Positions 1 to 55,522 of a stretch of DNA of 55,522 bases are shown here, one piece after another (the stretch's first letter is position 1; each line of letters begins with the position of its first letter). A program made the translations under genes and the position numbers. Origin of the DNA: Methanospirillum stamsii (GTDB lineage Archaea > Halobacteriota > Methanomicrobia > Methanomicrobiales > Methanospirillaceae); contig NZ_QGMZ01000041.1 of assembly GCF_003173335.1 (NCBI RefSeq), forward strand, positions 1 to 55,522. The letters run 5' to 3'. The notes under the pieces are model-generated. The model worked only from the letters and a program-made list of their open reading frames with translations. It had not been told where the DNA came from and ran no database searches.

Positions 1-1
1 G

Positions 2-370
2 GAACGACTCTTCTCTCGGTTATTGCTTGATATTTCTCCGGTCTTTATCGTCGCAATCGGTGCGGATGGAAAAACTATCATGATGAACCGGATGCTTCTT
101 GATATCCTGGAGTATTCTGAAGAAGAAGTGATAGGGAAAGATTATCTGACTGCCTTTGTACCTGCAGAAGATCATGAGATGGTTTCTGATGTTTTCCGCA
201 AAATTGTTGGCGATACCTCTACAACTCTGAATGAAAACCGGATTGTGAGTAAATCCGGAAAGATCTACCTGGTGGAATGGAGGGGAAGACCGGTCCTGAA
301 TCCTTCAGGAGAACTTGATTTCTTCGTTGGTATCGGGATAGATATCACCAGGGGAAAGAATAGATTGTGA
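2..370 (+). CDS. PAS-domain sensor protein, C-terminal part (gene starts before the window)
   Basis: The reading frame is open to the left edge of the window, so this is the C-terminal end of a longer protein and the TTG at 23 is not a real start. The visible 122 residues form one PAS fold: an FIVAIGADGKTIMMN core, the ILEYSEEEVIGKDY helix, and a closing FVGIGIDITRGKN that is typical of PAS/PAC ends in methanogen sensors. No kinase domain follows; the stop is at 368-370. The missing upstream part probably holds more PAS or receiver domains. The signal sensed is unknown. Confidence 0.8.
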   Translation, partial: ERLFSRLLLDISPVFIVAIGADGKTIMMNRMLLDILEYSEEEVIGKDYLTAFVPAEDHEMVSDVFRKIVGDTSTTLNENRIVSKSGKIYLVEWRGRPVLNPSGELDFFVGIGIDITRGKNRL

Positions 371-453
371 AATATTTTCGCGAGTTTTGATCCATAATTT
401 CATAATTCACTGTTATTTCACGAAAATTCCGGGTCTTTAACTCCTGGTCGAGA

Positions 454-471
454 GTTTTCCCCGGGGGAAAC
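454..471. promoter_or_regulatory. Near-perfect dyad upstream of the MerR gene, candidate operator
   Basis: GTTTTCCCCGGGGGAAAC is an almost perfect 18-base palindrome ending about 35 bases before the likely ATG of the MerR-type regulator. MerR proteins bind dyads in their own promoters, so autoregulation is an inference. No T-run follows, which argues against a terminator. Confidence 0.35.
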
Positions 472-505
472 TGCGGTCACCTATACCTCTTTGTATCTCA
501 CATGT

Positions 506-1345
506 ATGAGTAACACTATGATCCAAAACAAGATCCCTATTGGCCGGTTTTCGATGATCACCCGTCTGACCTGTAAGGCACTTCGTCTCTATGACGAAAC
601 CGGTCTTCTTTCTCCATCAGCAAAGGACAGGTTTACCGGATACCGGTACTATTCACTCTCCCAGATAGAGCGTGGTGTATTGATTCGATCCCTTGTTGAC
701 CTTGGGTTTCCCCTGGCCCGGATTAATGAGATGATTGATGCCAAAACCAGCGGTGATACTGAGAAGATGAGTCAGCTCCTTGAAGACCAACGGCAACGGG
801 TTTCTTTTGAGATAGATAGGTTACGTTCCATAGATCGCCTTTTAGAGCGTCAAAAAAAGGAGATGTTTTCAATGATTATCGCAGAACCAAAATTCAAAGA
901 TATCGAACCTCTTCGTGTCCTTTCTCTCCGGGATAAAGGAGAGTATGGAGAGATTATTACCCGGCTCATCTCCCGGTTGTGTGAATTTTTAGGATCACCT
1001 GATCTGAATGCTTCAAATTTTTCGGTAACCGGACCCTTTATGACTATCTATCATGATGGTGAATACCGGGAATTTGATGCGGATGTTGAAGTTGCAGTTC
1101 CGGTTACCGGCAGACTCCCTGATCAGATCCCGGGTATTGAGGTTAAAACGATTCCGGGAGGCAGATTTGCATCCGCAATTCATAAAGGGCCATACCAGGA
1201 TGTTCATGAATCCTGGGGTAAACTGTATGAGTGGGCTGCGAACCAGGGTTATGAACCGAAAACACCGTGTAGGGATAATTACCTGAATGATCCAAACGAT
1301 GTTCCGGAAGAGGAGTTGCTGACCGAGTTACTCATTCCGGTATAA
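506..1345 (+). CDS. MerR family transcriptional regulator with GyrI-like effector-binding domain
   Basis: Residues of about 10-80 form a MerR-type winged helix (IGRFSMITRLTCKALRLYDE, then GYRYYSLSQIERG), followed by a dimerisation coiled coil (about 85-120). The C-terminal 150 residues match the GyrI/AraC effector-binding fold that binds small, often hydrophobic, ligands (VPVTGRLPDQIPGIEVKTIPGGRFASAIHKGPY). This BltR/BmrR-like layout usually controls efflux or stress genes, but no transporter is adjacent. A TTG at 491 and ATGs at 506 and 518 are all in frame; 506 is chosen because the MerR fold begins shortly after. A palindrome at 454-471 may be its operator. Confidence 0.85.
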   Translation: MSNTMIQNKIPIGRFSMITRLTCKALRLYDETGLLSPSAKDRFTGYRYYSLSQIERGVLIRSLVDLGFPLARINEMIDAKTSGDTEKMSQLLEDQRQRVSFEIDRLRSIDRLLERQKKEMFSMIIAEPKFKDIEPLRVLSLRDKGEYGEIITRLISRLCEFLGSPDLNASNFSVTGPFMTIYHDGEYREFDADVEVAVPVTGRLPDQIPGIEVKTIPGGRFASAIHKGPYQDVHESWGKLYEWAANQGYEPKTPCRDNYLNDPNDVPEEELLTELLIPV

Positions 1346-1478
1346 ATCAGTGTGATTTTCGATATCCAACTGTCATTGTAGAGATGATGGTAAGGATATT
1401 TATCCTTTATTACTGATAACAACGAAATAGTTCATTTGATTGAAGTAGTATATGCAGGGGTTTAGATAGGAATTAATT

Positions 1479-1691
1479 ATGAAGGATAATCGGTATGTTT
1501 CACCTCCCGGAGCATTGAAATTTACAAAGAAAAAAATAACGGTTTCAGAAAAGGATATGGCTGAAGCCGAAGAGGTATTTGATACTATTACAGATAATAT
1601 GAATGCGACCAGTATCGATGATAATACTCTGGATATTATCCGGATGAGAAAGAAAAACCAATCCAGTAACCCTGCTTTCTCCCATCACTAA
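1479..1691 (+). CDS. Small hypothetical protein (70 aa)
   Basis: A short frame with an ATG preceded by a weak AGGA. The product is charged (Lys/Glu/Asp-rich) with no membrane segment or cysteine motif. Residues 20-55 look helical and acidic (SEKDMAEAEEVFDTITDNM). No family is recognised. It stands alone between the MerR gene and the receiver-PAS gene, with AT-rich spacers on both sides. It could be a chance frame, but its codon use resembles the neighbours. Confidence 0.5.
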   Translation: MKDNRYVSPPGALKFTKKKITVSEKDMAEAEEVFDTITDNMNATSIDDNTLDIIRMRKKNQSSNPAFSHH

Positions 1692-1867
1692 CCCTCGTTT
1701 TCTTTATATTTTTTTATGTAAACAGTTTTTTCTATTCCCGAGCATTACGTATACTCATACACAGCTCATTTGATGATCTGGTTCCCGGATAATAAATAAA
1801 TATTCGATGAATAGGTATTCATTCTATCATTGGCTAACGGGACCAGTTACAGTAGATAGGTTTTACA

Positions 1868-4363
1868 ATGTCTGATGAAGATGAGGGATCTCCGTTGATA
1901 TCTATTCTCTATGTAGACGATGAAGAAGATCTTCTCATAATTGGAAAGCTCTTTCTGGAACGATCCGGTCCATTCAGGGTTGATACCGTGGCATCTGCAA
2001 AGGCTGCCCTCTCTACTTCCGCCATCTCCTCCTACGATGCCATTGTTTCTGATTACCAGATGCCTGGAATGGATGGGATTGAATTTTTAAAAGAAGTCCG
2101 GAGGCAGTATGGAGACATTCCTTTTATTCTTTATACCGGCCGGGGTCGGGAAGAAGTAGTGATTGAGGCAATCAATAACGGGGCTGATTTTTATCTCCAG
2201 AAGGGAGGTGAGCCCAAGTCGCAATTTGCTGAACTCTCACATAAAATCAGGCAGGCAGTCCGGAGAAAACAGGCGGAAAAATCTGTTCGTGAGTCTGAAA
2301 AGCGGGTGTCGGATATTATAAATTTCCTTCCTGATGCTACCTTTGCAATAAATCGGGAAGGAGAGGTAATTGCCTGGAATAAGGCTCTGGAAGAGATGAC
2401 CGGTTTTTCTGGAGCCAGGTTTATCGGGAAGAAGCATTATGAATATGTGTTTGCTTTTTATTCCAGAGATCGCCCGCTCCTTATTGATCTTATTGACGAA
2501 CCTGACGAGGTTATCCGTTCCTACTATCCGAAATTTTTCCGGGAAGATTCGTCTATTAGTGCCGAGACTGAAACTATTCAACTGAGTGGGAAGAAGATTT
2601 TCACTGCCATCAAGGTCTGCAGGTTATACAATCAGGAAGGGGAGGTTACCGGAGCGATTGAGACAATCCGTGACATCACCTACCTGAAAGATACTGAACG
2701 TGAACTTTTTAACAGTGAACAGCGATATCGCTCGATTGTTCATGATCAGACCGATTATGTCGCCCGTTTTACTCAGGATGGGACGGTTACGTTCATCAAC
2801 GAAGCATATCGTCAGAATTTTGCTCCCTTATTGAATCTGCAGGATGTTCTTGGGAAAAATATTCGTGACCTGATGCAGATTCAGAATTTTCAGAAGGTTG
2901 AGGATTTTCTTCGAACACTCTCTGTTGAAAGTCCGGTGAGGGATATGGAACGGGAGATTCTGGCAGCAGACGGTGAGAAGCACTGGCAGTTATGGACGGT
3001 TCGGGCACTTTTTGATGAGCAGGGCGAACCTTCTGAGTACCAGGTTTCAGGCAAGGATATCACCCGTCTCAAACGGGACGAAGAAGAGATTGCTTTTAAG
3101 AATATCATATTAAAAACCCAGCAGGAAGCATCACCCGATGGAATTCTTATTGTTGATTCTGAAGGGTCTATCTTAGGATATAACAATAATTTTAAGGTAT
3201 TATGGGATATCCCTGAAGATCTTTTAGAAGCCCTGGATGATGAGCCGGTTCTCCAGCATGTCTCTATGCAGCCTGCAGATAGGGATTCGTTTCTCTTCCG
3301 GGTACGATATCTGTATGAGCACCCGGATGAGAGGAGTTTTGAGGAGATTCCCCTTCGGGGCGGGAGGACTATTGAACGGTTTTCTTCTCCCATGCTTGGG
3401 CCGGACGGGAAAAATTTTGGCAGGGTTTGGTTTTTCAGGGATATCACCGAGCGAAAACGGGCAGATGATGAGATTCGGGCAGCATATGAACAGCTCTCTG
3501 CATCTGAGGAGTCGCTGCAGAGTTCTTATCAGGAACTTCTCGCCAGTAAGCAGGCCCTCCAGGATAGTGAATCCCGGCTCCGGTCTCTTATTGATAATAC
3601 CGAGGAAGCCGTATCCATGGTTGATGAAGAGGGCAAGGTTATCGAATGGAATCTGAGTTCTGAACGGATATCCGGGATCCCAAAAGAAGAAGCCCTCGGA
3701 ATGTATTTGTGGGATATCACCTTCCGGATGGCACCGATGCAGCATCAGGATGCAGAGCATCGGGAGGCGATTAAGCAGGCAATTCTTTCCTCATTAAAAA
3801 CGGGAGTTCCGGTTTTCCTAAAACCTGAGATTATTACCGGTACACGTCCGGACGGGACCACGATTATTACCCGTCAGAGGATCTTTTCCATTAAAACAAA
3901 TCAGGGATTCCGGTTTGGTTCAATCTCCCATGATATCACCGAGGAAGTACGGGCAAAAGAGGCAGTTCGGGAGAGCGAGGAGCGGTTCAGGGGGATAGCA
4001 GAGCGTTCGTCTGATTTGATTTTACTTTTTGATAGTCAGCTTCGCGTTACCTATGCTTCTCCTGCTGCTCGGACGGTTCTGGGGTATGAGCCGGAAGAAC
4101 TGCTTGGAAAATCGTATGAATTTGCTATTGAAGAGATATTTGACGAGGGTAGTGATATTATTTCCCATGATGCCGATGAAGTTTTGAAAGGAGAATCAAA
4201 GGGGAAAAGGACATATGATAGGAATCTCCGGATTGTCAAAAAGGATGGTACCCGGTCATATGTAAGTATTCATGCCGTCCCGATATTTCATGATGGGGCT
4301 TTATCCGGGGCACAGGCATCAATCCGGGAGATTCCGGGTTCGGATGAGGGTGGTGAGAGCTGA
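1868..4363 (+). CDS. Response regulator receiver protein with multiple PAS domains
   Basis: An N-terminal receiver domain (about 8-130) has the acidic pair in LYVDDEED, the phosphoacceptor Asp62 in IVSDYQMPGMDG and the FILYTGRG segment. It is followed by about five PAS units (near residues 145-270, 280-400, 415-530, 560-690 and 705-820), several closing with the PAC-type DIT signature, and a coiled coil near 525-560. There is no HATPase domain, so it cannot be a kinase by itself; it probably relays phosphotransfer to a partner through PAS contacts. This architecture is common in Methanospirillum-type genomes. It is intact, cytoplasmic and monocistronic. Confidence 0.9.
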   Translation: MSDEDEGSPLISILYVDDEEDLLIIGKLFLERSGPFRVDTVASAKAALSTSAISSYDAIVSDYQMPGMDGIEFLKEVRRQYGDIPFILYTGRGREEVVIEAINNGADFYLQKGGEPKSQFAELSHKIRQAVRRKQAEKSVRESEKRVSDIINFLPDATFAINREGEVIAWNKALEEMTGFSGARFIGKKHYEYVFAFYSRDRPLLIDLIDEPDEVIRSYYPKFFREDSSISAETETIQLSGKKIFTAIKVCRLYNQEGEVTGAIETIRDITYLKDTERELFNSEQRYRSIVHDQTDYVARFTQDGTVTFINEAYRQNFAPLLNLQDVLGKNIRDLMQIQNFQKVEDFLRTLSVESPVRDMEREILAADGEKHWQLWTVRALFDEQGEPSEYQVSGKDITRLKRDEEEIAFKNIILKTQQEASPDGILIVDSEGSILGYNNNFKVLWDIPEDLLEALDDEPVLQHVSMQPADRDSFLFRVRYLYEHPDERSFEEIPLRGGRTIERFSSPMLGPDGKNFGRVWFFRDITERKRADDEIRAAYEQLSASEESLQSSYQELLASKQALQDSESRLRSLIDNTEEAVSMVDEEGKVIEWNLSSERISGIPKEEALGMYLWDITFRMAPMQHQDAEHREAIKQAILSSLKTGVPVFLKPEIITGTRPDGTTIITRQRIFSIKTNQGFRFGSISHDITEEVRAKEAVRESEERFRGIAERSSDLILLFDSQLRVTYASPAARTVLGYEPEELLGKSYEFAIEEIFDEGSDIISHDADEVLKGESKGKRTYDRNLRIVKKDGTRSYVSIHAVPIFHDGALSGAQASIREIPGSDEGGES

Positions 4364-4429
4364 GTTCTGTAATTGATAATCGTTTGATTACGCTCACATC
4401 ACTTAAATTGAGTATGATAATGAAAAAAT

Positions 4430-4820
4430 TTATAGATAATTTTTAACATCAATACCCATTTCGGAAAAATGTTTATCTCCTGTTACAACGATGGCACTCA
4501 TCTCCAGTGCTGTTGCTGCAATTATTGCATCTGCTACTGATATTCCCGCTTTTTTTATTGATCCAGCTGTAAGAGCGATAGTAATAGTCACTGGAATAAT
4601 TGTGAGATCTGAAGTAAGTATTGGTTGGAGACGTATGTCTGCTTCTTTTTCTCCAAAACGTTTAGTATATAAATATTTTAGTTCCGTAAGAGTAACTGTT
4701 GAAAGAAATCCTCTGGCCTGGCCCTTTTCAATCTCCTCAAATAATGTTTGTACCACATTACACCTAAGTTTCCTGATGTAAAAGAGTAATGAGTGCATGA
4801 GTATCAAAAAGAAAATTCAT
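4430..4820 (-). pseudogene. PIN-domain (VapC-like) toxin, frameshifted near its N-terminus
   Basis: An ATG at 4820 overlaps the antitoxin stop (ATGA) and begins MNFLFDTHALITLLHQET, a typical PIN start with the first catalytic Asp in FDTHAL, but it reaches a stop after 18 codons. The rest of the PIN domain continues in another frame from about 4770 (NVVQTLFEEIEKGQA through ISVADAIIAATALEMSAIVVTGDKHF), keeping the later acidic residues (TELKYLY, SVADAIIAA, VTGDKHF). A single-base loss near 4765-4775 would explain both pieces. The family acts as a ribonuclease; as read here the toxin would be inactive. A sequencing error is possible. Confidence 0.75.
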
Positions 4821-5041
4821 TGAATTATCCGTTCTTCTCTTCTTAGACTCTTTAATTCTTCTAAGAATCCGTTTTCAGAATAGATGCCCATCAGTTTTGA
4901 AATTCGGGTTTGTGGAACAATTAACAGGCCGTCCTCTTTTTCTTTAAGTATGATTGTATCACCGGTATTCAGATTGTATTTTTTGCGCAATTCTAGTGGT
5001 ATGGATATCTGGCCATTATCTGAAATTTCACTGACTTCCAT
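4817..5041 (-). CDS. AbrB/MazE-type (SpoVT fold) antitoxin
   Basis: A short swapped-hairpin DNA-binding protein: MEVSEISDNGQISIPLELRK, then YNLNTGDTIIL, the classic AbrB layout, with a C-terminal tail (LMGIYSENGFLEELKSLRRE) that would bind the toxin. The start at 5041 is chosen by family length; another in-frame ATG lies at 5062. It precedes the PIN gene with an ATGA overlap, so the two were translationally coupled. It is likely to repress its own promoter. It is intact although its toxin is frameshifted. Confidence 0.8.
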   Translation of the reverse strand: MEVSEISDNGQISIPLELRKKYNLNTGDTIILKEKEDGLLIVPQTRISKLMGIYSENGFLEELKSLRREERIIQ

Positions 5042-5243
5042 GAAAAATATATATTCCCCCATAATGTGTAAGGTTTTCTATAAGTATGTGAATTGCTGTG
5101 TCTCTTTTATAACACTATTCGTCACAACACCTTCATGGTTTTTTCTTGTTTTCTTATCCGGGGATATGGTGTGTTTTTTCCGGACAGAAAAATAATTGGA
5201 CAGAAACAGATAATTTTTCATAATCAGACTCATATGCTATAGT

Positions 5244-5990
5244 ATGAAGACTGCTGTTATTGCTCCAATAGGTATGAGTCCACCGGTTATCACTGAATTT
5301 ATTGACGGGATTGGTGAACCGGTGTCTGATCTCGTTCTGATTGCAACCAGTCATCCACAGGTTCTGGCTGGTGTTAATCTGGTTAAGGCTGGTCTCACCC
5401 GGAAGTACCAGTGGCTTCGTATCCATGTCGAAATTCTTCCGTTTGAGGATATTGCAACTTCAAATGAAAATTTTTCTTTTATGAAAAAGGCAGTCCGGAT
5501 TTTTAAAGAGGAACGTGAGAAGTTTCATTGCGACACGATTTACCTGAATGTTGCCGGTGGCCGGAAGAATATGTGTATCACCCTGGCACTGGTAGGTCAG
5601 CTGATGGGTGCTGATGGTGTGTTCCATCTGGTTAGCCATAATGTTGAATGGATTAATGAGAGGTTAGAGATGTTCCGGGCAAAAATAGGGCGTTTTGGAG
5701 ATGTTTCATCTCCGGAGGAAGCGAACTCTCTCTATGAAGAGGATGTTCTTAACTATGATTCTCTTCTTTTCCCGGATAGAAAATCGTACGAGATTATCCG
5801 GATTCCAACCCTTCCTTATCCAACTGATTATCTTGGATACCTTGTTGCAGGAATGAGTGATAGGGGAGCGGGTCTTACCGGTGAAGATAAGGAACTTTTA
5901 GAAAAGAACGGGATGATTGACAGGGCAGGCTCTGTTTGCGATCTTACTCCTCATGGTGAAGCATTTTTAGAGGTGATTTTTAACCGATGA
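5244..5990 (+). CDS. CARF-domain protein with C-terminal wHTH (Csx14/ring-nuclease-like)
   Basis: Residues 1-150 form a Rossmann-like CARF domain: the start MKTAVIAPIGMSPPVITEF (Ser12 in the first ligand loop), IATSHPQV around 33-40, and the signature NVAGGRKNM at 102-110. CARF domains bind the cyclic oligoadenylate made by Cas10. The C-terminal 60 residues (LTGEDKELLEKNGMID, then LTPHGEAF) look like a winged helix. No HEPN motif is present, so this may be a cOA-degrading ring nuclease or a cOA-responsive regulator. The NE0113/Csx14 relation is tentative. Its stop overlaps the next gene by ATGA, so the two form an operon. Confidence 0.75.
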   Translation: MKTAVIAPIGMSPPVITEFIDGIGEPVSDLVLIATSHPQVLAGVNLVKAGLTRKYQWLRIHVEILPFEDIATSNENFSFMKKAVRIFKEEREKFHCDTIYLNVAGGRKNMCITLALVGQLMGADGVFHLVSHNVEWINERLEMFRAKIGRFGDVSSPEEANSLYEEDVLNYDSLLFPDRKSYEIIRIPTLPYPTDYLGYLVAGMSDRGAGLTGEDKELLEKNGMIDRAGSVCDLTPHGEAFLEVIFNR

Positions 5991-7204
5991 AACTTCTTTC
6001 TTTTATCGGAACCGGGAGACTGCAAAATACCCGGTATTCGTTTCGGGATCGGATGATTGAAACTCCGGTTGTTCAGGAGGCTATCTGTTCTTTTTTTCCT
6101 GTTTCGGATGTGGTTATCTTTGCCACTGAAAAAGCTGAGGGTATAAATTTTTCAGAGGTTTCAAAAAACCTTCCTGATATCAGGCTTGTTCGTGTTCCGG
6201 AGGGGAGAAGTGAGGCAGAACTCTGGCAGATTTTTCTAACAGTTGCCGGAGAGGTGGAAGAGGGGGATGAGATTATTTTTGATATTACTCATGGGTTTCG
6301 CTCTCTTCCATTCATTGCTACGCTTTCCGCTGCATACCTGCAGGATGTGAAAGGGGTGCAGTTGAAGGCTCTGCTTTATGGGGCTTTTGATGCTACGGAT
6401 GATGGGGTAACTCCGATTTTTGATCTGTCCGGGTTTATCGAGATTTTTTCATGGATGGCGGGTGTCAGGTCTTTTCTTACCCATGTTGATGCCGGGGAGA
6501 TTTTACGGCTTATCAAGTCCGTTACTGCAGAGTTGTATCAGGATAAGGATGCATCAGAAAGACCGGTTCATCTGAATAATTTTGCAGCCCGTCTTGATGC
6601 ATTTACTTCTTCGGTCAGGTTATCACGGCCTGTTGAGGGGATTAGTTCAGCGACAGGGATTATAGAGTCTCTTCCCATGGCAGAGAGTGAGATAGCATCG
6701 TTTACTCCGGCTCTTGTTCCGTTGATAGGTAAAATTTCTGCTGTTTCCCGGTATGCTGCTCCAGATCCTGATGAAGATGATGGTATCTCCAGGGAGTACC
6801 TTGAAAAACAACTGGAAATGATTCGGTTCCAGGTAGAAAAAGGGCTTTATCAGCCTGCTGTTACTCTGGCCCGGGAATGGATGGTCTCGGTTCTGATTTT
6901 TGCAGCTGGTGACGGAAATCAGTGGCTGAGTAAAAATATTCGTGAAGAGGGTGAATGGACTCTTGGAGGAGCATCAAAAAAACTTCGGAATTCAAGATTT
7001 GATAGTACGATATATTCTGAATGGTATCTGAAACATCCATCCTGGAAGGAATGCACTGGAATCTGGGATGAGGTTTCAGGTATACGAAATGAGATTGCCC
7101 ATTGCGGAATGAATGAGAAGAAACAGAAGACAAAACGGCTTGAAGCCCGGGTACTTGGAATGACCGGATCACTTCAGAGATATTTTGAGTTTTTAGTTCC
7201 CTGA
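5987..7204 (+). CDS. CARF-HEPN ribonuclease, TM1812/Csx1-Csx2 family
   Basis: The N-terminal CARF domain opens with MKLLSFIGTGRLQNTRY and carries the TM1812 hallmark FDITHGFRSLPF near residues 98-109. The C-terminal HEPN domain has the RX4H catalytic motif in SGIRNEIAHCG (Arg367, His372). In this family cyclic oligoadenylate bound to CARF activates HEPN to cut single-stranded RNA without sequence specificity, causing dormancy or death of infected cells. At 405 aa it is full length. It overlaps the CARF-wHTH gene by 4 bases and is followed by a T-rich stretch and the array 1 leader. Confidence 0.88.
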   Translation: MKLLSFIGTGRLQNTRYSFRDRMIETPVVQEAICSFFPVSDVVIFATEKAEGINFSEVSKNLPDIRLVRVPEGRSEAELWQIFLTVAGEVEEGDEIIFDITHGFRSLPFIATLSAAYLQDVKGVQLKALLYGAFDATDDGVTPIFDLSGFIEIFSWMAGVRSFLTHVDAGEILRLIKSVTAELYQDKDASERPVHLNNFAARLDAFTSSVRLSRPVEGISSATGIIESLPMAESEIASFTPALVPLIGKISAVSRYAAPDPDEDDGISREYLEKQLEMIRFQVEKGLYQPAVTLAREWMVSVLIFAAGDGNQWLSKNIREEGEWTLGGASKKLRNSRFDSTIYSEWYLKHPSWKECTGIWDEVSGIRNEIAHCGMNEKKQKTKRLEARVLGMTGSLQRYFEFLVP

Positions 7205-7383
7205 TTCTATTTTTTTATAGGTTTTTAAGAGATATAGGTGAAACCGGGTATCTGGTATAAGAAATACTGGTGAGGTTTCGTCCGGATAATTATTAAACAA
7301 AATCTCTCTTTCAGGGAGATTATGATGGCTACCATGTACCTGGTGATAATGGTTTTGATTATCCGGCCATGGATTTCAAAAGA

Positions 7384-7511
7384 GAATGATTATATCCATT
7401 TGCGACGACGTTATAAAGGAGGTACGGAAATACCCCTCGTCGATCTGATAAAGGTATCGGGAAGATGGGGGTAAGAGTGCTCCGTTCGTTAAAAGGGCAA
7501 AATTTTTGGCC
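7384..7511 (+). promoter_or_regulatory. CRISPR array 1 leader (nearly identical to the array 2 leader)
   Basis: This 128-base stretch aligns without gaps to 18536-18663, with 14 mismatches counted by eye, and ends at the first repeat. It holds a weak TATA-like box (TTATATCC, 7390-7397) and the arms CGACGACG (7403-7410) and CCTCGTCG (7435-7442), which pair at 7 of 8 positions. Leaders carry the pre-crRNA promoter and the site where Cas1-Cas2 inserts spacers. The bases before it (7205-7383) hold a T-rich run after csx1 (about 7205-7217) and nothing else recognisable. Confidence 0.8.
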
Positions 7512-8363
7512 CTTGCATAAGGGTTCCATAAAAAACAAGGACTGCAACATCATTTTGTATCTGTAATCATCAGGTAACATATCACCTTGCATAAGGGTTC
7601 CATAAAAAACAAGGACTGCAACGTAATCATCAGGTAACATATCACTATGGCAGTGATGACTTGCATAAGGGTTCCATAAAAAACAAGGACTGCAACGGCA
7701 CAAATGGCTTTTGAACGTCCATTTTTGTAGCGCTTGCATAAGGGTTCCATAAAAAACAAGGACTGCAACGTTAGGTTGGGTCTATGACCTGACAGTTTTT
7801 TGGAACTTGCATAAGGGTTCCATAAAAAACAAGGACTGCAACTTTCTGATATTGCATCCATACCACTTTTATTCAATTCTTGCATAAGGGTTCCATAAAA
7901 AACAAGGACTGCAACGCAAAATACCGACCATAGAACAATCCTAGCCTACTACTTGCATAAGGGTTCCATAAAAAACAAGGACTGCAACATCCCGGCCTTA
8001 TCAATCCACCCCAGCCCTATTCCGTCCGCTTGCATAAGGGTTCCATAAAAAACAAGGACTGCAACATGTTACTTCACATTTCCATGGTTCATGTGCAATA
8101 ACTTGCATAAGGGTTCCATAAAAAACAAGGACTGCAACTTCGATACATTGAAGGATGAATTAATGGATATGCTATCTTGCATAAGGGTTCCATAAAAAAC
8201 AAGGACTGCAACCACATTTTGTTTTACCTCCTTTAGAGTAGTGAGATTTTCAGCTTGCATAAGGGTTCCATAAAAAACAAGGACTGCAACCTCAGAACCA
8301 TATCGACTGGTTGCGTGATGTACGTCGGCTTGCATAAGAGTTCCACAAAAACAAGGGCTATAC
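7512..8363 (+). CRISPR. CRISPR array 1: 12 repeats of 37 bases, 11 spacers
   Basis: Repeats start at 7512, 7586, 7660, 7733, 7806, 7879, 7952, 8029, 8102, 8176, 8254 and 8329. The unit begins CTTGCATAAGGGTTCCATAA and ends ACAAGGACTGCAAC; TTGCA and TGCAA at its ends can pair. The last 8 bases, ACTGCAAC, fit a type III crRNA 5' handle, so transcription is on the plus strand from the leader at 7384-7511. Spacers are 36-41 bases. The twelfth repeat (8329-8363) is degenerate and marks the old end; it carries CAC where the others carry CAT. Spacers 1 and 2 share 23 bases (7563-7585 and 7623-7645). Confidence 0.97.
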
Positions 8364-8469
8364 TTAAATAACATAAAACAAAAATTTTAAAAAATTTTCG
8401 GATTATTACAGTTAAAAAAATACGATATCTGTTGTTTGGAGAGTTATAAAACAAATTTCAATGAGAAAT

Positions 8470-8487
8470 TTATACATATTTGTATAA
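8470..8487. promoter_or_regulatory. AT-rich palindrome ahead of the unknown two-gene cassette
   Basis: TTATACATATTTGTATAA is an 18-base sequence with 7-base arms and a 4-base centre. It lies in the AT-rich spacer 8364-8615 between the last repeat and the first small gene and could be an operator. A separate TATA-like run (TTTTATAT, about 8583-8590) lies some 28 bases before the ATG at 8616, fitting a short-leader or leaderless transcript. The rest of the spacer shows nothing recognisable. Confidence 0.35.
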
Positions 8488-8615
8488 CACAAGTATGTTA
8501 AGGAATTACTAGTAATAAGAGAGTTACATGAATCTCTTTGGAACCGGGACAAATATCATGGTTTCATGATTCTCATATATTATTTTATATCACACAAAAC
8601 AATGAGATAAGAAAG

Positions 8616-8867
8616 ATGTCTGAAGTATTTAAAGAAGGGGTGATTACTTTTGATTCTGCATCCAAAAAAGAGATATTATCATTTTTTGGGAAAACTTTGG
8701 ATGAAGAAGGGTACCTTGTGGAATCTGATAATCTCTCACAAAGAGTTATTACTCCCGACTATGAAGAAATCAAATTAAGTGAATTTGCAGGAATCCGGAA
8801 AGGTTCTGAGATATATATAAAATCTGATCTCCCCTCTTTGATAATGCTCATTGACAGTTTACAATAA
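8616..8867 (+). CDS. Hypothetical acidic protein (83 aa), first gene of unknown cassette
   Basis: The product (MSEVFKEGVITFDSASKKEI to the end DLPSLIMLIDSLQ) is small and acidic, with no cysteines and no membrane segment. The ATG at 8616 is chosen because a TATA-like run lies the right distance upstream; a TTG at 8538 would add 26 residues but has no ribosome site. Its stop is directly followed by the ATG of the next gene, so the two are probably translated together. No family is recognised. Its size and acidity fit an antitoxin- or adaptor-like partner, but that is inference only. Confidence 0.6.
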   Translation: MSEVFKEGVITFDSASKKEILSFFGKTLDEEGYLVESDNLSQRVITPDYEEIKLSEFAGIRKGSEIYIKSDLPSLIMLIDSLQ

Positions 8868-9671
8868 ATGGTATTTCCAGCGATTTTAGATAAATTATCT
8901 CAGTTATTCAAAATTAGCATTAATATTGATAAATCCACGCACATTCAAATAAACAGCAATAACAAAATAACTGATAAGTATATTTTTTTTGAAGATGATA
9001 ATGTTCTCTCCATCAATCTCAATCAATTATCTTCAGAAGAAAAGGAACAATTAAGGCAGATTCTTCAAAATTCTGTTGATAATGGTGTTCCATTATTAGA
9101 AGAAAATGCCCGGGAAAGAACTGAAGATATCTTTTTAAAAGAACATTCTTCTGAAGAAACGGATGTTCTCGGTTTTTTTAAAGGAAAGATCCCTGATGAT
9201 GATTATACTGCTTTACGTGCCTCTCTCTATTTAAGAAGCAGATTTAAAGAACGAGCAACCAGACCGGTAATTGATGAACTTAAAATGGAGATCATTCAAA
9301 AGTATGGAAGAAGAGGAAGAAACATCAGTGATCTCTGTAGTGCCGGCTATTTTGATGCACTAAAAGAAATTGCAGAAAATCTGCATAAAAATACATTTTT
9401 AGAATTTTATGAAGAAATTGTAGGAAAAGGTGCATTTACTATTTTTGTATCTGAAAGAACAACATCTAAACAATTAATCCAGGATATCAATAAGAGAATT
9501 ACAACTAATAGAAGATATGGTGGAACGGGAATTCTTCAGATACATGGAATTGGGAGAAAAAATATTGAGACGATAAAAATTGCAATGGATGATATCGAAG
9601 AGATATTTCAAAATATTACCCTGAATACCCGATTGGATAACCGGGTAATGGTTGTAACAATTAAATTCTAG
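8868..9671 (+). CDS. Hypothetical protein (267 aa), second gene of unknown cassette between array 1 and cas1
   Basis: I do not recognise this protein. The first 50 residues are Asn/Ile-rich and probably beta (FKISINIDKSTHIQINSN). Next comes an acidic helix (LSSEEKEQLRQILQN) and a basic helical middle (YLRSRFKERATRPVIDELKM, EIIQKYGRRGRNISDL). Near residue 223 there is a segment reminiscent of a helix-hairpin-helix turn (ILQIHGIGRKNIETIKIAMD), which could contact nucleic acid. It starts directly after the stop of the 83-aa gene. The AT-rich, Asn/Ile/Lys-heavy composition differs from the flanking cas genes and suggests separate acquisition. No nuclease motif is convincing. Confidence 0.65.
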   Translation: MVFPAILDKLSQLFKISINIDKSTHIQINSNNKITDKYIFFEDDNVLSINLNQLSSEEKEQLRQILQNSVDNGVPLLEENARERTEDIFLKEHSSEETDVLGFFKGKIPDDDYTALRASLYLRSRFKERATRPVIDELKMEIIQKYGRRGRNISDLCSAGYFDALKEIAENLHKNTFLEFYEEIVGKGAFTIFVSERTTSKQLIQDINKRITTNRRYGGTGILQIHGIGRKNIETIKIAMDDIEEIFQNITLNTRLDNRVMVVTIKF

Positions 9672-9768
9672 TTTTAAATAAATATGGGTGGCATAGCCAC
9701 TCATGGAAATATCATTCAATTATCATTTTCCAGGCAGACTTTATCTGTCATGAGATCTTTTTTCTGTT

Positions 9769-10770
9769 ATGTCTGATCGGTCTGATCTGGTGATTAACGG
9801 GTACGGAGCCAGTGTCCGGAAGAAATCAAATCGTTTTATCATTGAAAATGAGGGAGAGAAATATGAGTTTGCCGCCTCACAAATCGGACAGCTTCTGGTA
9901 ACCGGTTCAGCATTAATCTCTTCTGATGCACTGAAACTTGCTGCAGATGAAGGAATTGATCTGGTTGTCTGCACAAAAAGTGGTGATCCCTCCTGCCGGA
10001 TTGTTCCTTGTCATGGAAAAGGAATTGCAACAGTCCGGAGAAACCAGATTACAGCAGCAGGAACAGAGGCCGGGTATTCCCTTGTAGCCATAATTCTTCG
10101 TGCAAAAATCCAGCATGTGGGGAGGTTTCTGAGAATCATCGGAAAAAGGCGTGAAAACCCGGATTTGATAACCGAAGGTGAGGCTGTTGAGAGAATAGCA
10201 CAACAGATTCCGGAGGCCGGACTTCTAAAAGAATTATCCGAAACTCTCAGGGGGATAGAAGGACAGGCATCTCACCGTTATTTTTCTGCATTAACAGATG
10301 TTATCCCTGCAGAATTGTATCATGGTCATCGTTCTCAACACCCTGCAACAGATGTATTCAATGCATATCTGAATTATGGATATGGTATTCTCTATAATGA
10401 AGTGGAAACTGCCTGTATCCTGGCAGGTCTTGACCCCTATGCTGGTTTTTTGCATGGAGATCGGTACGGAAACAAAGCTCTTGTGTATGACCTGATTGAG
10501 CAGTTCAGACAACCAATAATCGATCACGTGGTGGTAACCCTGGCGGTGAGAGAGCAGATGGATTCTTCGGATATTGATGAGAAAGGATGGCTGGTTGCCG
10601 ACGCCAGACGCCGGGCTATTACTGCTGTTATTGGAAGACTTGATGATGAACGTGATATACAGGGCAAAAAAACCAGCTTTCGATCTTTTATCCGTGACAA
10701 TATCCGAAAAGCTGGTCATACCCTGTCCGGAACCGGGGTATACCATCCGCTGGACTGGCGGTGGCGATGA
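9769..10770 (+). CDS. cas1: CRISPR-associated integrase Cas1
   Basis: A full-length (333 aa) Cas1. The N-terminal beta domain runs over about 1-85, and the helical catalytic domain holds the metal ligands Glu164 (GIEGQASHRYF), His229 (AGFLHGDRYGNKALVYDL) and Asp241. Cas1 with Cas2 integrates new spacers at the leader end of arrays. The ATG at 9769 follows an AT-rich gap of about 97 bases after the unknown cassette. Its stop overlaps cas2 (ATGA). No cas4 or reverse transcriptase gene is present nearby. Both arrays, with matching leaders, are probable substrates. Confidence 0.97.
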   Translation: MSDRSDLVINGYGASVRKKSNRFIIENEGEKYEFAASQIGQLLVTGSALISSDALKLAADEGIDLVVCTKSGDPSCRIVPCHGKGIATVRRNQITAAGTEAGYSLVAIILRAKIQHVGRFLRIIGKRRENPDLITEGEAVERIAQQIPEAGLLKELSETLRGIEGQASHRYFSALTDVIPAELYHGHRSQHPATDVFNAYLNYGYGILYNEVETACILAGLDPYAGFLHGDRYGNKALVYDLIEQFRQPIIDHVVVTLAVREQMDSSDIDEKGWLVADARRRAITAVIGRLDDERDIQGKKTSFRSFIRDNIRKAGHTLSGTGVYHPLDWRWR

Positions 10771-11069
10771 TGCTGGCCTGGATTTTGTACGATATTACGG
10801 AGGATAAAATCCGAAACAAGATTGCAGCTCTCTGTAAGGATTATGGATTTGTAAGATATCAGAAGAGTGTTTTTTGTGGAGAGACCGAGGATCGGATCCT
10901 GAAAATTCTTGTCAGCAAGATTTCTGATGTGATGCTGGCTGCAGAAGAGAAAGAGGATAGTGTCTTGATATTTACCGTATGCGATACCTGTATGAAAAAC
11001 CGGCTTGAGGTAGGGAAAAAACTGGATCCTGACTCGTTTAAAATTCCCCGATTGATCATCATCGGATAA
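10767..11069 (+). CDS. cas2: CRISPR-associated protein Cas2
   Basis: A ferredoxin-fold protein of 100 residues starting MLAWILYDITEDKIRNKIAA, with the conserved Asp after the first strand (LYDI) and YGFVRYQKSVFCG, both typical of Cas2. It bridges two Cas1 dimers during spacer integration. The ATG at 10767 overlaps the cas1 stop by 4 bases and is preferred to a GTG at 10761. A Cys-x-x-Cys (CDTC) near the C-terminus is a small peculiarity. A long spacer of about 880 bases follows. Confidence 0.95.
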   Translation: MMLAWILYDITEDKIRNKIAALCKDYGFVRYQKSVFCGETEDRILKILVSKISDVMLAAEEKEDSVLIFTVCDTCMKNRLEVGKKLDPDSFKIPRLIIIG

Positions 11070-11695
11070 TGTGTTTAACAGATAAAAAATTCTTTTCATG
11101 TCTACAATTCATAGAGAGGCTCATTATGGAATAATAAAGATGTAAAGTCCGATTAAACAAAAATAAGGATAATTTAGGTTATAAAAATCAAAAATAAGAG
11201 TAGAATGTCGAGATTTCTACCTCTCATTTAGAAGCCCGCTATCCCCCTATCTTTTTTCAGTTGATACTTTATATGTCCGGTTAGGAGAAACGATATAACC
11301 CCTTTATAAAAACAAGCATCTTGCAGATATTGTCAAAAAAAGCGTGAATTATCTGTCTTTAGCCGGTCTACTTTTCTTCATATAAAAATAGACGTATTTT
11401 CTGAAAATATGAGCATATTGGGCTGATTTGTATAACGAAAAATCGGGAAATTTGATTTGTCAATTATATTAGTTAATAAGACAAGGAATAATACTCTTTT
11501 CAAATATCTCTCATAACCAAAACATTTTTTATGGATTAATCATATACTTCTATTGCTACTAAGTAATCATAGTGGATACTATTTTCAGTCGATATCAGAT
11601 TTATTACCTCATATCGGTAAAAGAGACCTTATTTTCATGAACTGACCACTGCATCTCATTTGTTATTAATTATTTCATAGTTCATTTTGCACCAG

Positions 11696-11703
11696 TATAT
11701 AAA
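11696..11703 (+). promoter_or_regulatory. Candidate TATA box for the csm operon
   Basis: TATATAAA followed by GGATTGCG is the best archaeal box-A-like sequence in the spacer. Transcription would start near 11725-11730, leaving a 5' untranslated region of about 150 bases or more before cas10. A weaker alternative is the TTTAAATTTATG run near 11846-11856. Confidence 0.35.
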
Positions 11704-11887
11704 GGATTGCGCAGAAGAAAATTAATTCATTATTTTCGAGATTTACATCATTATCATACTGAATTCATGAAAAAAAGGGTTTCAGGTATTTCAAAAACAA
11801 GACCTAATACTGTTTGTAGAAATATTGCCTGACTGAAAAATCTGTTTAAATTTATGATTATTTAGAAAAAGGAGGAGATATCTCTGA

Positions 11888-11926
11888 ATGAAGGTAAAAA
11901 TTCAAATGGTACCCCTTTATCGGTAA
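11888..11926 (+). other. Possible 12-codon leader frame with strong ribosome site ahead of cas10
   Basis: ATG at 11888 encodes MKVKIQMVPLYR and stops at 11924-11926, 20 bases before the GTG assigned to cas10. GGAGGAG at 11871-11877 is correctly spaced for this ATG (10 bases) and also for an in-frame CTG at 11884 that would extend cas10 by 21 residues. Either a leader peptide coupled to cas10, or a rare CTG start of cas10, would account for the ribosome site. Confidence 0.3.
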
Positions 11927-11946
11927 TACCAGACAATCATTCACAT

Positions 11947-14406
11947 GTGGAATCAGTTGCCCGAATTGTTGTAATGGCAGCCCTCTTCCATGATATTGGC
12001 AAATTCATGCAACGGGCGAAGATCTCTCCGGATAGCCGGTATGATAAGTATGATCAAAATGAGATCGGTTATAACGGAGCCCATGCAAAAGGAAGTGCAG
12101 ATTTTGTTGCCCGTTACCTGAAGGATCCGGTGATTGAAGACCTGGTCTTATATCATCACAATCCGTCAAAGTCTTCACATCCGGATCTTGCTACCGTGGT
12201 ACAGAAGGCTGACCATCTTTCATCCGCTATTGACCGGAAAGGCAGAGAGGGTACTGGAAATGTACTGGAAGAACCGCTACAATCGGTATTTCCGAGACTT
12301 CTTCAACCAGAAGGCAGTTCTGTTGAAAACCGGTATTATCCCCTGAATTCTGTTCGAATTGATAAAGGTGCATTTCCTGTTAAAAAGCAGGATCTTGGCC
12401 GATGGAATCTGGTTGATGATTACAAGGCGATGTGGAAACAGTTTATTGGAGGGATTGAACAAATCCCTTCCCCGGCACCGGTAAGTTCGGTGCTATCACT
12501 GCTTAAATTGTATACTTCATCAATTCCATCAGCAGTATATGTGAATGAACCGGACATTCCACTCTACGATCATGCGAAAACGACAGCTGCAATTGCCCAC
12601 TGTCTTCTTGAAGGTGAGAAAGAAAAACCATTTCTTCTGGTCCAGGGAGATCTTTCCGGGATACAGAATTTCATATTTGCAACGGTAATCCCTGAACAGG
12701 CAAGGAAAGGTACTGCAAAGCGTCTCCGGGGCAGATCATTCTGGCTCTCCCTATTCATGGATGCGGTAGCTGAAGAGATAAAAGCAGAATGTAACCTTTT
12801 TGAACCCTCAGTGCTCTGGAACACCGGAGGAAAATTTCTTCTTCTTGTACCAAACACGAAGAAAAACCAGGAACAGATCTCCTATGTAAGCAGAAAAGTA
12901 AACGAACTGCTCCTTAGGAAATACGGTGGTCTTCTCAGTCTTGCACTGGTGATTCATCCGGTTGGTGAAGACGGGATTTTGTCATTTTCACAGGCTCTTG
13001 ATGAACTGGCTGTACTAAGTAGCGAGAAGAAGAAACAGAAATTCCTGGATTGTGGACTTTGCTTTGGAGCAGAGGATGAAGTCCGGCCCTTGAGCGAGTT
13101 TTGTGATGTATGTGGTCACCCTCACAACCAGGCTCAATGTCCGGAATGTCTTCGGTTCGTAGATATCGGAACGAAAATTGCCAGAGCAAAATGGATGCTG
13201 AAAGGTGAAGGACACAGTATCAGTTTTTCTGATCTTGGACTTCGGACAAGTTACGACCTGGTGAGTTCTCTTCCGGCTGACATAAAAGCACAGGTTATTA
13301 CTCTGAATAATACTAACTTGGGAGATATTCAGTTTAAAAACAGATCCGGGTGCGGGTTCATGTTTCTTGGAAACACGGTGCCTCTTGATCAAAATGATGT
13401 CCTCTCTTTTAGTGAGATGGCTCAGTTCTCAAACGGAGTTCCAAGACTTGGATACATCAAGGCAGATGTGGATAATCTTGGAAAACTCATCGCCCGAGGT
13501 CTTCCTAAAGATGACCGGACAATCTCACGGATACATACCATAAGTAACCAGCTCCAGTTCTTCTTTGCCGGATACTTAAACCAGATCTGTGATGAATTTG
13601 TGGTGTATCCTTCTCTCTGTTCCAAGTGTCTTGAACAGGTAAAGGAGAAAAAGGGAAGGGAAATTGTTCTCTTCACCGAGGTTGACGATACCGAAAAACC
13701 GGTGGAATCTACCTGGTATGAGGTAGATAAACCCTGTGAAGCATGTAAAAAGAAAGCCGTGAATTCATGTTACATTACCTATTCCGGGGGGGATGATCTT
13801 CTCATCATCGGGCCATGGGATACGGCCATCCGGCTTTCAAACCGAATTTATGAAGAGTTCAGACGGTTTACCTGTGAAAATCCAAACATTACTCTTTCTG
13901 CAGGAATTGCTATCGTATCACACCGGCTTCCGGTATCAAGAGCAGTAAATATTGCAGAAGAACTCCTCGAAGAAGCTAAAGGATACCATTCTGGCATTGT
14001 ATCTAAAAATCATGTATCTCTCTTTGATGAGTGTCTGCCCTGGAGAGAAGGAATGGGTGATCGGGGATTATCGTCACTTATAGACATCACCGACCAGATG
14101 ATAGATGCTGTGAATAACAAGAAAATTTCCAAAGGTATGGTTTATTCACTTCTTACTCTCTGGAACCAGACGTATGGAGATATCGTGGATATGAGCCATA
14201 AAACCAGAACTGATACCCGGTTAAGCCGCAAACGGTATCTTCCGCACCTGAAATATCTCATGAAACGCAACATCGAGGACAGGCATCGTCAGGGAGTAGA
14301 AGAACTGATAAATCCGGTTTTCCCCTGGATCAAACTTCCGGTATACTGGACAAGTCTTGCATTACGAACAGATGATAAGAAAAAAACAGGTAAGATAAGA
14401 GGTTAA
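11947..14406 (+). CDS. cas10: Cas10/Csm1, large subunit of the type III-A effector complex
   Basis: From the GTG at 11947 (819 aa) the order is: HD nuclease domain with His15-Asp16 in FHDIGKF and a later YHHNPSK; a first palm-like domain with LVQGDLSGIQNFIF; a zinc ribbon (CGLCFGAEDE, CDVCGHPHNQAQCPEC); and a second palm domain with the cyclase motif GGDD at 614-617 (YSGGDDLLII). It cuts single-stranded DNA with HD and makes cyclic oligoadenylates with GGDD on target RNA binding. The motifs are intact, so signalling to both CARF proteins is expected. The GTG has no ribosome site; see the GGAGGAG before CTG 11884. csm2 begins directly after its stop. Confidence 0.95.
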   Translation: MESVARIVVMAALFHDIGKFMQRAKISPDSRYDKYDQNEIGYNGAHAKGSADFVARYLKDPVIEDLVLYHHNPSKSSHPDLATVVQKADHLSSAIDRKGREGTGNVLEEPLQSVFPRLLQPEGSSVENRYYPLNSVRIDKGAFPVKKQDLGRWNLVDDYKAMWKQFIGGIEQIPSPAPVSSVLSLLKLYTSSIPSAVYVNEPDIPLYDHAKTTAAIAHCLLEGEKEKPFLLVQGDLSGIQNFIFATVIPEQARKGTAKRLRGRSFWLSLFMDAVAEEIKAECNLFEPSVLWNTGGKFLLLVPNTKKNQEQISYVSRKVNELLLRKYGGLLSLALVIHPVGEDGILSFSQALDELAVLSSEKKKQKFLDCGLCFGAEDEVRPLSEFCDVCGHPHNQAQCPECLRFVDIGTKIARAKWMLKGEGHSISFSDLGLRTSYDLVSSLPADIKAQVITLNNTNLGDIQFKNRSGCGFMFLGNTVPLDQNDVLSFSEMAQFSNGVPRLGYIKADVDNLGKLIARGLPKDDRTISRIHTISNQLQFFFAGYLNQICDEFVVYPSLCSKCLEQVKEKKGREIVLFTEVDDTEKPVESTWYEVDKPCEACKKKAVNSCYITYSGGDDLLIIGPWDTAIRLSNRIYEEFRRFTCENPNITLSAGIAIVSHRLPVSRAVNIAEELLEEAKGYHSGIVSKNHVSLFDECLPWREGMGDRGLSSLIDITDQMIDAVNNKKISKGMVYSLLTLWNQTYGDIVDMSHKTRTDTRLSRKRYLPHLKYLMKRNIEDRHRQGVEELINPVFPWIKLPVYWTSLALRTDDKKKTGKIRG

Positions 14407-14940
14407 ATGATGACCGAAAGACCAAAATGGAATAAAGGAACAGGAAATAATTATCAGTCTAATTCACCTGGTTACAATAAAAGCTATCAAAAACCATATA
14501 AAAAAGATGTGAATGATTCTTATTTTTCAGATATAATTGAAAAGGAACTTGAAAAAATCCGAAATATAACTCATCTCTCTGAATTAAATATTAACGAAGT
14601 GACCCGGGAGAATGGGATAGCAGAAACATTAGCTAAGAGTTTCAAAGAAGACCTCAATAGTAACCAACTGAGAAAAATATTTGATACCATAATAAGTAAT
14701 CAGGAACGTCTGAAAAATTATGGCTGGGAAGCAATTGAATCGGATTTTTACATGATTCGTCCGAATCTTGCCTATGCTAAAGCAAGAAATTTAATTCCGG
14801 AGGGTTTTTTCCTTCTTGTTGAATTGTGTTGTAAAAAAATTAGAGTTACTGATGATCTAAAACAAACAATAAAAAATTATGATCGTTTTGTTGAATTAAT
14901 GCAAGCCATAGTGGCATATAATAAATATCATAAGAATTAG
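14407..14940 (+). CDS. csm2: Csm2, small subunit of the type III-A complex
   Basis: The helical C-terminal 130 residues match Csm2 (NQLRKIFDTIISNQERLKN, IRPNLAYAKARNLIP, FVELMQAIVAYNKYH). Csm2 forms the inner filament along the crRNA-target duplex with Cas10. At 177 aa it is longer than usual; the first 35 residues are a disordered Asn/Ser/Tyr/Lys/Gly-rich tail (KGTGNNYQSNSPGYNKSYQ). ATGATG starts immediately after the cas10 stop, so either ATG could be used. It is more AT-rich than csm4 and csm5, like csm3. Confidence 0.9.
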   Translation: MMTERPKWNKGTGNNYQSNSPGYNKSYQKPYKKDVNDSYFSDIIEKELEKIRNITHLSELNINEVTRENGIAETLAKSFKEDLNSNQLRKIFDTIISNQERLKNYGWEAIESDFYMIRPNLAYAKARNLIPEGFFLLVELCCKKIRVTDDLKQTIKNYDRFVELMQAIVAYNKYHKN

Positions 14941-14951
14941 GAGTGAATCAG

Positions 14952-15680
14952 ATGGAATTAATAAAAAATTATCTTATTCGTGGAAAAATTGTTTGTGAAA
15001 CAGGACTTCATATAGGTGGTTTATCAGAAGCTCTGAAAATAGGTGGAACCGATTCTCCAGTGATAATGAATAGGATGACAAACAAGCCATATATTCCGGG
15101 TTCATCCATAAAGGGAAAAATGCGTTCATTGCTTGAGTTAAAGCACGGAAATTTATGGTTACATCCAGATGGCAAGGTTCATTCCTGTAAAGATTTGAAT
15201 TGTAATCTTTGTGTATCATTTGGTCGTTCAGCAACAGATGATGTAAAAAGCGGACCAACGAGGTTAATAGTCAGAGATTCTCATCCAACTCTGGAAACAA
15301 TAGAAAAATGGGATAACAATGATGACGTTCTCCATGGTACCGAAGTGAAAGGTGAAAATGTTCTCAATCGTCTTACTTCAAGTGCTAATCCCCGATTCAT
15401 AGAACGTGTCCCTGCAGGTTCAGCTTTTGGTTTTGAGATGGTCTTTTCGATTTACGATCCTGCGGATGAAGACCGATTAAAACTGGTCTTTGAAGCAATG
15501 ACACTCCTAGAGGATAATTATCTGGGTGGTTATGGAAGTCGTGGTTCCGGAAAGATAACATTCAGTGATATTGAACTTCTGGAAAAAATTTCTGATGATT
15601 ATAAGACCGGAAAGGACTGGCATCCGTATGAAAAGGTGTCCGGAGCTGACAGCGTCCATGAGATTCTTGAACGGTTGTAA
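14952..15680 (+). CDS. csm3: Csm3, backbone RAMP subunit and target-RNA nuclease
   Basis: A single RAMP domain with GLHIGG at 18-23, the loop GGTDSPVI holding the presumed catalytic Asp34 (equivalent to Asp33 of characterised Csm3), YIPGSSIKGKMRSLLE, and the glycine-rich GGYGSRGSGK near the C-terminus. Repeated copies coat the crRNA and cut target RNA at 6-base intervals. The ATG at 14952 is preferred to the GTG at 14943 because GGAGTG (14940-14945) is then a well-placed ribosome site overlapping the csm2 stop. A Cys-rich insert (SCKDLNCNLC) may bind a metal. Confidence 0.94.
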   Translation: MELIKNYLIRGKIVCETGLHIGGLSEALKIGGTDSPVIMNRMTNKPYIPGSSIKGKMRSLLELKHGNLWLHPDGKVHSCKDLNCNLCVSFGRSATDDVKSGPTRLIVRDSHPTLETIEKWDNNDDVLHGTEVKGENVLNRLTSSANPRFIERVPAGSAFGFEMVFSIYDPADEDRLKLVFEAMTLLEDNYLGGYGSRGSGKITFSDIELLEKISDDYKTGKDWHPYEKVSGADSVHEILERL

Positions 15681-15695
15681 CCCGGAGGCTGACCC

Positions 15696-16628
15696 ATGCA
15701 GGCAGTCTACCTGAAACCCTGTTCCACATTTCCGGCAACCATTCATTCAAATACCCTCTTTGGAGCTATATGCAGGACGATGGATGAACTTGGTTATGAT
15801 ACCGGAGGGTTTATCGAACGATTTTCTAAGAATCCCCCTCTTGAAATTAGTTCCTGTTTCCCGTATATTGATACCGAATCCGGAAAATCTCATCTGTTTC
15901 CAATGCCTCATCTTCCTCCGACCGGAAATTCTGGTGCAGAATTTGAAACCTTGAAAAAGCTGAAAAAGATCCAGTATGTTGATGAACAGGCATTTATGGA
16001 GATGGTATCCGGAGTATTGAAGATTTCTGATATCCTTACACTCCTGGAGAAATCAGAAGAAACAGATTCAAAGATCTTTTCACGATCCGGATCCCTGAAA
16101 GGGTGTTCGTCTGCAGTTGTTGATATTCCTCATAACCAGATTAACCGGTTATCCTCCGCATCAGAACAGTTCTTTCACACGAGTGGGATGCAGTTCCATG
16201 ATGGCGGGTTATTTTTCCTTATCCGGTACCATGACCGGGATTGCGAAGAGGCGGTTCATGCTTCGCTTCGTCTTATGGCAGACCGGGGAATTGGGCAACG
16301 GGTTTCATCCGGACAGGGCCATTTTGATCTGTCCTTTGGAGAGATTGATATTCCGGATAACCGGAATGCACCATACCTTACGACTCTTTCACGGTTTATG
16401 CCCAGGGATATTTCTCCGTTTGGGAATAAGATCTGGTATGACCTGGTTACAATCAGGGGAAGAAGTACTGATGGTGTGATGAAAAAACGGGTGATGATGC
16501 TTGGTGAAGGTTCTGTCTTTTCCAATGTTCCGGAAGGCTTTTCAGGACAGATTGCAACCGTTCGTTCAGATCCACCGGTGATTGAGTACGGACTTCCGTT
16601 TCTTGTTGGTATGGGGTGTTTATCATGA
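15696..16628 (+). CDS. csm4: Csm4, RAMP subunit capping the crRNA 5' end
   Basis: A 310-residue RAMP protein with the family N-terminus AVYLKPCSTFPATIHSNTLF, the segment GAICRTMDELG, and a glycine loop DRGIGQRVSSGQGHFDL. Csm4 holds the 5' handle of the crRNA and joins Cas10 to the Csm3 backbone. GGAGG, 9 bases before the ATG, is a clear ribosome site, 15 bases after the csm3 stop. Its last bases overlap csm5 (ATGA). Confidence 0.9.
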   Translation: MQAVYLKPCSTFPATIHSNTLFGAICRTMDELGYDTGGFIERFSKNPPLEISSCFPYIDTESGKSHLFPMPHLPPTGNSGAEFETLKKLKKIQYVDEQAFMEMVSGVLKISDILTLLEKSEETDSKIFSRSGSLKGCSSAVVDIPHNQINRLSSASEQFFHTSGMQFHDGGLFFLIRYHDRDCEEAVHASLRLMADRGIGQRVSSGQGHFDLSFGEIDIPDNRNAPYLTTLSRFMPRDISPFGNKIWYDLVTIRGRSTDGVMKKRVMMLGEGSVFSNVPEGFSGQIATVRSDPPVIEYGLPFLVGMGCLS

Positions 16629-17779
16629 AAATTGCCCTTATTGCCAGAACTCCGGTCCATATCGGGACAGGTCAGACATATTTCCCGAATGAGTATGTTA
16701 CATCGACTGGAAAGAGTGGGGTAGGTTTTGTAAGCAGGATTGATATCCGGAAATTTTCATCGGTTCTTAATGAAGATCAGCGGGATTCGTTTATTGCAGA
16801 TCTTGATGAATCGTTTAAGATGACGGAGTTCTTTAAACAGAATAATCTGGTACCGAAGGATTTGAGAAGATACCTGGTGGAAAACCGGAGTGGCAATCAC
16901 AATCCGCAGGAAATCCGTGAATGTATCAAGACCAATAATATTCCGTATATTCCGGGCAGCAGTCTGAAAGGTGCCATACGGACTGCCCTTCTCTGGTGGT
17001 ATGCCAAGGATGATTCACGGTACACTGATAGTATTGAACAAGATCTTGAGAATGACCGGTATGGTAAAAAGAAACGGGCCATAGGGAGCGGGTATGTTGA
17101 CCGGGTCTTTGCCTGTAATTATCCGGGAAATAAGCCCGATCCAAAATATGATCTTCTTCGGTTTCTCCAGGTAAGCGATTGTATGCCGGTTGAGAATAAG
17201 ACGTCTATTGAGTCCATTATTACCTATTCTCTTCAGAATTCCGGCAACCTTCGACCGAAAAATTTTCAGATTTTTGCTGAATGTGTAAATGGATCTTTTT
17301 CCGGATCAATCGGTGGTCTTGACCAGATCAAAAAAGTTGCAACTCACCGGGATTTTCCCCAGTTAAAGGATAAAATATCCCTGTTAGGCATGGATTCTTT
17401 GTCTGATACAGGTGCTGTTCCTGCTCATCTCCAGAAGGTACTAAGTGAATGGAGCAGATGGTGTTTTTCAAAGGAACAAGATCTGGTGAGAGATGATGAT
17501 TCGTGTACGGATTATCTAAAGCCGGTTCAGTCATGGCTATCAGAATCTTCTCATATCCGGCTTGGGTTTGGAGTCGGGACATTATACCAGACGATGATCG
17601 GAATCCTCGAAGAGCAGGATCCGGATCTTGCTGTCCGGCTTATTGATACGTATAAACTTGCACGAGGTCACCCGGAACATAATGTGTATGATACGATTGA
17701 TCCGCCATATCCAAAGACCCTTGAATTCACCGCAAATGGAGATCCTTTAGGTTGGCTTTCCTGTTCATTTGAGGCATAA
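16625..17779 (+). CDS. csm5: Csm5, RAMP subunit at the crRNA 3' end
   Basis: A 384-residue RAMP with the conserved N-terminus ALIARTPVHIGTGQTYFPNE, the motif YIPGSSLKGAIRTALLWWY near residues 105-123, and the glycine-rich LGFGVGTLYQT in the second RAMP half. Csm5 caps the 3' side of the complex and recruits nucleases that trim the crRNA. The ATG at 16625 overlaps the csm4 stop and is preferred to an upstream GTG at 16616. The cas6 ATG follows its stop with no gap. Confidence 0.92.
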   Translation: MKIALIARTPVHIGTGQTYFPNEYVTSTGKSGVGFVSRIDIRKFSSVLNEDQRDSFIADLDESFKMTEFFKQNNLVPKDLRRYLVENRSGNHNPQEIRECIKTNNIPYIPGSSLKGAIRTALLWWYAKDDSRYTDSIEQDLENDRYGKKKRAIGSGYVDRVFACNYPGNKPDPKYDLLRFLQVSDCMPVENKTSIESIITYSLQNSGNLRPKNFQIFAECVNGSFSGSIGGLDQIKKVATHRDFPQLKDKISLLGMDSLSDTGAVPAHLQKVLSEWSRWCFSKEQDLVRDDDSCTDYLKPVQSWLSESSHIRLGFGVGTLYQTMIGILEEQDPDLAVRLIDTYKLARGHPEHNVYDTIDPPYPKTLEFTANGDPLGWLSCSFEA

Positions 17780-18490
17780 ATGACCGCATCTGCGATGAGA
17801 ATTCCGCTCCGGTACCTGGTTCTGCATACCGACCGTCCGGTTACGGAGACCGGAACAAATCTCCGGGGATATATCGGGAACAAGTTTCCTGAATACCCCC
17901 TTTTACATCATCATCTGGATTCACCAATGCTCACTTATCCAAAAGTTCAGTACAAGGTTCTGGGTGGTACCCCGTCAATACTCGGAATCGAAGAAGGTGC
18001 CAAGGTAATTGGGGAGATTGCCGATGGTATTGATGAACTTGAATTTCGAACCGGAAGGTATTGTGTGGTCCAGAAAGTCTCATATGATCAGAAGATTCCC
18101 GTTATGTCGGTAGAAAATCCCATCAAGTACCGGTTTGTTTCTCCCTGGATGGCTTTGAATGAGGATAATTACCGGAAGTTTCGTGAATTATCTGACTGGA
18201 AAGATAAGAAGATGTTTTTGAATCGTATTCTTATCGGGAATATTCTGAGCATGGCAAAAGGACTTGGCATTGTAATTGAAGAGAGGCTTTCTGTCCGGAC
18301 GATGCTTGAACAGGTTCCCATCAGATACAAGGGCGTTGATATGACCGGTTTTTCCGGGTCATTTATGGTAAATTTTCAGATGCCTGAGTATATCGGGATT
18401 GGAAAGGGTGTTTCACAGGGATTTGGTACTATCCGGAGAGTGAATCCGGGATCTGATATCCGGAATGAAGAGATTGGGGGTCTGAATTGA
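17780..18490 (+). CDS. cas6: Cas6 family crRNA-processing endoribonuclease
   Basis: A 236-residue protein. The N-terminal half matches the Cas6 N-terminal domain (LRGYIGNKFPEYPLLHHHL, LTYPKVQYKVLGG, SILGIEEGAKVI) and the C-terminus carries the RAMP glycine loop GIGKGVSQGFGTI. Cas6 cuts pre-crRNA within each repeat to leave the 8-base handle seen at the end of the repeats. The histidines in PLLHHHL are candidate catalytic residues. It is the last gene of the csm operon; ATGs at 17780 and 17795 are both possible. The array 2 leader starts 45 bases after its stop. Confidence 0.85.
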   Translation: MTASAMRIPLRYLVLHTDRPVTETGTNLRGYIGNKFPEYPLLHHHLDSPMLTYPKVQYKVLGGTPSILGIEEGAKVIGEIADGIDELEFRTGRYCVVQKVSYDQKIPVMSVENPIKYRFVSPWMALNEDNYRKFRELSDWKDKKMFLNRILIGNILSMAKGLGIVIEERLSVRTMLEQVPIRYKGVDMTGFSGSFMVNFQMPEYIGIGKGVSQGFGTIRRVNPGSDIRNEEIGGLN

Positions 18491-18535
18491 ATGGTGGTTC
18501 TGAAAATACGAGTTCCGGGTTCGAATTTAGAAAAG

Positions 18536-18663
18536 GAATGATTATATAATTTTGCGACGAGGTTATAAAGGAGGTACGGAAACCCCCCTCGTCGATCTGA
18601 TAAAGGTATCGGAAAGATGGGGTTAGGTGTGCTTCGTTTGTCAAAAGGGCGAAATTTTTGGCC
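18536..18663 (+). promoter_or_regulatory. CRISPR array 2 leader
   Basis: The gap-free counterpart of 7384-7511. It has a better TATA box, TTATATAA (18542-18549), and a perfect 8-base inverted repeat CGACGAGG (18555-18562) and CCTCGTCG (18587-18594), with a purine-rich GGAGGTACGG between the arms. The promoter would start transcription near 18570-18575, inside the dyad. Confidence 0.8.
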
Positions 18664-19735
18664 CTTGCATAAGGGTTCCACAAAAAACAAGGACTGCAAC
18701 TTATTGATTTAAGGATAATTTGTATTGTTAATGGTTAACTTGCATAAGGGTTCCACAAAAAACAAGGACTGCAACCACGAGTAACATGTGAATCACTCAC
18801 TGGAATGGGAGTACTTGCATAAGGGTTCCACAAAAAACAAGGACTGCAACACGTAGACCTCGTGGCGATCTACCTTTTGGTTTTGTCTTGCATAAGGGTT
18901 CCACAAAAAACAAGGACTGCAACTTATATTATGCATGATTATTGTCAAATGGGTGATTATCTTGCATAAGGGTTCCACAAAAAACAAGGACTGCAACACT
19001 TTAACGGCTTCAGTGATTACCTTAGGAGCTACATTCTTGCATAAGGGTTCCACAAAAAACAAGGACTGCAACCATTTCTCACCTGAGCGACTATCTCATC
19101 ATATTCGATCTTGCATAAGGGTTCCACAAAAAACAAGGACTGCAACAAGACGATATCATGACCGATTATTTCGAAGTAAATATCTTGCATAAGGGTTCCA
19201 CAAAAAACAAGGACTGCAACTAATGGTAAATTAATAATCAGAGGTGGCTATCCATTCTTGCATAAGGGTTCCACAAAAAACAAGGACTGCAACATATGTT
19301 TACCCATACGGGTTAACGCTGTAGGTCTGTCTTGCATAAGGGTTCCACAAAAAACAAGGACTGCAACCCAAAAGGTGTTCAGAGATCATTAAATGAGTTT
19401 AAAGACTTGCATAAGGGTTCCACAAAAAACAAGGACTGCAACCCCATAACAAGCCGGGCACTATCCTTATCGTTGCCATACACTTGCATAAGGGTTCCAC
19501 AAAAAACAAGGACTGCAACAATATCGTTGTTAATACAATAGAATTTTTAGTTCATCTTGCATAAGGGTTCCACAAAAAACAAGGACTGCAACTAATGTAT
19601 AGTGTTCCTGATAACTAGACATTTTTTCATCTTGCATAAGGGTTCCACAAAAAACAAGGACTGCAACTTCAACTTTGATTAAATTAGACATTTATTGTTC
19701 ACCTACTTGCATAAGGGTTCCAGGAAAACAAGGTT
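18664..19735 (+). CRISPR. CRISPR array 2: 15 repeats of 37 bases, 14 spacers
   Basis: Repeats start at 18664, 18739, 18814, 18887, 18961, 19036, 19110, 19184, 19257, 19331, 19406, 19483, 19556, 19631 and 19706. The unit equals that of array 1 except for C instead of T at position 18 (GGGTTCCACAAAA). Spacers are 36-40 bases, with no sharing with array 1 seen by eye. The last copy (19706-19735) decays after its first 17 bases, marking the leader-distal end. With the same leader and handle it is probably served by the same Cas1-Cas2 and Cas6. The orientation is plus, directly downstream of cas6. Confidence 0.97.
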
Positions 19736-19857
19736 ACTCACCAACGAAAACTCGGGATAATAAGTTTCTCTAAATCACTTGCATTCAGGATTCACATCAT
19801 CCACTTCTTTACCGGATGTTGACTTTACAAAAGAAGAAATAAAGAGACGGTCTCATT

Positions 19858-20082
19858 ATGTCAGACGAAAAAATTCAATCTCTCATCTCAACAGTATTAG
19901 AAAAATTAGAAAATAATACTGAAATGATAGAAATTTTGGATATTTCTGAAAAAGAATTTGATGAATTAATAAAAAAAGTCCTTGCAGATAAAAATATTCG
20001 TCGTTATGCCAGGATAAATCCACTTATGTATGAAATCAATAATAGTCTGGTATATTGGGATATAAGAAAAAGTCTATGGTAA
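19858..20082 (+). CDS. Small hypothetical protein (74 aa) downstream of array 2
   Basis: An acidic, helical small protein (KIQSLISTVLEKLENNTEMI, then EKEFDELIKKVL) ending in an aromatic tail (NNSLVYWDIRKSLW). The ATG follows an AAGAAGAAATAAAGAGA stretch. It is AT-rich like the unknown cassette at 8616-9671 and is on the same strand as the CRISPR block. No family is recognised. It could be a leftover of an accessory or toxin-antitoxin gene. Confidence 0.5.
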   Translation: MSDEKIQSLISTVLEKLENNTEMIEILDISEKEFDELIKKVLADKNIRRYARINPLMYEINNSLVYWDIRKSLW

Positions 20083-20098
20083 AAAAGCTGTACGATTA

Positions 20099-20119
20099 AC
20101 GAAAAGTAAGCGTTTTCGT
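20099..20119 (+). terminator. Hairpin after the 74-aa gene
   Basis: ACGAAAA, a 7-base loop, and TTTTCGT form a 7-base stem shortly after the stop at 20080-20082, in an AT-rich context. It is a plausible transcript end or RNA stabiliser for the right edge of the CRISPR block. Confidence 0.35.
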
Positions 20120-20642
20120 GATTGAATCTCATTCAATTTTCCTGATTAAAAATGCATAAGAGGATCGATAATCCCCCATCCAATAATTCGGAGTTTATTC
20201 ACCCTTTGTGAACTTGAGTGCTTTAAAGAAGGTTTTTCACTCCCCTCAAAAATTTCTACTTTTACAATAAGACAAACCTTGACCGAAAAAACCGTCCATA
20301 CTACCAAGGGTGAAAATCTATCTCTCAAAAAAAGTTTAGATGAGAGAACTATCTCTCGATATACTCATTTTAAATATTTATACGCCTAACATTACTATTA
20401 CGAAGATTGTTTTCCTTTGATACGAAAAAATATCGGGAAGACAATCTCACCTAATTTTAGTAGATTAATTGCTACTGAGTTGAATTTTTAAAATTTTACC
20501 CACCTAATTGCAATATCTTTTTTAGCGTATTATTTCATCTCTCATAACTCTTTTTCAATACATTATCCCGGGATATCAAAAATATTCCCGGAAAAGGTAT
20601 TCAAATTGATATATTGCAATTTTCGGGCCGAGTGGTGATACC
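20120..20642. other. AT-rich spacer, nothing recognisable
   Basis: No coding frame with sensible composition was seen on either strand. A frame on the minus strand (20146-20328) begins in the spacer without a ribosome site and resembles no family. No repeats, tRNA or conserved hairpins were found. TATA-like runs just upstream of 20643 probably serve the next gene. Confidence 0.4.
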
Positions 20643-21287
20643 ATGATAAATAACGAATCAAAGAAAGTCACTTGTGCAATATGTGGAACAATGAATCAGC
20701 AAAATATCATTATTATCCCTGAAACCCGGCATTATGTCTATCCGGGTCTTGAATCAATATCAGCAATTCAAAATGCCCTGTTATGCCATATACAAGAATG
20801 TTCAGTTTGTGGATATTGTGCCCCTGACCTCTCCGAGGCTGATAAATTAATGGAAACAATTGTCCGGTCTGACCAGTATCGACTGATATCACAGGATAAG
20901 ACTATGCCGGAAATAGCCCGCAGATATATGGCATATGCATACTGTATCGAAAAACAATCATCATATCATGATGCCTTATTTGCATCAATAACTGCATCAA
21001 GAATTTGTGATGCTATAAATGAGCATCTTTCCGGAAGTACCTGTCGAAAAATGGCTATCAGGTATTTACTGTTATGTAAAGACAATGGAGATATTATCTG
21101 GAAAAAACCCGGTCATTTTGAACTAATACTGGCGGATCTTTATCGAAGAACTGCAAGTTTTGAGGAAGCAGAAATAACTGTGAAAAAAGGACTTACAAAA
21201 GCAACCGATCCTGATTTATTAATATTATTACATGATACAAAATCACGTATCTCTCGTTGGGACACGTTGTATTATCCATTGGGGTAG
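20643..21287 (+). CDS. DUF2225-like zinc-ribbon protein with TPR-like helices
   Basis: Residues 9-62 carry two Cys pairs (CAICG near 10-14 and CSVCGYC near 55-61), which would bind zinc. The C-terminal part is helical and TPR-like (ARRYMAYAYCIEKQSSYHDA, LADLYRRTASFEEAEITVKK). This is the DUF2225 layout, whose function is unknown. The start ATG at 20643 follows GAGTGGTGATACC. It is monocistronic, and the AT-rich flanks on both sides contain no partner gene. Confidence 0.7.
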   Translation: MINNESKKVTCAICGTMNQQNIIIIPETRHYVYPGLESISAIQNALLCHIQECSVCGYCAPDLSEADKLMETIVRSDQYRLISQDKTMPEIARRYMAYAYCIEKQSSYHDALFASITASRICDAINEHLSGSTCRKMAIRYLLLCKDNGDIIWKKPGHFELILADLYRRTASFEEAEITVKKGLTKATDPDLLILLHDTKSRISRWDTLYYPLG

Positions 21288-21813
21288 GACAAGTCTGAAT
21301 TCCCTTTTTTTTAATATTAAGGTCCGGGGTATCAGTATTGTATTATAACTCTCCTGTCCGGACATACTGAAAAAATCTCACCTTAATTGGAGATATAAAA
21401 AACTGCTTCCCTCCTATCAATCATTAATTATCGGTGGTTTGCTTATTCCGGTGAAATATTGTAATGGTCTTACTTACAAGAAACGTATAATGCATTCTTA
21501 GTCCTCTCTTTAATATTTCCGGATTTTTTGAAATAAAGCGCTAAATTTCAGTTCAGTGATGATGAAAGAGGTTTATTTACCCGGATTATGAGAAGAGTAA
21601 ATTGTCCGGTTCAATAAACCTGCAGGTTCAGAAGAAATTTAAGAGATAATGCAAATTGAATGGAATTTTATAAAATTTATACATGTAAGTCCTAAAACGC
21701 AATATCCGGAGGGAAGTAAAAGGTTCAGTTTACAATTTTAAAATATCTGCCCCTCTTGGAAGATAGAATAAACTCCCCTGGGTTATCTGGCCGGACGGCT
21801 GGAATGCCGGGGT
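21288..21813. other. Intergenic stretch, nothing recognisable
   Basis: About 525 bases with no supported gene. The bases after the DUF2225-like gene start with a T-rich run (about 21303-21314) that may end its transcript. Several TCCGGA sites occur by chance in this genome style. No repeat family or RNA gene was seen. Confidence 0.4.
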
Positions 21814-21990
21814 TTATATGATACAATCAATTATTTCGTGTGCTCGTTCAGTCTGCCCTTTCTTATAGAATTTTTTGGCATTCTGAATCCATGCGTTTAA
21901 CTCGGCACACCGGGCATCATTCGTTCCCTCATATGTTTTAGCAATCTCAGTTGCCTTTTTTATTTTATCTTTAAATTTTATCTCACTCAT
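21814..21990 (-). CDS. Small helical hypothetical protein (58 aa)
   Basis: Reading the minus strand from the ATG at 21990 gives MSEIKFKDKIKKATEIAKTY and then GTNDARCAELNAWIQNAKKF, YKKGQTERAHEIIDCII and a stop at 21814-21816. The composition is charged, helical and TPR-like, and the codon use matches neighbouring genes better than the surrounding non-coding bases. No family is named. The nearest upstream gene on the same strand is the TetR gene (22209), with about 220 bases between them, so it is probably transcribed alone. Confidence 0.6.
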   Translation of the reverse strand: MSEIKFKDKIKKATEIAKTYEGTNDARCAELNAWIQNAKKFYKKGQTERAHEIIDCII

Positions 21991-22208
21991 GTATACTATT
22001 ACACATTATCTCTACTCCTAAAGAAAACCTTCTAAAAAAGGCTATATTTTTAAATTTTTTTCATAATTCCTGTGAATAAAAAGTTGTATGATTGCCATAA
22101 TGGTAATCTTTAAGAGGGTTACACGGTAGGCTCGCAGATATGGGTATTATACAGAACAGAGAATATTCCGGATTAATTCTGAAATCCGGTCTCATTATCG
22201 TTTACAGA

Positions 22209-22844
22209 TCATTGGTTATTACACGAAATTGCCGGAGTGATAAAACGAAAAAATTCATGGGTAAACTGCTCAAAGGTAAACCCCTCTGCCTCGATTACCA
22301 GTTTCCATTTCTCTTCCATTGATAAGATGTTCATAAAGGAGATCATGAGGTACATTGAGGTTAGGAATGGGTCAATATCAGACCGGATTGTTCCGTCATT
22401 CATTCCCGCCTGTATTGCATCCCGCAGAATCTGGCGACAGGTGCCATATCCTTGTCCAATCTCTGCAGTACATGGATTTTCTTTTGAAAACCTTTCAGAG
22501 CCGTAAAAGTGAATCATTCGAAGATAGTCCGGATGTTCCTTCGAAAATTGGTAATACGCCTGGCCCATGAGCGTAACTTTTTCAATTCCCAATACGTCTT
22601 TTTCCATGCATTCCGAATATTTTTCTTTCAGGATTTCAATGCCCCGGAGGACGATGCTGGCATATAAGGCCTCCTTATTTTTAAAATACAAGTACAATGT
22701 GGCTTTATTCAGTTCCACCTCCTGTGCTATCTCATCCATCGAGACTGCTTCATAGTTTCGGGAAAAAAACAGACGTTCGGCTGCATCAAGTATCTCTGTC
22801 CTTCTTTTCTCTTTCTCCCGCTGTCTTCTCTCCGATATCCCCAT
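22209..22844 (-). CDS. TetR family transcriptional regulator
   Basis: The N-terminal 60 residues form the TetR helix-turn-helix (RRTEILDAAERLFFSRNYEA, MDEIAQEVELNKATLYLYFK). The C-terminal 140 residues are the ligand-binding helical domain (MIHFYGSERFSKE, LTSMYLMISFMNIL). It starts 5 bases after the stop of the NUDIX gene and is the last gene of the minus-strand operon EFR1-nudC-tetR, so it probably represses that operon in response to an unknown ligand. The length of 211 aa is normal. Confidence 0.9.
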   Translation of the reverse strand: MGISERRQREKEKRRTEILDAAERLFFSRNYEAVSMDEIAQEVELNKATLYLYFKNKEALYASIVLRGIEILKEKYSECMEKDVLGIEKVTLMGQAYYQFSKEHPDYLRMIHFYGSERFSKENPCTAEIGQGYGTCRQILRDAIQAGMNDGTIRSDIDPFLTSMYLMISFMNILSMEEKWKLVIEAEGFTFEQFTHEFFRFITPAISCNNQ

Positions 22845-22849
22845 ACCTG

Positions 22850-23692
22850 TTATACCTCTCTATTTATCCAGGCCTTAATCAGTGTATGGCTGATACTTGT
22901 TTTTTGTGGATAAGAGGGCAGATTATCACGGGAAAACCAGCCAGCCTCGATAATCTCCACGTCATCAATCCGGATTTCTCCTCCGGCATAATCTGCGACA
23001 AATCCGACCATGAGCGAATCAGGAAAAGGCCAGGGTTCACTTCCGAAGTAACGGATATTTTGGACTGAAATACCTACTTCCTCAAAAACTTCCCGGTGAA
23101 CAGTCTGTTCAAGGTTCTCACCCGGTTCATTGAATCCAGCAAGAATCGAAAAAAAGCCTGATGGAAACCGTGGGGAGCGGGCAAGCAGAATCTCCTCACC
23201 TTTTTTAATCAGGACGATGATTGCAGGAGATATCCGGGGATAAAAGATTCGGTTGCAGGCTCTACATATCCGGCCCCGTTCGGTTGTAAGCGGGTGGGTT
23301 TTTGCCCCGCATCTTCCACAAAAAGCAGTCGACCGGTCATTGTCAAGAATCCTGACCGCATACGAGGCAATTGCCATCTCGGTATCCGGAATCAGCCCGG
23401 AGAGTTCCCTTACCGGTGAAAGGTTCCAATCTCCGGGTAGAGGGGTATCTGAAGATAACTCTCCTGCATAGTAGATGATTTCGTCTCTGATCCCTAGGTA
23501 TACCGGTTCACCTGAAATCAGACCGGAGGGACGAGGATCTTCAATTATGACGGTTCCGGATCCTTCTTTCTTAAGATAAATCACTGAATTATCCCTGATC
23601 AGAATCCACCGTTTCTTTGATGCGGTTAGGTTATCCGGTTCAGGGTAGACCGGAAGGAGAGGCCTGACTGAATAGAACGGACTATGCTCCAT
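22850..23692 (-). CDS. nudC: NADH pyrophosphatase NudC-like NUDIX hydrolase
   Basis: The protein has a zinc ribbon (FCGRCGAKTH and CRACNRIFYPR), the NUDIX box in GFNEPGENLEQTVHREVFEE followed by VGI, and the NudC hallmark SEPWPFPDSLM. NudC hydrolyses NAD(H) to NMN(H) and AMP and can remove NAD caps from RNA. The start at 23692 (MEHSPFYSVRPLL) is preferred to the ATG at 23776, which would overlap the flavodoxin gene by 44 bases. It lies 40 bases after that gene, in an operon with TetR behind it. Confidence 0.88.
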   Translation of the reverse strand: MEHSPFYSVRPLLPVYPEPDNLTASKKRWILIRDNSVIYLKKEGSGTVIIEDPRPSGLISGEPVYLGIRDEIIYYAGELSSDTPLPGDWNLSPVRELSGLIPDTEMAIASYAVRILDNDRSTAFCGRCGAKTHPLTTERGRICRACNRIFYPRISPAIIVLIKKGEEILLARSPRFPSGFFSILAGFNEPGENLEQTVHREVFEEVGISVQNIRYFGSEPWPFPDSLMVGFVADYAGGEIRIDDVEIIEAGWFSRDNLPSYPQKTSISHTLIKAWINREV

Positions 23693-23732
23693 AGTAATGC
23701 TCAATATACTGGTGATGGTATCCTGAATTACT

Positions 23733-24557
23733 TCATCCCTTCCAGAGGTAGTACTCCGGCATCTTTGGTTCGGCATACAAGGTATGCAGTCTTAATGAAG
23801 CATCCTGTACTGGCCCTGGTTTCATGGTTCTTGCATGCTCCGGACAGGCTCTGATACAGGCACAGCAGGTGATACATTTTTCCAGTTCAATCTTTGCACT
23901 ATTTTTTGAATCAATCGCACCGGTCGGGCATATCTCTGCACAATGCCCACATGAGGTACATTTGTCATTGACGGCGATAAAATCAACAACCCATAATTTT
24001 GAATCCCCTCTATAGGGATATTCGCCAGGCACTTCGACCTCAGAAACCGGATTTTCTGATGAAACAGACTCAAGTTTTGAACGTATATTCCGGCCGAATT
24101 CCTTTGCATAATCCAGATCTTTGTTGTAAGGACGTCCTGCTGCGGTTGGCGTTTTTTCAGTTGAAAATGAATGTTCCCCGATAAAGGCTCCTCCGGCAAT
24201 GGGAATGCCTCCACATTGAAGAATGGTTTTTTTGAGTTCAAGTAAGGCATCTTCATAGGTCCGGTTGCCATACACAACCACACAGATCGCCGGATTATTC
24301 TGTAATTTCATCGCCTGTAGCCAGTCCATGATGAGTGCCGGGACTCGTCCCATATATACCGGAACCCCGATAACCAGTAATTCATCTTCTGATGTTTGCA
24401 ATGGTTCATTTCTTGCATCCGGTGATGTAATGTCGATCCATTCCGAGGTATCCGGTTCTATCCCTCGCTCAATACCCCTAAGAACCGCTTTTGTTGTCCC
24501 CGTTGGAGAGAAACAAACAAGTTTTGCATGTACCATTTTTCTCATTCCTTTTTGCAT
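23733..24557 (-). CDS. EFR1-type flavodoxin-ferredoxin fusion protein
   Basis: Residues 8-150 form a flavodoxin domain (CFSPTGTTKAVLRGIERG binds the FMN phosphate; VIGVPVYMGRVPAL). The C-terminal part has two 4Fe-4S motifs, CTSCGHCAEICP and CITCCACIRACP. Such fusions pass low-potential electrons between ferredoxin and flavin in anaerobes. The start could be at 24557 or at the inner ATGs (MRKMVHAK, MVHAK); the last gives the usual flavodoxin length. It is first in the operon with nudC and tetR; the pairing with NudC hints at a redox or NAD-balance role. Confidence 0.88.
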   Translation of the reverse strand: MQKGMRKMVHAKLVCFSPTGTTKAVLRGIERGIEPDTSEWIDITSPDARNEPLQTSEDELLVIGVPVYMGRVPALIMDWLQAMKLQNNPAICVVVYGNRTYEDALLELKKTILQCGGIPIAGGAFIGEHSFSTEKTPTAAGRPYNKDLDYAKEFGRNIRSKLESVSSENPVSEVEVPGEYPYRGDSKLWVVDFIAVNDKCTSCGHCAEICPTGAIDSKNSAKIELEKCITCCACIRACPEHARTMKPGPVQDASLRLHTLYAEPKMPEYYLWKG

Positions 24558-24660
24558 ATCTGTGCATCAATCCTGAATCCTCTGGTTTCAAGAGTTCAAA
24601 TACTCTTCATGAGAACTTTGAGTTCCTGGATTCTTTCTGGAAACACTTTCTTCATAATAT

Positions 24661-24696
24661 TATAACTATGGGTTATCATATAACTATTGGTTACTT
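24661..24696. repeat. Two tandem 18-base direct repeats upstream of the flavodoxin operon
   Basis: TATAACTATGGGTTATCA (24661-24678) is followed directly by TATAACTATTGGTTACTT (24679-24696), matching at 14 of 18 positions. They lie about 100 bases upstream of the flavodoxin-ferredoxin start and could be TetR operators or promoter elements. The rest of 24558-24847 shows no gene. Confidence 0.35.
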
Positions 24697-24847
24697 TATG
24701 AATGAGGATACGTTTTTGGGGAGTAAAGAAACCCGAGTCCAGATGATGTATTGTTCGATTATGAGGAAATATCCGGGAGCATCCATGGGTTTTGTTTCAG
24801 GGAGTAATTATTACCCGGAGAAGGGATATTGTATAACAAAAAAAGGA

Positions 24848-25255
24848 TCAGGGGATTCTAAAGAACTGGTCGATTGCGACACTAATCGGTTCTTTATCGT
24901 CAAGATAGGTAAGTTCAATCTCATCCGGTCCGATGATTCTTCCGGTTGAGTACCCGTTATTCTCCTCTGTAATGGAAAGCTGGGTTCCGTCCGCACTTAT
25001 GATTCCCGCAATCTCCCGCGTTACATCTGTGCCGGTATCGGCAAACCTGGTATGACCAATAATAATCCGGTCTTTCTGTTCGGTTATGTTCAGGAAGAAA
25101 AACCCGGTTTCCTGTTCGTTAAATCCCGTATCACCATTATACTCGGAGTATGGTCCGGTCCAGTTACCAACAAGATCGGGAATATCAGCCATTACCATAC
25201 CTGCCATACTTACTATGGCTATTATAACCAAAAATCCGGTTACCAGAGTTTTCAT
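24848..25255 (-). CDS. Small secreted hypothetical protein
   Basis: From the ATG at 25255 the protein opens with a signal peptide (MKTLVTGFLVIIAIVSMAGM, then VMADIPDLVG), giving a mature beta-rich domain of about 110 residues (NWTGPYSEYNGDTGF, FFFLNITEQKDRIIIGHTRF, IAGIISADGTQLSITEENN). An upstream in-frame ATG at 25297 would put 14 residues before the signal peptide and is less likely. NWTGPY and GTQLSI resemble lipocalin-like secreted proteins, with no clear family. The direction opposes the erythromycin-esterase fragment. Confidence 0.7.
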   Translation of the reverse strand: MKTLVTGFLVIIAIVSMAGMVMADIPDLVGNWTGPYSEYNGDTGFNEQETGFFFLNITEQKDRIIIGHTRFADTGTDVTREIAGIISADGTQLSITEENNGYSTGRIIGPDEIELTYLDDKEPISVAIDQFFRIP

Positions 25256-25356
25256 ATAAAATGATCTCTTCACCAGGTAATAATCTTTAGCCATCATTCC
25301 TGACCTGGATTGTCGGTGGTCAAAACCGGTATACCGTTAGAGATACCAATGAATGT

Positions 25357-25695
25357 ATGGTGGATGAACCTGAATCAGATAATCCCTGTAAAATTCTCCG
25401 GGAATGGGTGAAACAAGAGGGATTTGGGTTTTCACCAGATGAAGAGGGTTCATTTCATTTAGCAATAGACCGGATTATTCACTCCTGCAGCCCGTCCCTT
25501 CAGGTACTCGGACTTGGAGAACCCTTTCATGGAGGAAGGGATATTCTGAAATTTCGAAACCTCCTATTTTTCTATCTGGTTGAGAGACATGGGTTCCGGT
25601 CAATAGCCATTGAAAGCAGTTTTTCTCGTGGACTAAAGGTCCAGGAATACATGAGTGGTCAGGTAAAATCCGGGATATTTTCCGTTTACAGGTGA
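25357..25695 (+). pseudogene. N-terminal fragment of an erythromycin esterase family protein
   Basis: The 112 residues match the N-terminus of the Ere/succinoglycan-biosynthesis esterase family: LQVLGLGEPFHGGRDILKFR, with the catalytic-type His in GEPFHG, then LVERHGFRSIAIESSFSRG. The family is about 400 residues, and here the frame stops just after QEYMSGQVKSG. The following bases (25696-25890) show no continuation in any frame, so the gene has been cut short by deletion. It probably yields no active enzyme. Confidence 0.7.
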
Positions 25696-25906
25696 AAGTA
25701 TCAGAGAATATGATTGGCTGGTCTTTTTTCCTAATCTTATCGCCTGATAATCTAAAAACCATTGTTATCTGATGAACCTGGTTTATCAATTTCAGGATTT
25801 ATTGCTTGCTTTTAGAAGGTTATTCTCTCTGCAATACATACCTGAAGAGTGTCACTATTGCCTACAAATCATTATAATTAAATAGTATTATTTGAGAGTT
25901 TTTGAT

Positions 25907-28900
25907 ATGATAGGTACAGGTATTCCTTGTCCAATAATCCGGATATCCTGTATCTATATCATCGTTATTTTTTTATTGTATCCCGTTTTTGCCGAAAAAG
26001 TATCTGATTTAACCGTATCCGGAATTTCAATTCAGGAAGGTCTCTCTCAGAACACCGTTAATTCCATTTTGCAGGATGAAAGGGGATTTCTCTGGTTTGG
26101 GACCCAGGACGGTCTGAACCGATATGACGGTTATACTATTAGGGTATTTCGAAGTGATCCGTCATCAGTTAGCAGTATCAGCAGCGGTTATGTAACTGAT
26201 TTGGAAGAGAGTCCTGACGGGATCATGTGGATTGGGACATTAAGCGGGCTGAACAGGTTCGATCCAAAGACTGAAGAATTTACCCGGTTTTTTTACCAGA
26301 ATGGCAATGACTCATCCCTCTCTGACAACCAGATACATGATCTCTGCCTGGACAAAAAAGGGAGGCTGTGGATAGCAACAGACCAGGGAGGGCTTAATGT
26401 TCTTGATACTCACTCCGGCCAGTTTACCCACTGGAAAAAGTGTGATGACGATGAAAATTCGATAATCTCAAACCGGATATGGCAGATAACTGATGATCCG
26501 AATGGAAATATCTGGCTGAATACTCCATCAGGTCTTGATTACTTTACTCCAGTTACAGGGATCTTCAAACATTATTTCCATGATCCGGATAATCCTGCAA
26601 GTTTGTCCGTGAATGAGACCCTGGCTTCATTATGGGACGAAAACGGATTTTTGTGGGTGGTTTCCCCACTTGGCGTAGATAAACTGGACCTTAATACTGA
26701 TAATGTGACTCACTACCTCTTTGCAATTTCCGGTTCTGAAAGTGGAATCGGTCTTAAAGAAGGGGCAATAATACAGTCATCTGATAACAAGCTCTGGATT
26801 GGGACGAGAGGATCTGGTCTTCGAGTGTTTGATCCATTATCTGAAACATTTACCTATTATCCAGGTGAAAGCCATGACCTAGGTTTTCTCCAGTCAAATG
26901 CAGTTCGTTCACTCTATGAAGATGCTTCAGGATCTATCTGGATAGGCACTGATGATTCCGGAGTTTATCTTTACAATCCGAGGGTTGAGCAGTTTACTGT
27001 TTACCGCAATAACCCGCTGGATCCTGATTCTCTCAGCACAAGCGATATTTTTGGTATTTACGCAGATGGAGATATCCTCTGGATTGGTGGAGCTGATGGT
27101 TCCTTAAACCGTTTTGACAGAAAGACCAATACAAATCTGATAATCCCGCAGGATGCAGATGATCCCCTTGCACTTGCTCCAAGCAGAATTCTCGGTCCGA
27201 TTATTCCGGACAAAAAAGGCAATATCTGGATCGGGACCGGGGGAGGTGAAGGGCTTTTCAGGTTTTCCCCACATTTGGGAAAATTTACCCGGTATAGTCA
27301 TGATCCGGATAATCCTCAAAGTATCAATAATAATAATGTTATCTGCATGTATGAGGATTCTTTAGGAAATATCTGGGCCGGGACAGATGCTGGGCTTAAT
27401 TTGCTTGATCAGACCATGGGGAATTTTACCTCCTGGAACCATGACCCTGAAAATCCTGAGAGTATCAGTTCTAATGACATCAGGGCAATTATTGAGGATA
27501 GTGATGGAACATTTCTGGTTGGCACGCTTGGCGGAGGTTTAAACCGTTTTAACCTTACAACCGGAGTATTTACCCGGTTTTTGCATGATCCTAATGACAT
27601 CACCAGTCTGTCAGATAACGAAGTCCTGGCAATCTTTAAGAATAGCGATGGTTTCTTCTGGATTGGGACAGGAAACGGGCTGAACAAGTTTGATGGAAAT
27701 AGTTCTTTTCTGAAGTATACTATAGAAGACGGGCTGCCAAACGCGTGTATCTATGGAATTCTCGAGGATGATAAAGGGAACATCTGGGTATCAACAAACA
27801 GAGGAATTGCATGTCTTGATCCGGTATCTGGCGAAGTGAATTCTTACACCTCACACGATGGTATTGCAAGTGACGAGCATAATAGCGGGGCATATTATCT
27901 GGCCCCCGATGGTGAGATGTTTTTTGGCGGAATATCCGGGATTACAGCATTTTATCCTGACCGGATTGTCCCTAACCCGAATGTTCCCCCGGTTGTCCTC
28001 ACCGATTTTCTTCTTTCAAACAAACCTGTTCCAATTGGCAATTCATCAGTTTTATCCCGCTCTGTTACGTATTCCGATGAAATCATCCTCTCATACCTGG
28101 ATAGTATCTTTTCAATCGAGTTTTGTGCTCTGAATTTTGTAAACCCAAAGGAGAATCAGTATCGGTACAAACTTGCTGGATTTGATGATGACTGGAACGA
28201 AGTAGATAGTTCCCGGAGGACTGCAACATATACAAACATGAGGCCGGGAAGGTACGAATTTATCGTTGAGGCCTCAAATGATGATAATGTCTGGAATACA
28301 ACCGGAACATCCCTGTATATCAATATTACTCCACCATGGTGGGAGACCTGGTGGTTTCGGTCATTTCTCCTCATTTCCCTGTGTGCTCTGGTTTATATAG
28401 CGTATCGTGCACGTATTGAAAATTTCCGCCGTAGAAACGAGGAACTTGAAAATCTTGTAAAAACCAGGACTATGGAACTTGAGACTGCAAAAGAAAAGGC
28501 TGAACTTGCAAACCGGGCAAAGACTGATTTCATCTCAAATATGAGCCATGAGCTCAGGACACCGCTTAATGCTATCCTGGGGTATGCACAGATCCTTTCC
28601 CGTCAGAATAATCTAACCGATACACAGAAGAAACAGGTCGGAACTATTCAGAAAAGCGGCGAACATCTGCTCCGGCTCATTAATGATATCCTCAATATGG
28701 GGCGGATAGAATCCAGAAATATTGAACTACAGGTCAGTGATTTTCACCTCCCGTCCATGATCCAGGAGATTATCAACATCATTCGGGTGAAAACAGATGA
28801 AAAAGGATTAACCTTTCAGTATGAGAAACCTGGTCTGATGCCTGAGTATGTGAACGGAGATGAACGAAAAATTCAACAAATCTTTTTAAATCTTCTTTCG

Positions 28901-29878
28901 AATGCAGTACGGTACACAAATACCGGTTCAGTATCCCTTGCTATCTCCTATGTGGAAAATACTCTCTCCGTATCGGTTTCAGACACCGGAATTGGCATTC
29001 CTCATGAGAAAAAGGAACAGATATTTGAGCCTTTCACCCGGCTTGAGGCTCAGGGACATACCGCTGACGGAGTAGGTCTTGGTCTTTCCATCACAAAGGA
29101 ACTGATTAATCTCATGCATGGCACCATCGATGTTGATAGTGAGGAAGGAAAGGGGAGCCGGTTTTCGGTCACTTTACCTCTTCCAAAAGTCGTTGGTGGA
29201 ACAACATTGGATGATGACCGCCCTCTCATTACCGGATACCTTGGAGAACGAAAGAGCATCCTTGTGGTTGATGATCACCGGGAAAATGCAGGATTGATGG
29301 TATCATTATTAGAACCTCTTGGGTTTATGATGTATGTTGCCTACAACGGAAATGACGCTCTTTTGATGATAAAAGAGGAATCTCCCTCATTGATCCTTCT
29401 AGATTTTGTGATGCCCGGGATGAATGGCCTGGATTTTGTAACAATTCTGAGAAATAATCCAGATATGATGAATATCAGAGTTATTGGTGTCTCTGCATCA
29501 GTGCAGGGAGATGACCGAAAGGATGCCTTTGTAAAACTCTGTGATGATTTCATCGATAAACCGGTTCGGTATGAACGACTTCTTGATGGAATTGGAAGGG
29601 TACTTGGAATATCCTGGATATCAGACCCTGACATAAATAGGACAATTCCAGAAAACAACCTGGATGAGGGTCATGAAATATCTGTTCCGCCAGTTGATGT
29701 CCGTGAAAAGATCCGGAAACTGGTGAAAGAAGGTGATTATCATGGGCTTGAGCAGGTTGTCAGTCTTCTTTCTGATCAAAATAATGATTATAAGGCATTT
29801 TATAAAAAAGTCAGCCAATACATAGAAAAATATGATGATGTATCAATTATTGAGTTTATTGATTCGTTTGATCAGTAG
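25907..29878 (+). CDS. Hybrid sensor kinase with two-component regulator propeller, Y_Y_Y and receiver domains
   Basis: A signal/anchor segment (ISCIYIIVIFLLYPVFAE) leads a long extracytoplasmic region of repeating propeller units (LWFGTQDGLNRYDG, MWIGTLSGLNRFD and later copies, about residues 40-690). A Y_Y_Y domain follows (YRYKLAGFDDDWNEVDSSRR). After one membrane helix near 810-830 come a HisKA domain with His881 (NMSHELRTPLNA), HATPase (DTGIGIPHEKKEQIF, VGLGLSITKEL) and a receiver with Asp1166 (LLDFVMPGMNG). A helical tail may be an output part. It resembles bacterial polysaccharide-sensing kinases and converges with a solute-binding protein gene. The start is ATG 25907, not TTG 25892. 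Confidence 0.92.
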   Translation: MIGTGIPCPIIRISCIYIIVIFLLYPVFAEKVSDLTVSGISIQEGLSQNTVNSILQDERGFLWFGTQDGLNRYDGYTIRVFRSDPSSVSSISSGYVTDLEESPDGIMWIGTLSGLNRFDPKTEEFTRFFYQNGNDSSLSDNQIHDLCLDKKGRLWIATDQGGLNVLDTHSGQFTHWKKCDDDENSIISNRIWQITDDPNGNIWLNTPSGLDYFTPVTGIFKHYFHDPDNPASLSVNETLASLWDENGFLWVVSPLGVDKLDLNTDNVTHYLFAISGSESGIGLKEGAIIQSSDNKLWIGTRGSGLRVFDPLSETFTYYPGESHDLGFLQSNAVRSLYEDASGSIWIGTDDSGVYLYNPRVEQFTVYRNNPLDPDSLSTSDIFGIYADGDILWIGGADGSLNRFDRKTNTNLIIPQDADDPLALAPSRILGPIIPDKKGNIWIGTGGGEGLFRFSPHLGKFTRYSHDPDNPQSINNNNVICMYEDSLGNIWAGTDAGLNLLDQTMGNFTSWNHDPENPESISSNDIRAIIEDSDGTFLVGTLGGGLNRFNLTTGVFTRFLHDPNDITSLSDNEVLAIFKNSDGFFWIGTGNGLNKFDGNSSFLKYTIEDGLPNACIYGILEDDKGNIWVSTNRGIACLDPVSGEVNSYTSHDGIASDEHNSGAYYLAPDGEMFFGGISGITAFYPDRIVPNPNVPPVVLTDFLLSNKPVPIGNSSVLSRSVTYSDEIILSYLDSIFSIEFCALNFVNPKENQYRYKLAGFDDDWNEVDSSRRTATYTNMRPGRYEFIVEASNDDNVWNTTGTSLYINITPPWWETWWFRSFLLISLCALVYIAYRARIENFRRRNEELENLVKTRTMELETAKEKAELANRAKTDFISNMSHELRTPLNAILGYAQILSRQNNLTDTQKKQVGTIQKSGEHLLRLINDILNMGRIESRNIELQVSDFHLPSMIQEIINIIRVKTDEKGLTFQYEKPGLMPEYVNGDERKIQQIFLNLLSNAVRYTNTGSVSLAISYVENTLSVSVSDTGIGIPHEKKEQIFEPFTRLEAQGHTADGVGLGLSITKELINLMHGTIDVDSEEGKGSRFSVTLPLPKVVGGTTLDDDRPLITGYLGERKSILVVDDHRENAGLMVSLLEPLGFMMYVAYNGNDALLMIKEESPSLILLDFVMPGMNGLDFVTILRNNPDMMNIRVIGVSASVQGDDRKDAFVKLCDDFIDKPVRYERLLDGIGRVLGISWISDPDINRTIPENNLDEGHEISVPPVDVREKIRKLVKEGDYHGLEQVVSLLSDQNNDYKAFYKKVSQYIEKYDDVSIIEFIDSFDQ

Positions 29879-29981
29879 TCACCGGAGCGTTTTTATAACA
29901 ATCTAAAGACGAATGATTTCTTTTTTTTTCACAAAAACCTGATGGAGAAGATGTTTTGGATTCCCTCTAAAATTCAATGGT

Positions 29982-31253
29982 TCAATTAAAAACCGGTGTG
30001 ATTGAGATAGCACTTGAATCTTTTCTGTCATTTTGGATCTCGGCATTTGCGGTTTCTTTCCAGGTTATCCCATCATCATCTTTGGAGAGCTCCCAGATCG
30101 TGTACACTGCTGTATTCCGGTCTCCGTTTATATCCATCCTGAATTTGCCGGATAGACCGTAATGTTGTTCTGCCATTTTGAGAACAGCATCTTCCATTGA
30201 TCTGCTGTCCGGAGAGCCGTCCATAATCAGAGCTTTTAGAGCAATCCATGTAGTATCATAAGTAGCAAGGGTATAACCAGAAGGAGATTTTCCTTCTGTA
30301 ATTATTGGGAGGGCCTGATATGTGGGGGAATTTTTCACGGTACGATCTGAGCCGAGGGAAAATGCTGTGAAGTTCCTTGCATATGCATATTCAGCCGGTT
30401 TTGATGTTCCGGTCAGTTCAGGAAGCAGGGCATTTGTATCACAACCTATCCAGGCGACCTTTGCCAGATTTTCATACTCATCTTTTGTAGCTTCGGTGAA
30501 AATGGACTGCAGTTCGTTTGAGGTAACTGCATATATCGCGACCTTTTCCGGGTCAAGACTGGTAAGGACGGTTTTGGTTTTCTGGTCAAGACGTAATAGT
30601 ATATCGGTAAAATTGGTCGTATCCGGACTGTACCAGGTAATTTCTTCCATGGATATGCCCTCTCCAAGGCTCTGTGATACCGCATTCATGAGTCCTCCAC
30701 TCCTTTGATCATCACAGACGAGCGGCACAATACGGGTTATCCCTCTTTCAGCAAACCATCTGGCTGCAACCCGGCCCTGTATGGTATTGTCCGGGTTAAA
30801 CCTGATGAGATTGTCATCCGGAGATGCAAGGTGAGGAGATACTGGTCCGGTTGCAAGAAGGAGGATACCATGGGAAGTACAATAATCCCTGACTGCATCT
30901 GCCTGCACATCAGATAGATAGGTGATAACCGTGGTCGCTTTCACATCATCCAGTTTTGTCAGTTCTGCGAGGACTGATTCTGTATCTGAAGTGATTGCAG
31001 TAATGTATGGAAAGATCCGTTTTTTTGAGTTAATACCTGCGAGGTATTTATTAAAATCCGAGACGGCGAGTTCAAACGCTTTTAAGCATCCTTCTCCCTG
31101 GACAGTCAGCGAGCCTGATGTTGGATACATTCCATATACAATAATTGAATCAGAGTCGATGCTGCTGGAATCGGCACAGGCCACGATAGGTAAGAGAAGC
31201 AGGGAGATAATTATTATTCCGGACAGCACGGGTATTTTTCCGGTATATGTCAT
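29982..31253 (-). CDS. Branched-chain amino-acid type ABC transporter substrate-binding protein (orphan)
   Basis: A signal peptide (IPVLSGIIIISLLLLPIVACAD) is followed by a type I periplasmic-binding fold: IIVYGMYPTSGSLTVQGEGC, a first lobe (AFELAVSDFNKYLAG), and ATYDTTWIALKALIMDG in the second. Such proteins bind amino acids or small ligands for ABC uptake or signalling. No permease or ATPase gene is next to it, so it may feed a sensor; the convergent propeller kinase stops 103 bases away. The length of 423 aa is normal. The cysteine in VACADSSS may be a lipid anchor. Confidence 0.85.
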   Translation of the reverse strand: MTYTGKIPVLSGIIIISLLLLPIVACADSSSIDSDSIIVYGMYPTSGSLTVQGEGCLKAFELAVSDFNKYLAGINSKKRIFPYITAITSDTESVLAELTKLDDVKATTVITYLSDVQADAVRDYCTSHGILLLATGPVSPHLASPDDNLIRFNPDNTIQGRVAARWFAERGITRIVPLVCDDQRSGGLMNAVSQSLGEGISMEEITWYSPDTTNFTDILLRLDQKTKTVLTSLDPEKVAIYAVTSNELQSIFTEATKDEYENLAKVAWIGCDTNALLPELTGTSKPAEYAYARNFTAFSLGSDRTVKNSPTYQALPIITEGKSPSGYTLATYDTTWIALKALIMDGSPDSRSMEDAVLKMAEQHYGLSGKFRMDINGDRNTAVYTIWELSKDDDGITWKETANAEIQNDRKDSSAISITPVFN

Positions 31254-31458
31254 ATAGTGAAGTTATTAGGAAGGGCTATAAAAATTCCGGTAATTTATGT
31301 GAAAGGCATAATCTGTTTTTGTGTTCTGTTAAATTCATCAAATTCTCTCTCATTTCATGATACACCATCTGATTGGCAAAATCTAGCTTGTTTTTTGTAT
31401 TAGATCTTTCAGTTAATTATATATAGAATTACAAATCAATAACAAAGTGATCCTTATT

Positions 31459-34050
31459 ATGAACTTTAATAATTTCACCCTGAAATCACAGGAAGCAATC
31501 CAGAAATCAACGGAAATTGCGGCAGGAAAACAGAACCAGGCCATTGAGACAGCTCATCTCCTTAAGGGTATGCTCATCGTGGATGAGAATGTCATTCCCT
31601 ATCTTCTAAAAAAACTCAATGTTCATCTTGACCGGTTCACCCAGCTTCTGGATCGCAATATCGATGCATTGCCAAAGATTACGGGAGGTGAACCGTACCT
31701 CTCGCATGATACAACAAAAGCCCTACAGAAAGCGAGTGGAATTGCCCAGGAGTTCAAGGATGAATTTGTATCCATTGAACATCTCCTGCTTGGTATTCTC
31801 TCCGTTAATGATGCTACTGCCCGGCTCCTGAAAGAGAACGGAGTGTCTGAAAAAGATTTGAAGACTGCTATCAAGCAGCTCCGGAAAGGATCAACGGTCA
31901 GTAGTCAGACTGCAGAAGAGACATATAACGCATTAAATCAGTTTGCTAAAAATTTAAACGAACTGGCGTTCTCTGGAAAACTTGACCCGGTTATCGGCCG
32001 GGATGATGAGATCCGGAGAGTTTTACAGATTCTCTCCCGGAGGACAAAGAACAATCCGATTCTCATCGGAGAGCCGGGTGTTGGTAAAACCGCCATTGCA
32101 GAGGGTCTTGCTCACCGGATCATTGATGGAGATGTGCCGGATAATCTGAAAACAAAGCAACTCTTCTCCCTTGACATGGGTGCCCTGATTGCCGGGGCTA
32201 AATACAAGGGAGAATTTGAAGAACGACTAAAAAGTGTGGTAAAAGAAGTAGTATCTTCCGATGGAGAGATTATCCTCTTTATCGATGAGATCCATACTCT
32301 GGTCGGGGCTGGTGCGAGTGAAGGGGCTATGGATGCCGCCAATATCTTAAAACCTGCCCTTTCACGAGGAGAACTTCATGTCATCGGTGCAACCACCCTC
32401 AAGGAATACCAGAAGTACTTTGAGAAGGATAAGGCCCTTGAACGCCGGTTCCAGCCGGTAATGGTTAATGAACCTGATACTCTTGATGCAATCTCTATCC
32501 TCCGGGGAATCAAGGAGAAGTATGAAACTCATCACCATGTCAGGATAAAAGATGAAGCAATTATTGCAGCGGTAGAACTTTCCCAGCGGTATATTTCTGA
32601 CAGATTCCTTCCGGACAAGGCGATTGATCTCATCGATGAAGCTGCTTCAAAGCTTCGGCTTGAGATTAACTCGGTTCCGGAAGAACTGGAGATGATTGAG
32701 AGGCGTATTCGGCAGCTGGAGATTGAACGGGAAGCCATCAAACGGGAAAAGGATCAGGTAAAACTTGACAGCCTGAACGAAGAGATTGGAAATCTCAGTG
32801 AAGAACGAAACCGGCTGAAGGCAAAATGGCAGTCTGAAAAGGATCTGGTCGAACAGATTCAGCTTCGAAAAAATGAGATAGAAGATCTGAAATTTGAGGC
32901 GGACAGTGCAAACCGGACCGGTGATCTCGGAAAAGTTGCAGAGATCAGGTACGGCAGGATTCCGGAGAAAGAGAAGGTTATTGAAGGGTTAAAGGAACAA
33001 CTGACCGGATTACAGAAAGACTCTGCAATGGTGAACGAGGAGGTTGATGCAGAAGAGATTGCCGAGGTGGTTTCACGGTGGACCGGAATTCCGGTCAGCA
33101 GGATGCTCCAGAGTGAGAAACAAAAGCTTCTCAGTCTTGAAACCGAGCTTCATAAGCGGGTGGTCGGTCAGGAAGAAGCGATTGCAGCGGTATCTGATGC
33201 TATCCGGAGGAACCGGGCCGGACTGTCCGATTCAAAGCGTCCGATTGGATCATTTATCTTCCTCGGGACTACCGGGGTTGGAAAGACCGAACTTGCCAAA
33301 GCACTGGCAGAATTCCTGTTCAATAACGAGAACAGTATGGTCCGGATAGATATGTCGGAGTACCAGGAGAGGCACACGGTCTCACGGCTGGTTGGAGCAC
33401 CTCCGGGGTATATCGGGTACGAAGAGTCCGGACAACTGACCGAAGCAGTACGGAGAAAACCATATTCGGTGGTCCTCCTTGATGAGATAGAAAAGGCCCA
33501 TCCGGATGTGTTTAATATTCTGCTGCAGGTTCTCGATGATGGACGACTGACTGATAACAAAGGTCGGACGGTGGATTTTAAGAATACCATCATCATCATG
33601 ACCTCGAATATCGGATCTCATCTCATCCAGGAGAGTCTTGAACATACCACCGAAAAGAACCGGGAAGAAGTCTATGATAAAACCCGTGAACAGGTATTTG
33701 ACCTGCTGAAAAAGACCATCCGTCCGGAATTTTTAAACCGGGTCGATGAAGTTATCATGTTCCGGCCGCTAACTCTTGATGAGATACGGACGGTTGTGGA
33801 GTTGCAGCTCAACCTGGTCCGGATGATGCTGGAAAAGAATGATGTCCGGTTTATTACGACGGACAATGCCGTCCGCTTAATTGCTGATATGGGTTTTGAC
33901 CCACAATTTGGTGCCCGGCCTATCAAACGGGTCATCCAGAGAAATCTGCTCAATGAGCTCTCAAGGATGATACTTGCCGGTGAGGTGAGCCGGGAGAAAG
34001 AGATTGTGGTTGATGAACAGGATGGAAAACTTGTGTTCAGTAATAAATAA
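31459..34050 (+). CDS. clpB: ClpB-type protein disaggregase
   Basis: A full-length Hsp100: the Clp N-domain repeat ([16 protein letters not shown]), a first AAA+ domain with Walker A GEPGVGKT and Walker B LFIDEIH, a long coiled-coil middle domain (about residues 400-525), then a second AAA+ domain with [17 protein letters not shown] and the C-terminal [13 protein letters not shown]. It rescues aggregated proteins with ATP, usually with DnaK. The ATG at 31459 ([13 protein letters not shown]) is preferred to the GTG at 31447. It is monocistronic; ClpB is a bacterial-type gene acquired by several methanogens. Confidence 0.96.
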
Positions 34051-34246
34051 TAATTCCGGATAACATCTCTCCCTTTTTTTTAGCTCCATATCATCAGATA
34101 ACAAAGATTGGAAAAATCAGAATTTTCAATTCTCTTTTGGGATATGGAATCGAAGTTTTTAATGGACACATAGTTTTTTTATTATTGTGATAATACGGTA
34201 TTGTATAGTGTTATCTGGAGATATTCCTTCGAATCGTCCGGAAGTG

Positions 34247-34558
34247 ATGAATGCAATAAATTCATTTGTTCAGGAAATAACTCAAAAATATCCGGATAAA
34301 ATTAATAATGTTATCATATATGGTTCTGTTGCAAGAGGAGAGGATACCCGTGAATCAGATGTCGATCTGCTTATCACTGGTAAGCTTGATGACTGGAGAT
34401 TTGAGCGGGAATTAATAAATATTGCATTTGATATTGGTCTTGAAAATGGAGTTTATTTATCGGTAAAATATTTGCCGCAGGATAGGTTTGCGAAGGCCGG
34501 GTCATTTTCTTTCTTCAGGACTGTCAGCGAGGAGGGTGTTTTTGTTGTTTCCAAATAA
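34247..34558 (+). CDS. MNT-type nucleotidyltransferase (antitoxin of a HEPN/MNT pair)
   Basis: A minimal nucleotidyltransferase with the exact GSX10DXD motif in GSVARGEDTRESDVDLLI. In paired systems it modifies the HEPN partner. The start is uncertain: the longest frame begins at GTG 34187, while GTG 34244 and ATG 34247 fit the usual length (about 104-124 residues). The next gene begins inside its 3' end, so the two are translated together. The C-terminus is complete (SFFRTVSEEGVFVVSK). Confidence 0.8.
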   Translation: MNAINSFVQEITQKYPDKINNVIIYGSVARGEDTRESDVDLLITGKLDDWRFERELINIAFDIGLENGVYLSVKYLPQDRFAKAGSFSFFRTVSEEGVFVVSK

Positions 34559-34937
34559 TGAGGAGATTGCACTGAATATTCGTGCTGCTTCTGAAAGGCT
34601 GACAGCCGCTGAATTTCTTATGGAGAAAGGATTATTTTCAGATACTGTAAACAGGGCTTATTATGCCATGTTTCATGTGGCGAACGCAATTCTTCTGACA
34701 CGAAGTATTATTGTGAAAACACATACCGGATTGATAACTCAATTTGGGCAGGCATTTATCCTAACTGGAGAGATCGATAAAGAATATGGCAGAATGCTCG
34801 CCAATGCTGAAGAATTACAAGAAAAAGCAGATTATTCTGTTAATTCAGATATCACAAGGGAACAAGCTGAATATGTTCTCCATGATGCCGGTTCATTTCT
34901 CAAAATGGTAAAATCCAGATTGAAAACAATCAATTAG
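34542..34937 (+). CDS. HEPN-domain protein (toxin-like partner of MNT)
   Basis: A four-helix HEPN protein (PF05168 type) with the motif NRAYYAMFHVAN, where Arg-x6-His is the RNase-type signature, and a helical C-terminus (DAGSFLKMVKSRLK). GGAGG at 34531-34535 places the start at TTG 34542 (or 34545), so the gene overlaps the MNT stop by 17 bases. This AYYAMFH group differs from HepT (DUF86). It is paired with the MNT gene as a two-component toxin-antitoxin or substrate-binding module. Confidence 0.78.
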   Translation: MLFPNNEEIALNIRAASERLTAAEFLMEKGLFSDTVNRAYYAMFHVANAILLTRSIIVKTHTGLITQFGQAFILTGEIDKEYGRMLANAEELQEKADYSVNSDITREQAEYVLHDAGSFLKMVKSRLKTIN

Positions 34938-35069
34938 GCCAGTATGGGAATGTTTTTAGAATAAAAAATATCCCTGTAACGGGATTTAGGTGTAATAATT
35001 TACTCTGATACTCTCTGTATAATTCTATCATATTAATTATATACTTTGGGATAAATTATTCCCTGGGAT

Positions 35070-35486
35070 ATGTCGATGAGAAGAATATTCACAAGGAGGG
35101 GTAGTAATTCTTTTCGTTTTCTGCGGCATTGTGGGAGCTGCGGAGGGGGCCCTTACCCCACATATAGAAGTGCCATTTGAATCCTGGATCTCAGAGGTAA
35201 TGCAGGACAATTGGCGGAAAAAGTTCAAAATGGTGAAACTCATGTGCATTCTGAAATTACGGTCTTTTCGGAGGGATGTGATTATCCCTGTATAAAGGCA
35301 GCGATCAATGGTTCTTTAGATGGAGATCGGATTTTCGTTTCAGAAGGGACATATCCTGAATCACTGGTAGTAAACGAATCTATGGATATACGAGGAGTTA
35401 ATGGAACAGTTATTGTGAGAACATCAGATCACGAAGTTGCCATTGCGATGACTTCAGATTGTGTATTTCCACGATGTTCAGATTAG
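35070..35486 (+). pseudogene. Remnant of a secreted right-handed beta-helix (NosD-like) surface protein
   Basis: One frame holds a signal-peptide-like piece (ILFVFCGIVGAAEGALTPHI) from about 35110, and the rest appears in a second frame from 35211: YPCIKAAINGSLDGDRIFVS and then EGTYPESLVVNESMDIRG, the usual start of periplasmic copper-binding/NosD-type beta-helix repeats. The frame stops at 35484-35486 after one repeat. The switch between frames near 35210 and the early stop show decay. It lies between two HEPN/MNT pairs. Confidence 0.6.
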
Positions 35487-35631
35487 TCCGGGAATATTAA
35501 CCTATGTTCCCAAGGTAGTTCTAAAAAAAGTTCTCATCATTCTGATATTCATGAGTTTTATCTGATATCGTTACTTTTTGATGGATAAAATTGAATATAT
35601 GTACATACATCAATATTAGTATCCGGAGAGC

Positions 35632-36033
35632 ATGATGAAAGATTCAGATACAGTCAGATCCAAAATTCAGGGGTTTCTAAAAACTCTTAAAACCACACCG
35701 GATTTTCGTCATGTCCGCTTTGTCATGCTCTATGGATCGGTAGCCGAAGGAACGAATGATCAGAATTCAGATATCGATATTGCAATTTCAACGGATTTGG
35801 CTAATCTTGATGCAGAAAAATTCCGTATTTATATTCTTGGAAGAGTCTCTGACATCTTTGATGTTCATATTTTTGAGCATCTGCCATTATTTGTTCAGAT
35901 CAATGTCTTTAAAGGAGAAGTACTGTACATGACCAACGAAGATGAAGTATATGATATAGCGTACAGGACAATAAGGGAATATGAATTCTTTAAGCCACAT
36001 TATCTGGATTATATCGGGGAAAGGGCATTATAA
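35632..36033 (+). CDS. mntA: MntA-type minimal nucleotidyltransferase antitoxin
   Basis: The signature GSX10DXD is present in GSVAEGTNDQNSDIDIAI near residues 39-56. In the HepT/MntA (type VII) system MntA adds AMP groups to a tyrosine of HepT and silences it. There are ATGATG starts with CCGGAG upstream; 35632 is used. Its stop TAA overlaps the next ATG (TAATG), so translation is coupled. The C-terminal helices (FFKPHYLDYIGERA) are typical of the family. Confidence 0.9.
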   Translation: MMKDSDTVRSKIQGFLKTLKTTPDFRHVRFVMLYGSVAEGTNDQNSDIDIAISTDLANLDAEKFRIYILGRVSDIFDVHIFEHLPLFVQINVFKGEVLYMTNEDEVYDIAYRTIREYEFFKPHYLDYIGERAL

Positions 36034-36479
36034 TGAATATGCGTATTGTCAGGAGAGAAAAGATACGGTATCTCCTCAGTGAAATTGATGAATCTCTTAC
36101 TCTGATTCGTAACAATCTGCCTGAAAATCAAGATTTAAATGATTTTCTTGCACTCGGTCTTTTAAAAGATGGCTTATATAAGCGACTTGAATATGTTCTC
36201 CAAAGCATTTTTGATATTTGTGCCATATTGAATCGTGATTTGAAACTTGGGATTCCACAAAATGACGAGGATATCCTTACTAATCTGGCGAAAATTGAAA
36301 TTATTGATGCACGGCTTTTAGATACTCTCCGGAATATGAAGGGGATGAGAAATATTCTTGTGCACCAGTATGGGAGAATCAATGATGAAATTATTTTTGA
36401 GGTTCTTATGACAAAAATTGATGACATTGAATTTTTCTGTCAGAGTATCGTGAAATTGCTCGATTCAAATCAGAAGTAG
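36033..36479 (+). CDS. hepT: HepT-type HEPN ribonuclease toxin (DUF86)
   Basis: The catalytic RX4HXY motif is intact: MKGMRNILVHQYGRIND (Arg, His and Tyr near residues 108-115). The tyrosine is the AMPylation site in characterised HepT. The rest is a four-helix HEPN bundle (YLLSEIDESLTLIRNNL, LYKRLEYVLQSIFDICAIL). Free HepT cuts tRNA or mRNA; MntA blocks it. It directly follows mntA by a one-base overlap. At 148 aa it is full length, so this second pair looks functional. Confidence 0.9.
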   Translation: MNMRIVRREKIRYLLSEIDESLTLIRNNLPENQDLNDFLALGLLKDGLYKRLEYVLQSIFDICAILNRDLKLGIPQNDEDILTNLAKIEIIDARLLDTLRNMKGMRNILVHQYGRINDEIIFEVLMTKIDDIEFFCQSIVKLLDSNQK

Positions 36480-36960
36480 CGGCCCGGTATTCTATATTTT
36501 TTTACAATTACCCTGAAATGGCCATTTTCAGGACAGAGGGTTATAATCCGATAGATATATAATTCTTTTTTTTGGACGGAGACATCCAATAAGAGAATAC
36601 GTGTTGAAGGGGGTTTACTACCCCCTGAAATGTTGGAGGAATGGATCGCATGATTGCAGTTGATCCGGAACCTGGAGAAAATTTTAGGTCCCTGATGAAC
36701 TGTTACTCCTGTCATCAGAGGATGACGGTGTGATATACTATAGTTATACGTCTGTAGTTATATAATTAACGTATAGCCTTACGGCATATGTCGAAATCAG
36801 TTGGATAAGGGATAAACTTCTGATTATTTTAGGGTTTATCTCTTCTTCAGGTTCCAAAAAAATTATCCGGTTTAACTCTCAAAAAATGATATGGAGCCTG
36901 TAAGACCTTGTCTTTGAATCAGGTTCTTCGGAGTTCAAAAAAAGAAAACTGAATATTGAA
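36480..36960. other. Spacer with two small inverted repeats
   Basis: About 480 bases without a gene. GGGGG (36609-36613), a 7-base loop and CCCCC (36621-36625) form a short hairpin, and TATACGT with ACGTATA frames an AT-rich piece near 36745-36775. A minus-strand frame here (36470-36715) has no family match and no ribosome site. A run of A at 36940-36948 precedes the PEGA gene end. Confidence 0.4.
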
Positions 36961-37371
36961 TTATACCTTTTCTTTTTGTGCAAGAACCGCTTCAATGGTT
37001 TTAACTTCGCCATCAGCCAGGGGAAAAGATGTTGTATAATTGGTATATCCCGGATAGGTCAGGTTTATGGTATAGTCACCGGGAATCAGGCCTGATATTA
37101 CTTTGTTTTTGAGTATCCGGGTAACTCCCATACTTTCATCATTCACAAATATTTCAGCCCCGCCAGGAGTACTGCTGACAGTTAATCCGGTGTTAGGATC
37201 AAATTTCGCATCAAAATATTCGGGATAGTCCATGGAAAAGTTTGTGTTAAGTTTTGTGCCATACTTTCCATAATAATCGGCATAATAATTTCCGGTATCT
37301 GCAGTTCCGGTTCCGATGAGGGTTCCAGTCAGGAATACAAGAACTGCCACACTAAAGATCTTTTTTATCAT
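36961..37371 (-). CDS. Secreted PEGA-domain protein
   Basis: A signal peptide (KKIFSVAVLVFLTGTLIGTG) is followed by a Tyr/Asp-rich linker and a PEGA domain: LTVSSTPGGAEIFVNDESMG, LIPGDYTINLTYPGYTNYT. PEGA is a short beta domain of archaeal and bacterial surface proteins, often S-layer-associated. No gene partner is evident; the next gene on the same strand (38083) is a broken membrane protein 45 bases upstream. Confidence 0.85.
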   Translation of the reverse strand: MIKKIFSVAVLVFLTGTLIGTGTADTGNYYADYYGKYGTKLNTNFSMDYPEYFDAKFDPNTGLTVSSTPGGAEIFVNDESMGVTRILKNKVISGLIPGDYTINLTYPGYTNYTTSFPLADGEVKTIEAVLAQKEKV

Positions 37372-37415
37372 AAGGCTACATACTTTTTTCCTGGAAGATT
37401 ATGAAGTTTCTTCCG

Positions 37416-38083
37416 TTATTTTACCGGATATTCAACTTTCTGGTTGACGGAAACAATCATCTCCTTAATGCGTTCTCCTGCCTTTTCTATTCTGGATAAA
37501 TATTGTCTGATTTTAGTAGTATCTGATGTTTCAAGTTCTTCTATCACAATTGAATTTAATCCCAGTATGATAGTCAATTGATTCAGGAGATCATGTCGGG
37601 TAAGGCTGATGAGAAGGCGGTTTTTTTATTTGCCTGATCAAGAGCCATACTCATCTCAAATAGTTCTGCCAGCCGCTTGTTAAGTTCAACCTTCTGTAAC
37701 CGGTACCTGATGACCTTCTTTTCATATTCTTTCATAGAGATACGGACACCGGTGATTATGAAAAAAAGGCTGATAATAATAAATATCGGTGTTATGAAAG
37801 TTGTAATCAGGAGAGTTCCTCCCATAAACTGGGAAGAGAGATTTGTTATCAGCGAATACATCCCACAAGCAAGTCCAAGGTGGACAAAAATATGGTAATG
37901 CTTAAAGGCAGTAATAAATGTGAGTATTGTAACAAAAAGAAGTGCAAACTCAATAATAATTGAATCCGGAATAGTTATACTACATGCTTTGCATGACAAA
38001 AATTGTATTATTATCGTCACCATGATTGCGATGATAAGAAACAGAGAGATCAAATGACGGTTTTGTCCACTACTATCCGGCAT
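37416..38083 (-). pseudogene. Membrane protein with HisKA-like region, frameshifted in an A-run
   Basis: The N-terminal frame (from ATG 38083) gives several membrane segments (ISLFLIIAIMVTIIIQFLS, IIEFALLFVTILTFITAF, LITTFITPIFIIISLFFII) and a coiled coil. At the seven-A run (T-run near 37620-37626 on the plus strand) it shifts to TAFSSALPDM and stops. The other frame continues as LLISLTRHDLLNQL, then NSIVIEELETSDTTKI, and stops at 37416-37418, a HisKA-like stretch. One extra A restores a single reading frame. Even then there is no HATPase domain, so it would be a truncated kinase or a phosphotransfer partner. Confidence 0.7.
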
Positions 38084-38315
38084 TGTACTTATATTTGTTC
38101 AGAATATGGAAATATTTGAGGATTTATATTTTACAAGATGAGATGTAAGATATGAATAGAATGGTACATCTAATTTTTTTTATCTTGTACTAAAGAAGAA
38201 ATAATCCATGTTATTTGGATTTTTGATATTCATCATCAGGTGATGTATCCGGAACAATAATTAAATAATTATCTGATTTGGGAGTATTTTTCTCCTCAAA
38301 GATCAATGAGATGGT

Positions 38316-40019
38316 ATGCAGCTGAGAATCAGTCTGTTTCTCATTTTTATAATAATCTGTCTGGTCTGTGGATGTACTTCACAAAACCTCTCAACAGATT
38401 TGAACAAACCTCCTGTTGTGAGTGAGCAAAAGGATGCACCTGTAGATCTGGATAACCTATTAAGAATCAATCCGGAAAATCCTGACCTTTGGTATGCTAA
38501 AGCGGACCTGTTCTTTGCCAATGGAGATATTCAACAGGCATTTGAAGCGATTACAAAGGCCTCTGAATTAAGTCCTGAAAATGCAACTATTCTCCTCTTC
38601 AGAGCCAAAACACTCATTGCACTTGGAGACAAGGGACGGGCGGTACGGGATCTGTATACGGTTTTAGACCTGATTCCCGGGAATGAAACGGCTCTCGAGT
38701 TCCTCTCTTCAGTCCAGAGTAATATATCACCTCTTTCATATATCCAGGTTGAACATGATCTCCTCATAGATCCAAACAGTACCTGGTCAGCATTTAACAA
38801 AGGTAGATTCCTGTATGAAGAAAAGAAATACTCCGATGCAATCCCCTGGTTTGAGAAAGCAGTAGCCATCGATCCTGAAAATAGTGCTGCATGGTATTTC
38901 ACCGGTTCATCCCTGATAGAACTTGGAAGGAGTATCGATGCAATAACGTCACTCAGGAAGGCAATTGTCCTTGATCCCTCCAATGCCGGAGCATATTATG
39001 AACTCGGACGTGCATTTGAAAAGCAGGGGAACAAAACTGCTGCAGAGGAGAATTATGCACTCTCCCTTAAGATAAATCCGGATAATGACTGGGCCAGGTA
39101 TGTATATGGTAAAAACCTGGCAAAGTCAGGTGATTATGAAAATGCGATAAAAGAACTCGATACCAGCCTTTCACGAACACCATGTCAGGCGGAAGCATGG
39201 TATGAATTATCACGTGCTTATCTGCAAAATGGGAATACCTCGAAAGCGTTGGATGCAATCGGTATGGCTTTGCAGATAGATGCATATTCTCCGGATTATC
39301 ATACACAATATCTTGCAGCCCAGGCCCAGGCAGATCCGGCAGCATGGTCGTCAGAAAAAGTCCTGGCAAAATTAGACTCTAATCCCAATAATGGGACATA
39401 CTGGTTTTACTCCGGTGCAATAGCATACCATGACATGAGGTATAATGATGCCCTGACTGATCTAAACAAAGCCGTAACCCTTTACCCTCTGAATGCTCAG
39501 GCATGGTACTACCGGGGAATGAGCGAATATGAATTGGGACTGTACCAGGATGCATTATGCAGTTTTGATAAGACAATTATCCTGGACCCTGGAAATGCCT
39601 GGGCGTATTATTACCGGGGGGATATCCTTCAAAAACTCGGGCAATGTGACTATGCAATCCCTTATCTCAGCAGAAGCAGTCAGCTTGATCCATCCATCCC
39701 CTGGACATACTATGTAAAAGGGAACTGTTATCTGAACCAGAGCCGGTATTCTCTGGCTGCAGAAGAATTCGATAGATCAATCGACAAATATCCATGCAAC
39801 CGGTGGGCCTGGTTCTTTGGAGGACAGAGTTATTACTATCTTGGGAATTTCCCGGTTGCCTATGAATATTTCACAAAAGCATTGACATTTGATCCGGGGA
39901 ATGAAGAGTTTAAGAGATGGAAGGTAAAAGCCGGTGCAGAAGGGAATAATCCGGATGAGGCAATTTCTTACTACAACCTGACTCTTCCCTTTGGGGCCGG
40001 GGCCTGTAATCTCACCTGA
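38316..40019 (+). CDS. TPR-repeat lipoprotein
   Basis: A lipobox-type signal (FLIFIIICLVCGCTSQNLST) suggests anchoring by the Cys in VCGC. After a short linker come about 14 TPR units (AWYFTGSSLIELGRSIDAIT, AWYYRGMSEYELGLYQDALC, AWYYRGDILQKLGQCDYAIP). TPR arrays organise protein complexes; on the cell surface they are often part of polysaccharide or S-layer machinery. The gene converges with the GT2 gene, stops only 5 bases apart, and so may be related in function. The length of 567 aa looks complete. Confidence 0.9.
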   Translation: MQLRISLFLIFIIICLVCGCTSQNLSTDLNKPPVVSEQKDAPVDLDNLLRINPENPDLWYAKADLFFANGDIQQAFEAITKASELSPENATILLFRAKTLIALGDKGRAVRDLYTVLDLIPGNETALEFLSSVQSNISPLSYIQVEHDLLIDPNSTWSAFNKGRFLYEEKKYSDAIPWFEKAVAIDPENSAAWYFTGSSLIELGRSIDAITSLRKAIVLDPSNAGAYYELGRAFEKQGNKTAAEENYALSLKINPDNDWARYVYGKNLAKSGDYENAIKELDTSLSRTPCQAEAWYELSRAYLQNGNTSKALDAIGMALQIDAYSPDYHTQYLAAQAQADPAAWSSEKVLAKLDSNPNNGTYWFYSGAIAYHDMRYNDALTDLNKAVTLYPLNAQAWYYRGMSEYELGLYQDALCSFDKTIILDPGNAWAYYYRGDILQKLGQCDYAIPYLSRSSQLDPSIPWTYYVKGNCYLNQSRYSLAAEEFDRSIDKYPCNRWAWFFGGQSYYYLGNFPVAYEYFTKALTFDPGNEEFKRWKVKAGAEGNNPDEAISYYNLTLPFGAGACNLT

Positions 40020-40024
40020 ATATT

Positions 40025-42574
40025 TTATACCGTAGAATTCATGACCGGAACTTTTGCTCCGGTCTGGTATACCCTGAAAATATTCACCGTAGTTCTATTT
40101 TCTCCACCGTCTATGGAAAGAGATCCGGGAATTGATAATAATTTGAATTGTCTCATGTTACCCGAGTCACTCCCAAGGAGAATCTCGTAATAATTATCCG
40201 CCGGAATCTCCTCCTCCGCAGTGATGATAATCTGGTTTACCCGGGGATCATACCGGAGCAAAAGGCCTGGTTCCAAGGGCGATGATATGGCCTGAACAGG
40301 TCTATTCTTCCCGAGAAGAGTTGGAGATGGCGTAACCTTCGTTAATTCAGGTTTTTGAGTTACGAGTGGAGGAGGGGTTGAAGAAGGATTTGGAAGGGTT
40401 TCATAATTGAGTAATCGAACCTCTTCTCCTGCTTTATATTCATGGTAGGGTTTCAATACCTGGGCAAGTCCGGGAACCTGGGTTACTGTGATATGGTCTG
40501 AAATCGGTTTGTACTCAATAACTCCAAAGATAATCAATGCAAAGAGTATGAAGAGAATAGTAAGTCCTAGAGAGAGACCTACCTGGGTTGCTGTAGCATG
40601 CCTGGTTCCCCGGTCAAAATCCGGTGATTTCACTTCAATCCATGTTACCGGACGTGAAAACCGCTCCGGATGTTCAATGATCAATTGTTCCTGAATTACC
40701 TCGGTTCCATGACTTGTCTTCTCCCACTTGTAGGGCTTAAATATTAACTGGAGCGTTCCTTTCCAGGCCCCTATGCTCATCAGAATCCAGTATGCCGGAG
40801 AAAAGAATGCATACAGGAGCAGATCATATTGTTTTTCTTTATAAGTTGCAACCATCATCATACTGAGGAAAAAGAGGTTTCCTATCAGTAAATTAAATAC
40901 CGCAATAGCTGCAAAAGGCCAAAAATTAAACCATCCGGAGAAGTAATTCGGAACAAAAAATGCCGCGATAAAAACCAGCCAGAGAAACAGATTCATTAAG
41001 GGAAGATAGAAGTTCCCCCCAAATCCGGTCTGGAAAATCAGGAAATTCTTAAATCCTATATCTTTAAAAACCCGTATCGGATGCCTCATCGTGACAAACC
41101 AGGTGATAACAAATCCCTTTACCCACCGTGATCGCTGCTTTATCCATGACGGAACCTTTGTAACCGCTTCCTCATAGGTATGGGAGTTTAAAACACCGGT
41201 GTGCAGTTTTTTCCGTGCAATCCGCATCCCTAAGTCGGCATCTTCTGTGACATTGTACGGGTCCCAGGCACCAAGTTCTTTCAGGGTTTTCATCCGGAAA
41301 TGATTGCTGGTCCCGCCGAGTGGGATAGGAGCATCAATTTTATCAAGCCCCTGTATATAAAAGTCATAATAATAAGAATATTCAATGGAGAACCATCTGG
41401 TAAGCAGATTTTTCCGGGCATTATAAAAGTTAAGGAGGCACTGGACACAGGCGTATTTGTCACCAAGACGGTTAAAGGCAATAACGACTTTTTTCAGCTG
41501 GTCACGGTCAGGAAAATCTTCTGCATCATAAATGACAACAAATTCTCCCCTGGACCGCTTTAGTCCATAATTACAGGCACGTGGCTTGGTCTTGATTTCT
41601 GCATTCGGGATGACCACCGGATGAAAAATACTTAAAAATGAATGATATTCGGCCTCTGACATCGGAGATATTATCTCTTCTATATTTCCAAAGAGGCCTA
41701 GTTTTCTTGCCTTATTAAGAGTTTCAGTATCCTCTTCTTCCATGAGGATCTTTACATCCAGTTTGTCCCGTGGATAATTGATATTTGAAATGTTTTGTAA
41801 AATATGGGGAAGCATCTCCTGTTCATGGAACAACGGAACTAATACCGTATATACCGGGAGATCCTCGTCTTTTAATTCTTTTACATCATCATCAGAGATG
41901 TAGATAACTTTTTTTGTACCGGCCAGTCCTTCAAGTGAGATATAAAACTTGATAGGATTCATGACAAAATATGCAATATTTGTGATGGTAAAGAAGACAA
42001 ATAACCAGAAATACGGGTTAGATATGACAAGGACTGCAGCAATCAGTAATCCGATGATGATTGCCGCTTTTTGCCAGGGGAGTAATATCCGGTATGCAGA
42101 TTCGTCCGGCGAACGATTGACCAGTTCACTTAATGCACTGTACGCATGAGGGCCCTGATAACTCACATCAGTAACTGCCAGAACAGCATTGAGAGGAGTG
42201 ACCACTCTCTCTATCTTTTTCCCGAAAAGATCCTCCATTCTTTTAAATAATGGAGTATCAAGTGGATTTGCGGTTGCTATCTTTAAATATGAGGGCTTGG
42301 ATTCAAGCAGGACAATGAACGCCTGGTCTCCGATTGCATAGGGAAGGATGGATCCAACCTGGGGCCGGGTAAGAAGAAAATCCGCTTCCATAAAGGAAAG
42401 CCCCATCCGGTTTGCCAAAAATGCATAAAAATCATCAGGGACAGAAATTCGGAATTTTTTTATTGCAGGAATAATCATTTCAAGAGTGATTTCAGGATCT
42501 TCAAGTAATACGGTATTGGGGACATCCATCTCCTGAAGGGTTTTTATTAATTCATCCTTTGTTATATCACTCAT
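40025..42574 (-). CDS. Family 2 glycosyltransferase with N-terminal T2SSE_N-like domain
   Basis: The N-terminal 150 residues match the GspE/MshE N-terminal fold (LANRMGLSFMEADFLLTRPQ, LKIATANPLDTPLFKRMEDL). Two membrane helices follow, then a processive GT2 domain with VYTVLVPLFHEQEMLP, DAEDFPDRD, TEDADLGMR and the QRSRWVKG motif, then more membrane helices (IFQTGFGGNFYLPLMNLFLW). A proline-rich linker leads to a C-terminal beta domain. It probably polymerises and exports a polysaccharide at the membrane. It is third in the operon kinase-receiver-GT2, 14 bases after the receiver gene. Confidence 0.88.
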   Translation of the reverse strand: MSDITKDELIKTLQEMDVPNTVLLEDPEITLEMIIPAIKKFRISVPDDFYAFLANRMGLSFMEADFLLTRPQVGSILPYAIGDQAFIVLLESKPSYLKIATANPLDTPLFKRMEDLFGKKIERVVTPLNAVLAVTDVSYQGPHAYSALSELVNRSPDESAYRILLPWQKAAIIIGLLIAAVLVISNPYFWLFVFFTITNIAYFVMNPIKFYISLEGLAGTKKVIYISDDDVKELKDEDLPVYTVLVPLFHEQEMLPHILQNISNINYPRDKLDVKILMEEEDTETLNKARKLGLFGNIEEIISPMSEAEYHSFLSIFHPVVIPNAEIKTKPRACNYGLKRSRGEFVVIYDAEDFPDRDQLKKVVIAFNRLGDKYACVQCLLNFYNARKNLLTRWFSIEYSYYYDFYIQGLDKIDAPIPLGGTSNHFRMKTLKELGAWDPYNVTEDADLGMRIARKKLHTGVLNSHTYEEAVTKVPSWIKQRSRWVKGFVITWFVTMRHPIRVFKDIGFKNFLIFQTGFGGNFYLPLMNLFLWLVFIAAFFVPNYFSGWFNFWPFAAIAVFNLLIGNLFFLSMMMVATYKEKQYDLLLYAFFSPAYWILMSIGAWKGTLQLIFKPYKWEKTSHGTEVIQEQLIIEHPERFSRPVTWIEVKSPDFDRGTRHATATQVGLSLGLTILFILFALIIFGVIEYKPISDHITVTQVPGLAQVLKPYHEYKAGEEVRLLNYETLPNPSSTPPPLVTQKPELTKVTPSPTLLGKNRPVQAISSPLEPGLLLRYDPRVNQIIITAEEEIPADNYYEILLGSDSGNMRQFKLLSIPGSLSIDGGENRTTVNIFRVYQTGAKVPVMNSTV

Positions 42575-42588
42575 GATGTGTCACATTC

Positions 42589-43020
42589 TCATTTGAGAGA
42601 GAGTAATCGCTCTTCTAAAAATTCAGCAACCTTCTCACCATCCAACTCTGCTTCCTTCTCCTGTTCGTTAAGTTTTTCCTTGATTTTTTCGATGAGATCC
42701 TTCGGGTTTACTGGTTTCATAAGGTATCCGTCTGCTCCGGCATTTAAAGAAAAGACTGAATTGTCAAGGCTGGCATAACCGGTCACCATGATTTTTTTCA
42801 TACCTGGACGGAGTTTATGGGCTTTTACCAGTAACTCTGTCCCTTCCATATCCGGAAGCTTGATGTCAAATATGGCAAGATGGAAAAAATCATTCTCGAT
42901 TTTTAAAAGTGCCTCTTCGCCCGTCAATGCAGTATCAACTTCATATCCTTCAAGTTCAAGAATTTGTTTTGAACTGTCCAGAATTGCCGGGTCATCATCA
43001 ACATAAAGAATTCTTTTCAT
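42589..43020 (-). CDS. Single-domain response regulator
   Basis: A receiver domain with the acidic pair in LYVDDD, phosphoacceptor Asp52 in FDIKLPDMEG, Thr in MVTGYAS and Lys in LMKPVNPKD; the switch residues are all present. A short coiled-coil tail follows (EKIKEKLNEQEKEAELDGEK). There is no DNA-binding output, so it likely acts on a partner, probably the adjacent GT2 or its kinase. It lies 24 bases after the kinase gene and 14 bases before GT2. Confidence 0.9.
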   Translation of the reverse strand: MKRILYVDDDPAILDSSKQILELEGYEVDTALTGEEALLKIENDFFHLAIFDIKLPDMEGTELLVKAHKLRPGMKKIMVTGYASLDNSVFSLNAGADGYLMKPVNPKDLIEKIKEKLNEQEKEAELDGEKVAEFLEERLLSLK

Positions 43021-43044
43021 TGTTATACTCCCATTATATAATTT

Positions 43045-44217
43045 CTAAACCGGTAAATTTACCTCAAAGGCTGTACCTTTTGAAGATGTTTCTTTTAGAG
43101 ATATTGTTCCTCCCTGTGCTTCAATCAGTCGTTTACAGACAGCAAGACCAAGACCGGTTCCTTTTGGTTTTGTCGTGTAAAGAGGATCAAAAATTCTTGC
43201 CTTTACACCCTCGGGAATACCTATTCCGGTATCTGAAATGAATATACTGATATTATCTGATTTCAAGCCCGCCTTTACGGTCAATACTCCACCTTTCTGC
43301 ATAGCCTGAATTGCATTAGTGATAATATTTTCCATGACTTTCATGAATAATAAGCGATCTACCCTGATCCTGATACCTGATTCAATCTCTTTTATGACTG
43401 TTATTGAATCCGGAGGTGATAATTTGAGAATAAGGTCTTCAAAAAGGGGTTCAAGATTGGTAATCTCTCTCTCAGGAGTAATAACCCGTGAATAATCCTG
43501 CAGGTCTGATATTATCTTGTTCAGGTATAATATTTCTCCCCCAATCCGGTTAAAAATATCACGAATTCCATATTTCATTAAAATTGAATGTTCTTCTGGA
43601 GACATTTTGTTTAAGGCGGAATCCAGAATATATTGCATGTTAGTGATTACCTGAAGTGGATTTCGCATATCATGGCCAATCATCGTTGCAACTTCACCAA
43701 TGACTGCATAACGCTGTGCCTCTTGTAATTGTCTGGTTCTTTCTTCTACTAATTCTTCCAGATGCCGGGTGTATAATTCAAGACGGTTGCGAGTCCGGAA
43801 TAATTCTATTGATTGAGCTATTTTTTGAGATAGTTCATTGAAAATGATGTTGATGTCATTTTTTATAGATGATTCATCGGTTGGATTCTGAGCAAAAGTA
43901 GTTAATATTTCACGGTCACGGTCTGTAATATTAAATAGTTGAAAGGGAATGTTAATGCCAGATTGTTGAAGGTTGAGGTGTAGATTGATGGCATCTGTAT
44001 CATCCAGATCATAGTCAGACAAAATGAGATCAAATGATTCTTTATTGACAATATCTATTGCTTCCCTTCCGGTAGGGCATACATGAACATGAAGGAGACT
44101 GGGCATTTCAAGATATTTTTTAGTTACTGCTCCAATTGGTTTTGAGCTAATAACTAAAAGTATGTGAAATTTTTCCTCATCGGATATTTCGGATAGATAT
44201 TCTGGTATGGACGTCAT
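43045..44217 (-). CDS. Sensor histidine kinase with receiver-like N-terminal domain
   Basis: Residues 15-120 resemble a receiver domain (FHILLVISSKPIGAVTKKYL, ILSDYDLDDTD) but lack the usual Lys segment. A coiled coil (ELYTRHLEELVEERTRQLQE) leads to a HisKA domain (MIGHDMRNPLQVITN, His phosphoacceptor) and HATPase (ENIITNAIQAMQKGG, ISDTGIGIPEGVKARIF, GTGLGLAVCKRLIE). ATGs at 44262 and 44217 are possible; the second is chosen as the domain starts soon after. It is upstream of the receiver and GT2 in one operon, and divergent from the GH26-like gene 81 bases away. Confidence 0.88.
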   Translation of the reverse strand: MTSIPEYLSEISDEEKFHILLVISSKPIGAVTKKYLEMPSLLHVHVCPTGREAIDIVNKESFDLILSDYDLDDTDAINLHLNLQQSGINIPFQLFNITDRDREILTTFAQNPTDESSIKNDINIIFNELSQKIAQSIELFRTRNRLELYTRHLEELVEERTRQLQEAQRYAVIGEVATMIGHDMRNPLQVITNMQYILDSALNKMSPEEHSILMKYGIRDIFNRIGGEILYLNKIISDLQDYSRVITPEREITNLEPLFEDLILKLSPPDSITVIKEIESGIRIRVDRLLFMKVMENIITNAIQAMQKGGVLTVKAGLKSDNISIFISDTGIGIPEGVKARIFDPLYTTKPKGTGLGLAVCKRLIEAQGGTISLKETSSKGTAFEVNLPV

Positions 44218-44298
44218 TATGGTGAACTCATACAGAACCTGCATACTTACATAAACCGGCATCCATATTGTATCTTGGGTATGGTACCATCTTGTTCA

Positions 44299-45384
44299 AT
44301 GAAGAAAAAGCTCATCGTTCATGTTAACTCTAAATCCAGTTTTTTTCATTGTTCCGGGTTGGTTATTTTCTCAATGTTCCTGATTTTTTGTTCCATTACC
44401 GAGGGAAGCATGCAGGAATTATGTATTCCTGGAAATGGCACACTCTGGAATGGTGCTTTTACTCCGGTAGAATATCATATGAATGAGATGGATATTTCTG
44501 ATGAGAGTATCAGTTCATATATTCATCACACCGGCAAACCTCTGGCAATCATATGCTTTTCTCATGAATGGAGTTTAAATCGTAGGTTTCCTGCTGATCA
44601 GGCAAGCACCATTCATTCCTTTGGTGCGATACCCTACATTCGGTTAATGCTCCGGACGGACAATAAACAATACCAGCCTGAGCCTTTTTACACCCTGAAA
44701 CGGATCAGAGACGGTTATTATGATTCAGATTTACGGGCTTTTGCACGAGATGCCCGTGATGTTTCATATCCGATTCTTATTGAATATGGAACTGAAATGA
44801 ATGGGTGGTGGTTTTCCTGGAATGGGTACTGGACCGGAAAGGCGGAAGGAACAGAGTTATTTAAATCAGCCTACAGGCATATTATCGATGTTATGGATGA
44901 GGAAGGGGCGAATAATCTATATTGGGTCTTCCATATGAACTGGCATTCAAATCCTGAAGAATCCTGGAATGCCCCGGATAATTACTACCCTGGTGATGAG
45001 TATATTGATATCGTTGGTGTATCAGTATACGGAGCGCTGACCCGGTTTGAAAACGGAACGCTTTCCTTTTCAGAGATGATGAATATCGGATACAAGGAAG
45101 CGAAAAATATTTCCCCCGCAAAACCGGTTATTCTTTCTGAGATAGGAACTGACTTACATAATTGTAACACTCCTGCATACCCTTGGATTGAGGAGGTATT
45201 TTTATCCCTGGCTAAAAACAGTTGGCCTGACCTTATTGGGTATGTATGGTGGAATGCCGGATGGCCAATAGATTCCAATTACCGTAATAATACCACCATG
45301 CGGATTGAAGAAGACCCTGACATTCAGGTTCTGTTCCGGAAATATCTGGCAAGGGATACAGTTTTGGGAAAAGTCTGTGGATAA
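44299..45384 (+). CDS. Secreted GH26-like glycoside hydrolase (mannanase/exopolysaccharide hydrolase type)
   Basis: A signal segment (FHCSGLVIFSMFLIFCSITE) precedes a TIM-barrel domain with the family marks LIEYGTEMNGWWFSWNG (Glu as acid/base) and VILSEIGTD (Glu as nucleophile), and the aromatic ends DIVGVSVYG and YVWWNAGW. GH26 members usually show HEMNG; here it is TEMNG, so specificity may differ. The start ATG at 44299 is chosen over the upstream TTG. The divergent position next to the kinase-receiver-GT2 operon suggests hydrolysis or trimming of the same polysaccharide. Confidence 0.8.
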   Translation: MKKKLIVHVNSKSSFFHCSGLVIFSMFLIFCSITEGSMQELCIPGNGTLWNGAFTPVEYHMNEMDISDESISSYIHHTGKPLAIICFSHEWSLNRRFPADQASTIHSFGAIPYIRLMLRTDNKQYQPEPFYTLKRIRDGYYDSDLRAFARDARDVSYPILIEYGTEMNGWWFSWNGYWTGKAEGTELFKSAYRHIIDVMDEEGANNLYWVFHMNWHSNPEESWNAPDNYYPGDEYIDIVGVSVYGALTRFENGTLSFSEMMNIGYKEAKNISPAKPVILSEIGTDLHNCNTPAYPWIEEVFLSLAKNSWPDLIGYVWWNAGWPIDSNYRNNTTMRIEEDPDIQVLFRKYLARDTVLGKVCG

Positions 45385-45397
45385 TTTTTTGAATTTA

Positions 45398-47650
45398 TTA
45401 TTTCTGGGATATTCTTCTCCAACTGTCTTTTGGTATAAGCATTTCAAACGTGGCCCCTTTTCCGGGAGTACCACATTCGCGTATTGATATCTTTGTAATG
45501 TCCAGTATTTCCCGGATTAAGAACAATCCCATTCCGGTATTCTTTCCATGGCCTTGTTTAAAAATTAGATTTTTTTCCTCCTCTGAAATACCTGTACCAT
45601 CATCTGCATAAACAATTCGATAATCGTCACCTGATTGCTCCGCTGAAATAGTAATGGCGGATACTTCCTGACCATGCCGGTGTGAATTATCAATAAGGTT
45701 ATACATTACTTTTTCAAACATAGGGTCTACATAGATTTCAATGGGAATTTCCTGAACTGAGAGTTCAAAACCCCTTAGGATGGATTTTATTGATGGTCTG
45801 TTCATAACTTCTCCTATTCTCATCCATACCGGTTTTTGCATACCAAGCTCCTGGTATTCCTTGGTAAAGGTGATGAGGGTTTTGATGTCATTTCCTGCGG
45901 TCAGGATATTTTTAAGATTTTTCTTTTCTGCTTCATCTGTTGTAGTAGCCAAAAGCAGCTCACTATACCCATAGATGACCATGACTTTATTGAGGATGTC
46001 ATGCCTTGTCACACTACTGAGGATTGCCAGTTTATTCTGAGATACTTTAAGTGCTTCATAAGCTCTCATTAATTCCTGCTCAGATTCTTTCCGGTCAGTT
46101 ATATCAAACACATAATTCGTGACACCAATGATGGAAAGATCTTTGTCATAAACCGGCACAAAAATACTTGAAATCCAGGTACTATGATCCCTGGATTGAA
46201 AATGCATCTCAAGGTCAGGTGCTACAATTTTTTCTCCGGCAACGGCTTTGGAAAAATAAGGATATGTTCCGTTTTTATCTAAATGAGGGAAAAATTCAAA
46301 GACAACTTTTCCTTTCATTGGTTCAAACTTTAATCCGAAAATGCGTTCCATTTCAGGGTTGTAAAACAAAACCCGGGCATCTTTATCGAGCACCATGATT
46401 CCAATATTCGCTGAGTTAACAATTGTTTTGATGAACTCTTCACTATCCTCAATTTTTTTCCGGCTCGTAATGAGTTCCTGATTTGAAGCCTGAAGCTTCA
46501 GAGTTAAGGTAAGAAGGTCCTCGTTATTATCTCTCAGTTTGTCATTTGCATCTTCTAATTCCCTTTTTATTTTCTGAATCTCACCCCATAACCGGGAGTT
46601 GTTTATGGCAAGACCAAGGAAGGAGGTCATGGAAAGGGTTAGGTTAAGGTATTCTCGTATCCTGTCCGGAACTGAAACCCCAAATATGCCTAAAACGCCG
46701 AGAATCATTTTTTTATGTCGGATGGAAATGATAAATCCGTGATTATCGTCAAGGAGGTAATAATCTCTTTCTAATCCGATGAAGAGTAATTCAGATGATG
46801 GGACACTCCCGCCGGGAGGAAAAATACGAATCTCTTCTGGCCCTGATGATGTATACGGAAGGTACTCAATTTTTTCAGGTGCAAAAAGTGATTGAAACAT
46901 GATAAAAATACGGGATATGACCTCAGATTCTTCATTTACTGAAGCAACCTCACTGATAAGTGAAATTACGGCCATCTGAGTAGCATAGGATTGAAGCGGA
47001 GATTGATTACGTATTTCATCCAAATCATTGATCTGTTTTATTCTCCAATTGCATATCTCAGTTTTTACAATCGCTGTGAGGTAAGATGTGCCTGTTTTAA
47101 GAGTAGTAACTGGAAGTCCGGTAAATTTCTCAAATGATCTGATGATATCCTCAGAAACGGCGATAAGACCGGTATCTAAAAGGATAATTCCACGCAAACT
47201 CGAAGAAAAAAAGGTCGTGGGGACTGAGGGATTAAGCCCCATTTCGGTTACATATCGTTCCCAGTTTAAAAGCCACCCGGGAAAGATAACATAATTTCCC
47301 TTTGACGCTAAATCTTGAATCAATTCAATTGGAGCGACCAGTGCATGGCAGGTATCCGGACCGACAGAGGTAATATTTGTTGGAAGAATGTCTCTTTTGG
47401 AAAGGGATTTATCGCCAAACAATAATCCGGATTTTTCAGGATGCATATGTTCAGAGAAAAATGTCTCAACATGCTCATTTTTGAATTTTCCTGCTGTACA
47501 GTAATGCGGGTAAAAAAACAGTCTTGTTCCTTTTGGGGCAGAAAGGTTGTGAAAAATATGTGTGATCTCTTCTTTTAGTGTCTCACAGAAAAAAAGACAG
47601 AGTTCACCGTGTTTTGCACTAGACAGAGATTGGATACCTCCCATATTCAT
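45398..47650 (-). CDS. Sensor histidine kinase with DUF1638-like, GAF and PAS domains
   Basis: The N-terminal 225 residues resemble DUF1638 (ELCLFFCETLKEEI, FFYPHYCTAGKFKNE, YVIFPGWLLNWERYV, IILLDTGLIAV), a domain of methyltransferase loci in methanogens. A GAF-like region (about 230-370), a coiled coil and a PAS domain (FIKTIVNSANIGIMVLDKDA) follow, then a HisKA-type region with TRHDILNKVMVIYGYSEL and HATPase (NLIDNSHRHGQ, ADDGTGISEEEK, GMGLFLIREI). The start is near 47650, inside the end of the UroD gene, so translation is coupled. No receiver is adjacent. It could sense a methylated corrinoid or substrate; this is inferred. Confidence 0.78.
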   Translation of the reverse strand: MNMGGIQSLSSAKHGELCLFFCETLKEEITHIFHNLSAPKGTRLFFYPHYCTAGKFKNEHVETFFSEHMHPEKSGLLFGDKSLSKRDILPTNITSVGPDTCHALVAPIELIQDLASKGNYVIFPGWLLNWERYVTEMGLNPSVPTTFFSSSLRGIILLDTGLIAVSEDIIRSFEKFTGLPVTTLKTGTSYLTAIVKTEICNWRIKQINDLDEIRNQSPLQSYATQMAVISLISEVASVNEESEVISRIFIMFQSLFAPEKIEYLPYTSSGPEEIRIFPPGGSVPSSELLFIGLERDYYLLDDNHGFIISIRHKKMILGVLGIFGVSVPDRIREYLNLTLSMTSFLGLAINNSRLWGEIQKIKRELEDANDKLRDNNEDLLTLTLKLQASNQELITSRKKIEDSEEFIKTIVNSANIGIMVLDKDARVLFYNPEMERIFGLKFEPMKGKVVFEFFPHLDKNGTYPYFSKAVAGEKIVAPDLEMHFQSRDHSTWISSIFVPVYDKDLSIIGVTNYVFDITDRKESEQELMRAYEALKVSQNKLAILSSVTRHDILNKVMVIYGYSELLLATTTDEAEKKNLKNILTAGNDIKTLITFTKEYQELGMQKPVWMRIGEVMNRPSIKSILRGFELSVQEIPIEIYVDPMFEKVMYNLIDNSHRHGQEVSAITISAEQSGDDYRIVYADDGTGISEEEKNLIFKQGHGKNTGMGLFLIREILDITKISIRECGTPGKGATFEMLIPKDSWRRISQK

Positions 47651-48659
47651 ATACGGCATCACGGATTGCAAAGAGAACTTCATCAGGAACCTGTAATGGA
47701 ATTTCTCCGTGATTATCACTCAAAATGAAACCTCCACCAGGGGCTGCATCAGATATTACCTGTTTTACTATTGAAAAAGTTTTTTCCCGAGTCCAGTGTC
47801 TCATCTCTATGCCGTTGAGGTTCCCAATGACCGTAGCTTTTCCGGCACATTTTTGCTTAATCTCGGATAATTTTTCATGTCCACCGCCCCAGACGGCAAC
47901 ACCCACCGTTCCTGTGGAAAGGACATTGTCAAGAATCGGAAGAACACTGGCTGATGCAAACCCCGTCACTACTGGCCCTGGCACTTTGGGAATTAACTCT
48001 TTTGCAATTTTAAGTCCTGTTTTCCGGTATAGTTCCGGGGGGATGATGGTTGGAGATGAGACCGGATCATAATAGATAATTCCACTCGCTCCCGCCTCTA
48101 TCTGAGCAGTTGCCCAGTCCATGAAAAAGCGTTTGTTTACTTCAATGAGCCGGTTAAATCGGATTTCATCTGAATATATGAGGCGGATGTAATCTTCAAA
48201 TCCCATCTGCATGACCGGGAGTGAAAGAGGGGATATAGCAACACCAAAAATGGGAGCATCATCCGGAGCATCTTTTTTCAGGGTCTTAATCATATCCAGC
48301 ACTACCTGAAGGCATTCTGTCTCTTCTACTACCGGAGCGGTAAGGGTGTCTATTTCATCTCCGGTTCTGATTATCGGCCTTCCGCTATTTGGTGGCCCGT
48401 CTTCCCTGAAAATTACCTCTCCCCCAAATGCTTCGTATTCCACCGGGGAATAATGAAATCCGATATACGCATCAGTACCGAATTTTTCACGGGTTGCAAT
48501 GAGGCCCTGGGCAACAAGTTCTGAAGATGTAAAATATTTTTTTAAGGGTATGCCCATGTCTCTGGCGGGATGCATGGTAGGATTGAGAATGAGTGGAACC
48601 CTGTCTGGTTCTTTATGACTAATTGTTGTTAGAATCCTCTCTAATGAACTCATTGTCAT
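47619..48659 (-). CDS. UroD/MtaA-family corrinoid methyltransferase
   Basis: A UroD fold of 346 residues (ERILTTISHKEPDRVPLILN, SPVEYEAFGGEVIF, ASVLPILDNVLSTGTVGVAV, NGIEMRHWTREKTF). MtaA/MtbA enzymes move methyl groups from a corrinoid protein to coenzyme M and bind zinc with a His-x-Cys; the place where it is expected reads TGFASASVLPILDNV, without those ligands, and a later SDNHGEIP holds His. It may use other ligands or another acceptor. The ATG overlaps the corrinoid gene (ATGA), so they are a pair. The sensor kinase gene starts within its 3' end. Confidence 0.88.
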   Translation of the reverse strand: MTMSSLERILTTISHKEPDRVPLILNPTMHPARDMGIPLKKYFTSSELVAQGLIATREKFGTDAYIGFHYSPVEYEAFGGEVIFREDGPPNSGRPIIRTGDEIDTLTAPVVEETECLQVVLDMIKTLKKDAPDDAPIFGVAISPLSLPVMQMGFEDYIRLIYSDEIRFNRLIEVNKRFFMDWATAQIEAGASGIIYYDPVSSPTIIPPELYRKTGLKIAKELIPKVPGPVVTGFASASVLPILDNVLSTGTVGVAVWGGGHEKLSEIKQKCAGKATVIGNLNGIEMRHWTREKTFSIVKQVISDAAPGGGFILSDNHGEIPLQVPDEVLFAIRDAVYEYGRYPISV

Positions 48660-49294
48660 GATGTACCCTCCATCTCCCTAAGGGCAGTGATTGCATCCGA
48701 TGCGGTAAAACAAACACGGTCTGCACCTACTTCTTTTCCAAGGTCCGGATCAAACCTGAATGGTGCTCCTCCCACGATGATTTTCACGCCCTCATTTGAG
48801 ATCTGATCTGATATTTCCCGGATCTTCAACGCTGACGGGAGCATCAGGGTGGATATAAAAAGATATTTAATTTCGTCCTTTTGAATGAGGGGAAGTAATT
48901 CAGCAGCATCTCTCCTTCCATATCGTATTGGGGAATATCCGGCACCTATCAGGTATGCTGCCACAATCCGCTCTCCAAGCATGTGATAATCCTCGAGAAC
49001 AACCGTGGCGATTTTGGATTTTTTACTACTATCATATTCATTATATGGATATAATGCCGTAATTGCTTCCTCGATAAGGACTCCAGCCATATATACCTGT
49101 GATATGGCAAGGGTTCCTTCTTCCCACCTTCTCCCGATCTCTTCTAAAGCAGGAACTACTATGGAATCAATAATGTAAAGTTTTTCAGCATTTTCATGGG
49201 GTGTAGATAGTATTTCCCTGACAGCAAGTCTATCCATGTTCAACAAAGCAGAGATAAGATCGTCGATCTTTTTTTGGGAAAAATCTGCTGTCAT
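48656..49294 (-). CDS. Methyltransferase-cognate corrinoid (B12-binding) protein
   Basis: A helical N-terminal cap (DLISALLNMDRLAVREILST) precedes the B12-binding Rossmann domain. The cobalt-ligand loop is DxHxxG, seen in LEDYHMLGERI, with the later SLGGAPF-type segment as IIVGGAPFRFDPD. It carries a methyl group between a substrate methyltransferase and the UroD-type partner. No substrate-specific MtxB gene is in the window, so the methyl donor is unknown. It is first in the operon: corrinoid, UroD, DUF1638-kinase. 163 AT-rich bases separate it from the MFS gene. Confidence 0.93.
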   Translation of the reverse strand: MTADFSQKKIDDLISALLNMDRLAVREILSTPHENAEKLYIIDSIVVPALEEIGRRWEEGTLAISQVYMAGVLIEEAITALYPYNEYDSSKKSKIATVVLEDYHMLGERIVAAYLIGAGYSPIRYGRRDAAELLPLIQKDEIKYLFISTLMLPSALKIREISDQISNEGVKIIVGGAPFRFDPDLGKEVGADRVCFTASDAITALREMEGTS

Positions 49295-49457
49295 AAATAA
49301 CCTCCTTTTGTATTTTGTAGAAAATATATGTTTCTAGGAGATCAGAATGAAAAACCACATTCGATTTATGAATATTCGTAATAGAAAAGTTTTCTAAATC
49401 ATTCTTTTATTTTAACTGGGGGTTGATGTTAATCAGGTTCAGGTCAGGATTTTTTTC

Positions 49458-50630
49458 TTACTTTCGTCTATCCAATTTGAGGAAGACACCGGTGCAGACA
49501 AGGGTGATACATCCGGACAGGTAAAAGACCATACTAATTCCGGAACAGTCCATTACCAGACCGGAGAGGAGAGGGGCGATGATGAGACCGAGTGCAAGTG
49601 AGGTGTTGACCATTCCCGAAGCACTACCCTGACCGATTTCACGGCCTGCACAGGTTACAAGGGCAAACAGGGCCGGAAGGGAAAGACCTCGTCCAATTCC
49701 AAGGAGAAGGGCTGAAAACAGATAAAATTCTATTCCGCTTGTTACCGGAACCATGAGAAGTGATATCCCTATCATTAAAACTCCGGCTCCTATCAGATGG
49801 TAATGCCGGAAAGAGTCCGATATCCTGGAGAAAAAGTGCTGAAATACCGGAGTGGAAATGACAGATACTAAAATGATAAGTCCGGTCTCGGATGACGAGA
49901 TCTCCGGGTCCTGAATGGCGACGATTGGCAAAAAAACCATGAACGTTCCGTTTGCAAGGGCATACATGAGCTGGTAAAGGATTGGTCCCTGAAGTGCCTT
50001 ATGGAAGATAATGTCCCTAAAAGAGGACTTTATTGCAGGTTTGCAAGAAATATCCGGGAGATAATAGAAACTTGTGGTGAGTGCCAGGAGAGAGAAAAAT
50101 GCCATTGCAAAAAAAACTGCGTTCATGGAGAAGAGATCTGATATCACTCCTCCGATGAATGGTCCAAAACTCATACCAAGGTAGATGGAACTGACAAAGG
50201 AGCCGATAAATTTCCCTTCTTCATCGACTGGAGCGATATCACTTATATATGCAATCGCGATTGGGAGGATCATGGCAGAGGCCATGCCGTGAAAAAACCT
50301 CAGAGCTGTCAGTTCATAAACGGTTCCGGCAAGAAGATAGAATGCGGAAAGGATGGCATAGGATGAAAGCCCGATAAGAATCAGTTTCTTTCTCCCGTAA
50401 TTATCTGACATCCTTCCAAATACCGGAAGAAACAGTATTCGGGCAAGAGCGAAGGCAGAAAAGATTGTCCCAATCCAGATACCGGTTGCTCCCATGGTAA
50501 CTGCATACCGGGGGAGCAGGGGAATGACGATTCCAACACCTATCATTGCACAAAAAACTGCAGCGTAGAGTGAGAAGAATATCCGGCTGCGGGTATTTGT
50601 ATCAACAACAGGAGTCAGTGAAGCGTTCAT
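49458..50630 (-). CDS. MFS transporter
   Basis: Twelve membrane segments in 390 residues, with the MFS loop motif GRMSDNYGRKKL near residues 72-83 and the later ISDIAPVDEEGKFIG. It resembles DHA1-type drug or sugar efflux permeases (first segment ISLYAAVFCAMIGVGIVI type). The substrate cannot be told from sequence. It is monocistronic on the minus strand, divergent from the cupin gene. Confidence 0.9.
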   Translation of the reverse strand: MNASLTPVVDTNTRSRIFFSLYAAVFCAMIGVGIVIPLLPRYAVTMGATGIWIGTIFSAFALARILFLPVFGRMSDNYGRKKLILIGLSSYAILSAFYLLAGTVYELTALRFFHGMASAMILPIAIAYISDIAPVDEEGKFIGSFVSSIYLGMSFGPFIGGVISDLFSMNAVFFAMAFFSLLALTTSFYYLPDISCKPAIKSSFRDIIFHKALQGPILYQLMYALANGTFMVFLPIVAIQDPEISSSETGLIILVSVISTPVFQHFFSRISDSFRHYHLIGAGVLMIGISLLMVPVTSGIEFYLFSALLLGIGRGLSLPALFALVTCAGREIGQGSASGMVNTSLALGLIIAPLLSGLVMDCSGISMVFYLSGCITLVCTGVFLKLDRRK

Positions 50631-50976
50631 GGATGCATATTCTAGATATAATGATGGCGATATCAGGAAATATTCGGGCGTTTGAAAAGATAAGTAAGAA
50701 TAATTTTTCGTCCGCTCGGATTTTTATCCCGGCTATTTCTGTCGAATCCTGAAAGTGATAAGAATATCCGGATGATACTTCCTTTCGTTATAGATTGATC
50801 GGTGCACCTATGAAAATAGGTATCGGTTTTAATCCAGTTCATAAACAAGCGATGATTAAGAATTTTCATGGAAATCCAAGTAAAAATAGGTAATAAATAT
50901 TATCTGGCTCACATAACCTCATGATCTCCAGATAAATGACACAGTTTTCATTTGAATATTTTTTTGGAGAAATTTT
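50631..50976. promoter_or_regulatory. Divergent intergenic region between MFS and cupin genes
   Basis: About 345 AT-rich bases with no supported frame. A TATA-like run (TAATAAATATTATC, about 50890-50903) faces the cupin gene. GGAG at 50966-50969 is the ribosome site of the cupin TTG start. No repeat or RNA gene was found. Confidence 0.45.
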
Positions 50977-51351
50977 TTGAGATATTATTTTTTGCAGTAT
51001 TCTTTTTTTCAGGATCATGTTTCTGATTCAGATGATATACCCTGGTATTCTCCCCCCGGATGGAAAGGAGTTTTTCTAAAGGATCTCATCGGAGATACCC
51101 AGACGAATGGAAAATTCAGTTATCATCTTGTGCGGGTACAGGAAAATTGTGAAGTACCATTACATAGTCATGATTCCCAATATGAATGGAACGTAATTCT
51201 TGGAGGTAATGGGATTTTTACATTGGATAATAGGGATTTTCCGATAACAAAGGGTCAGACCTTTGTTACACCTCCGGGAGTAACTCATATTGTCCGTGCA
51301 GGGAACAGGGATTTGGTTCTTCTTGCGATGTTTGTTCCGTCATTGGAATAG
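50977..51351 (+). CDS. Cupin-domain protein
   Basis: A single cupin barrel: metal-binding motif 1 in VPLHSHDSQYEWNVILGGNG and motif 2 in TPPGVTHIVRAGNRD. The start is a TTG with GGAG 7 bases upstream; no ATG lies in frame before the cupin fold. The first 30 residues are Tyr/Phe-rich. Cupins of this size bind a metal and small ligand or act as ligand-sensing regulators. No neighbour tells its task; it is followed by tandem secreted genes. Confidence 0.85.
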   Translation: MRYYFLQYSFFQDHVSDSDDIPWYSPPGWKGVFLKDLIGDTQTNGKFSYHLVRVQENCEVPLHSHDSQYEWNVILGGNGIFTLDNRDFPITKGQTFVTPPGVTHIVRAGNRDLVLLAMFVPSLE

Positions 51352-51392
51352 ATCTTTCGATTCCTTTTTTTCATTTGATTCATTTATTTCGA

Positions 51393-51426
51393 TACTGATA
51401 TATCTGTTGGATTCAAGGTATCAGTA
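51393..51426. promoter_or_regulatory. Inverted repeat in the 5' region of the first secreted paralogue
   Basis: TACTGATA (51393-51400) and TATCAGTA (51419-51426) are perfect 8-base arms around an 18-base centre (TATCTGTTGGATTCAAGG). The same element with the same spacing recurs at 52330-52363. It lies 18 bases before the ATG at 51445 and just ahead of the CCGGAG ribosome site, so it can act as an operator or as a hairpin near the translation start. Confidence 0.6.
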
Positions 51427-51444
51427 ATATCCGGAGTAAGTCAT

Positions 51445-52272
51445 ATGAAATGGTTTTCTATTGGAGTTCTTATCTGTTTGGTTTTTCTGACAATGCAGGG
51501 TGTTCTGGCTGAATCGCTCTTTTCCTTTGACCAGGAAATAAAGCCGGACCTATATGTAACTGATGATCTAATCTCCCGTGCAGGGACAATTAATATTCCT
51601 GCAGGACTTGGAATTCTTACGACAAATGAAATTATCCAGCCATATTGGGCACCAGCCCATGATGTTCTTCCTATCCGGATGGATTTTTCTCCGGTAAATC
51701 AGAAAGGACCTATTGCTGATCTTTCAATTGTCGGAATTGATATGTACCAATTTGGAAATGAGGTAAAAAATATATTTTCTTTTTCAAATGGTGTTCCATT
51801 GAATATCGTAACCACGTATTTTGTCAACAGCTCAGAAACAATCCCTTATTATCTTTTTCTTCGCAATACGCTGGATAAAGGGGATACGATTCATGATTTT
51901 AATTATGTCTATTCAGCAGAATATGAACCGATATCGTATAACCAAACTGCTTACCAGTCAGGAAATCCATCAGGCAACTATCATACCAGTATGGGAGCTA
52001 TCAATCTGACCTTTTCTAAAAAACCTGACTGGTTGCCATATCTAAATGGGACATTTTCTGATGGCTATATTATTGGCGGAACAGTAAACGGTCCGGTCTG
52101 GTTTGGTTCCTGGGGCCCGGATGATGCAACTTTTGATCGTGATCCTTCAAAGGCTCTCTCTGGATCATTTATGGTAGTGTTTAATGAAGACTGGTCATCT
52201 TTTTCCGGGACGAAAGGAAACTGGCAGAGCAGCTCTAATGCCGGGAAATTTACCGGTGAAAAAGGAACGTAA
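51445..52272 (+). CDS. Secreted hypothetical protein, paralogue A
   Basis: A signal peptide (FSIGVLICLVFLTMQGVLAE) precedes a mature part that is nearly parallel to the next gene (SFDQEIKPDLYVTDDLISRA, LGILTTNEIIQPYWAPAHDV, VVFNEDWSSFSGTKGNWQSS). It is beta-rich, Asn/Thr-rich with possible N-glycosylation sites, and lacks a membrane anchor at the end. It is 275 aa. The family is unknown to me; it looks like a secreted or surface beta-sandwich protein. CCGGAG lies before the ATG. The same inverted repeat precedes both paralogues. Confidence 0.8.
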   Translation: MKWFSIGVLICLVFLTMQGVLAESLFSFDQEIKPDLYVTDDLISRAGTINIPAGLGILTTNEIIQPYWAPAHDVLPIRMDFSPVNQKGPIADLSIVGIDMYQFGNEVKNIFSFSNGVPLNIVTTYFVNSSETIPYYLFLRNTLDKGDTIHDFNYVYSAEYEPISYNQTAYQSGNPSGNYHTSMGAINLTFSKKPDWLPYLNGTFSDGYIIGGTVNGPVWFGSWGPDDATFDRDPSKALSGSFMVVFNEDWSSFSGTKGNWQSSSNAGKFTGEKGT

Positions 52273-52329
52273 TTTTTTTTTGAAAACCTGGCTGAGTTTA
52301 CCTGGGCTTTTCATACTAACCTTTTTCGA

Positions 52330-52363
52330 TACTGATATATCTGTTGAATTCAACGTATCAGTA
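52330..52363. promoter_or_regulatory. Second copy of the inverted repeat ahead of paralogue B
   Basis: The arms TACTGATA (52330-52337) and TATCAGTA (52356-52363) again enclose 18 bases, this time containing the perfect palindrome GTTGAATTCAAC. The sequence between arms agrees with the first copy at nearly every base, so the 5' region was duplicated together with the gene and has been kept. Confidence 0.6.
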
Positions 52364-52383
52364 TACCCTCCGGAGTATATGAC

Positions 52384-53208
52384 ATGAAAAGGTATACTAT
52401 TGCACTTTTTTTCTTTCTGGTTTTTCTGATGATGCAGGGAGTTCTCGCTGAATCTTTGATCTCCTTTAACCAGGCTGTAAAACCCAACCCTTATGCAACT
52501 GATGATCTCATTTCCCGTGCAGGGACCATGAATATCCCCGCAGGACTTGGAATACTAACAACAAATGAGATTATCCAGCCATTCTGGACTCCGAAGGGAG
52601 ATATTCTTCCTATCCGGGTGGAATTTTCTCCAGTCGATGTGAATGGACCGGTTGCAGACATTGAAATGATCGGGACACAATTTTACCAGTTTGGAAATGA
52701 AGTAAAGGATTTAAGTTTTTCAAACGGAGTTCCCTTGAACATGGTGATGAAGTACTTCATTAACAGTTCTGTACAAATCCCGTATTATGTTATTCTCCGT
52801 AATTCCTTGGATAAGGGAGACTCAATTCAAAATTATAATCTGGTTTATTCAGCCGAATATGAGCCTTTAAATCTCAATCTTTCGGCCTACCTGACCGGAT
52901 ATCCCATTGGTAATTACAAAACCAGTATGGGAGAGCTCAATCTGACAACTCCTGAAAAAATGGGTTTGTATCAGGATCTGAAGGGGACTTTAACTGATGA
53001 TATTACTATAGATGGAACATTAAACGGCCCGGTCTGGTTTGGTTCCTGGTCTTCAAACTGGTCTGTTATTGAGAAGGATCCCTCTAAAGCAGTCGGCGGA
53101 CAGTTCATGGTCATATTTAATGAAGACTGGTCATCATTTTCAGGAACCAGGGGGAATCAGCATAGTTGTTCGAATGCCGGGAAATTCACCGGAGAAATGG
53201 TAACCTAA
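52384..53208 (+). CDS. Secreted hypothetical protein, paralogue B
   Basis: A tandem copy of the previous gene: signal peptide (TIALFFFLVFLMMQGVLAES), then NQAVKPNPYATDDLISRAGT, the conserved LGILTTNEIIQPFW, and VIFNEDWSSFSGTRGNQHSC. It is 274 aa. Differences from paralogue A spread over the whole length but spare the core blocks, so both copies are under selection. It has the CCGGAG ribosome site and its own copy of the inverted repeat, so each copy may be transcribed separately. Confidence 0.8.
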   Translation: MKRYTIALFFFLVFLMMQGVLAESLISFNQAVKPNPYATDDLISRAGTMNIPAGLGILTTNEIIQPFWTPKGDILPIRVEFSPVDVNGPVADIEMIGTQFYQFGNEVKDLSFSNGVPLNMVMKYFINSSVQIPYYVILRNSLDKGDSIQNYNLVYSAEYEPLNLNLSAYLTGYPIGNYKTSMGELNLTTPEKMGLYQDLKGTLTDDITIDGTLNGPVWFGSWSSNWSVIEKDPSKAVGGQFMVIFNEDWSSFSGTRGNQHSCSNAGKFTGEMVT

Positions 53209-53316
53209 TAACTTTTTAGTTTTTTTTCGAAATCAATAAAAAAAATCCGCTGAGTTGGACTTATAGGTAAAGGAACCGGAAAAATGGGAAATGGTTCTTT
53301 CCTATGATTCCTGATA

Positions 53317-54093
53317 TTATTCTGATTTCTTTTCATCCGGATTATCGGATGAATCACATTCTTCCTGTTCTCCAATTGGAGGAGTAATTGAGACGATGAA
53401 GTCAGATACCGATTGGGGTCCGGTCATGAGGGTGGCGTTTTTACAAAGCGATGACGGGGCGGTTCCGGAAACAAAGGTTACATTTACCATTGAACCGTCA
53501 TTTCTCCCGTTATAAGAGAGTGTTTCATCCGGAATCAATTCTTTGCTTACAAGATCTTCTCCCTCAGCCCTGATTGTTACCAGTGCACCTGAAGCAGTAC
53601 AAAGTGTCCCTGAACAGTTTTCACAGTCCGGAATTTCTGATTGGAGGACTTCATATCCCCCTATAAAGGGCACCGGAATTGATGAGATATCTCCGATTGC
53701 ATCGGTCACAACAAGGGCACCGGACATATTGGTAACCACCTTTGCAATGGTAATAAAGGTACCATCAGCTCCTCCATATCCGGTCACAACGACCTGATCT
53801 CCGGGTGCAATAAGAGAGTATGTTTCATTGTCCGGTACTGTTCCGGTGAGGGAGAGGTCTTCGCTTTTTCTAAAACTACAGTTTGTCAGCCCTTGTGCTG
53901 AATACTCACACCCATATGTCCGGGGCTCTGTAATTGTGAGGGTATTTTCAGTTTCGTTCAGTTCAGATACTGTCCCAAGGCTTGTAACTTCCAGGATAAC
54001 CGAAGATACATGTCCGGTGAAGAGTACCAGCAGACACATAGAAAGTCCCAGTAATACCGGCAGTTTTCTCAATCTCATGGTACCTCTTTTCAC
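53317..54093 (-). CDS. Secreted hypothetical protein, Cys-containing
   Basis: A signal peptide (LPVLLGLSMCLLVLFTGHVS) leads a 230-residue domain with repeated beta-like stretches and paired cysteines (CENCSGTLC), ending in an acidic tail (CDSSDNPDEKKSE). No anchor is seen, so it is probably exported. ATGs at 54093 and 54078 are both possible. It is convergent with paralogue B and divergent from the MarR gene; the nature of its fold is unknown. Confidence 0.7.
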   Translation of the reverse strand: MKRGTMRLRKLPVLLGLSMCLLVLFTGHVSSVILEVTSLGTVSELNETENTLTITEPRTYGCEYSAQGLTNCSFRKSEDLSLTGTVPDNETYSLIAPGDQVVVTGYGGADGTFITIAKVVTNMSGALVVTDAIGDISSIPVPFIGGYEVLQSEIPDCENCSGTLCTASGALVTIRAEGEDLVSKELIPDETLSYNGRNDGSMVNVTFVSGTAPSSLCKNATLMTGPQSVSDFIVSITPPIGEQEECDSSDNPDEKKSE

Positions 54094-54205
54094 TACTTCT
54101 TTATTAAATAATTTGGGTTTTCATGGAGTTCAATAATGTATCTTAAATTTTCAGAAGATTTGGAAGTTTCATTACCTTAATGGAGGTAGGTATCCCATAC
54201 TACAC

Positions 54206-54652
54206 ATGGATCTTGGAGAATTGTTCCTTTTATTCATCGAACAATACCACGAAGTCCTCAGGGAAGCTGACGAAGCTGAGATGAAAGCAACCGGGCTTCC
54301 GGATATTACGATTCACCAGTTTTTTTACCTGCAGGAGATCCGGCGACAAAAAGTTACCACTCTTACCGAGCTTGCAAAAGCTTTGTCCATTTCAAAACCT
54401 TCTGCAACAGCGGTTGTCAGTCGGCTCATAAAAGACGGGTTTATTTCCAGGACACAATCAGAAAAAGACCAGAGAAAATATCATCTTTCCCTGACTGAAA
54501 AAGGGCATCTCATTTTTCACCATAAAGAACTGGCGTACAAAAAATTTATACTGCAGGTTCAGCGTTGTACCTCAGAAAAACAGCAAAAATTACTTGCCGA
54601 AGCTTTTCAGATCATGATCTCCTCTTCTCAAAAAAGCAACACTCATAATTAG
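54206..54652 (+). CDS. MarR family transcriptional regulator
   Basis: A winged helix with LTELAKALSISKPSATAVVS as the recognition part and the wing DGFISRTQSEKDQRKYHLSL; helices for dimerisation at both ends. It is 148 aa. The start ATG at 54206 has GGAGG 17 bases upstream. It is followed 49 bases later by a CMD-family gene, the classical MarR target type, with a small dyad between them, suggesting control of that gene. Confidence 0.9.
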   Translation: MDLGELFLLFIEQYHEVLREADEAEMKATGLPDITIHQFFYLQEIRRQKVTTLTELAKALSISKPSATAVVSRLIKDGFISRTQSEKDQRKYHLSLTEKGHLIFHHKELAYKKFILQVQRCTSEKQQKLLAEAFQIMISSSQKSNTHN

Positions 54653-54655
54653 TTA

Positions 54656-54667
54656 GTTAGCTCTAAC
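54656..54667. promoter_or_regulatory. Small dyad between MarR and CMD genes
   Basis: GTTAG, two bases, CTAAC is a perfect 5-base inverted repeat directly after the MarR stop, followed by a TATA-like CTTTTTATTG (54669-54678) that could serve the next gene. It is short, so weak as evidence of an operator. Confidence 0.3.
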
Positions 54668-54701
54668 AAACTTTTTATTGATGAGAGGCCAACACTTTTA
54701 T

Positions 54702-55082
54702 ATGGACCAGGAAAGAATGGAAATCGGTCTGAGAAAATTAAAAGATGTGGATGGAAAGGCTGGAGAAGAGGTCTATGAGAGGATTAGTAAAATCTCGCCA
54801 TTTATGGCGGGTTTTTTAGTAGAGTCATTTGGTGATGTATATTCTATCCCGGCCATTGATGATAAAACCAGGGAGATTGCGGTTATTGGAGCACTCACCG
54901 CTCTTGGGTATGCAATTCCACAATTAAAAGTTCATATCCATGCCGGACTTAATGTCGGACTTTCAAAGGAAGAGATCCTTGCGATTATTAATACAATAGG
55001 TATTTACGCCGGATTTCCTGCTGCTCTGAATGCCCTGTTTGCAGCACAGGAAGTATTTGATGAAGCGGGACTGAAAAAGTGA
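54702..55082 (+). CDS. Carboxymuconolactone decarboxylase (CMD) family protein
   Basis: A helical alkylhydroperoxidase/CMD fold: FMAGFLVESFGDVYSIPAID, REIAVIGALTALGYAIPQLK, and HIHAGLNVGLSKEEILAIIN. The CxxC pair of AhpD peroxidases is absent, so a peroxidase role is unlikely; the family function without Cys is unclear. The ATG at 54702 fits the family start (MDQERMEIGLRKLKDVDG) and the TATA-like run; ATG 54681 is an alternative. It is probably regulated by the MarR gene next to it. Confidence 0.85.
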   Translation: MDQERMEIGLRKLKDVDGKAGEEVYERISKISPFMAGFLVESFGDVYSIPAIDDKTREIAVIGALTALGYAIPQLKVHIHAGLNVGLSKEEILAIINTIGIYAGFPAALNALFAAQEVFDEAGLKK

Positions 55083-55233
55083 CATTGTTCAGGTTCAATT
55101 TAGGATATTTAAAGATTTACTCTCTAAATTAATTATAATTTTCTAATTATGGGTATTAGTTTAGGTTTTTTTCCGCTCCTGAAAGGATGCAAAGCATTTT
55201 AAATCAAAAAGGTCTGTAAAAAAGTACAGATCT

Positions 55234-55521
55234 ATGTCGGATCAAATTAGTGACATTTGTCAGGTTTTTTTTATAAAGTATAAAACACTGTCTCTAATTT
55301 TTTTTATTATTCTTGCAGTTTTTTTAGAATTTCTTATTCATTACATCTTCCGAATATCCACAGTTTACATCCATTTTATTTATCTTTTAGTTGTACTTGC
55401 TGCTATCTGGTATCAGCGCAGAGCGATATACCTGGCACTTCTATTTGGAATTATTCATGTTGCAATTATAGTTAGTTGCAATACTTTCTATACTATTGAA
55501 TTTAAATATGGTTTATGGTAA
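55234..55521 (+). CDS. Short membrane protein, possible N-terminal fragment of a sensor
   Basis: A start ATG and about three membrane segments (LSLIFFIILAVFLEFLIHYI, YIHFIYLLVVLAAIWYQRRA, LALLFGIIHVAIIVSC) in 95 residues. The stop TAA ends one base before the window edge, so it is present but the downstream sequence is not visible. This segment resembles the N-terminal membrane part of PAS sensor kinases in such genomes, and a longer gene could continue in another frame past the edge. Either a small membrane protein or a broken sensor. Confidence 0.55.
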   Translation: MSDQISDICQVFFIKYKTLSLIFFIILAVFLEFLIHYIFRISTVYIHFIYLLVVLAAIWYQRRAIYLALLFGIIHVAIIVSCNTFYTIEFKYGLW

Positions 55522-55522
55522 A

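Follow-up and report, generated by a model that had tools for sequence, protein, structure and literature searches.

Recurrent gene cassette of a corrinoid protein, a UroD-type protein and a DUF1638 sensor in Methanospirillum stamsii and other prokaryotes may sense the state of B12-dependent chemistry

The window, i.e., the whole 55,522-nucleotide stretch of Methanospirillum stamsii DNA analyzed here (contig NZ_QGMZ01000041.1), encodes a corrinoid protein, a UroD-superfamily protein and a sensor kinase. In the open reading frame list, the three genes all lie on the minus strand and overlap in that order. The genes and features are as follows:

48656..49294, minus strand: corrinoid protein gene (open reading frame of 212 amino acids)
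47619..48659, minus strand: UroD-superfamily protein gene (open reading frame of 346 amino acids)
45398..47644, minus strand: sensor kinase, DUF1638-GAF-PAS-HisKA-HATPase (748 amino acids from the ATG at 47644)
47045..47617, minus strand: DUF1638 domain of the kinase (family profiles; AlphaFold mean pLDDT 93.3)
46670..46939, minus strand: GAF domain of the kinase (AlphaFold and Foldseek)
46070..46435, minus strand: PAS domain of the kinase (PAS_4, 1.1e-15)
45410..46015, minus strand: HisKA-like part and HATPase_c of the kinase (HATPase_c 1.5e-13; motifs read in the sequence)
49301..49330, minus strand: putative operon leader (AGGAGG at 49306-49301 and an AT-rich, TATA-like stretch at 49330-49321, read directly)

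Open reading frame positions and the sequence agree with the initial annotation of three overlapping minus-strand genes, with an ATGA overlap at the corrinoid/UroD junction and a kinase start inside the 3' end of the UroD gene. The same 4-nt corrinoid-UroD overlap occurs in 40 pairs among the best 80 of 277 UroD relatives. The open frame of the kinase (45398-47719) encodes 773 amino acids when counted from a GTG at 47719; the ATG at 47644 is the likelier start on sequence grounds, and the kinase gene counted from there shares 26 nt with the UroD gene, as aligned with relatives. Because the gene beyond the kinase (44275-45384) lies on the opposite strand, the operon ends with the kinase. Promoter and terminator scans with bacterial-type models returned matches in no more than chance numbers, and the operon has no gene for a cognate response regulator next to it.

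The corrinoid protein contains a B12-binding_2 cap (PF02607, 2e-10) and a B12-binding domain (PF02310, 2.4e-11) by Pfam. The cobalamin motif DxHxxG takes the form EDYHMLG in the window's protein and is kept in 79 of 79 cassette homologues. This combination of two B12 domains and DxHxxG is that of methyltransferase corrinoid proteins, which are also its best relatives in the PDB; CarH is a weak match. No other protein with the methyltransferase-type cap PF02607 was found in the genome, and the RamA reactivase (PF14574) was not detected in this draft assembly (3.7 Mb in 89 contigs, 99.9% complete by estimate). Together, the single PF02607 protein and the lack of a detected RamA are evidence against a standard methylotrophic pathway in this genome.

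The UroD protein matches PF01208 (URO-D) at 3.5e-46, and its closest named relative in the named collection comes from a Methanospirillum metagenome-assembled genome (L104). We aligned it with MtaA (4ay7), whose zinc ligands we take to be His237, Cys239, and Cys316; the zinc cysteine positions are occupied by Ala/Ser and a His that is invariant in 92 homologues. Across these 92, a DNHGEIP motif is conserved and no HxC zinc motif occurs; a His near the first zinc-ligand position is present in 81 of the 92 and absent from the window's protein. Its score against TIGR01463 (88.3 bits) does not reach the curated cut-off of 235.4, and the missing His-Cys-Cys zinc site rules out identity as an MtaA/CmuA-type CoM (S-) methyltransferase. 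O-demethylases carry the zinc motif E-x14-E-x20-H, which was looked for by eye and not seen. Within the UroD superfamily, His-Cys-Cys marks the S-methyltransferases, and O-methyltransferases replace one or both zinc cysteines (PMC10418091); given that His-Cys-Cys is absent here, thiol chemistry is unlikely for this protein, and either oxygen donors or no catalysis at all may apply. Mean identities over 55 loci were 61% for UroD, 47% for the corrinoid protein, and 29% each for DUF1638 and GAF. UroD thus clearly exceeds the other parts in conservation, suggesting a ligand shared across the loci.

Profile searches bear on the proposal that the kinase N-terminus is a DUF1638 domain. The window's own kinase is a weak match to DUF1638 in Pfam (PF07796; E 0.0071, 16.7 bits) and falls below the curated cut-off of 27. 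Since this alone would prove little, we assembled a family of 57 full-length archaeal and bacterial proteins, the window's kinase included, of which 55 match PF07796 at E<=0.01 (best 1.9e-14). Individual cassette relatives with HisKA/HATPase, receiver/hybrid or GGDEF outputs score 38-48 bits, above the cut-off. The family profile also aligned with that of stand-alone short DUF1638 proteins in hhalign (99.4% probability, E 1.8e-21, 177 columns), compared to at most 2.7% for column-shuffled and unrelated controls. An earlier hhalign comparison using a shallow, Methanosarcinaceae-only DUF1638 set had given 35-59%, which deeper and more diverse sets resolved. As judged from these profiles, the N-terminus is confirmed as a DUF1638 domain, as the initial annotation had suggested.

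Relatives of the N-terminal domain were found by sequence search in 11 of 61 genomes of relatives and by profile in 30 of 232 genomes from the order; the matches all fell within long frames (494-966 amino acids). In one of these genomes (G195), PF07796 itself matches inside the kinase locus (2.6e-5). The DUF1638 family has four near-invariant cysteines together with PGW..W and DTG motifs. The window's domain keeps both motifs (PxW..W/PGW..W and DTG) and, counted from the ATG at 47644, Cys20, Cys49 and Cys99, with Ser80 in place of the fourth family cysteine; members from Methanosarcinaceae have lost others and keep fewer than these three. The four cysteines of the family are candidates for a metal site; given these losses, such a site, if it exists, is not essential everywhere. 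Searching the window's whole genome with PF07796 at E<=1 gave no match and thus detected no stand-alone DUF1638. A PDB sequence search with the N-terminal domain found nothing; the sole PDB match of the DUF1638 profile, a saposin at E>0.02, was taken as chance. A Foldseek search with the DUF1638 domain alone likewise gave no convincing match and no solved relative (TM <=0.40), so that no function can be assigned to it by fold. The further suggestion that DUF1638 is a domain of methanogen methyltransferase loci was not borne out: a corrinoid open reading frame lay within 1.5 kb of none of the 52 stand-alone copies sampled, a count limited by short flanks and a cassette-derived model.

The remainder of the kinase follows the architecture first proposed for it, DUF1638 fused to GAF, PAS and HisKA/HATPase. 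AlphaFold predicts the N-terminal region (pLDDT 90) as an alpha/beta domain that leads through a long helix into a GAF domain and then another long helix; Foldseek matches support this GAF domain, which Pfam does not recognize. Pfam assigns PAS, HisKA and HATPase_c to the window's kinase, the HisKA match (0.009) being below the cut-off and the HATPase_c match at 1.5e-13. Kinase motifs were read in the sequence as an H-box-like TRHDILNK and as N, G1 and G2 boxes DNSHRHG, DDGTGIS and NTGMGL. With these HATPase_c boxes and a putative phospho-accepting His, the protein has the features of a histidine kinase.

We surveyed genomes for the same gene neighborhood at two scales. Within the order, UroD lies directly upstream of the kinase in 28 of the 30 kinase-bearing genomes, 27 of which also have the corrinoid gene; the other two kinases (L075 and L079) have no UroD within the flank fetched. 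The cassette UroD is single-copy in each genome of the order, and search scores drop from 1e-73 or better for cassette UroDs to 1e-40 for other UroDs. Kinase-bearing genomes and the 29 genomes with a UroD at 1e-73 or better overlap in 28 cases (hypergeometric P ~1e-32, uncorrected for shared descent). Beyond the order, a scan of named genomes with the UroD alignment yielded 277 relatives, of which the best 80 loci, mostly from metagenome-assembled genomes, were analyzed. These 80 extend the cassette of this UroD subfamily over at least 12 bacterial and archaeal phyla, among them Thermodesulfobacteriota, Bacteroidota, Nitrospirota, Bacillota, Chloroflexota, Pseudomonadota, Spirochaetota, Cloacimonadota, Riflebacteria and Methanobacteriota. 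Two of the loci end at a contig edge; in all 78 informative ones, a sensor is the next gene after UroD (65 with DUF1638 and GAF, 13 with the GAF part only). As the loci were picked by UroD similarity, the claim covers this subfamily rather than all UroDs. No other gene family occurs around the cassette in more than 4 of the 80 neighborhoods. The four parts also co-vary in divergence (r 0.57-0.74, compared to at most 0.26 in permutations). At both scales (28/30 genomes; 78/78 loci) the neighborhood recurs far beyond chance. The initial annotation had staked its proposal on a DUF1638 match and on this recurrence, and both are present.

The outputs attached to this input differ, comprising histidine kinases, hybrid kinases and GGDEF cyclases. 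Among the 57 family proteins, we counted HATPase_c in 44, HisKA in 34, GGDEF in 10 and a receiver in 9, with the GG(D/E)EF motif intact in all 10 GGDEF members. Mapped on the UroD tree, the output switched at least three times and the presence of DUF1638 changed five times. Unfused forms were also observed. L233 and L234 each carry a stand-alone DUF1638 gene (E 7e-25 and 8e-23), flanked on one side by a more distant corrinoid–UroD pair and on the other by a gene for the sensor; that sensor gene encodes GAF-HisKA-HATPase in L234, and the part of it read for L233 shows PAS repeats. In L182, a CmuA-like corrinoid-UroD fusion is followed by a stand-alone DUF1638 and a hybrid kinase, and a second set is also present. 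These unfused sets speak for a functional partnership between DUF1638 and the pair, and against a fusion that arose by chance.

We consider it somewhat probable that the three genes form one dedicated sensory module, in which the corrinoid and UroD proteins would provide a chemical input that DUF1638–GAF passes to exchangeable outputs. The corrinoid protein would carry a cobamide, over which the UroD-type protein may hold or process a ligand; as the thiol-binding zinc site is gone, this is probably a methyl donor bound via oxygen or another hard atom. Together the two proteins would set the corrinoid state (methylated, Co(I) or Co(II)), thereby converting a methyl donor or redox condition into that state. 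DUF1638 of the kinase would then dock on the pair and read the corrinoid state, and the change could travel through the long helix to GAF, PAS and the histidine kinase, and other lineages would couple this input to a hybrid kinase or a diguanylate cyclase. A receptor is the simplest reading of a DUF1638 that is joined to GAF and an output domain and has a dedicated corrinoid–UroD pair encoded beside it, and direct reading of the methyl-corrinoid state by the kinase appears the most economical account of this anatomy. Our inferences for the module concern its physical contacts, the signal (with a methyl donor, the cobalt redox state or light as candidates), the direction in which it responds and the downstream regulator. 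Experiments in another organism support a link between DUF1638 and corrinoid proteins: in bacterial fitness data from Phaeobacter, a split corrinoid methionine synthase requires both DUF1638 and a RamA-like protein (PMC5764234). DUF1638 could not be the only contact, given that 13 of the 78 loci lack it and keep the GAF part.

Other explanations account for part of these data. The corrinoid and UroD proteins might be a working metabolic methyltransferase, e.g., an O-demethylase, with a kinase that only regulates its genes and senses something else. The high conservation of UroD across phyla is what one expects of a catalyst, UroD-superfamily O-methyltransferases with one or both zinc cysteines replaced exist (PMC10418091), and corrinoid methyltransferases are known beside kinases, e.g., the PocR-domain kinase MecA of the mec cassette (PMC9768040) and MsmS/RdmS (PMC6944256). 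We nevertheless judge this explanation unlikely: the pair never occurs without a sensor in the 78 informative loci, it stays constant while the output type varies, the neighborhoods show no recurrent second methyltransferase or RamA gene family, and neither RamA nor another PF02607 corrinoid protein was detected in the window's genome.

It is less likely still that DUF1638 serves to maintain or reactivate the corrinoid protein, with repair of inactive Co(II) as its main job and the kinase fusion tying reactivation to signaling. Such a role would leave the GGDEF outputs unexplained, and DUF1638 is absent from 13 loci that still have the pair. The domain does co-occur with a RamA-like protein, both being needed with split MetH (PMC5764234), and has been grouped with cobalamin recharging by the authors of another study (PMC12478193); its four conserved cysteines would fit as well, although this set is incomplete in the window's domain and in other archaeal copies. 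Least probable, and in our view improbable outright, is a module in which the cobamide itself, by CarH-like chemistry, acts as the sensor of light or oxygen/redox, with UroD as a scaffold or pseudoenzyme. Cobamides are photolabile and redox-active, properties that suit such a sensor, as do the weak CarH match of the corrinoid protein and the loss of the thiol-type zinc site; a scaffold, however, would hardly need to be the best-conserved part with many invariant residues.

Returning to the sensory module, the recurrence of the trio points to an apparently undescribed microbial way of sensing the state of B12-dependent chemistry. We would put at slightly below even the prospect that it is a general prokaryotic receptor, spread over at least 12 phyla, in which a corrinoid protein and a repurposed UroD form the input, DUF1638 reads the methyl-corrinoid state, and kinases or c-di-GMP cyclases respond; there is a fair chance that these sensor kinases and cyclases, whose input is new, represent a distinct receptor class. 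If true, two-component and c-di-GMP signaling would share a widespread input based on an enzyme cofactor rather than on a simple ligand pocket. The module would suggest a role for DUF1638, explain why UroD and corrinoid genes are present in a methanogen in whose genome no further corrinoid protein of this type was detected, and predict spectral and kinase responses. It also warns that UroD and corrinoid pairs in metagenomes should not be taken as methylotrophy.

In the open literature searched, we found no description of a corrinoid–UroD–kinase/cyclase module or of a DUF1638-kinase fusion, in line with the first impression that no such fusion kinase had been described; two papers that mention DUF1638 (PMC5764234; PMC12478193) concern metabolism and not kinases. 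The cassette nevertheless resembles several known systems. MsmS and RdmS, kinases of Methanosarcina with several domains including GAF and PAS, are likewise associated with the corrinoid methyltransferase genes of methanogens (PMC6944256; PMC11784639), but they lack an H-box and sense through heme or thiols, whereas the window's kinase keeps the H-box-like TRHDILNK; neither a DUF1638 nor a dedicated corrinoid/UroD input pair is reported for them. Phaeobacter PGA1_c13340 shares the DUF1638 family and a functional link to a corrinoid protein (PMC5764234), yet it is a stand-alone protein beside a split methionine synthase, with a metabolic context and no signaling output. The mec cassette similarly places a kinase, MecA, beside genes for the corrinoid protein MecB and UroD proteins, but this kinase has a PocR domain and a complete catabolic set is present (PMC9768040). 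Type 1 mlp gene clusters, too, combine widespread UroD-superfamily proteins with a corrinoid protein; they encode a RamA-type activase besides several Mlps that have His-Cys-Cys sites, with no sensor described (PMC10418091), in contrast to the single UroD of the window and the lack of PF14574 in its genome. Finally, MtaA/MtbA with MtaC/MtbC also pair a URO-D fold with a two-domain corrinoid protein, but the window's pair falls well short of the curated MtaA/CmuA and corrinoid models in score, its UroD is without the His-Cys-Cys zinc ligands, and a sensor accompanies the cassette in every informative locus.

The module also occurs with its parts unfused in three metagenome-assembled genomes, from Bacteroidota, Desulfuromonadales and Hyphomicrobiales. 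There, beside corrinoid protein and UroD, DUF1638 stands alone and the sensor has a gene of its own, at the following comparison loci:
L233, 1-3558, unfused module
L234, 3-3242, unfused module
L182, 183-5259, unfused module

A stand-alone DUF1638 was observed in a Syntrophomonadaceae metagenome-assembled genome, near a gene that includes a core-MetE-like stretch containing HxC, for which there was no Pfam match (L235, 1426-2079 and 2910-3578).

In 13 loci (L106, L110, L118, L127, L132, L137, L145, L147, L150, L154, L159, L164 and L176), DUF1638 is absent and the gene following UroD starts directly with the GAF part; in Desulfamplus (L132, L145 and L147), the corrinoid gene instead has a kinase immediately upstream. 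Two sensors carry a short cysteine-rich tail at their end, where a kinase or cyclase would stand:
L131, C-terminal tail, PICASCNKIRDD
L167, C-terminal tail, PICSYCKKIRND

Several further genes were observed in the window, and near the cassette in related genomes:
Window 42589-44262, second kinase whose N-terminus weakly resembles a receiver domain, adjoining a receiver-only response regulator
Window 40025-42574, family 2 glycosyltransferase whose N-terminal domain weakly resembles MshEN
Window 51445-52272 and 52384-53208, tandem paralogues encoding secreted-looking proteins
L012 10239-11069, a relative of these paralogues that likewise sits close to the cassette, in a different genome of the genus
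L013 1758-5053, large chemotaxis-receptor-like protein and CheW-like gene in a related genome, with the cassette directly downstream (both assignments made by eye, without a profile)

The second kinase and its adjoining regulator are a possible partner of the orphan DUF1638 kinase, though unlinked to it.

Archaeal DUF1638 members lack part of the conserved cysteines, and which cysteine is missing varies by lineage; such domains occur in Methanosarcinaceae (L172 and L179) and in the window kinase (47045-47617).
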